Positions 1 through 29,740 of a stretch of 29,740 bases of DNA are shown here, one piece after another. Every line of letters begins with the position of its first letter. Position 1 is the first letter of the stretch. Origin of the DNA: a virus; IMG/VR virus record IMGVR_UViG_3300044535_000515, positions 1 through 29,740 of that record. One strand, written 5' to 3'. The notes beneath the pieces were generated by a model. The model saw only the letters and a list, made by a program, of their open reading frames with translations. It was not told where the DNA came from and did no database searches. Made by a program: the position numbers and the translations under genes.

Positions 1-777
1 CCCGCCAGGGAGGACGGGGGTGACGCCAGGGACGTCAGCCCAAGTGTCGTAATCCACGGGCAGGTCGCCCCAGGTTTCACCCGAGGTGGCCAGCTCGCCC
101 CAGGTTTGGAAGTCGATCTGTTCCGTGCCACCAGCGGGCCAGCCGATCTCAGCAACGGCCAGTACCCAGCGGCGGGCCTGCTCACGGGCGTAGGTGATGA
201 TGCGCTGCTCATCCACGGACTCCACGACGAGGTACTGCTTACCGACGCCCTCGTCCTTCGGTGTGAGGAAGCACAACGGTTCGCCTGACTTGAGGATTTC
301 CCAAAGGCGGTAGCGGGCTCCGTCAGTCATGGTGAGGAGCGTGAGGACGCCCTTCGACATACCCATCGGTGCGGTGACTGCAATACGGTCAGCGCGGTTC
401 AGGACGTCGAATGTGGCGGTCTTACCTTCCCGCCTGAGCGTCGGGTACGACTCCACCCAGATCGGCATACCAGCCAGGGGTCGGGTCACGGGCCGCAGCC
501 AGTCATCCTTCACCCCAGTCAGGACGGTCTTGGCTGTTTCCGTGGCGATGGCGTTGTGGTCCGCGTCGTAGCCGATGAGCGTGTACGTCAGGTCCAGGCC
601 GAACGGGGCCTCGAAATCCCTCGCCCCCAGTACGGACTCCCCTACCCAAGGGTTAGCCCACCTGACAGCCTCAGTCACACGACCGTCATGGCGGGTAATC
701 TGCAACGTCACCGCCCCAGGGATCGACGCCTTGATGACGACCGACGCCGTCGTGGGGTCTGCTTCCAGTACCAGCAT
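1..777 (-). CDS. distal tail / minor tail protein, N-terminal part (cut by the window edge)
   Basis: An open frame of 259 codons without a stop runs off the left edge. Its ATG overlaps the tape-measure stop by one base (TAATG), so the two are probably translationally coupled. The gene directly after the tape measure in siphoviruses usually encodes the distal tail (Dit-like) protein that closes the tail tube and holds the baseplate. The visible part is beta-rich and soluble, with no signal peptide or membrane segment. Near the visible end a short repeat recurs every 10 residues (TWGEL at 225, TWGDL at 235, TWADV at 245), a pattern I associate with actinophage minor tail proteins. The assignment rests mainly on position; the C-terminus and any receptor-binding part lie outside the window. 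Confidence 0.75.
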   Translation of the reverse strand, partial: MLVLEADPTTASVVIKASIPGAVTLQITRHDGRVTEAVRWANPWVGESVLGARDFEAPFGLDLTYTLIGYDADHNAIATETAKTVLTGVKDDWLRPVTRPLAGMPIWVESYPTLRREGKTATFDVLNRADRIAVTAPMGMSKGVLTLLTMTDGARYRLWEILKSGEPLCFLTPKDEGVGKQYLVVESVDEQRIITYAREQARRWVLAVAEIGWPAGGTEQIDFQTWGELATSGETWGDLPVDYDTWADVPGVTPVLPGG

Positions 778-3773
778 TAGCGCCTCCCAAGGGTGAGTGA
801 GCGTGCCAAGTCATCGTTCGATGACCCGACTTCAGTGCGAACGATCTCCGTCAGTTCCGTCTCCCCGATGAACACCTGAATCGTCGGGTCAAGAACGCCA
901 CCATCCATCGCCATCGTGGGGGCGTAGACGCGCTTCATGAACGCCGCATCAGCCGCCAGGGTCGAGAACGGGTCAGCGAGGGTGTTCCCGACACCAATGT
1001 TGAAGCCATCTCCAACGTCCTCACCAATGCCGATGAACACGCGGGACGGGGAGTGGGAATCCAGCGACTTGCGGGCCGCCTCGATGTAGGCATCCACTTC
1101 AGCCTTGAACGCGCCCTGCTTGCTCTTGAAGCCGATGATCATTCCGTCGCCCATGTCAGCGCCGACCTTGACCAGGCGGGCCTGCTCCTTGGCGATCTTC
1201 TTCTCCAGGCCAGCCAGCGCGGCTTCCGCCTGGAGGACGCCTGAGCCCTTGGCGTTGGCGGCCATGCTGTCAGCCACCTTTCCTGCCCAGATGTTGTTCT
1301 CGGACAGCTTCGTCACGATGGTTCCAAGGAGGGCGGTGGGCTGACCGTCGGTACCGATGAGTTGCGAGGCCAACTGGGCTCCCGCCTGCGGCCCCATCTG
1401 CATCATCTGCTGCATCAGGAGTTGGCCGCCGACACTATTCGGCCCGAACTGGGACGCGATGGCGTTCGACACGGCGCTCATGGCGTTGCCGTACAGGTTC
1501 GACTGGGCCAGAAGCTTGTCGAACTCGGCCTCGAAGGTGGTGATGCCCGCCTTCGCTGCGTCGTACGCGGCCTGGGCTTCCGCCACGCGGCTTCGGTCGG
1601 AGTCGCTGGCGTCAGGGCCAGCCGCGCCCCGCTGGGCCTCCTGGAGGCTCTTGTAGGCGTCGTCAGCGGCCTTCACCGTCGCGTCAGCGGCGCTCTGGGC
1701 GTCAGCAACGTTCACGCCGCCCGTGATGGCAGACATGGCCTCGTTGCGGTAGTCCTTCCACGCCTGGACCGCGTCATCCAGGGCCCTCTTGTTCGTTTCT
1801 ACCCACTTGTTGATGCGGTTCTCGCTGGCAGTTAGCGCCGCCTCTAGTTCGGAGCGCATCTTGTCGCTGACCTTTCCCATGTCACCCAAGCCGAGCGCGA
1901 AGCCGTCCACGACGTCGCCACCGATCTTGATGAACACCCTGGACGGTGAGTGCGAATCCAGCGTTGTCTTAGCGGCGTTGATCGCGCTCTGGGCGACGCC
2001 CGTAGCCGCAGCCTGGACGGGAACCTGGCCGTTACGGATACCGATGGCCATGCCGTCAGTCATCGCGGTACCCAGCGCCGTGCCCGAAGTCCTCATACGG
2101 CTGGCGGCCATCGGGTCCTTCATGGTGGCGATACCTGAATCCACCAGGCCCTTGCCGATGCGGGTGCCTTCCTTCTCGATGGTGTCAGCGGCGTCCGTGA
2201 TGCCCTTGGAAGCGTTCTTCTTGAAGTCGGCAACGGCCTGCTTCGCTGTAGCAAGCTTGTCGCCCAGGCCAGGCACCCAGGAGAACGCGGTGGCGGCGGA
2301 CTCCACGATGTTCTCCGCCATCCACAAGAACGCATCCACCAGGGGGCGGGTCACGTTGCGAAGGATGAACGGGGCAAGCTTCGCGCCAGCCTGAATCAGG
2401 TTGCCGATGGCGAAGATGATGAGGCCAATAGCGCGCCCAAGTACGTCAGCCAGAACCGTAGCCACGGCCTCAATCACGGGGATAAGGGGCTTCAGGATCG
2501 GCATGATCGCCTTGAACAGGACATTGACAAGTTCACCGAGCGGGGCCAGGAGCGTGCCGACTATCGCCAGCAGCGGGGCGATGGCGTCCACCAGGACCAG
2601 GATCAGGTCAGCGGCCACCATGAGAATCGGCGCGGCGGCATCCAGAATGGTGAACACCAGGTCGCCAAGCGGGGCCAGGATAGGCAGTAGCGCTTCCAGG
2701 AGTCGGCCCAGAACCTCCCCGATCTTGCCCAGGAGCGTTCCAACCAGCGGGCCAACCTTGGACCCGAGTTCCGCAAACACCTCCAGGATGGGCTGCAAAG
2801 CGGCCACCAGCGGCCCCAGGGCCGCCGTCAGGCCAGTCAGTACGGCGCTGGCAATGTCACCCAGAATCTTCGCCACAGGGGCCAGCACGGGCGTCAGCGC
2901 GCCAATCGCAGGGCCGAGCGCGCCGAGCGCAGGCCCCAGGCCCGTAATGACACCTTCCAGGGCCTTAGTGATGGGCGGGAGGGCGTCCTTCAGGCCCTGC
3001 ATCAGCGGTACCGCAGCCTGGGCAAGCCCCTGGCCAACGGTGTCCTTCAGGGTGGAGATCATGCCCGCGAACGTGGCCGACTGCTTATCCATCATGCCGA
3101 CGACGCGCTGCGCTGACTTACCCGCGCCGCTCTCGATGGCCTTGAACACGTCCTCGACCTTGACCTGGCCCTTGGTCACCATCTTCGCGATCTCCTGCGG
3201 CGACTTGCCCAGGGATGCTGCGAGAGCGTCGGTGGCGTTCACGCCAGCCTCCGACAGCATGTTCATCGACTCAGCGGTGACCTTGCCCGTGATCTGCATT
3301 TTCTGGAGCGCCGCAACGGAACGGTTGATCCCGTCCTGGCCCGTACCGACAGCCGACGTCGCATCACCGATGCGGGTCATCAGCGGGATAATGTCCTTAG
3401 CGGCAGTACCCGTGGCCAGAAGCTTGCTGGCGGCCTCCCGAAGGCCAGGCAACTCGAAAGGCGTCTTGGCCGCAAAGTCGTTCAGTTCCTTCATGAAGCC
3501 TTGGGCCTTTTCGGCGGAGCCAAGAAGCTTCGTAAACGACACCATCGCCGTTTCGTTAGCCATCGCGGCCTTCACACCGAACGCGGCGATAGCGCCACCA
3601 GCGACAGCCGCGCCAGCCCCCAGGCCAAGAAGGAGGCCCCCCGCGCCCTTCATCCCCTTGGAGAACTTGGACGCGGAGTTCCTGCCCGCTTCCTCGGAGT
3701 CGCGCTCAATCTTGCGCTTCAGCGCCGTCGTATCAGCGGTGACCTTGACGCTCAGTTCGCCAACGGTACTCAT
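777..3773 (-). CDS. tape measure protein
   Basis: This 998-residue protein sets tail length and is ejected during DNA entry. An N-terminal segment (about residues 1-35) precedes a Gly/Ala-rich hydrophobic stretch and the conserved tape-measure domain (about 65-240, with motifs such as FAAKTPFELPGL). A long Leu/Ala/Gly/Pro-rich hydrophobic region covers about 250-480. The motif LDSHSPSRVF followed by a Gly-rich segment occurs twice, near residues 603 and 904; similar DSPSR-type motifs are common in siphovirus tape measures. Its length predicts a tail of roughly 150 nm by the usual 0.15 nm per residue rule. The ATG overlaps the stop of the frameshifted chaperone (ATGA), and it lies between chaperone and distal tail genes, as expected. 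Confidence 0.97.
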   Translation of the reverse strand: MSTVGELSVKVTADTTALKRKIERDSEEAGRNSASKFSKGMKGAGGLLLGLGAGAAVAGGAIAAFGVKAAMANETAMVSFTKLLGSAEKAQGFMKELNDFAAKTPFELPGLREAASKLLATGTAAKDIIPLMTRIGDATSAVGTGQDGINRSVAALQKMQITGKVTAESMNMLSEAGVNATDALAASLGKSPQEIAKMVTKGQVKVEDVFKAIESGAGKSAQRVVGMMDKQSATFAGMISTLKDTVGQGLAQAAVPLMQGLKDALPPITKALEGVITGLGPALGALGPAIGALTPVLAPVAKILGDIASAVLTGLTAALGPLVAALQPILEVFAELGSKVGPLVGTLLGKIGEVLGRLLEALLPILAPLGDLVFTILDAAAPILMVAADLILVLVDAIAPLLAIVGTLLAPLGELVNVLFKAIMPILKPLIPVIEAVATVLADVLGRAIGLIIFAIGNLIQAGAKLAPFILRNVTRPLVDAFLWMAENIVESAATAFSWVPGLGDKLATAKQAVADFKKNASKGITDAADTIEKEGTRIGKGLVDSGIATMKDPMAASRMRTSGTALGTAMTDGMAIGIRNGQVPVQAAATGVAQSAINAAKTTLDSHSPSRVFIKIGGDVVDGFALGLGDMGKVSDKMRSELEAALTASENRINKWVETNKRALDDAVQAWKDYRNEAMSAITGGVNVADAQSAADATVKAADDAYKSLQEAQRGAAGPDASDSDRSRVAEAQAAYDAAKAGITTFEAEFDKLLAQSNLYGNAMSAVSNAIASQFGPNSVGGQLLMQQMMQMGPQAGAQLASQLIGTDGQPTALLGTIVTKLSENNIWAGKVADSMAANAKGSGVLQAEAALAGLEKKIAKEQARLVKVGADMGDGMIIGFKSKQGAFKAEVDAYIEAARKSLDSHSPSRVFIGIGEDVGDGFNIGVGNTLADPFSTLAADAAFMKRVYAPTMAMDGGVLDPTIQVFIGETELTEIVRTEVGSSNDDLARSLTLGRR

Positions 3774-4437
3774 CTGATAACTCCTTCTACGCCGCTGAGG
3801 GCTGCTTCTAGATCAGCCCAACTGGTTTTCTGTTTCTGGTCCTTGGCCCCTGGCCGCCACACGGGCTTCGGGGGCTTCGGCTTCTTCTTGCTGTTCACGG
3901 CCACCTGTACCCAGGCGACCTGGTTCACTGCATCCACCACCTGAGCCATCAGGTACGCCTCGTTCGTCCATGAGGCGGGGCCCTGGTCCTTATGCCACGC
4001 CCCCAGCGGGAGCCTCTGTAGAAGCACCCACACCCTGCGGGGGGTGGCCTGCTGCGGGTCTACGCCGTAAACACGCAGCAGGCACTCCTCCACATCGGGG
4101 TCGAACATGGCCCAGGAGGCGGCAATCAGTTTCCCGAGTTCCCCACACCTGCGTCGTCGCCCAGGGCGTTCATCAAGTCCTCAACGTCACCGCTGGTGGG
4201 CTTGTTCGCCATGAACTTCTCCATCTGGTCAGCGCCCAGGATCATCTCCAGGGCCCCCACCATGTCGCCGTCCCCGAGGGAGCCCATGACCTCGATGGGC
4301 CACTCCTTCGCGGGCAGGCAGGTGTAGGACCTTCCGCCGAACTTGAACTTGAACCCCACACCAGCAGCTTCCTTGCGGGCTGCGCGGGCGGCGTCTAGAT
4401 CGAACGCACCAGCGGAAGCCCCCCGTCGGGCGGTCAT
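3770..4437 (-). CDS. tail assembly chaperone, long product made by -1 programmed frameshift
   Basis: This is the gpGT-type fusion. The first 103 residues are those of the short chaperone. After the codons GGA AAC the ribosome slips back one base, rereads the final C as the start of CTG, and continues through seven linking codons into the downstream frame (which begins MFDPDVEECL at 4108). The fusion is 222 residues. The downstream frame has no convincing ribosome site of its own and overlaps the tape-measure start by ATGA. The extension ends in a Lys/Pro-rich linker (KKKPKPPK) and a short terminal helix. In lambda and relatives the extension is the part that contacts the tape measure. Confidence 0.88.
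4126..4437 (-). CDS. tail assembly chaperone, short (pre-frameshift) product
   Basis: This 103-residue protein is the equivalent of lambda gpG. It lies between the major tail protein, which it overlaps by ATGA, and the tape measure. Chaperones of this kind coat the tape measure while the tail tube polymerises and are absent from the virion. The sequence is helical and charged, with no membrane segment. Its last codons carry a slippery heptamer directly before the TGA stop, allowing some ribosomes to continue in the -1 frame and make the longer product. The position and frameshift signal together make the assignment secure although sequence conservation in this family is low. Confidence 0.9.
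   Translation of the reverse strand: MTARRGASAGAFDLDAARAARKEAAGVGFKFKFGGRSYTCLPAKEWPIEVMGSLGDGDMVGALEMILGADQMEKFMANKPTSGDVEDLMNALGDDAGVGNSGN
4129..4135 (-). other. -1 frameshift slippery heptamer GGGAAAC
   Basis: On the minus strand the zero frame reads TCG GGA AAC TGA, a canonical X XXY YYZ site (G GGA AAC) directly followed by the stop of the short chaperone. Re-pairing as GGG AAA moves ribosomes exactly into the frame of the downstream segment. Lambda uses the near-identical GGGAAAG at the same place in its G-T pair. Confidence 0.9.
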
Positions 4438-5027
4438 GCCGTGGTCGCCTTGGCCGCTACGGGCGCGACGGTGGCCGAGCCCTTGATGATGTTGCAGAGA
4501 ACGCCAGCATCATCCATCGCCATGAGGGTGACAGGCAGGCCAACTGCGCCCGACTGAGTGATCTCAATGTCGCCAGCCTCGCTGAGGGTCGCACGCGGGA
4601 AGTGGTAGCGAACGACGTTGTCGCCGTCCTTCACGTCCACGAGGATCGCGTGGTTCACGACGTCCGAGTCCGAACGAACGGTCATGCTGAACGCGCCAGC
4701 AGTCTCGGTCGGGGTCTCCCCACCGAAGTAGAGGGCCACGTTCTGCGCGCTGAACTCCAGCATGGTGAAGTCCACCGTCAGCTCACGGCTGGTGATGATG
4801 GTGCGGACAGGGCTGCGGCTCTGCCACGGGGTGATGTTCTCCGAGTTAGTGGAGGTGCCGAAAGTGACGCCATCCTCGCTCAGGTAGCCCAGCGTGGTCC
4901 ACGCAGCGGCAGGCGCGGTGCTTGCGTCTGTCGGTGCAGCGGTGCCCACGGGGGCGATGTAGATGCCAGGCCCATTCGACGTGCCGATAAGCACGGCGTC
5001 GGGGTTGAGTGCTGTCGATGCAGCCAT
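4434..5027 (-). CDS. major tail (tube) protein
   Basis: This 197-residue protein precedes the chaperone pair, the standard place for the major tail protein that polymerises into the siphovirus tail tube. It has an alternating beta-strand pattern, with a central segment typical of tail tube folds (about residues 70-110, with ELTVDFTMLEF) and an Ala/Thr-rich C-terminus. A strong ribosome site (AAAGGAG) lies 9 bases before the ATG, fitting an abundant protein. There is no signal peptide or C-terminal Ig-like extension. The stop overlaps the next start by ATGA. Confidence 0.93.
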   Translation of the reverse strand: MAASTALNPDAVLIGTSNGPGIYIAPVGTAAPTDASTAPAAAWTTLGYLSEDGVTFGTSTNSENITPWQSRSPVRTIITSRELTVDFTMLEFSAQNVALYFGGETPTETAGAFSMTVRSDSDVVNHAILVDVKDGDNVVRYHFPRATLSEAGDIEITQSGAVGLPVTLMAMDDAGVLCNIIKGSATVAPVAAKATTA

Positions 5028-5039
5028 GTTCCTTCTCCT

Positions 5040-5384
5040 TTATCCGATGCCACGCATAGCCCGAACGGCTATGGAGGTCCTAATGACGTAGCGAGGAGCG
5101 CCGTCCTCATCGGGAGCCCACATGGGCCCCATCTCTACGTCGCAACGCCCGACCAGGGAGGTCGGGTCAAAGGGCAGGCGCACCAGGCGCTGCCTCGCTT
5201 CATACGCACGGTCACGGGCGCGCTTCTTGCTGCTGGCGCGCACATCAACCTGAATACCAACAATGTCCTCAACGTGGGGCCAGGGAAGCTGGGAGTCGTA
5301 CGCCCAGCAGGTGATACCGCCGAGGTCTTTCAGGGCGGAGTAGGTGATGGCCTCAACGTCGGGGGTTTCGGGGGCGTGGCTCAT
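5040..5384 (-). CDS. tail terminator / tail-completion protein
   Basis: This 114-residue protein starts with an ATG that overlaps the preceding gp10-like stop (ATGA). In siphoviruses the gene between the gp10-like protein and the major tail protein usually encodes the tail terminator (lambda gpU type), a small ring that caps the tube and joins it to the head. The sequence is a compact alpha/beta protein with a basic central helix (KKRARDRAYEARQRL) and a beta-rich second half. No catalytic motif is visible. The role rests on gene order and size. Confidence 0.75.
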   Translation of the reverse strand: MSHAPETPDVEAITYSALKDLGGITCWAYDSQLPWPHVEDIVGIQVDVRASSKKRARDRAYEARQRLVRLPFDPTSLVGRCDVEMGPMWAPDEDGAPRYVIRTSIAVRAMRGIG

Positions 5385-5683
5385 CCGTACTTCACCTTCG
5401 CCTTCGCCAGGGCAGGCCCGAGGTGCGGCTGGGCCTGCATCTTGGAGGTACCGAACTCCACGAACATGGCGTAGTTCACGTTCGTCCCGACGAGGAACAC
5501 CTGGGTCTTATCGGCGGGGCTGGATTGCGGCTGCGTGACGTAGGAGCGGCGCAGGTTGCCCGTATCGACGGGGCAGCGCATCTTCGTGTCACGCTCGATT
5601 TCCAGCGCGGCACGGAAGGCGACCTCGCGGGCGGTGGAGTGGATGGGGCCCTGGTTCGTCCAGGTGAAAGCCGACTTAGCCAT
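5381..5683 (-). CDS. HK97 gp10-like head-tail joining / tail-completion protein
   Basis: This 100-residue protein starts at MAKSAFTW. The reading frame extends further upstream, but only inside the preceding gene and with non-protein-like sequence, so the inner ATG is chosen; it overlaps the upstream stop by 8 bases. Motifs typical of the HK97 gp10 family are visible: a central helix followed by CPVDTGNLRRS (the family signature PVDTGxLR) and later NYAMFVEFGTSKMQAQPHL (the Y..FVEFGT..M...P pattern). Members of this family act at the head-tail interface. The signature motifs make this more certain than its neighbours. Confidence 0.88.
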   Translation of the reverse strand: MAKSAFTWTNQGPIHSTAREVAFRAALEIERDTKMRCPVDTGNLRRSYVTQPQSSPADKTQVFLVGTNVNYAMFVEFGTSKMQAQPHLGPALAKAKVKYG

Positions 5684-6038
5684 TAGCGACCACCTCAGAC
5701 ACCGTGGCGACCCAGCAGTCAAGCTCGCCCGTTCCTCTCGGGTCCTCTGTGAAGTGGACTGCTTGGGCTCGCCAACTTCTTCCACGGGTGACCAGGACGT
5801 CGCCAGGCTGAACCTCGCTGGTCAGGTAGGCGGTTCCGAGGCGGCGGTGCATCGGGTCGGCTTGGCCGTAGCCGCCTTCTTCCGACTGGCGGGGCGAATC
5901 AGCGGGCGTGCCTTCCTGGAGGGTTCCCTTGACTTCCCCAAGGTCGGTGAACGCCTGGTCCTCGGCCCAGCCGTGATCGTCCAGGGTGCGCGAAGGGCGC
6001 ATCACCTGGAACGAGTCAGGCTGGATGAGGACGGTCAT
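5676..6038 (-). CDS. head-tail stopper / head-closure protein
   Basis: This 120-residue protein lies between the Ig-like protein and the gp10-like protein. The order adaptor, stopper, gp10, terminator is standard, and the stopper seals the portal channel after packaging. The second half looks like a small beta barrel (about residues 66-115, with VQPGDVLVTRGRSWRA), consistent with head-closure proteins of the SPP1 gp16 / lambda gpFII kind. Its ATG follows the preceding stop by 3 bases, with GGAG just upstream. Function is inferred from size, fold pattern and position. Confidence 0.65.
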   Translation of the reverse strand: MTVLIQPDSFQVMRPSRTLDDHGWAEDQAFTDLGEVKGTLQEGTPADSPRQSEEGGYGQADPMHRRLGTAYLTSEVQPGDVLVTRGRSWRAQAVHFTEDPRGTGELDCWVATVSEVVANG

Positions 6039-6041
6039 GGA

Positions 6042-7478
6042 CTACTCCGTCACCACGGGTGCGTCAGCGGGGGCATCGGCGGGCGCGTCAGCAAGCGCGT
6101 CGGCGGGAACCTCGTCAGCGGCAGCGACCGTGAACGGCAGCGTGGCCGACTTCGCGTCCGAGTAGCCGACAGCGATGGTGTGAGCGCCAGCCGCGACAGT
6201 CGCCAGGTTCAGGTTGAACGAAGCGGCAGTAGCGGTAACGCCAGTAGCGGCTCCAACGTCAGTTCCGTCCAGGTACACGCGCAGGCCCGTGGCGAACAGC
6301 GTGCCAGCGAATGTCACGGCAACAGTGCCACCCGTGACACCCGTGTTCGGGGTGACCGTGGTCAGGGTCGGCTTCGCGTGGGCGACAGACACCGTGCGGC
6401 CATTCGACTGGACCGAGTTGGCGGGGACGCCGACCTTGAACTCGTAGGCCGTGAACGGGGCGTACTGCGACTTCGGCAGGGACACCGTGGCGCTGGTCGC
6501 TGACACGAACGTGAACGGCACCGATGCGAGGCTGCGGGTCACCGTCATGTTCGGGGTGAACTCCGTGCCAGCGAGGGTAATCACCATCGGGTCGGTGATG
6601 GACTCCCAAGCGGGAGCAGCAGGCGTGACAGACACCATCGTCGGGTTCGTTGCGGTTACGACCAGGTTCTTCGCTGTGGTGAACGTCTCACCCGTCATGC
6701 CGACCTGGATGGTGTACGTCTTGGCGACAGAGATCAGTGAGCGCGGCACCGACAGGTGCATCTCCGTAGCGGAGACGAACGTCATCGACCGCAGGGCCGT
6801 GCCGTTGTCAATGTTCGCCACCATGCCGTCACGGAAGTTCGTGCCCTTCAGCACCACGATGGTCGGGTCAGCCATCATCTGACGGTTGATCGACGCGGGG
6901 GTCAGGCTGGTCAGGGTCGGGTCAGCAGGCGGGGCAGGCGGCGGCGGGGTAACAGCCGTCACCAGGATCGTCTTAGCGGTGGACAGGTAGCCGACGTAGC
7001 CGACCTGAATCTGAAGCGACGAGTCGGGCGTGAACGTGTTGGCGGGGGCGGTGAACGTCACCTCAGTCGGGGTAACGAACGTGACAACGCCCACCTGGGC
7101 ACCGTTGATGAACACCGACTGGTCAGCCTTGAACCCTGAGCCGTTGATCGTGATGACAGTCGCGGAGCCAACAGCGTCACCGCTGACCACGCTGGGGGTC
7201 ACGGTCGTGATGTTCGGGGCGACAATGGCTGGCTGCTCAATCGGAGGGGCCACATTCGACGGCACGATGCGGTCAGGCAACTGGATCTCGTAGTCCTTCA
7301 GCGTCGGCTGGTCGGGGGCGAGATACGGGGTCATGCCGTAGTTCGGAGAAGCTGCGGTCACGTAGTCGCCGTGCGAGTCGTAGCCAGGGATCGGGGTCGT
7401 GCCGTGGCCGTCGTTCAGGGCGTCAATGTCAGCGTTCACAGGTGCGGGAGCAGCCTTCGTGGTTTTCTTAGCGGCCAT
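6042..7478 (-). CDS. four-domain Ig-like (IPT/TIG) virion surface protein
   Basis: This 478-residue protein has a basic, disordered N-terminus (1-85) and four tandem IPT/TIG-like Ig domains at about 88-175, 187-276, 278-366 and 369-452. Each opens with a Pro/Thr-rich strand of the form T-x-x-T-P and contains a G-x-x-F segment (GSGFKADQSV, GTNFRDGMV, GTEFTPNMTV, GTLFATGLR). A Pro-rich hinge (TPPPPAPPADP) separates domains 1 and 2, and an acidic Ala/Asp/Pro repeat ends the protein. Ig-like domains are common accessories on phage heads and tails and are thought to give weak binding to cell-surface glycans. The ATG overlaps the adaptor stop by one base (TGATG). It interrupts the usual adaptor-stopper order; whether it sits on the capsid, neck or tail is not decided by sequence. 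Confidence 0.8.
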   Translation of the reverse strand: MAAKKTTKAAPAPVNADIDALNDGHGTTPIPGYDSHGDYVTAASPNYGMTPYLAPDQPTLKDYEIQLPDRIVPSNVAPPIEQPAIVAPNITTVTPSVVSGDAVGSATVITINGSGFKADQSVFINGAQVGVVTFVTPTEVTFTAPANTFTPDSSLQIQVGYVGYLSTAKTILVTAVTPPPPAPPADPTLTSLTPASINRQMMADPTIVVLKGTNFRDGMVANIDNGTALRSMTFVSATEMHLSVPRSLISVAKTYTIQVGMTGETFTTAKNLVVTATNPTMVSVTPAAPAWESITDPMVITLAGTEFTPNMTVTRSLASVPFTFVSATSATVSLPKSQYAPFTAYEFKVGVPANSVQSNGRTVSVAHAKPTLTTVTPNTGVTGGTVAVTFAGTLFATGLRVYLDGTDVGAATGVTATAASFNLNLATVAAGAHTIAVGYSDAKSATLPFTVAAADEVPADALADAPADAPADAPVVTE

Positions 7479-7945
7479 CAGTAGTTCTCCAAGTCGTTCG
7501 GGCCAACACGGCCAGCCAGAAGGTTGATCTGCGCCCTACCCGTTTCGGGCATGGGCGGTGAGTCGTAGGTGTGAACGAAGCGGGGGTCCTTGTCCCAGCC
7601 CCAGCGGTAACCGACAGCGACGTTCAGGTTCTGGCCCCGAGCCCTGGACCGATGCCAGTTAGCGCGGGCGAACGCCGTGGAAGGGTTCATGCCCGTGCCA
7701 GACGAAGCTGACTGGCTCGTCGTGTAAGTGATGGTCTGTGAGCCCGTAGACACGGACTGAACTTCGCCGCCAGCGATGACGCCACCCGAGCCACTAGCGC
7801 CAGAAGCGCCCAGCTCCAAGGTCGCTGCGTAGTATTCCCACGCCTCAGCCGCTGCCCCGTGGTTGTCGTACGGATGCTCAGCTGCGATCTCGTCCTTGAC
7901 TTCCTGGGGTAGATCCGCAGGCATCCAGTCTTGGGGCGCAGCCAT
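7478..7945 (-). CDS. head-tail adaptor protein
   Basis: This 155-residue protein is encoded two positions after the capsid gene in transcription order, where the adaptor (SPP1 gp15 / HK97 gp6 type) that docks under the portal is normally found. An N-terminal helical part (1-50) is followed by a Gly/Ser/Thr-rich linker (about 50-85) and a region with conserved-looking Arg/Trp residues (HRSRARG, GYRWGWDKDPRF). A GAAGGAA ribosome site precedes the ATG. No signal peptide or enzyme motif is present. The function is inferred from position and size; the low-complexity linker is unusual for a minimal adaptor. Confidence 0.6.
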   Translation of the reverse strand: MAAPQDWMPADLPQEVKDEIAAEHPYDNHGAAAEAWEYYAATLELGASGASGSGGVIAGGEVQSVSTGSQTITYTTSQSASSGTGMNPSTAFARANWHRSRARGQNLNVAVGYRWGWDKDPRFVHTYDSPPMPETGRAQINLLAGRVGPNDLENY

Positions 7946-7971
7946 CGCTTCCTTCTTCCGTCAAGAGGGGT

Positions 7972-8018
7972 GGTGAGTGGGGGCCAGCCACGGGGGGCAC
8001 AACCAGCCCCCACTCACC
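7972..8018 (-). terminator. strong hairpin between capsid and adaptor genes
   Basis: A perfect 13-bp inverted repeat (GGTGAGTGGGGGC at 7972-7984 and its complement at 8006-8018) has a 21-base loop and fills most of the 89-base gap after the major capsid gene. It is very G+C-rich and not followed by a T run on either strand. It could be an intrinsic terminator of the U-less type seen in actinobacteria, a partial terminator limiting connector gene expression, or an mRNA-stabilising hairpin at the capsid 3' end. Confidence 0.6.
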
Positions 8019-8034
8019 GATTCGGGTTCCCGTA

Positions 8035-8928
8035 CTACGGTGCCTTCGGGGTGAGGGCAGCAATCGGGAGGACGCCAGTCGGGTTCTCCAGGCTGGCGGG
8101 GTTCGCCAGGGTGAAGCCGACGCGCATGACGGCGCGGATTGCGATGGAGTCGCGCTCCGCAAGGTTGCCGAAGCCAGTCAGCGAAGCCTCGGTGAGGATC
8201 TTCGTCTTGACGTCGCTACGGAGGCCGATGATCGCGCACGAGTCATCGACTGCGATGGCGTCAGCCTTGGTCTTGTCCCAGCCCAGCGGGTAGGCAGCGG
8301 GAACGCCGTAGATGGAACCGACGTTCGGGTTGCCCTCGGTCGGGACGTAGATGGACGAACCGTTGCCGTCCTTCATGCCACGCAGGGTGGAGCGGAGGCT
8401 ACGCGACGCGAACACGTCGGTAACGTCGTTTCCGATCTCCTCAACGGCGCTGAACAGTGAGTTCATGTCGTCGCCAGGGTTGCCCGAGCCTTCAACCTTT
8501 GCGGCTGCGGCGAACAGGCCGCCCACGGGGAACGTGGTCGGTGCGCCCGTGCCGAAGAACACGGCTGCGTCGAGGACGCGACCGAACTCCTGCACGATGA
8601 GGTCGATGGTGCGCTGAACAACGTCGATGCTGGCGTCAGCGATGACGTTCTCGTCGATCGGCACGATGACCGCAATCTCCTCAGCGGTGAGAAGCTTGTT
8701 GGCCCATGCTGCCTCAGACTGCGGCTTGACTGCCTGGCTGGCGTTCAGGAACGCAGCGGTCGGCAGAGCAGAGAGGACGGGGATACGGGCGGTCTTGGTT
8801 CCCATCGGAACCACGGTGAGGCCCTGAAGCGCAGCCGACTTCTTCGGAAGCGCGTTGATGAGTTCGCCAGCGAGAGCCTCGTCAAAGAGGGCTTCTGCGT
8901 CTGCCTGAGTGATGCCGTCTACGGCCAT
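8035..8928 (-). CDS. major capsid protein (HK97 fold)
   Basis: This 297-residue protein follows the scaffold gene and precedes the connector genes. It has HK97-type capsid character: a helical N-terminal arm, a beta segment ending MGTKTARIPVL, a spine-helix region with the conserved-looking EEIAVIVPIDENVIADA, and a C-terminal strand series ending IAIRAVMRVGFTLANP, common in phage_capsid-family proteins. There is no long delta domain at the N-terminus, in keeping with a separate scaffold gene. A strong ribosome site (AAGGAG) lies 8 bases before the ATG. The transcript is followed by a strong hairpin. Confidence 0.95.
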   Translation of the reverse strand: MAVDGITQADAEALFDEALAGELINALPKKSAALQGLTVVPMGTKTARIPVLSALPTAAFLNASQAVKPQSEAAWANKLLTAEEIAVIVPIDENVIADASIDVVQRTIDLIVQEFGRVLDAAVFFGTGAPTTFPVGGLFAAAAKVEGSGNPGDDMNSLFSAVEEIGNDVTDVFASRSLRSTLRGMKDGNGSSIYVPTEGNPNVGSIYGVPAAYPLGWDKTKADAIAVDDSCAIIGLRSDVKTKILTEASLTGFGNLAERDSIAIRAVMRVGFTLANPASLENPTGVLPIAALTPKAP

Positions 8929-8967
8929 GAGTTTTCTCCTTGTGAGTGGCCCATGCCGCGAGGCGGA

Positions 8968-9450
8968 TTACCCCTTGGCGAGTAGGCGCAACAGTTCGTT
9001 CGGGTCAGGCTTCGCCTCGGGAGTCGGGGCCGCCTGGCCCTTCCTGGCATCCGTCTTGGTGCCAGCGGGCTTGAACAGCGCCTTCATCCGTTCGGCATCT
9101 TCACGAAGCTCCTCCTCGGTGGACCCGATGAGTCGATCCGCGAAATCTGCGGGCAGCCCCTCAGCGAGAGCGACCCGATACTTAGTGGCGGCGACTGTGG
9201 CGGCCTCAGCTTGCGCGATAGCGTCAGCGAGAGCCTTGTCCTTGTCGGCTACCTGATCGGGTGACACCATCTGCTCGATCTGCTTGCGCAGGTCTGAGAG
9301 TGCCTGGGCGTCCTTCTTGGCGCGGCCTTCCCACTTGCGGGACATGGCTTGCCAGTCGGTGCCTTCGCCCTGCGGCTCAACGGCGGGTGTCTCGTTCTCG
9401 CCCTGCGGCTGGTCTTGCGTTACTTCTTCAGAACCATGCGGCTCAGTCAT
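8968..9450 (-). CDS. capsid scaffold protein
   Basis: This 160-residue protein begins at MTEPHGSEEV; GGGAGG lies 7 bases upstream of that ATG, whereas the longer frame has no such site. The sequence is acidic and Gln/Glu-rich at the N-terminus, then mostly helical with coiled-coil character (about 45-140), and ends with a short basic/hydrophobic helix (NELLRLLAKG), the kind of C-terminal capsid-binding segment found in scaffolding proteins. Its position immediately before the major capsid gene is the classical one. It shows no protease motif and none is seen nearby, so the scaffold may leave intact or be cut by a protease outside the window. Confidence 0.85.
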   Translation of the reverse strand: MTEPHGSEEVTQDQPQGENETPAVEPQGEGTDWQAMSRKWEGRAKKDAQALSDLRKQIEQMVSPDQVADKDKALADAIAQAEAATVAATKYRVALAEGLPADFADRLIGSTEEELREDAERMKALFKPAGTKTDARKGQAAPTPEAKPDPNELLRLLAKG

Positions 9451-9463
9451 AGTGTGCCTCCCT

Positions 9464-9501
9464 GTGGTCAGATTGTCCACTATTGGTGGTCAGCGTGTCC
9501 A
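9464..9501 (-). promoter_or_regulatory. tandem 16-bp direct repeat upstream of the scaffold gene
   Basis: Two copies of a 16-base sequence (plus strand GTGGTCAGATTGTCCA at 9464-9479 and GTGGTCAGCGTGTCCA at 9486-9501) differ at two positions and are spaced 22 bases apart, close to two helical turns. On the coding strand each unit reads TGGACA..CTGACCAC and the second ends against the scaffold ribosome site. They lie in the 64-base gap before the highly expressed scaffold and capsid genes. They may be activator or repressor sites, or mRNA-level binding sites. Confidence 0.45.
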
Positions 9502-9514
9502 GCCCGACACGCCG

Positions 9515-9676
9515 TTAGTCAGTCAGGGGCGGGAGAAGCTCGGGCGTGTACCCAGGGGGCGTCATGGTGGCCACATCCAGGATGTATTGCTGCTGGAGTT
9601 CAGGCGGCCAGGTGTCGTACGCCCTGGGGAGCATCGTCACGGAGTCGATGGGGGTTTGCCATAACTCATCTTCCAT
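9515..9676 (-). CDS. small acidic protein, start nested in the end of the MuF-ART gene
   Basis: This 53-residue protein begins MEDELWQTPI. Its ATG lies 11 bases inside the 3' end of the MuF-ART gene, preceded by a GGGGAAG ribosome-like site. It is acidic, Pro-rich and has no membrane segment. I do not recognise a family. Tight coupling to the last codons of a toxin-like gene resembles how immunity genes follow polymorphic toxins, so an antitoxin-like role against the ART is possible, but there is no sequence proof; it could equally be a small head accessory protein. Confidence 0.6.
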   Translation of the reverse strand: MEDELWQTPIDSVTMLPRAYDTWPPELQQQYILDVATMTPPGYTPELLPPLTD

Positions 9677-12600
9677 CGAACTTCCCCACTTCCTCGGCGA
9701 TGATGTGAACGCCCCTGGGGGTTTCGTGTACCTCCAGGACCTTGAGTTTAGACCAGACGATGATTTCCTGTTCCCGCTTGACACGGGTGAAGCCTTCGAC
9801 TGGATAGCCGCTGGTACCGCCGCGAACCTCGACGAGGATGGAGCCAGCGCGGTCCTCGCCGCCGAACCTGCCTGACGCGACGCGGCGGTCAAAGGAGTGG
9901 GACCAGCCGCCCTGCGTATCGAGAATCTGGCCGATCTGGGCCTGGTTCTGAACGTAATCCCAAGCGGCCTTCTTGGAGCGCATGTCCATGCCTCGGTAGG
10001 TGGTGGAGGCGTACATGGGGGCGTTCTTGAACCAGGCCTCCACCTCGTCGTTGCGGGGCTTCTTTTCGGCCTTGTTGTACCAGCCCTTGACGTAGTTGCT
10101 GGTGTAACTGGTGATGTATTCAACGATCTTCTTCGCGTCGCCGTGGGCGGTGATCTTGGCGGGTAGAAGCTTGCCGTCAGCGGCCCCGTCCCACGCTTCC
10201 CGCCATTCGGCGTCGGTGACGTCGTCGTAGGGCGACTTGGATGGGTCGAGTTTCTTAGCTTCCCAGCCCTTGGCGGTGTCGGCTTTCGTGGCGCTGGTGG
10301 CCTTGGGTACGTCGATGACCCATTCGGGGCGTTCGATGCCTGGGAGTTTGACGTTGCCCTCTTTGGCGGCCTTGTTGAGGGCGGTAGTGGAGTTGGGGCC
10401 AGCGCCCGTGTTCGTGGGGTTGTGAATCCACTTGTCGCCGTCCCAGGTGAACGTGTCGCCCTTGTAGGTGCCTGTGACCTTCTCGCCGACCTGGGTAACG
10501 GTGGTTCCTTCGTAGGACCCTGACGCGGTCTTGGGGGTGCCGCCAGGCTTCCCCTGCGGCTCGCCCTTGATGAGGCCCTTGTAGGCGAGGTCGTCGTCCA
10601 GCGCCTTCGTGACGACGCTGTTGGCCTTGGTGCCCGACGAGTAGTTGTACCAGTAGCCGTTCTGCTTGGACCACTTGTATTGCGTCTTGCCGTAGGTGCC
10701 GTAGGCGTCGCCGTTCGTGGTGATGATGGTTTGGGTTGGCTTGGCGGGCGTGGGCTTGGCGATGGGCGTGGGGGCTGGGGCGGGGGCGGGCTTGGCTTTG
10801 AGGCTGACGGTGTTCACCGCGTCGGTCAGTTCTTCCTGGATGGAGAACGGGACGTTCTTGCCCGTCTGGAGGTCGGTCCACTTCTCCGTTGCGGTCTCGA
10901 AGTAATACGCCTTGCCGTCCTTCTCCACGGAGACGTAGAGCGTCTTGCCGTTGGCCTTGTGAATCCACACGTCGTAGCCCGCCACGTTGCCGTAATCGGT
11001 GGTGAGGCCAGCGTTCGCCATCGCTTCGTTGTAGCCCTGCGTTTCTTTCAGGGCGGCAGGTTTGACGGGGGTGGCGCTGGGGAGCGGCTTCTGGTCCTTG
11101 AACGCCAGCTTCTCCAGGTCGTCCAGGAGTACCTGATCGTTGTAGACGGCGGCGTTCTCAGCATCTACCCACTTGCCGCCCGTGCCCTTGCCCTTTACGT
11201 AGGCGACGCCCTTCGGCCCTTCCACGTACCACTGATCGGCGGAGGGGTCGTCGGGCGTGGCGAACCGCCAGAACTTCCAACTGCCCTGCGGCGAGGTGCC
11301 GTACTGCACGATGGAGCCGTTGTTCGTTTTGATCTCGAACATGGACTTGCCGAGTTCGGTGGCGACTGGGGCGGGCGGGTTCGCTTTGTCCCATTCGCCC
11401 AACAGGTCAGGCTTCCCTGCGGCGCGGGATGGCATCGCTTCCACGGCCTTGTCCAGGTTCTGGTTCAGGTATTCGTTGGCGAACTTGCCTGAATCGACTT
11501 CCGCCCATTGGCCCATCGTGGAGCCCGACTTCTGGTAGCCCTGGCCCTGGGGGCTTTCCGCGTAGAACTTGGGGCTCATCTCGCCGTTCTTGTCGGTGAA
11601 CCGCCAGAACCGCCAACCGTTCGCCTCGTAGAAAGTCGTCTGGAACACGGACGTGTCGTCGTGGATGTTGAGCATGGTCTTGCCGATGGCGGTTGTCGGC
11701 GTGGGGGCTTCCTGGACGGTGGCCTTGGCGTAGGCGCTGGCCAGGTTGTCAGCGATGTTGCTAGGCACCTGCTTCGTGACGCCGTTCTGGCCCACATGAA
11801 TCCACTTGCCCTCGGCCTTGTCCATGACCCAGGTGTGGCCGTTCTTTTCGGCCACGACGTCGTTGCCTGACGTCCAGAACTTGAAGTCGTTGGCGGTGCT
11901 GGCGGTGATCGGCTTGCCCTTGTCCTGCCAGTTGCCAATGAAGGCGTCGCCCATCTTCGTTTCGGGCTTCGGTACGGGAACGTCAGTCGGCTTGGGGGGC
12001 TCGTTCAGGACAGCCTTGGCAACCTTGGGCTGGACGGATGGCTGCCCGACCCCCAGGGCCTTGTCAGTTATGGTCTGCTTCGCGGCCTGCTCAGCGGGGT
12101 TCAGCGACTTGGCCGCAAGCTTCTTCGGCCCCATGACGCCATCAGCTTTCTTACCCTTGTTCAGGGTCCACGATGACCAGCCGTTCTTCGACGTTTTCAG
12201 TTCCAGGTCATTGACCTTCGTGTCCTCGTAGGGCTTGTACCGCTGGCCGTAGCCGAGTTTCGCGGCGGGCTCGTCCATGAGGACGGGGACGGTGACGCAT
12301 GTGCAGTTGGGGTGGCGGTAGGTGTCCACTTGGGCGGGGAAGATCGTCCCGTGGAGGGTTCGGCATACGTCACAGGCCCCAGGGCGGGCTACCCATCGCC
12401 AGCCGTGGATGAGGCCTTCGTGGGCGGCCTGCTGGTAGGTGGTGAGGCTGGCCTGGTCGTAGGCGCGGGCCATCGTGGTACGGGCGATCATGACCGAGCG
12501 GTACTGGCCCTGGCCGAATACGGGCCCTAGCGCGTCCTGGAAGCGTTTGGCGGCGACCTTGGGGCTTTCGCCCGTGACGAGGCTGAGGGTGAGGGCGTCG

Positions 12601-13043
12601 ATGAGGTCGGCCTGGACCTGGACGGTCATCTTCGCGAAGTCACCCGTGAGAGCCCCGACTCCCCCGTTCACCACTTGGGCTACGGCAGCCTGGTTAGGGA
12701 CGGCGGTGTAGCCGATGGCGGCAGCGGTATCGGTAACGGTTTGGACGACGTGGGCTGGGAGGGCGTCGATAGCGGCCTGAAGTGACTGGCCGCCTGCTTT
12801 GTTGATGTAGCCCATCGCCTGAGCGGTGATCTGCGCCTGGGGCGTGGACATGGGTTTCATGGCCTTCAGGCTGGTGACCAGGGAATTCAGCCTGGCGGCT
12901 TCGCCAGCCTTCAGCGGTGGCTGCCCCTCAGCGAGCCTGACAGCCCAGCCCTCGGCCTCCTTGGAGACGGCGGCGTAAGCCTGGAGCCACGCGACGGTTG
13001 CTTTCCGCTGCGGCCCTGGGGGCGCGGCGGAGGGTGGCGTCAC
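9666..13043 (-). CDS. giant MuF-type head protein with Trp/Tyr-rich repeats and C-terminal ADP-ribosyltransferase
   Basis: A 1125-residue protein starting at GTG, which overlaps the portal stop (GTGA). Residues 1-260 form a MuF / SPP1 gp7-type minor head domain ending in its Cys/His cluster (C224-x2-C227 and HPNCTC with C247, C249). Residues about 275-900 hold six or seven divergent modules, each with an aromatic core such as NGWRFWRF, GSWKFWRF or NGYWYNY and a following KW[IV] segment, separated by Pro/Ala/Lys linkers. Residues about 1000-1120 look like an R-S-E class ADP-ribosyltransferase: Y1016-R1017-G in strand 1, W-S1048-H-S-F, and E1091-Q-E1093. MuF proteins are minor head components and some enter the cell with DNA; fusion of MuF to ART toxins is known in temperate phages. 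The module function is unknown. It is about three times the length of a plain MuF protein. Confidence 0.88.
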   Translation of the reverse strand: MTPPSAAPPGPQRKATVAWLQAYAAVSKEAEGWAVRLAEGQPPLKAGEAARLNSLVTSLKAMKPMSTPQAQITAQAMGYINKAGGQSLQAAIDALPAHVVQTVTDTAAAIGYTAVPNQAAVAQVVNGGVGALTGDFAKMTVQVQADLIDALTLSLVTGESPKVAAKRFQDALGPVFGQGQYRSVMIARTTMARAYDQASLTTYQQAAHEGLIHGWRWVARPGACDVCRTLHGTIFPAQVDTYRHPNCTCVTVPVLMDEPAAKLGYGQRYKPYEDTKVNDLELKTSKNGWSSWTLNKGKKADGVMGPKKLAAKSLNPAEQAAKQTITDKALGVGQPSVQPKVAKAVLNEPPKPTDVPVPKPETKMGDAFIGNWQDKGKPITASTANDFKFWTSGNDVVAEKNGHTWVMDKAEGKWIHVGQNGVTKQVPSNIADNLASAYAKATVQEAPTPTTAIGKTMLNIHDDTSVFQTTFYEANGWRFWRFTDKNGEMSPKFYAESPQGQGYQKSGSTMGQWAEVDSGKFANEYLNQNLDKAVEAMPSRAAGKPDLLGEWDKANPPAPVATELGKSMFEIKTNNGSIVQYGTSPQGSWKFWRFATPDDPSADQWYVEGPKGVAYVKGKGTGGKWVDAENAAVYNDQVLLDDLEKLAFKDQKPLPSATPVKPAALKETQGYNEAMANAGLTTDYGNVAGYDVWIHKANGKTLYVSVEKDGKAYYFETATEKWTDLQTGKNVPFSIQEELTDAVNTVSLKAKPAPAPAPTPIAKPTPAKPTQTIITTNGDAYGTYGKTQYKWSKQNGYWYNYSSGTKANSVVTKALDDDLAYKGLIKGEPQGKPGGTPKTASGSYEGTTVTQVGEKVTGTYKGDTFTWDGDKWIHNPTNTGAGPNSTTALNKAAKEGNVKLPGIERPEWVIDVPKATSATKADTAKGWEAKKLDPSKSPYDDVTDAEWREAWDGAADGKLLPAKITAHGDAKKIVEYITSYTSNYVKGWYNKAEKKPRNDEVEAWFKNAPMYASTTYRGMDMRSKKAAWDYVQNQAQIGQILDTQGGWSHSFDRRVASGRFGGEDRAGSILVEVRGGTSGYPVEGFTRVKREQEIIVWSKLKVLEVHETPRGVHIIAEEVGKFDGR

Positions 13044-14356
13044 GGGCTAGGCGGCAGCAGGGTCGGGTTGCTGAGCAGCGCTGCGGTCTGCGCGGCGATG
13101 GCGTTATTGGCCGCTACCCCAGCGGAGCCAGCGAGGATGGTCGCCTCGTTGATCTCGTCGGGGGTGAAGCCGAGGTATTTCTGGGCCGCGATCTGCCACG
13201 GGACGCCAGCCTGGACAAGCTGGGATACGACCTGGGCGTTGTTGAGGTCGTTCTGGACGATGACGTCACGCCAGACGGGCTCCGCCTCGATGCCGAGGAG
13301 GTCCAGGGCGGCCTGGAACGCTTGGCCGAACTCCCGCTGGTGGTCATGGAGGGACTCCGTGAACGGCCCTTCGTCGGCCTTGATGGCCTCGCCGCTGGCG
13401 TCGGTGGAGCCTGGATTGACGCGCATGTGGCGCGGGAGGCTGGCGATGGTGAACAGGGCGTCCACCTCAGCGTTCTTGGCGTTGTCGTAGTTGGAGAGGT
13501 CGCTGGCGGTCATCTCCTGGACGCGGGCCTGGCCCTCAGCATCCCCAGGGTCGAGGACAATGGCGTGGTCAGGCTGCTGCCGCACCACATACGGGTCCAA
13601 CTGCTGGCGGGTAAAGAACACACGCTGCTTGAACGCGCTGGTCTCCGCGACGACGAACTTGTTGGCGGTGATCTTGTTGATGCGGTCCTGGATGGGGCTG
13701 ATCTGGTCCAGGAGCGGTGCGCCCATGTAGCCGTAGGGGTGGATGGGGAACACGGGGACCTTGTCGTAGCCGTGCTTCTCCTCGGGGTTTTCCTCGTCGG
13801 GCCTGAAGTCAGTTCCCGAGGGGACGCGCTTCCGCTTCCCGATGGTTCCCTTGTCGTTGGCGACGTAGCGGTAGATCGTGTCCTCGTCCCAGAGGGTCAC
13901 GTGCCAGCGGTCATCCTCCAGGAACGCTTTACCTGCCCACGCGACGCCCATCCAGTCATCGGGGTCGGGTTCGGCGTAGGCCAGGTTGGCGGCGTTCGCG
14001 GTGATGGTGTCGTCAGCGACGATCAGGTAGGTAGCGCCGTGGACCAGGCCCCAGCGGTACATGACGTCCTGGCGTTGGGGGAAGGAGCCCTCGTCCCAGA
14101 TTTTCTGCGCGGAGTCAGCGCCCGTACCGTCCCACGCTTGGATTTCCAGGCGGGAGATACGGGAAGTGATGGCCAGGCCGCAGTAGTTCTCCGTCAGGGA
14201 GTCAGCGAGGCCACGGAACGTCTCACGAAGCTTCGGAGTGATAAAGATTTTGGGGTGGTTGCCGCTGAAGTAAGCCCAGCGGGATGCCAGGAGTGGCGAC
14301 TGGGTCTTTTCCAGGGTCTTTTGGATGGCGTCCTGGTGATTGTCAGGCAGCGGCAT
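13040..14356 (-). CDS. portal protein (SPP1 gp6-like)
   Basis: This 438-residue protein sits between TerL/HNH and the MuF protein, the standard portal position. It has the wing/stem pattern of the phage_prot_Gp6 portal family: an N-terminal helical segment, a beta-rich middle (about 110-215, e.g. VHGATYLIVADDT), the clip and stem region (VPVFPIHPYGYMGAPLLDQI; PIQDRINKITANKFVVAE), and a helical C-terminal crown. The dodecameric portal is the DNA entry and exit channel and the docking site for terminase and adaptor. AAGGAG lies 9 bases before the ATG; the gene overlaps the HNH frame by 14 bases and the MuF start by 4. Confidence 0.94.
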   Translation of the reverse strand: MPLPDNHQDAIQKTLEKTQSPLLASRWAYFSGNHPKIFITPKLRETFRGLADSLTENYCGLAITSRISRLEIQAWDGTGADSAQKIWDEGSFPQRQDVMYRWGLVHGATYLIVADDTITANAANLAYAEPDPDDWMGVAWAGKAFLEDDRWHVTLWDEDTIYRYVANDKGTIGKRKRVPSGTDFRPDEENPEEKHGYDKVPVFPIHPYGYMGAPLLDQISPIQDRINKITANKFVVAETSAFKQRVFFTRQQLDPYVVRQQPDHAIVLDPGDAEGQARVQEMTASDLSNYDNAKNAEVDALFTIASLPRHMRVNPGSTDASGEAIKADEGPFTESLHDHQREFGQAFQAALDLLGIEAEPVWRDVIVQNDLNNAQVVSQLVQAGVPWQIAAQKYLGFTPDEINEATILAGSAGVAANNAIAAQTAALLSNPTLLPPSP

Positions 14357-14759
14357 TGGTGTTCTCCTTGGCTCGGGCGCGGGCGGCCCTCATCCACTCC
14401 CGAGCGCAAGTGCGGCAAGCCCTCTCCCCCTGCGGGGTGATTCGCGTGTTCGACTCATCGAAGGGGTGGCCGTTTAGGCACTCCGTCTTGTTCTTGTTCT
14501 GGTTCGTTGTGCGCCCCTTGCGGGCAGAGTCAGCCATGTTTTCCGCGTGGGTACCTGGCCGAAGGTGCCCCACGTTGATGCACCTGGGGTTATCGCAGAG
14601 GTGCATCATGTGGAGGTCCGTATGGCCGTGATCTTGCATCCACGCGAGGCGGTGGGCGTAGACCTTGACCTTTGCGATGGTGATGAAGCCATAGCCCATC
14701 CCGTTGTGGGCCCCGACCCACTCATCACAGGGAGTGCTAACAGCAGTCACGTTGCCCAT
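14343..14759 (-). CDS. HNH endonuclease with C-terminal zinc module, between TerL and portal
   Basis: I chose the start at MGNVTAVSTP, giving 138 residues; upstream codons look non-protein-like and would overlap TerL by 61 bases, though no clear ribosome site supports this ATG. The HNH_3-like core is clear: VYAHRLAWMQDHG, then MHLCDNPRCINVGHLRPGTH with the metal-binding His and Asn/His pairs. A separate C-terminal module, CLNGHPFD...CRTCAREW, is a small zinc ribbon with pattern C-x2-GH...C-x2-C. HNH enzymes beside terminase often aid cos/pac cleavage, while others are homing endonucleases. Placement between TerL and portal allows either. Confidence 0.85.
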   Translation of the reverse strand: MGNVTAVSTPCDEWVGAHNGMGYGFITIAKVKVYAHRLAWMQDHGHTDLHMMHLCDNPRCINVGHLRPGTHAENMADSARKGRTTNQNKNKTECLNGHPFDESNTRITPQGERACRTCAREWMRAARARAKENTNAAA

Positions 14760-14797
14760 TCTAAGTGGGCATGGTAGGCAACGCCAGCCCCCACGCT

Positions 14798-16051
14798 CTA
14801 CGTCGCGAAGGTCTGTATAGCGGCGACGGGGCGGGTCATCAGCGACGTCGCCGCCCACACGTAAGCGTCTAGGCGGTCAGGGCTGGAATCGCCTGGCACC
14901 CATTCAGTTAGCTGCTGTTCCAATTCTGGGAACACTCCAGCATGGTGAAGCTTCCCTTGTTCCATCAGGGCGGCGATGGGTTCAGCCCTGGTGTGCTTAC
15001 CTTTGCTCGCGGTGACTTTCTTGACGGGGACGTATGGGTCTACCGTTCGCAAGACCGAAAGCGCCATGTCCCCGCCATTATTGGTCTCGATGACGACCAT
15101 GTCCGCCTTGGCGCGGTGGTATTCGGCAACAACTGCTTTGGCCCACTCGTCGGGGCTGGCCTTCAGGGTGGAGTCCTTCAGGCAGTAGAGGTGACCGTCC
15201 TTGCGGCTCATCGTCACGATGCCCGTTTCGTCGGAGTCGGGGCCGTAGGTGACGGCGGGGTCCACGGCCACAACGGTTCTCTCTGGCGATTCGGGTTCAC
15301 TCCCCACTCGGGTTTCCTCGATCATCTTGAGCGTGAACAGAGCCCCCTCGACGTCCTCTAGGAGTTCGCCGTATAGCTCTTGCCTGCCGAGCCTGGTGCC
15401 TTCGTACCTGAGCCTGAACTCCTCCAGGGCGGCGGGTGACAGGTTGGCGGCGTTATCGAACGTGGAGCCCCTGGTGACGATGGTGGAGGGGTTCTTCAGG
15501 ACGCGCTTCGTTAGCTTGTTGGGTTTGGGGGTGGTGGTGACGAGGGTTTGGGGGTTCTCCCCCAGGCGGAGGCCGAACTTCAGTTGGTCCCAGGCGTCCT
15601 CGTACCGCCAGGCGGCCAGTTCGTCGCACCAGGCACCGTGATGCTGGGGGCCTCGGAGGCGTTCGGGTTCGTCAGCGGAGAAGCATTTGATCTTCGAGCC
15701 GTTGATGAGGTCGAGTTCGCCGTGTGAGCGGTTCCATCGGCGGACCATGCGGTAGCGGTCTAGGACGGCTTTCAGCCCTGATTCGCCTTCCACGCAGGTA
15801 TCGCGGGCGTCACCGAACGTGGGGGCGATGACGGCCCACCTGGTGCCAGGGTTGCTGATGGCGTTGTAGGCCATCCATTCCGCGCCGAGCCTGGTTTTGC
15901 CGAAGCCTCGGCCCGCTAGGACTAACCAGGTGTCCCATGAACTGTCAGGGGGTAACTGTGTCGGCCTGGCCCAGCGGTGACTCCACAGGTATCGGGCTGC
16001 CGCCAGCACTTGCAGCGAGGGCCCTTGCGAGTTGTTCGACTTCACGGTCAA
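14798..16051 (-). CDS. terL: terminase large subunit (packaging ATPase and nuclease)
   Basis: This 417-residue protein cuts concatemeric DNA and drives it into the prohead. Walker A is AGRGFGKT (46-53), Walker B ends at CDE (D143-E144), and the coupling motif is TTTP (172-175). The RNase H-like nuclease domain shows VAVDPA (D264), IETNNGGD (E322) and DRLDAY (D392, D395). The first codon is TTG at 16051, with GTG two codons later as an alternative; both lie within the TerS gene, an overlap of about 100 bases that is unusually long. An inner GTG near 16009 would shorten it. All catalytic motifs are present, so the enzyme should be functional. Confidence 0.97.
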   Translation of the reverse strand: MTVKSNNSQGPSLQVLAAARYLWSHRWARPTQLPPDSSWDTWLVLAGRGFGKTRLGAEWMAYNAISNPGTRWAVIAPTFGDARDTCVEGESGLKAVLDRYRMVRRWNRSHGELDLINGSKIKCFSADEPERLRGPQHHGAWCDELAAWRYEDAWDQLKFGLRLGENPQTLVTTTPKPNKLTKRVLKNPSTIVTRGSTFDNAANLSPAALEEFRLRYEGTRLGRQELYGELLEDVEGALFTLKMIEETRVGSEPESPERTVVAVDPAVTYGPDSDETGIVTMSRKDGHLYCLKDSTLKASPDEWAKAVVAEYHRAKADMVVIETNNGGDMALSVLRTVDPYVPVKKVTASKGKHTRAEPIAALMEQGKLHHAGVFPELEQQLTEWVPGDSSPDRLDAYVWAATSLMTRPVAAIQTFAT

Positions 16052-16502
16052 TGTCGGTCCCTGTTCCCTCGAAATGGGTTACGTCGGCGGCGATCTTGAT
16101 GGGCTGGTCGATGCCGAACATTTTGGAGCGGCGATCTAGAAGCTTCACCATCACTTCGGCGGCGTCCCTTCTGGGGGGCTGGCCGTTCAGCCCGAGGGCG
16201 AGGGGGAGCCAGACGCGGGTGAGGTGGTCTAGGCGTTCCTCCTCCTGCGCCCTGACCTCCTCAGCGGCTGGGCGAACCGTCTTGGCGAGGCCCCGCTGGT
16301 AGGCGCGGTAAGCCCCGCTTGCGTCCTGGTAGCCGAGGATTTCCGCGATACGGGTGAACGTGAAGCCACCTACGACCATCTCCAGGGTGCGCTTTTCGCG
16401 CTCGGCTTCTTCTACTTTGCGTTGGGGGGTTCGTTTTCCCCCTTTGGGGAGGCGTGGTTTTGATTCGTTTGGGGTTGTTTCGTGTTGAGGCGTTTCGGTC
16501 AT
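15945..16502 (-). CDS. terS: terminase small subunit
   Basis: This 185-residue protein begins at MTETPQHETT, preceded by a near-perfect AAAGGAGG; upstream in-frame codons lack such a site. A basic, disordered N-terminus (1-40) is followed by a helix-turn-helix-like segment (GFTFTRIAEILGYQDASGAY) and an oligomerisation region of long helices (about 85-150), then an Ala/Gly/Pro tail. Small terminases recognise the packaging site and load DNA into TerL. The ATG overlaps the preceding zinc-ribbon gene (ATGA). The packaging site, often within or near this gene, was not identified. Confidence 0.85.
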   Translation of the reverse strand: MTETPQHETTPNESKPRLPKGGKRTPQRKVEEAEREKRTLEMVVGGFTFTRIAEILGYQDASGAYRAYQRGLAKTVRPAAEEVRAQEEERLDHLTRVWLPLALGLNGQPPRRDAAEVMVKLLDRRSKMFGIDQPIKIAADVTHFEGTGTDIDREVEQLARALAASAGGSPIPVESPLGQADTVTP

Positions 16503-16639
16503 GTGTTGGCCTCCTTTCGTGGTCGTCCTTTGCGGTTCCATGTGGCGGCTTGGGCTCGTTGGGCTGCCCATGCTGCTTGGGCTAGGCAGTCGGGGCATTG
16601 GGCTTCGTGGTGGTGGAGTTCGCAGGTGGGGCAGGTCAT
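16499..16639 (-). CDS. 46-residue double-CxxC zinc-ribbon protein
   Basis: A very short gene with strong support: AAGGAGA lies 8 bases before its ATG, and it overlaps both neighbours by ATGA. The protein starts MTCPTCELHHHEAQCPDC, with two C-x2-C pairs 11-12 residues apart and a His cluster between them, a compact zinc ribbon. The rest is an Ala/Gln/Trp helix and a basic tail (NRKGRPRKE) that could bind DNA or RNA. It is translationally linked to the kinase upstream and TerS downstream. Function unknown; an accessory role in modification or packaging is possible. Confidence 0.75.
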   Translation of the reverse strand: MTCPTCELHHHEAQCPDCLAQAAWAAQRAQAATWNRKGRPRKEANT

Positions 16640-17160
16640 GGGCGTTCTCCTTGTATGACGGTGGTTATGTCTTGGAGGGTTCTTGGGTTGTGGGGGTTGC
16701 AGATGAGGGTTCCTGGGTAGTGGGAGAGGTTGATGGCGCGGGTTTGGCGGCCTGCTATCCAGGTGGGGTTTTGTTGGGTTCCTCGGGCTTGGCGTTGGAG
16801 TTGGGCGTGGTGGGGGTTGTGGAGGTAGATGGGGAGGATGGTGTGGCCTGCGGCGTGGGCGGCGTCCCAGAACTTTGGGGAGGCGAGGCGGTCCCCTTCT
16901 CCGATGATGAGTTGGGTATTGGGTTGTTCCTGTACCCACGCGATTGCTTTGGGCATGGCGTTGTAGGGCAGGGTGTCGGTTCCTGGGTGTTTGGGGTTTT
17001 TCGGCGTTGGGTTTCCGAGGGTGGTGATGCCGTTGGGCCAGGTGGCGTGCGCGAACGGCTGGGGGTGGAACGTTGGTTCCCCCTCAGTGAAGTGGTCGAG
17101 AAGCTTCTTGGTGAGGGTGGATTTCCCTACGCCTGGTTCTCCGAATAGGTACACGATCAT
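16636..17160 (-). CDS. P-loop kinase-like protein, candidate modified-base DNA kinase
   Basis: This 174-residue protein starts at MIVYLFGEPG, overlapping the dioxygenase stop (ATGA); the longer frame upstream is an Arg/Pro-rich shadow of that gene. Walker A is GEPGVGKST (G7-T15). LIIGEGDR (84-91) is a probable Walker B-like strand, and R123-R138 (with NPTWIAGR) fits a lid with Arg residues. In thymidine-hypermodifying phages, P-loop kinases phosphorylate 5-hydroxymethyl bases in DNA, and families of this kind have been predicted next to TET/JBP genes. Sequence alone does not prove the substrate; a nucleotide kinase or packaging ATPase remains possible. The gene is unusually rich in His, Pro, Asn, Thr and Gln codons. 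Confidence 0.75.
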   Translation of the reverse strand: MIVYLFGEPGVGKSTLTKKLLDHFTEGEPTFHPQPFAHATWPNGITTLGNPTPKNPKHPGTDTLPYNAMPKAIAWVQEQPNTQLIIGEGDRLASPKFWDAAHAAGHTILPIYLHNPHHAQLQRQARGTQQNPTWIAGRQTRAINLSHYPGTLICNPHNPRTLQDITTVIQGERP

Positions 17161-18017
17161 TGGATGAGGCCCGAGTTCTTTTGGCGTTCGATGAGGCCGT
17201 CTTCTAGTTCGACTTGGCGTGCTTGGGCGCGGTGGAGGGCGTCGGCGCTGGAGGGGGCGTTCTGGAAGCGTTTGACGGAGTAGTAGACGGCGGTGAAGCG
17301 GTATCCGCCTTTGAGGCTGCTGGTGATGGGGGTGACTCCGTGCATCATTCGCATGGCGGGGAAGAAGTAGAGGTCGCCGTCGCGGCTGGGGAGGGTGATG
17401 TTGTGTTCCGCTATGTGGAAGTGGCCGCCTCTGGTGCCTGCGCGGAGGGTGAACATGGCTGACCATGTGCCGATGACGTTGTTGCGGTCATAGTGGTAGT
17501 AGAGGCCTGCGGTGTCGTTCACGATGCCGCTGGTCCAGCAGGTGTCCCCCATGCGCCAGTCGGGGTGGACGTTGGCGCGGGCGGCCACGTTGGCGGCGTT
17601 GGGTGAGGTGGGGCCGAGGTCGGTGAGGATGCCCTGTGCCTGGTGGGCGAAGCTTGCGATGGTGTTGTGGCCTTCGGGGTCGTGTGTGGCCCAGGCGGCT
17701 ACTGAGGGGGCGATTCGGCGCATCATGGCGCTGGGGGCGACGAAGCCGAATGCGTTGGTCTTGGACGCCATGCCGCCTGCGCGGGCGACGGTCCCGAATC
17801 GGTGGCGTTGCCGCATGATGGCGTGGCGGCAAGCTTCCCGTTCTGCTTCAGGCATGGAAGCGATGAGTGTGAGGGGCGCGCCTGTATCGGCGTCCACCAG
17901 GAGTACGTCCCCTGGGGGTAGCGGGGTGGGCTCCTGGGCTGGGACGCGCTTGTTGGCGAGGCCCTTGGCTTCCTCGTCACTGAGGACTCTGGTGAGGCCG
18001 ATGATTTCCACGGTCAC
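17157..18017 (-). CDS. TET/JBP-like 2-oxoglutarate/Fe(II) dioxygenase, candidate DNA base oxidase
   Basis: This 286-residue protein starts at GTG, which overlaps the ParB-like stop (GTGA). The double-stranded beta-helix iron site is complete: H175-Y-D177 (in YYHYDRNN), distal H226 (MMHGVTP), and R240 in GGYRFTAVYYSV, which would bind 2-oxoglutarate. The surrounding pattern, with SGIVNDT before H-x-D, a Gly-Gly strand after it and GDLYFFP before the distal His, matches phage TET/JBP enzymes as I know them, as does the N-terminal GGMASKTNAFGF segment. Phage TET enzymes oxidise 5-methylcytosine to 5-hydroxymethylcytosine in DNA; JBP enzymes oxidise thymine. Which base is used here is unknown, and no C5-methyltransferase is visible in the window. 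Confidence 0.82.
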   Translation of the reverse strand: MTVEIIGLTRVLSDEEAKGLANKRVPAQEPTPLPPGDVLLVDADTGAPLTLIASMPEAEREACRHAIMRQRHRFGTVARAGGMASKTNAFGFVAPSAMMRRIAPSVAAWATHDPEGHNTIASFAHQAQGILTDLGPTSPNAANVAARANVHPDWRMGDTCWTSGIVNDTAGLYYHYDRNNVIGTWSAMFTLRAGTRGGHFHIAEHNITLPSRDGDLYFFPAMRMMHGVTPITSSLKGGYRFTAVYYSVKRFQNAPSSADALHRAQARQVELEDGLIERQKNSGLIQ

Positions 18018-18652
18018 TCCCCTAGGTAGGCGGTGAGGGCCCGTAGGACGGCGTCAGCGTTGTTGTCTGCCCCAGCCTTCTCCCGTGCCTGGGAGAGGAG
18101 CCCTGTGACGTCCTGGTATTCCGTCAGCGGGTAGGCGAGGATGATCGTGCGAACCGTCTTGGCGGCGTAGTCGTCGAATAGCTCCTCAGAGTTCTTCTTC
18201 CGATACACGCCCTCCTCGTCGAGGAAGGAAATCGGGTTCGGGGTCCCCTGGGGGTCAATGTCAGCGAAGCCCGCCAGGTTCTTCAGGTCGGTCAGGTCGT
18301 CCAGGGCGTAGCCCGTGCCGCCCAGGTCAGCGCCGAAGTCAGTCAGGATGCCCAGGAGGTCGCCGTCGTCGTAGTAGCCCAGGTCACTCGTGCGGTTATC
18401 CGCGAGAAGGATGCGCTTCGCCTGCTCGTCATCAACGTCCAGTACCCACGCGGCTACCTCTGCCCAGCCGAGCTTCTCAGCAGCCTGGACGGTGTGGTTG
18501 CCTGCGATGATGTAGTTCGTGCCAGCCTGGACGACGATGGGGCGGAACTGCCCGTTCGCTTCCAGCGACTCTGCGATGGCATCCACGTTGCCCCTGCGCG
18601 GGTTCCCAGGGAACGGGGTCAGGGTGTCGATGCTGACGTTGATGGTTTCCAT
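18014..18652 (-). CDS. ParB-like (Srx-fold) domain protein of the modification cassette
   Basis: This 212-residue protein starts at METINVSIDT, with GGGAGG 6 bases upstream; the longer frame lacks a good site and crosses a hairpin. An N-terminal ParB/sulfiredoxin-like domain (about 1-90) shows GQFRPIVVQ, then IIAGNHTVQAAEKLG in place of the usual GxHR motif, and ADNR at 84-87. The C-terminal half is acidic and of unknown fold. Phage ParB-like proteins may act as nucleases or nucleotide-using enzymes, and they recur next to TET/JBP oxidases in reported phage DNA-modification loci. No partition partner (ParA) is present, arguing against chromosome or plasmid segregation. Confidence 0.82.
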   Translation of the reverse strand: METINVSIDTLTPFPGNPRRGNVDAIAESLEANGQFRPIVVQAGTNYIIAGNHTVQAAEKLGWAEVAAWVLDVDDEQAKRILLADNRTSDLGYYDDGDLLGILTDFGADLGGTGYALDDLTDLKNLAGFADIDPQGTPNPISFLDEEGVYRKKNSEELFDDYAAKTVRTIILAYPLTEYQDVTGLLSQAREKAGADNNADAVLRALTAYLGE

Positions 18653-18674
18653 GCGTACCTCCCGTAGTGGTGGT

Positions 18675-18728
18675 GGGGCGGCGGGAGGTACCAACACACG
18701 GGAGTAAGTTGCTCTCTCCCGCCGCCCC
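18675..18728 (-). terminator. G+C-rich hairpin between SSB and the ParB-like gene
   Basis: A perfect 13-bp inverted repeat (GGGGCGGCGGGAG at 18675-18687, complement at 18716-18728) has a 28-base loop and lies in the 122-base gap after the SSB gene. No T run follows. It probably ends or attenuates the replication operon before the modification and packaging genes. The same core (GGGCGGCGGG) occurs in the hairpin at 24172-24199. Confidence 0.55.
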
Positions 18729-18774
18729 GAAGTGAGCATACCGCCTACTCACGGTAGTCACTTAGCCGACACGT

Positions 18775-19149
18775 TTACCAGGGTGAGTCCTCAGCCTGGC
18801 CACCAGCCACCTTCGGAAGCTTCGGGATGACCCCGACCTCGTCTGCGGTGATCTCCAGGCTGGTGCGCTGCTCACCTTCCTTGGTCGTGTAGGACCGCTG
18901 GGTCAGGCGGCCATCGACGATGACGCGCTTGCCCTTCTGGACGTCCTCGACGGCGGCCTCAGCGAGGCGGCCCCAGAGGGTGACGCGGAACCAGATGGTT
19001 TCCCCATCGCCCCAGTTCCCCGAGGAGTCCTTGACCCTGGGGGTGTTGGCCACGCTGAACGACGCGACGGCCCTGCCTGACTCCAGGAACTTCAGCTCAG
19101 GCTCCGAGCCGACGTTCCCAGTTACCGTGATTCTTCCTTCACCAGACAC
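18775..19149 (-). CDS. ssb: single-stranded DNA-binding protein
   Basis: This 124-residue protein starts at GTG with GAGGAG about 6 bases upstream, inside the last codons of the HNH gene. It has the OB-fold SSB pattern: ITVTGNVGSEPELKF, ASFSVANTPR, a WFRVTLWGRLAE strand, and KGKRVIVDGRL. It ends in a short acidic tip EDSPW, an aromatic-ended variant of the usual DDIPF tip that recruits repair and replication partners. The linker before the tip is very short compared with bacterial SSBs, typical of phage versions. It protects single strands during replication and recombination. Confidence 0.96.
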   Translation of the reverse strand: MSGEGRITVTGNVGSEPELKFLESGRAVASFSVANTPRVKDSSGNWGDGETIWFRVTLWGRLAEAAVEDVQKGKRVIVDGRLTQRSYTTKEGEQRTSLEITADEVGVIPKLPKVAGGQAEDSPW

Positions 19150-19435
19150 TATTCATCTCCTCTAACGGTTCGGGCTCGGCCCATCCTTTGATGAGCCAGC
19201 CCCTTGTGTAGGACTCACGCGGGTTTGCGTGAATCCAGGCGTGGCAGGCGGGCGACACGACCATCAGGTTCGTGACCGTGTCGGGGCCGCCCTGGGATTT
19301 CATCTTGCGGTGATGCAGGTGGTAGCCCGTGAGAACTTCCCCGCATCTGTCGCAGTAGCCGCCAGCCCTGGCGATTACCGCTGATGCGATTGCCTTATCC
19401 AAGGTGGTGAAGGCAATCGAGGCACAGGTGGACAA
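19139..19435 (-). CDS. HNH endonuclease (HNH_1 type), between small zinc genes and SSB
   Basis: About 98 residues if translation starts at TTG 19435; no good ribosome site is visible, and TTG at 19402 is an alternative, so the N-terminus is uncertain. The core is clear: YCDRCGEVLTGYHLHHR, then a loop with GGPDTVTNLMVVSPACHAWIH, giving the two CxxC-type metal ligands and the catalytic HH, N and H residues. It overlaps the preceding 36-residue zinc gene and the SSB start. A role in replication or recombination, as a homing enzyme, or as a host-takeover nuclease are all possible. Confidence 0.85.
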   Translation of the reverse strand: MSTCASIAFTTLDKAIASAVIARAGGYCDRCGEVLTGYHLHHRKMKSQGGPDTVTNLMVVSPACHAWIHANPRESYTRGWLIKGWAEPEPLEEMNSVW

Positions 19436-19505
19436 CGTGGGGTCCGTCGTCGTTTCCGCAGGATTCGCAGGTGGGGGTGGGGTCGGTCTGGCAGCACTTC
19501 GCCAT
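19395..19505 (-). CDS. 36-residue zinc-ribbon protein
   Basis: A short gene starting MAKCCQTDPT, with a GGGGGA ribosome site 8 bases upstream and an ATG that overlaps the previous stop by one base (TGATG). The protein has CESCG and CLDC pairs about 20 residues apart plus two or three His, enough for one zinc site. Its 3' end lies within the HNH gene in another frame. No family is recognised; it is one of four tiny Cys-rich proteins in this phage. Confidence 0.6.
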   Translation of the reverse strand: MAKCCQTDPTPTCESCGNDDGPHVVHLCLDCLHHLG

Positions 19506-19669
19506 CAGAACGTCCCCCTGCCCGTGCGGGACAACTTGGTGTTGGCCTGGACGCACATACGGCACTCCCTGTTTCCGCCGTAGCGGTAGATGTAAGCGTC
19601 GGGGGTGGTCAGGTCGTGGCCTTTCTCGCAGACGGTGAACGGGGACATGCCGATACAGGTTCTGTCCAT
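19505..19669 (-). CDS. 54-residue zinc module resembling the C-terminus of the HNH endonuclease at 14.4 kb
   Basis: The protein has VCEKGHDLTTPD and ECRMCVQANT, the pattern C-x2-GH...C-x2-C, followed by a short basic tail. This matches the C-terminal module of the phage's own HNH endonuclease (CLNGHPFD...CRTCAREW), so it appears to be a free-standing copy of that zinc-binding module. The ATG at 19669 is given; GTG at 19675, two codons earlier, would overlap the NADAR stop (GTGA) and is equally plausible. It ends one base into the next start. Confidence 0.65.
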   Translation of the reverse strand: MDRTCIGMSPFTVCEKGHDLTTPDAYIYRYGGNRECRMCVQANTKLSRTGRGTF

Positions 19670-19671
19670 GG

Positions 19672-20205
19672 TCACGCACCTGCCCGAAGCCGAGCGCGGA
19701 CTTCCATCAACTGCGTGCCGAGCCAGTTCGTGCCAGGGCGCTCGAACGGGTGGTCGCTGGCGGCCAGGTCCACGCCCCAGATTTCATCCCCCCAGAGGGT
19801 CCCCTCCTGGATGTAGGCGTCGCCCGTGGCCAGAAGCTTCGCGGCCAGGTCCACGTTCTGGTCGAACTTGGCCCAGACGATCTCGTGCATGACGTTGAAC
19901 TTGATCGCTTCCCAGTCGGGGCGCAGCGGGCACTTGCGCCCGTAGGACTTGGCTGAGCCAGGGCCTTCCGCGTGGGCGATCAGGTCGCGCCAGGCTTCGG
20001 CGTCGTGGTCGTCGGGGTCCACCTTGGCCCACGCGAAAGCATGTTCCGTGGTGGGGAACTCCAGCCCCAGGTAAGTGACGGGGCGCTCGTAGAAGTTGGA
20101 CATGAACGCATAGGGCTGGGGGCCCATGAAGTCATCCAGCCAGTCGATGATGCGCTCGGGGCGCCTATTGACGTCGCGCAGGGTGATGGTGGTTCTAGTG
20201 GTCAC
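19672..20205 (-). CDS. NADAR-family (YbiA-like) protein
   Basis: This 177-residue protein starts at GTG, with AAAGGAG 9 bases upstream. Family motifs are clear: FMSNFYERPV (F34-S36-N37-F38), FPTTEHAFAWAK (E54, H55, W59, K61), a central KSYGRK, EGTLWGDEIWG (W138-G139) and the C-terminal GTNWLGTQLMEVR. NADAR proteins are N-glycosidases acting on ADP-ribose-related or riboflavin-intermediate substrates; some remove ADP-ribose from guanine in DNA. In a phage this could reverse ADP-ribosylation by host defences or by its own toxin, or alter NAD metabolites. The substrate cannot be told from sequence. Confidence 0.9.
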   Translation of the reverse strand: MTTRTTITLRDVNRRPERIIDWLDDFMGPQPYAFMSNFYERPVTYLGLEFPTTEHAFAWAKVDPDDHDAEAWRDLIAHAEGPGSAKSYGRKCPLRPDWEAIKFNVMHEIVWAKFDQNVDLAAKLLATGDAYIQEGTLWGDEIWGVDLAASDHPFERPGTNWLGTQLMEVRARLRAGA

Positions 20206-20232
20206 TTCCGTGACTCCTTTCGGTTGGTTGAG

Positions 20233-20727
20233 TTAGCGGTTTCCGCCGTAGGACGCCATGCCCAGGCGGCAGGAATGGCGACCACCAGCCCAGTGATGGG
20301 CTCCAGCACCATCGCCCCTCCAGCCCAAGACGGTCCAGAAGGCCATGTCCTGGTAGTAGCGGTTCCACGTATGGGCGGGGCGGTGGCGGAGGATGTAGGA
20401 GATCGTTTCTCCGCGTTCCTTGCCGAACATGGTGCGGAGTTCGGGCCGCATCATCCAGGCGGCGCCGATGGCGAGGGCCTTGGTCATCTGGTAGGTGCCC
20501 TGGTAGAGGCCGTTGGAGCCTGTGCCCCAATACTGGCCGCGCCCTTCACGCTGGGCGACGCACTTGCGGTACTCCTCGTTCTTCTTCTGGAAGAACTTGC
20601 CCTTGTAAGCGGAGGTCTTGATGCCCGTCTGGGCGGGGTCAGTCTTTGCCACCACCACGGGGGGCGCGGTTTCGGTTGCCACGGGGGCCAGTAACAGCGC
20701 CCCAGCCAGCAGCATCTCGGTAATCAA
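20233..20727 (-). CDS. secreted lysozyme-like / transglycosylase-like protein
   Basis: About 164 residues if started at TTG 20727, which overlaps the previous stop (TTGA) with AAGGAGG just upstream; ATG at 20715 is an alternative. The N-terminus (MLLAGALLLAP) looks like a signal peptide core. Residues 50-160 have a lysozyme-like pattern: CVAQREGRGQYWG (candidate catalytic E61), then a YQGTYQM segment and WNRYYQDMAFWTVLGW, ending in a HW-GGR-C segment. It resembles Rpf/SLT-like domains of actinobacteria. It may cut peptidoglycan. Its place among replication genes is odd for an endolysin, and no holin adjoins it. Confidence 0.65.
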   Translation of the reverse strand: MITEMLLAGALLLAPVATETAPPVVVAKTDPAQTGIKTSAYKGKFFQKKNEEYRKCVAQREGRGQYWGTGSNGLYQGTYQMTKALAIGAAWMMRPELRTMFGKERGETISYILRHRPAHTWNRYYQDMAFWTVLGWRGDGAGAHHWAGGRHSCRLGMASYGGNR

Positions 20728-21131
20728 GCCGCCTCCTTGCTGAGCGCCGTGCGCTCCCATACGGCGATCACCGCCCCGTGACTGCGCGGGGTGCGTGACT
20801 TCGTGTAGCCGATCTGCTTGATGTAGCCCTGCTTGCTGAGTGCTGTCATGGTGGCTCCTACTGCGTTGTTCTTGTTGGTGCCGCTGGTCCCTGACGGGAG
20901 GCCCAGTTCGGAAGTGACAAGCTCGCTGGTGAGGTGAGTGCCAGGAAGCTGGGCACGTACCCAGTTGGCGGCACGTTCGGCCCAGGCATCGTTGTTGACG
21001 AGGGCCTGGGTCTGGCCGCGCTCCTTGGCGATGAGGCCGCAGACGTTGCAGTTAGCCCCGTGGCAGGCGTGCTTCTTTTCGCGCTGGCCTTCCCACGTGT
21101 CGAACAGGCCCATCTGGTTTTCAGTATTCAT
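20724..21131 (-). CDS. winged-helix protein with N-terminal clamp-binding-like motif
   Basis: This 135-residue protein starts at MNTENQMGLF, with AAAAGGAG upstream. Q6-M-G-L-F10 fits the QxxLF peptide that binds the DNA polymerase sliding clamp. A short Cys/His knot (HACHGANCNVCG) follows, then helices, and a C-terminal winged-helix-like domain (about 60-125) with a hairpin of basic residues (YTKSRTPRSH). It lies directly downstream of the helicase. A replication or transcription accessory is likely, but no named family is recognised. Confidence 0.7.
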   Translation of the reverse strand: MNTENQMGLFDTWEGQREKKHACHGANCNVCGLIAKERGQTQALVNNDAWAERAANWVRAQLPGTHLTSELVTSELGLPSGTSGTNKNNAVGATMTALSKQGYIKQIGYTKSRTPRSHGAVIAVWERTALSKEAA

Positions 21132-21169
21132 CGGATCTCCTTTTCTGCGCCTGGTTAGTTTACCTGGTT

Positions 21170-21188
21170 TGACCACCCGAAGTGGTCA
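21170..21188. promoter_or_regulatory. 7-bp dyad TGACCAC-N5-GTGGTCA after the helicase gene
   Basis: A perfect inverted repeat with a 5-base centre sits in the 77-base gap between the helicase stop and the next ribosome site. TGACCAC also occurs in the tandem repeats before the scaffold gene. It could be an operator or a weak hairpin. The adjoining minus-strand sequence GGTAAACTAACC resembles one in the divergent early control region. Confidence 0.35.
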
Positions 21189-21208
21189 GGGTGGGCAAGC
21201 GAGTTGAG

Positions 21209-22474
21209 TTATTCGGTCAGGCCCTCGGCCACGGTGTCCCGCAGCCACCAGTAAGACCCGTCGTTCGGGGTCTTGATGCGCTTCGGCCACCAGGTTTCAT
21301 CCCGAGAGCCGCGCCACTTCTCCACCGAGCCAGTACGGCCACAGCGATTACAGTCGGCTTCCTTGTGGGCTTCGCACAGTTCCTTGCGGAGTCCGATGCC
21401 CTGGCTGGCCCAGCGGCGCAGCGCAGATGAGCCAATGGGCCGCATAGCGCGCCGCCCATCGGGCCCCTCGTTGCCCATGTGATGCTCCAGCACCACGGAT
21501 ACCCCCTCGGACATGATGTGTTCCAGGGGGCGCTGGAACTTCCGCGTCTCGTCCTCGTCGGTGTAGCCACGGCTGGTGACGAGGTACAGCGGCCCGATCA
21601 CCAGGATGTCGGGGCGGTGGTGGTGGACAAGCCCACGCAAGAAGCCCTGGTCCGTCGGGTCGGTCAGATCGAACCTGCCCTGGCAGGGGTGGACTGCGAT
21701 GCGGTCCATCTGCTCCTGGCCGAACCTTCCATGCTTGGCCGCCTGAACTCCCACCTGGCGAAGCTGGTTCTGGATCTGCCCAGGGGTGTATTCGCCATCG
21801 ACGATCAAGGTGCGGCGCGGCTCGTAGTCCTTGGAGCGGTCCCACGGGTCGAACGGGTCGATGCCCATTGACGACGCGACGGCGATCTGGCGGAGGAACA
21901 CGGACTTACCCATGCCCTCGGTAGCCGTGACCATCAGGGACGTACCTGCGGGGAGCAGGCGCGGGATGGCCCACGACTGGTTCGGGAACTCCATCGCCAT
22001 GAACTGAGTCATCGTCGTGGCTTCCACCTTCGCCCCCGCCGTGGTGGCGGCCTTGGTCAGGTGGTCGGCACGCTGCTGGATGAACTCCACCGTCGAAGCG
22101 ACGGAACTGTTCTTGGCCATGTTGTCGATCTGGGCTGAGAACACACCCAGTTCCCGAGCCAGGTAGCGCTCGGCCAGAATGTTGATCTGGGTGTGGGGGC
22201 TGAGGACGTAGCGGCTGGCCTCCATCAGGTCCAGAAGCTTCGTAACCTCCACGCGAGGCCCATCACCCTTAGACCGCATCCTTTCCATGACGGTCATCGG
22301 GTCGATGGGGTCCTCGCGCACCAGCATTCCGACCATGTGCTCAGCCACGGTGGAGCGCCAGCCCGAGAACTGGCGCGGCTCCAGGGCCTCCATGAAATGC
22401 TTGCCGAGCCCCTTGGGGTCAGCGAGGAGGCATCCGAGGACTTCCTCCTCCAGGCGGTCAAGTACCTCGGTCAC
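21209..22474 (-). CDS. replicative helicase / RepA-like RecA-fold ATPase
   Basis: About 421 residues; two GTG codons stand together and the second (22474) gives a GTGA overlap and better spacing from AAGGAG. The N-terminal 150 residues resemble a DnaB N-domain (helical, EEEVLGCLLAD). The RecA-like core has Walker A ATEGMGKS (about 185-192), a Glu after the first strand (IVDGEY), a Walker B strand DILVIGP (290-296) and an EHHMG sensor-like segment. A Cys cluster (CNRCG) near 376-379 is an addition. It should unwind the replication fork, working with the loader-like and initiator genes upstream. Confidence 0.88.
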   Translation of the reverse strand: MTEVLDRLEEEVLGCLLADPKGLGKHFMEALEPRQFSGWRSTVAEHMVGMLVREDPIDPMTVMERMRSKGDGPRVEVTKLLDLMEASRYVLSPHTQINILAERYLARELGVFSAQIDNMAKNSSVASTVEFIQQRADHLTKAATTAGAKVEATTMTQFMAMEFPNQSWAIPRLLPAGTSLMVTATEGMGKSVFLRQIAVASSMGIDPFDPWDRSKDYEPRRTLIVDGEYTPGQIQNQLRQVGVQAAKHGRFGQEQMDRIAVHPCQGRFDLTDPTDQGFLRGLVHHHRPDILVIGPLYLVTSRGYTDEDETRKFQRPLEHIMSEGVSVVLEHHMGNEGPDGRRAMRPIGSSALRRWASQGIGLRKELCEAHKEADCNRCGRTGSVEKWRGSRDETWWPKRIKTPNDGSYWWLRDTVAEGLTE

Positions 22475-22848
22475 CACTCGCTCCTTGCCTCAACAGCCAG
22501 CGGCTTCGGGAAGTGGCCGAGGGAGGCCTTGGTCTCGCGCGCCTTGGCCAGGCACTCGTCGGTAGTCATCTCGCCCTTGTCGCGAAGCTCCCAGAGGGGC
22601 TTCATGATGGCGCCGTAGTCGGCCACCTTCTTGCGCCGCCAGCCTTCGCACACCTTGGCAGCCGTCAGGCCGCCCTCGTTCGTGCCGTAGTAGTCAGCCA
22701 CGAACTCGTACAGCCACGCGGCGCTCAGGTCGGGGGCGTTCTTGTTGAGGACGGCAGCCCAGGACATGACGGTCACGTCGTCCACGACCATGTACGGCTC
22801 GTGGGGCTTCATGAACGTCAGCATCTTGACGATCTCGGTCTGGTTCAT
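22471..22848 (-). CDS. possible helicase loader (G39P-like)
   Basis: This 125-residue protein overlaps the initiator stop (ATGA) and the helicase start. Its size, its place between a winged-helix initiator and a DnaB-like helicase, and an N-terminal helical pattern (EIVKMLTFM..., VMSWAAVLN) resemble helicase loaders of the SPP1 gp39 type. The C-terminal part has a basic WRRKKVADYGAI segment. No ATPase motif is present. The call rests on context; a replisome organiser role is also possible. Confidence 0.5.
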   Translation of the reverse strand: MNQTEIVKMLTFMKPHEPYMVVDDVTVMSWAAVLNKNAPDLSAAWLYEFVADYYGTNEGGLTAAKVCEGWRRKKVADYGAIMKPLWELRDKGEMTTDECLAKARETKASLGHFPKPLAVEARSEW

Positions 22849-23606
22849 GCGGTAATTCCTTTCTGGTTGGTGTTGGTTGATTCGTCACGGGCCGCTGCGC
22901 GTTCCAGCAGCCCGAGAACGTCGTTGTTGCGGCGTTCCACCGCACTCGCCCCGAACGGGGTCATGCCTTCGATCTGGATGCGAAGGGTGTTGGCCGTGAC
23001 AGGCCGCCCGTCATCAGCCAAGGCGGCAAGCCCCTCGGTGATCTGGGCATCCGAGTAGCCAGCCTTGACCGCCAGGGTTACCACGTTCCGAACGCCCTGG
23101 AAGCTCGTAAGCTTCACGACATCGGTGTAGGTCTTTGTCAGCCTGTTGGCCCTCTGCCCCACAGTTTCCACAGGGGCGTCAGCGATGAGCGCCAGCGAAT
23201 TGCTAACTGACGGTTCTACTGGTGGTTCTATTGACGGTTTATTAGGGGCTGGAGTTGGGGGGTTCATGCCGTTGGAGTTGGGGGGTTCGGTGCTGGAGTT
23301 GGGGGGTTCTGGGTTACCGACGGGCTCTGAACTCCCCAACTGAGTTGGGGTATTGAGGCGGTAGCGGGTGCTGTTGTTGGGGCCAGTACCGCCCCCCAAC
23401 TTCACCAGGTAGCCGTCATCCTCCATCTCGCGAACGACCTTGCGTACCCACTCTGTGGAACAACGGGCCTTGCTGGCGATCTTCCCCTGGGAAGGCCAGC
23501 AGTTACCCGCGTCGTCAGCCCAATCGGCCAGAGCGAGGTGCATGAGAAGCCTCTCCCCCTTGTACGGGGAGTGGTCCCAGACCCAGGTCATCAACTTGAT
23601 GCTCAC
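22845..23606 (-). CDS. winged-helix replication initiator with origin-like repeats inside its gene
   Basis: This 253-residue protein starts at GTG (GTGA overlap). Residues 1-85 form a winged helix-turn-helix (RLLMHLALADWADDAG, PSQGKIASKARCSTEWVRKV), as in many phage replisome initiators. Residues about 90-140 are a disordered Pro/Asn/Ser/Glu linker, encoded by the repeated DNA described separately. The C-terminal domain (about 150-225) is helical and ends in a basic segment. The layout, initiator with internal repeats followed by loader and helicase, parallels lambda O-P. The protein likely binds its own gene to start replication. Confidence 0.8.
   Translation of the reverse strand: MSIKLMTWVWDHSPYKGERLLMHLALADWADDAGNCWPSQGKIASKARCSTEWVRKVVREMEDDGYLVKLGGGTGPNNSTRYRLNTPTQLGSSEPVGNPEPPNSSTEPPNSNGMNPPTPAPNKPSIEPPVEPSVSNSLALIADAPVETVGQRANRLTKTYTDVVKLTSFQGVRNVVTLAVKAGYSDAQITEGLAALADDGRPVTANTLRIQIEGMTPFGASAVERRNNDVLGLLERAAARDESTNTNQKGITA
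23251..23403. repeat. iteron cluster, candidate replication origin
   Basis: GGAGTTGGGGGGTTC occurs three times without mismatch at 23251, 23274 and 23295 (spacing 23 and 21 bases). Further copies of the core AGTTGGGG follow as a palindrome CCCCAACT-G-AGTTGGGG (23334-23350) and an inverted copy near 23394. In all there are six cores in about 150 bases. An A/T-richer stretch (about 23195-23247, including GACGGTTTATTAG) adjoins. Helical phasing, an adjacent unwinding region and location within the initiator gene fit an iteron-type origin. Confidence 0.65.
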
Positions 23607-23764
23607 AGGACGACCACCATTACGTCCACAGAGCGCGCAGAGGCCAGAGCCCCGAACACCTCCCTGGCATGGACAGGGCAGCAGCCCTCATGGACGTCGC
23701 GCTTCACGAACTGGAACTTGACGATGCCTTCTTCCAGGCAGCCCTGGATGTCACAGACGCTCAT
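23603..23764 (-). CDS. 53-residue Cys/His-rich protein
   Basis: A small gene that overlaps its upstream neighbour (ATGA) and the initiator (GTGA). The protein begins MSVCDIQGCLEEG and contains GCCPVHAREV, giving four Cys and two His that could hold one zinc. The C-terminus is a hydrophobic strand (VDVMVVVL). No family is recognised. Being overlapped on both sides in the operon makes it likely to be real. Confidence 0.65.
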   Translation of the reverse strand: MSVCDIQGCLEEGIVKFQFVKRDVHEGCCPVHAREVFGALASARSVDVMVVVL

Positions 23765-24111
23765 GCCGTCACCTGCGGCGGGTCAGTCGGGCAGACCGCC
23801 GTCATCGCGTGATACGAAGCTTCAGCCTGAGCATCGCCAACCTGGCCAGCCGTCTCAAAGACCAGCGCCTCAGCGAAATCCTGGGCATCCTCGTCCTCGA
23901 TGGGCGGGGTGAACACGATCTCGTCATCGCCGTGAGCGTCCGAGTACCGCATGTTGCGGGTCCAACCGTGGGTCTTGCCGTCAGGGAACGTGAAGGTTCC
24001 TGCGCCCTGGGAGCCGCCAATCATGGGGCCGACCCAGGTTCTATGCCACACCACAGACGCGGTATGACCATCAAGAGTGGCCGTCAGGGCCACAGGTATG
24101 CTACTTTCCAC
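23761..24111 (-). CDS. hypothetical 116-residue protein opening the replication operon
   Basis: The start is GTG at 24111, with AAAGG about 11 bases upstream. The protein is acidic and beta-rich at first (VALTATLDGHTASVVWHRTW, GAGTFTFPDGKTHGWTRN) and helical afterwards, with no membrane segment or catalytic motif. It is the first gene after a 166-base gap with two hairpins, and is translationally joined to the Cys-rich gene. Function unknown. Confidence 0.75.
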   Translation of the reverse strand: MESSIPVALTATLDGHTASVVWHRTWVGPMIGGSQGAGTFTFPDGKTHGWTRNMRYSDAHGDDEIVFTPPIEDEDAQDFAEALVFETAGQVGDAQAEASYHAMTAVCPTDPPQVTA

Positions 24112-24171
24112 TTGCTTGACCTTTCGTTAGGTGAAGGGCTTGCTGATTCCTTTTGGTTGAGGAATGGTTGC

Positions 24172-24219
24172 TGGGCGGCGGGGTGGTTCCCGCCGCCCAA
24201 TCCCATTTCGGAGGGATTG
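24172..24219. terminator. two adjoining hairpins between the recombination and replication operons
   Basis: An 11-bp perfect stem (TGGGCGGCGGG at 24172-24182 with 24189-24199, 6-base loop) touches a 7-bp stem (CAATCCC at 24198-24204 with 24213-24219, 8-base loop); they share two bases, so both cannot form fully. They fill the 166-base gap between the Cas4-like gene and the 116-residue gene. No T run follows. A terminator or attenuator for leftward transcription is likely; the rest of the gap holds no gene I can support. Confidence 0.5.
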
Positions 24220-24277
24220 AAACTCTAACTCATTTTCTGGGCAATCTGGCCACTTTCGGTAGCCACTCGGCGCGCCG

Positions 24278-24919
24278 CTACATGCTCGACGGACAAGCTC
24301 CCCCGAAGAAACCGCAGTAGTGCTTGCAGAAGCGTGCGGGCTTCTCAGGCGGCGGCGCGGTCTCCCGAGCCTTCACCTCTGCCAGCCACTCCAGGGCCTC
24401 CAGGGCCATCTCCTCGCTGTACGGCTCCGAGTGAACGCGAATGTCGTCCTCGTCACCGTCACGGCAGATAGCCACCAGGTTCACCGTCTTGACCTGATGC
24501 TCCTCGCTCAGGAGCCAGCCGTAGACCTGAACCTGCCAGCGCTGCTGCTTGCTGGGGAAATACTTGACGTTCTTCTTGGTCGTGGTCTTGTAATCAACCA
24601 CCGCACCCTGAAGCTTGTCGAACAGGTCAACATGGCCCATCATCTCGCCACGCTGGACTTCCACCTCCCGAAGGAAGCGTTCCCCGAACGGGTCCACCCG
24701 CTCCACCGCCAGGTCCAACTGCTCATGAATGGCGGTCCCCATCCAGGCGGCCAGCGCCTTCGTGTCGAAGTTCGTCACCGCGTCACCCTGGAGCTTGTGC
24801 CACACCTTGCGGCGGCAGCCCCCCAGTTCACTCGGCCCGATCTTCACCTGGCTGCTGCGCGGCTTCGCGTCGTCCTGGCCGTAGATGGCCTTCAGAACGA
24901 AGCTTCTAATCTCATCCAT
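24278..24919 (-). CDS. Cas4-like RecB-family nuclease
   Basis: This 213-residue protein starts at ATG with GGAGG upstream, one base after the preceding stop. It shows the PD-(D/E)XK core in order: H65 (GTAIHEQLD), D98 (GHVDLFD), D109-Y-K111 (VVDYKTT) and a Q-x3-Y element (QVQVYGWLL). Four Cys that would hold an iron-sulfur cluster are present: C35, C198, C202 and C209. This is the Cas4 / AddB-like layout. With no CRISPR genes here, its likely role is a phage recombination exonuclease that makes single strands for the annealing protein upstream. Confidence 0.9.
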   Translation of the reverse strand: MDEIRSFVLKAIYGQDDAKPRSSQVKIGPSELGGCRRKVWHKLQGDAVTNFDTKALAAWMGTAIHEQLDLAVERVDPFGERFLREVEVQRGEMMGHVDLFDKLQGAVVDYKTTTKKNVKYFPSKQQRWQVQVYGWLLSEEHQVKTVNLVAICRDGDEDDIRVHSEPYSEEMALEALEWLAEVKARETAPPPEKPARFCKHYCGFFGGACPSSM

Positions 24920-24920
24920 C

Positions 24921-25286
24921 TCAGACCTCCATGGAAGTACGAACCGACGTGCCCACGGAACGGGCTATGTCGATCTGGGTGCGTATCCGCTGGGCATTGG
25001 CCCGTGCGGCCTTGACGACGGCTTCAGCCGTGTAGAGGGCGAACAGTTCCGTGGCGGCAGCCGTGGTGGCCATGTCCTCCCGCTCACCTACCGTCGCCTT
25101 GACGCCCTGGGCTGCGAACTCCTTACCGACCCTGAGCCGTGCCGAGGCAATCTGCACCTCGTACTGGCCCTTGGCCTGGTGGTAAAGGTGTTCCGCCGCA
25201 ACGAGTTCTTCGTAGGACGTATCGAGTTCCTTGCTCAGGTCGATGAGGCGCTTCTCAACGACAGCGGGGGTAACGATCTGGCCCAT
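24921..25286 (-). CDS. coiled-coil protein of the recombination operon
   Basis: This 121-residue protein starts at MGQIVTPAVV, with GGAGGGAG upstream; the longer frame belongs to the previous gene. It is almost all helical with heptad patterns (residues 8-60 and 80-115), without Cys, Trp or a catalytic motif. It lies one base from the Cas4-like nuclease. I do not recognise a family; its size and position suggest a partner of the nuclease or the annealing protein. Confidence 0.75.
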   Translation of the reverse strand: MGQIVTPAVVEKRLIDLSKELDTSYEELVAAEHLYHQAKGQYEVQIASARLRVGKEFAAQGVKATVGEREDMATTAAATELFALYTAEAVVKAARANAQRIRTQIDIARSVGTSVRTSMEV

Positions 25287-25287
25287 G

Positions 25288-25569
25288 TCACTCCCTCCAG
25301 ATGATCGGCTGGCCCAGCGCATCTTCAAGCGCAAGAACCGTGGTCAGGTCGGGTACGGTCAAGCCGCGCAGCAAGCGAGACAGAGCCGATGCGTCATACG
25401 TCGCTTCCGCCGCCAGGGAACGGATCGAGCGATCCCCCATGTGGCTGAGAACCTGGCGAACGATGGTCGCTGATGTGATGGCGTACGTCGGGGTGGAAGG
25501 CAGGAAGGGCCCCTCGGGCCACTCCCCTCCTTCCGCCACGAACGCCGCAGGTGCGGGGTAGAAGCTCAT
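25288..25569 (-). CDS. HTH DNA-binding protein, possible Cro-like regulator
   Basis: This 93-residue protein starts at MSFYPAPAAF, overlapping the previous stop (ATGA). The C-terminal half is an XRE-like helix-turn-helix (RSIRSLAAEATYDASALSRL followed by LRGLTVPDLTTV). The N-terminal 40 residues are Pro/Gly-rich. As an HTH protein in the early leftward operon facing the repressor, it could be the lytic (Cro-like) counterpart, but it is not the first gene, so another regulatory role is possible. Confidence 0.75.
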   Translation of the reverse strand: MSFYPAPAAFVAEGGEWPEGPFLPSTPTYAITSATIVRQVLSHMGDRSIRSLAAEATYDASALSRLLRGLTVPDLTTVLALEDALGQPIIWRE

Positions 25570-25763
25570 GCGGACCACCGATCGTTTGACCAAGGTGACC
25601 CTGCGTCCGCTTCCGACAGGTAATGGCGGTCCTTCTGGCGAAGCTTCGCCGCCCAGTAGCGGTACGCCTCACGCTCCCGATTCCAGCGGCGGTAGTCCCG
25701 ACCGACGACCCAGAAGGCGACCAGGGTGAACATGGTCAGGGCCCCGAGAATGAACTCGCTCAT
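25566..25763 (-). CDS. small single-pass membrane protein
   Basis: This 65-residue protein has one N-terminal membrane segment (FILGALTMFTLVAFWVVG) followed by a highly charged, Arg/Tyr-rich cytoplasmic-type tail (DYRRWNREREAYRYW). Both ends overlap neighbours by ATGA. The arrangement does not look like a holin, which would usually lie with lysis genes. It could be a superinfection or membrane-associated early protein. No family is recognised. Confidence 0.75.
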   Translation of the reverse strand: MSEFILGALTMFTLVAFWVVGRDYRRWNREREAYRYWAAKLRQKDRHYLSEADAGSPWSNDRWSA

Positions 25764-26296
25764 GCCACGGCCTCCGCTTCCAGGTCGGCCTTGCGGGCCA
25801 GGATGGTGTTGCGGAGGGTGACGCCTTCCACCTCAACATCGAGGATGGCGGCCTGCTCAGTCCAGACTTCCTTCAGGATTTCGGCGTTGGGGGCCTTCTG
25901 GCAGGCGGCGATGAACAGAACCGCCTGGTCCTTCATCTCCTCGGTGACCTCGGGCTTGGCCTCGCGGCGCTGCACCTTGGCCATCTCCTCGCGGGAGGGG
26001 CGCTTGCCCTTCGTGGCGTAGCCGCAGTTGGCCAGCGCACGCCCGATCGCGCTGGTCTCGCAGTTTTCGGCGGCGCTGGTCTTGTTCACGGGCGTGGAGC
26101 CGACGACTTCCTCGGCGTAGCCGCTGGCCACGGGGCGGTCATCCGAGAACGTGAAGTAGACCTCGGCGCGGAAGATGAACTGCTTGTCGCCGTAGGCCAC
26201 CAGGTCGGTGAGGATGCGGCCCTCGGGGTGGTCAGCCCAGAACTTGACCAGACGGTCCTCAACCGTCTCGTAATCGTTGAGGTCGAAGCGTGCCAT
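25760..26296 (-). CDS. ERF-like single-strand annealing protein
   Basis: This 178-residue protein starts at MARFDLNDYE, with AAGGAG 9 bases upstream. The N-terminal half is beta-rich (FIFRAEVYFTF), followed by the segment ENCETSAIGRALANCGY, very like the conserved E-x-x-ETSAIGRAL-x-x-GY of phage ERF/Rad52-type annealing proteins. The C-terminal half is helical. Together with the Cas4-like nuclease and SSB it would give a phage recombination system. It is shorter than most ERF proteins, and the assignment depends on that one motif. Confidence 0.75.
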   Translation of the reverse strand: MARFDLNDYETVEDRLVKFWADHPEGRILTDLVAYGDKQFIFRAEVYFTFSDDRPVASGYAEEVVGSTPVNKTSAAENCETSAIGRALANCGYATKGKRPSREEMAKVQRREAKPEVTEEMKDQAVLFIAACQKAPNAEILKEVWTEQAAILDVEVEGVTLRNTILARKADLEAEAVA

Positions 26297-26306
26297 GTGA
26301 TTCTCC

Positions 26307-26411
26307 TTAGTTGGTTTGGTTGCGGTCACGACGAAGGCGGGCGGCCTGGAAGGCCAGGGCTGCCGCGTCCAGGCACTCATCTTGAGTGCTGGTAGTGGTC
26401 AGTAGGTCCAT
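26307..26411 (-). CDS. 34-residue leader gene of the early operon
   Basis: A short frame (begins MDLLTTTSTQ, ends RRDRNQTN) with CGGGAG 8 bases before its ATG; its TAA stop adjoins the ribosome site of the annealing gene (TAAGGAG). It is a helical, Arg-ending peptide. The first gene read from the early control region, it is likely real and may couple translation of the operon. No family is recognised. Confidence 0.55.
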   Translation of the reverse strand: MDLLTTTSTQDECLDAAALAFQAARLRRDRNQTN

Positions 26412-26520
26412 GATTTGGGCTCCCGTTTTCGTTGCGTGGGGTTAGTAAACCACGGATAGGCCACTAACACCAGTCAACTCGCCCACTTTTACTGGTCAAT
26501 TTTCAGCAGCCCTGTCACGC
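26412..26520. promoter_or_regulatory. divergent control region between early operon and repressor
   Basis: This A/T-richer region separates leftward early genes from the rightward repressor. Minus-strand TTGACC (26493-26498 area) and TTGACT elements resemble -35 boxes, and GGTTTACTAACC further on may serve as a -10 area, though spacing is not ideal. GTTAGT and ACTAAC form an inverted pair 16 bases apart (from 26431). These are candidate operators. I could not fix a promoter with confidence. Confidence 0.45.
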
Positions 26521-26554
26521 ATGAGACTTCTTCCCGACATAAGGGGCGCGCTGC

Positions 26555-26585
26555 TTGACTCACCACTCCAAGCGGGCAGTATGGA
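26555..26585 (+). promoter_or_regulatory. possible repressor promoter
   Basis: TTGACT (26555-26560) and TATGGA (26580-26585) are 19 bases apart, longer than ideal. If used, transcription would begin near 26592 and only the GTG start at 26626 would fit. Weak evidence. Confidence 0.25.
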
Positions 26586-26625
26586 CTTCATGGGCGGGCA
26601 CGCCGCCGTTGCCACGGGAGGCAAA

Positions 26626-26982
26626 GTGAGCGCAACACTCGGAACCATCATCAAGGATGCCTGCGCTGAGAAAGGTTGGAGTCTCAGGGAATTGGCACGC
26701 AGGGCGAAGCTTCCAGCGGCCACCGTTCAGAAGATCACATCCACCCCAGGCATCGTCGCCAGGGTAGACAACCTTCAGAAGATCGCCAGGGCCCTCGGGC
26801 TACCCGTCACCGTCCTATTGGAGGCGGCTGCCAGAGACTCGGGCTACACCACCACCCCAGCCCACACGGGCGAGATCGACGTGATCGTCGCCAGCCTGAA
26901 CGAACTCAGCCCCCAGCGGCTCCACGAAGTCCAGGCCCTTGTAGAGGCAATGCTGAGCGCCGAGAAGCCCCTGAATAGGTGA
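26626..26982 (+). CDS. XRE-family immunity repressor
   Basis: The open frame extends to ATG 26521, but the best ribosome site (GGGAGG) precedes GTG 26626, giving 118 residues; ATG 26581 and 26590 are alternatives. An XRE helix-turn-helix is clear: AEKGWSLRELARRAKLPAATV, followed by NLQKIARALGLPVTVLL. The C-terminal 50 residues are helical (probable dimerisation) with no LexA/CI-type Ser-Lys peptidase, so induction would not be by self-cleavage. It faces away from the early operon and lies upstream of the integrase, as in lysogeny modules. Confidence 0.85.
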   Translation: MSATLGTIIKDACAEKGWSLRELARRAKLPAATVQKITSTPGIVARVDNLQKIARALGLPVTVLLEAAARDSGYTTTPAHTGEIDVIVASLNELSPQRLHEVQALVEAMLSAEKPLNR

Positions 26983-27085
26983 CGTAACCCTCACGTGGAT
27001 TCCCAACTATTGGAATTGCGACTAGTGAAGATTCCCCTTACGTTCGCCAGAACGTTGAAACAGAACTTTCAGGGGAGATGAGAAC
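26983..27085 (+). promoter_or_regulatory. gap before the integrase operon with a possible promoter
   Basis: This 103-base gap holds TTGCGA and TACGTT 17 bases apart (about 27016-27044), a weak promoter candidate, and a nearly symmetric ATTCCCAACTATTGGAAT. An alternative attP position cannot be excluded because many serine integrases have attP upstream of their gene, but the symmetric site at 28.8 kb is much stronger. Confidence 0.3.
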
Positions 27086-27283
27086 TTGCAGGTCGTCCGA
27101 GGTGACATAGGAGTACCCGCAGCAATAATCGGCGGGGAGGTGATCGTCGTCAGCCCCGACCTGGACTACGTACACACCTACTCCGCCATCAGGGCGCTAC
27201 TGCCGCTGGCCAGCCCCGAAGCCATCATGGCCCTAACCGAACAAGTATCACCGAGGCTGCGTCTACTACGTTCAGTTGAATGA
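27086..27283 (+). CDS. 65-residue protein coupled to the integrase
   Basis: The TTG start follows AGGGGAG by about 10 bases, and the TGA stop overlaps the integrase ATG (ATGA). The protein has an N-terminal beta pattern (VPAAIIGGEVIVVSPDLDYV) and a C-terminal helical part (ASPEAIMALTEQVSPRLRLL). No family is recognised. Translational coupling to the integrase suggests a role in integration or its control, for instance a directionality factor, but this is inference. Confidence 0.65.
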   Translation: MQVVRGDIGVPAAIIGGEVIVVSPDLDYVHTYSAIRALLPLASPEAIMALTEQVSPRLRLLRSVE

Positions 27284-28728
27284 CAGCCAGAGCAGTCGGG
27301 TACGTTCGCGTCTCCAAAGCACGCGAGGAGATGATCTCCCCCGAACTCCAAGTCACCGCGATCACCGACTACTGCCAGCGCACAGGCGCGAAGCTTGTGG
27401 AAGTCATCACCGACCTGGACCAGACGGGCCGTAACTTCGCGCGGGTCGGCGTCCAGTCGGCTATCGAACTCGTCGAGGCTGGCGGCGCTGACCTCGTAGT
27501 CGTCTGGAAATGGTCCAGGTTCGGGCGTAACGTCAAGGACTGCCTGGTAAACATCGACAGGCTGGAAGTCGCTGGCGGCAAACTCGTTGCGGCTACTGAG
27601 GATTTCGATGACACCCCCGTCGGCAGGTTCGGGCGCGGCCAGTTCCTACTCATGGCCCAATTCGAGTCCGAGCGCATCGGTGAACAATGGAAAGAAGCCC
27701 AGGCCAGGCGAATACGTAACGGCCTGCCCATCAACGGGCGGCCCAGGTACGGCTACGACTACACGAAGGGCACGGGCTATACCCCGAACCCTGTCACCGC
27801 GCCAATCCTGAAAGAGCTCTACGAGCGGTACGTCGCTGGGGATTCACCGAGGCTGCTGGCCAACGACATGAACCGCCAGGGAATCCCGTCACCTGGCGGG
27901 GCTATCTGGCTCGATTCCACCGTGCGGCAAGTCCTCGCGTCAGGGTTCGCAGCGGGGCTTCTACGGGTCGGCATCAACACAGGCCCCAGGCGGGACAACA
28001 ACGGCGGCAGGTTCGTGGAAGGGGCCCACGAAGCGATCATCAGCATGGACACCTGGGAGCGTTACCTGCGGAAGCGGGCCAACTCGGCCACCATCGGGAC
28101 GCGCATCCGCTACCCCGCCCACCCGTTCGCGGGCCTCATCTACTGCGGCTCCTGCGGCCACCCCATGTATCGGGCCAACGGCATCGGGCGGTTCATGTGC
28201 GGCAGCCGCCGCCGCAAGGCCCCCTGCCCCCACCCCGCCCACACGAACATGGAATCGGTGGAGGCCCCCGTGAAGGCTTGGCTGACCACCCTGAGTGACC
28301 AGGTCAATCAGCGCACGGAAGTGGTCGAGAAGCAGCGGCAGGGCCGCTCAGACGCACGGAGCAGGCGCAAAGCCCTCGGGAAAGAAATCGTCAAGGTCGA
28401 AGCGTCACTCATCAAGCTCACGAAGTCCTACGCCGAAGGCATCATCCCCACCGACGCCTACCTCGCCACAAGAGACCAGCTTCTAGGGGAGAAGGCTGCC
28501 AAGTCCAAGCAACTAGACGCCCTCAGCGACGACCTGGAGGCCCTGGCCGTCCCCGCCACCAGGATCGCCCCCGACCTCCTAGCCGAGTGGGACACCCTGG
28601 ACCACCAGGGGAAGCGAGACATTCTCTCCGCCCTGGTCGCCAGGATCGAGGTCCACCCCAAGGGCAGGGGGTTCAGGCCAGACATCGTCGTCGTGCCCAG
28701 GTGGGAGCGGAGTACGCCCCGCAACTGA
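27280..28728 (+). CDS. int: large serine integrase
   Basis: This 482-residue recombinase has the resolvase-type catalytic domain with nucleophile S12 (YVRVSKARE) and the WKWSRFGRN active-site helix (R80, R83). A recombinase domain follows (about 150-260), then a zinc ribbon (C289-G-S-C292, C307, C316) and a coiled coil (about 330-425) that directs integration versus excision. The domain order and length are complete and typical of actinophage integrases. Its last codons run into the first of two att-like symmetric sequences. It would insert the phage genome into a host attB without cofactors and excise only with a directionality factor. Confidence 0.97.
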   Translation: MTARAVGYVRVSKAREEMISPELQVTAITDYCQRTGAKLVEVITDLDQTGRNFARVGVQSAIELVEAGGADLVVVWKWSRFGRNVKDCLVNIDRLEVAGGKLVAATEDFDDTPVGRFGRGQFLLMAQFESERIGEQWKEAQARRIRNGLPINGRPRYGYDYTKGTGYTPNPVTAPILKELYERYVAGDSPRLLANDMNRQGIPSPGGAIWLDSTVRQVLASGFAAGLLRVGINTGPRRDNNGGRFVEGAHEAIISMDTWERYLRKRANSATIGTRIRYPAHPFAGLIYCGSCGHPMYRANGIGRFMCGSRRRKAPCPHPAHTNMESVEAPVKAWLTTLSDQVNQRTEVVEKQRQGRSDARSRRKALGKEIVKVEASLIKLTKSYAEGIIPTDAYLATRDQLLGEKAAKSKQLDALSDDLEALAVPATRIAPDLLAEWDTLDHQGKRDILSALVARIEVHPKGRGFRPDIVVVPRWERSTPRN

Positions 28729-28766
28729 CGATCATTGTCGGTAACCGTGAGACGTACCAGATGCAA

Positions 28767-28820
28767 AGAAGTACGCCCCACGGCTACCCACGACTGTGGA
28801 CAACTGTGAGGCGTACTTCT
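28767..28820. other. 54-bp symmetric site after the integrase, candidate attP
   Basis: Outer arms AGAAGTACGCCCCAC (28767-28781) and GTGAGGCGTACTTCT (28806-28820) match at 14 of 15 positions, and inner arms CCAC (28788) and GTGG (28796) share the same centre, at 28793/28794 (AC). About 50 bp, two-fold symmetry around a non-palindromic dinucleotide and proximity to the gene are typical of serine-integrase att sites. A diverged copy (34 of 52 positions) lies at about 28709-28760, centred near 28734. A bidirectional terminator between convergent genes is the main rival explanation. Confidence 0.55.
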
Positions 28821-28828
28821 CCTAGGTT

Positions 28829-28990
28829 CTAGCGCTGGCGGGACCGCACCCATTCCTCGATGGTTTCTTCACGCCACAGGGGCGTACGGCCATAGCGCTC
28901 GTCAGGCTGGGGCATCAGGCCCTTCGCCAGGTAGGCGGTAAGCGTGTTCCTCAACAGGCCCACGCGCCCAGCCACTTCCGAGAAGGTCAT
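28829..28990 (-). CDS. small winged-helix / MerR-like protein, candidate excisionase
   Basis: This 53-residue protein starts at MTFSEVAGRV, preceded by GGAGGT at 6 bases; earlier starts (GTG 29017, ATG 29014) would overlap the upstream stop but are further from that site. The pattern TFSEVAGRVGLLRNTLTAYL with RYGRTPLWREETIEEWVRSR is the excisionase/MerR-type winged helix, common in phage excisionases and plasmid regulators. It faces the integrase across the att-like site. Whether it is the recombination directionality factor is not known, as serine-integrase factors vary in sequence. Confidence 0.75.
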   Translation of the reverse strand: MTFSEVAGRVGLLRNTLTAYLAKGLMPQPDERYGRTPLWREETIEEWVRSRQR

Positions 28991-29013
28991 CAGCCGACCT
29001 CCGCTGGTAGGCA

Positions 29014-29740
29014 TCACGCCACCGAACGCAAGCGGCCCTGCTGCTTGCCCTTGTCATGAATGTCCACCAGCACATCAGCGACCTGCGCGTAGACGCGGTT
29101 ACTAGTAGCGGCGCGAGCCCGCGCCATAGTGAGGAGCTGAACCGCAGTCACCTTGTCAGCAAGCTTCTTTTCCAGGACAGCCTCGCTGGCCTCGGGATAA
29201 CGCTTGAAGAACAGCGCCGCGCCCTCCACCAGTTCCGCCTTCCACGCCCAGTCAGTCGTGCCGTAGGTGTTCCACAGCAGCGTCAGCGAACGGCGCAGAA
29301 TTTCCTTACCCTCATCAAGGTCGCTTCCGACCTTCCCGACGGTGCGAAGCAGCGCGCCAGCAATGCCCAGGCCCAGTTCGCTGGACGAAGCCGCGACATG
29401 CAGACCCAGCCCATCCACCACTTCCTCAACCGCCACCGCAACGGGGTCACCAGCCGTCACCGACACGCGGTACTTCGCGTAAGTGGACACGGCCTTGCGG
29501 CCCTGGTTATGGGCAAGGAACAACTGAGCCTCGTCCTGAAGCGACAAGCCGTTATGGACGATGGCCGTGAACTTGAAATTCGGCTGACCCAGGCGGGTGA
29601 TGGCCGTCATGCGCTGGAGCCCATCAACGACGTAGTAGCCATCCGTACGGCGGCTGACAACAATCGCTGACACGAACTCCGCGTTCCAGTTGGTCATCAG
29701 GTGACGCACCTGAGTTTCTTCAATGCCACGCTGGACGCGG
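29014..29740 (-). CDS. ParB-like / DGQxR-domain protein, N-terminus beyond the window
   Basis: The frame is open to the right edge; codons before GTG 29709 read as a plausible continuation (RVQRGIEETQ), so the start lies outside. The visible part has AIVVSRRTDGYYVVDGLQR, a ParB-like VVDGxxR motif, followed by TAIVHNGLSLQDEAQLFLAHN. The rest is helical. Such proteins occur in many actinophages and are of unknown function; it differs from the ParB-like protein of the modification cassette. Its stop lies 23 bases before the preferred start of the small winged-helix gene. Confidence 0.75.
   Translation of the reverse strand, partial: RVQRGIEETQVRHLMTNWNAEFVSAIVVSRRTDGYYVVDGLQRMTAITRLGQPNFKFTAIVHNGLSLQDEAQLFLAHNQGRKAVSTYAKYRVSVTAGDPVAVAVEEVVDGLGLHVAASSSELGLGIAGALLRTVGKVGSDLDEGKEILRRSLTLLWNTYGTTDWAWKAELVEGAALFFKRYPEASEAVLEKKLADKVTAVQLLTMARARAATSNRVYAQVADVLVDIHDKGKQQGRLRSVA

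Follow-up and report, generated by a model that had tools for sequence, protein, structure and literature searches.

Where does replication of this phage begin, and do the repeats that crowd the middle of its replication initiator gene mark the place? The window that we analyzed is the entire IMG/VR virus record IMGVR_UViG_3300044535_000515, a stretch of 29,740 bases, and the features discussed below are collected in Table 1. We predict that the window holds the theta-replication origin of the phage and that this origin lies inside the initiator gene itself, a reading to which we assign a probability of roughly 0.85 and which is well supported by computation on sequences and structural models. 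Origins within initiator genes are a known kind of element, with lambda, SPP1, TP901-1 and the pSK41 system as examples. The origin predicted here appears to be built of two distinct modules: a set of iterons, and an adjoining array of short words that run in one direction only.

The initiator gene and its genomic context

In profile searches the product of the gene matches phrog_391 (replication initiation O-like) over residues 1-137 with an E-value of 3.3e-18, and HTH_36 is the sole Pfam family to pass its cut-off. The AlphaFold2 model is confident over residues 1-70 (pLDDT 91-97), drops to a pLDDT of about 80 over residues 71-90 and gives way to a low-confidence stretch; this linker is probably disordered, as a sequence-only reading of the locus had supposed. 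A Foldseek search with the N-terminal domain recovers the plasmid initiator domains 4pql and 4pt7 at the top (E 0.002-0.006), with many other winged helices scoring close behind, and the RepA_N profile finds no match in the initiator, even at E 10. Judged by profile and model, the initiator is a lambda-O-like protein with an N-terminal winged-helix/HTH domain.

Table 1. Coordinates of the replication genes, the initiator domains and the repeats in the window
Feature	Position	Strand	Remarks
DnaB-like / AAA_25 helicase gene	21209..22477	-	AAA_25 E 4.3e-18; phrog_239, phrog_19
125-aa ORF	22471..22848	-	overlaps initiator gene by 4 nt; candidate helicase loader by position
O-like replication initiator gene	22845..23606	-	253 aa, GTG start; phrog_391, HTH_36
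Linker, residues 91-145, carrying most repeats	23172..23336	-	pLDDT block means 44-61
Second module: AACCGTCA, AACCACCA, AACCGTCA	23208..23239	-	12-nt steps
Iteron copy TGGAGTTGGGGGGTTC (16 bp)	23250..23265	+	
Iteron copy TGGAGTTGGGGGGTTC (16 bp)	23273..23288	+	
Iteron copy TGGAGTTGGGGGGTTC (16 bp)	23294..23309	+	
17-bp palindrome CCCCAACTGAGTTGGGG	23334..23350		two facing iteron cores
Winged-helix DNA-binding domain, residues 1-90	23337..23606	-	AlphaFold2 model, Foldseek
Inverted iteron core CCCCCCAACT	23392..23401	-	at wing-coding edge
Recognition helix, residues 51-64	23415..23456	-	helix in model; covariation with iteron sequence

The gene order is initiator, 125-aa ORF and DnaB-like helicase, with each gene overlapping the one that precedes it. 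Besides its AAA_25 domain, the helicase shows a DnaB N-terminal domain that scores just under its Pfam cut-off. The 125-aa ORF between them has no Pfam or PHROG match, finds an identical copy as its sole match in IMG/VR and is all-helical in a single-sequence model of low confidence (pLDDT 53); from its position alone, it is a possible candidate for a helicase loader. Upstream of the initiator lies a gene for a PD-(D/E)XK / Cas4-like exonuclease (24278-24919, minus strand), and upstream of the ORF that spans 23761-24111 two perfect 11-bp G+C-rich arms face each other across a 6-nt loop (24172-24199), an inverted repeat that may be either a terminator or an operator. Genes for a serine integrase and for repressor-like proteins lie at the right end of the window; hence, the phage is most likely temperate.

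Cumulative GC skew had been suggested as a check on the position of the origin. It reaches its maximum near 20-23.5 kb of the window, with a sign opposite to that of a textbook origin, and the orientation of the genes alone could explain this peak; we therefore discarded the skew as uninformative. Elsewhere in the window, base composition is strongly skewed between 16000 and 17500 (GC skew as high as +0.37, AT skew near -0.45), and the minus-strand ORF at 16636-17466 encodes a GEPGVGKST P-loop behind a C-rich, Pro/His/Arg-rich front.

A cluster of iterons in the linker-coding DNA

The first module comprises three direct copies of TGGAGTTGGGGGGTTC separated by steps of 23 and 21 nt, a palindrome and an inverted core. 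The sequence-only reading had reported three perfect repeats of 15 bp; the repeats are real but extend over 16 bp. The palindrome of the same core and the inverted copy, which shares AGTTGGGG, are also present as it described, and the model bears out its placement of the repeats in the linker-coding part of a winged-helix initiator, as most of them fall in residues 91-145. In all there are six exact AGTTGGGG cores, contributed by the three direct repeats, both arms of the palindrome and the one inverted copy. Counting both strands, AGTTGGGG occurs eight times in the window, with six of these within the 149 bases from 23253 to 23401; dinucleotide-shuffled versions of the whole window contain it 1.34 times on average and at most five times. 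Among 1,000 synonymous-codon shuffles of the initiator gene, which hold the protein and its codon usage fixed, none contains any 8-mer six times or any 15-mer three times. The 23 nt between copies 1 and 2 are not a multiple of three, so the same DNA is translated in different frames. The AGTTGGGG copies as a whole occupy multiple reading frames and both strands, which indicates that selection acts on the DNA.

Repeats at the same place in relatives of the initiator

Relatives of the initiator were collected by protein searches of IMG/VR, named bacterial genomes and phage records, with 61 coming from a second viral scan and 25 lying in named genome contigs. One further IMG/VR contig (L004) is identical to the window across 6.76 kb; the other relatives are well diverged, mostly with 25-51% identity over the best segment. 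By eye and by count, the linker behind the winged-helix domain contains, in most of them, a repeated or palindromic word peculiar to the gene in question. Across 69 representatives with <60% identity, the commonest linker 7-mer has a mean of 4.62 copies, compared with 2.55 after synonymous shuffling and 2.10 for the commonest 7-mer in the winged-helix-coding part; the linker test spans codons 75-155, a stretch to which the second module can contribute. Fifty-three of the 69 reach p<=0.05 in this test (individual p values, uncorrected for multiple tests). Two relatives with a core similar to that of the window (L005 and L006) have just one or two core-like copies each, and the former is non-significant in the 7-mer test.

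Of the 65 genes with at least three copies, 61 have them spread over two or more frames or over both strands. Relatives that conserve the repeats in the protein and not in the DNA had been named as the observation that would speak against an origin, and a check for them yielded the opposite: the repeats persist at this site in the DNA of the relatives, spread over various frames and both strands, and the peptide is not conserved.

Iteron sequence follows the recognition helix

The sequence of the iterons varies across the family, and we asked which positions of the winged-helix domain vary with it. Covariation was computed after regressing out overall winged-helix identity, with the linker ended at the first AACCRTCA word where one is present. 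The best predictors of iteron content are columns 55 (z 5.8) and 56 (5.4), followed by 51, 49, 74 and 52; in a set of 40 domains with <55% identity, column 55 still ranks first (z 5.4), followed by 52 and 56. As the model places residues 51-64 in the recognition helix, the coupling sits on the part of the protein expected to contact DNA. One correspondence can be stated as a simple rule: GTGTCA-type repeats are found in seven of nine genes with a VQR helix and in one of 32 with any other VQx (Fisher p 1.2e-5), although this rule was first spotted by eye in part of the dataset later used to test it. VQ-non-R helices show only a weak tendency to go with [TC]GCA repeats (Fisher p 0.04).

A natural swap is provided by two groups of relatives, L020/L023/L029 and L030/L033/L035/L046/L050/L051, which share 98% identity over residues 1-40, 53% in the HTH and 43% in the linker. 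Between these groups the iterons all change together, being TGACACAGTGTCA in the former and TGCAC-type in the latter, and the array downstream of the iterons is nearly unchanged. Thus, iteron sequence follows the residues of the recognition helix across the family, as an in-silico coupling.

A directional array of AACCRTCA words

The sequence-only reading had further pointed to an A/T-richer stretch beside the repeats. The bias is real (44.7% GC over 47 nt versus 60.9% for the gene), but this flank is better seen as three AACCRYCA words that make up a second module. From 23239 down to 23208 it reads AACCGTCA-ATAG-AACCACCA-GTAG-AACCGTCA, and in the direction of the gene it begins 13 nt past the last iteron core. 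In the family the array likewise follows the iterons on their 3' side when read along the gene, at a median of 21.5 nt from the last iteron core, and the array stretch is AT-richer than its own gene in 46 of 51 cases.

When every linker 8-mer is ranked with no prior choice, AACCATCA emerges at the top, being present in 31 of 69 genes, and AACCGTCA is present in 23 of the 69. In 71 representatives AACCRTCA has 85 copies on the coding strand versus a single antisense copy, and 38% of these representatives have at least two copies, compared to 0.9% of synonymous shuffles. Steps between words are mostly of 10-13 nt (36 of 41). The words in the 71 representatives are split 19/47/19 among the three frames, and this one-frame excess suggests some protein-level or inherited component. 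Taken together, the repeats show selection at the DNA level on both modules, with their order and direction fixed.

The word can also be used to find initiators from DNA. When IMG/VR was scanned by DNA alone for three AACCRTCA words spaced 2-5 nt apart, at least 120 contigs were recovered; in at least 89 of these the coding strand of an ORF with a winged-helix domain bears the array, with a frame split of 20/45/24 among the matches listed. The other 31 of the 120 listed are of several kinds: roughly half look like initiator fragments that run off the end of a contig; ACCGTA/ACCGTC simple repeats account for about a third; two encode DnaD-like initiators; and the few left over are other proteins or non-coding sequence. 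A control with the reversed word, which has half the degeneracy, matched 11 contigs in a complete IMG/VR scan.

Among named hosts, the array is present in Actinomycetota, in alpha-, beta- and gammaproteobacteria (Pseudomonadota) and in Campylobacterota. Variants of the array word are seen in several lineages: AACCGTCC in Actinopolyspora; GATCCRTCA or ATCCRTCA in the SfII and YeP1 types; and AACCAGTCA in a Klebsiella phage type. With respect to the proteins, MS[VT]KL-type initiators go with GATCCRTCA or ATCCGTCA and MS[ML]xLM types with AACCAGTCA, such that the variant words (taken from L010, L228, L240, L310, L311, L220 and L221) track the initiator subgroup. Outside the O-like set, DnaD-like phage initiators have tandem arrays of CAACCATCAAG in their linkers, namely L131 (near 7162-7191 of the reverse strand) and L210 (near 11993-12022 of the array-bearing strand).

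Alternative explanations of the repeats

Winged-helix proteins are often repressors, and iteron-type Rep proteins can autoregulate. Accordingly, the initiator might bind the repeats to repress or adjust its own transcription, with replication beginning elsewhere. The sites, however, are located 200-360 nt inside the gene and away from its promoter, as they are in most relatives; a directional second array adjoins the iterons; and lambda, SPP1, TP901-1 and pSK41 have their origins at the same place. On these grounds we reject a purely regulatory role as improbable. Even less probable is that the repeats belong to the protein, as Pro/Asn-rich linker repeats that arose by local duplication and whose identity in DNA is incidental. 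Proline-rich linkers are indeed common, and a shared frame gives EPPNS in two of the three direct copies; yet copy 1 lies in another frame, the palindrome and inverted copies bring in the other strand, and the synonymous shuffles never match the repeat count. The mixed frames and strands of the relatives noted above and the presence of the array in all three frames point the same way, and this explanation too was rejected.

A third alternative bears only on who reads the second array and leaves the origin itself in place: its reader might be a conserved factor of the host rather than the phage initiator or a partner of it. The word is common to initiators with different recognition helices and C-terminal parts, occurs in phages of hosts from several phyla and is also found in DnaD-like initiators, all of which would fit a host reader. 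Against this, the variant words follow the initiator subgroup and not the host, despite overlapping hosts, which argues for a phage reader, if not conclusively. We regard a host reader as rather unlikely, while giving it distinctly more weight than the two preceding explanations.

Comparison with known in-gene origins

Lambda O binds four iterons within its own gene (PMC7466680). The annotated lambda iterons are 20-24 nt apart and occupy the same kind of place inside O, so the parallel with lambda drawn from the sequence alone holds. The window shares with lambda O the N-terminal DNA-binding domain, the in-gene iterons and, less clearly, a putative melting stretch 3' of them, and lambda-type O proteins bind the ssDNA of the AT-rich tract (PMC7466680). 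The two differ in several respects: the lambda flank has 22.5% GC over 40 nt, much below the array stretch of the window; the iterons are of different sequence; lambda O lacks both AACCRTCA and the MSIKLM start; and lambda uses P and the host DnaB, whereas the phage of the window encodes a DnaB-like helicase.

Likened by description, the three-gene set of the window resembles gp38-gp39-gp40 of SPP1, whose oriL lies within gene 38 (PMC6316719). By the same kind of comparison, the repeats inside the initiator gene recall the lactococcal phages TP901-1 and Tuc2009, in which ORF13 and Rep2009 respectively bind direct repeats that lie within the gene of the initiator itself and act as ori (PMC8965321). 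Among plasmids, the pSK41 origin is inside the linker-coding part of rep and is bound by the winged-helix N-terminal domain, and pPR9 has a PF13730 (HTH_36) N-terminal domain and a region that replicates autonomously (PMC5703833). The window resembles these in that its predicted origin lies in linker-coding initiator DNA; RepA-type N-terminal domains head the fold search with the initiator, and pPR9 shares with it the PF13730-type domain. Unlike pSK41, a RepA_N system, the initiator has no RepA_N match, stands in a phage context and has different iterons.

Mechanistically, the nearest parallel to the AACCRTCA array is plasmid RK2, whose TrfA binds the repeated words of the DUE as ssDNA, and on one strand only (PMC4081077). 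These DUE 13-mers are strand-specific words beside iterons, and this TrfA-type feature is present both in the window, with its three words, and in the family. TrfA is nevertheless a plasmid Rep with two winged-helix domains, and its words are unrelated to AACCRTCA.

Proposed mechanism and implications

In the mechanism that we propose, the winged-helix domain would bind the AGTTGGGG iterons and build a nucleoprotein core, and the bound initiator would melt the adjoining AT-richer stretch. The strand bearing the AACCRTCA words in one direction would then most likely be captured as ssDNA by the initiator or a phage partner. The helicase encoded two genes downstream would be loaded thereafter, perhaps with mediation by the 125-aa protein. 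The origin DNA would thereby occupy a linker whose peptide can vary freely.

Beyond this phage, we lean towards the view that O-like phage initiators across several bacterial phyla have a two-part in-gene origin, in which iterons that coevolve with the recognition helix, so that a few residues would reveal origin specificity, are joined to a strongly conserved and hitherto undescribed one-direction array for sequence-specific ssDNA melting or for helicase loading. Crude string searches of the open-access literature found no paper on the shared array or on the correspondence of helix to iteron; in the same literature, AACCATCA and TGATGGTT as text strings returned only papers that by title seem unrelated.

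In-gene phage origins are textbook matter for lambda and hardly annotated elsewhere, and the AACCRTCA array supplies a simple DNA signature with which they can be located without a protein search. The link between helix and iteron allows origin specificity to be predicted and put to the test by swaps. More generally, the array illustrates well how coding DNA can come under constraint in all three frames for the sake of a non-coding role. The array is the part most worth testing: if it is read as ssDNA in the manner of TrfA, sequence-specific melting elements would be present in a very large group of phages.
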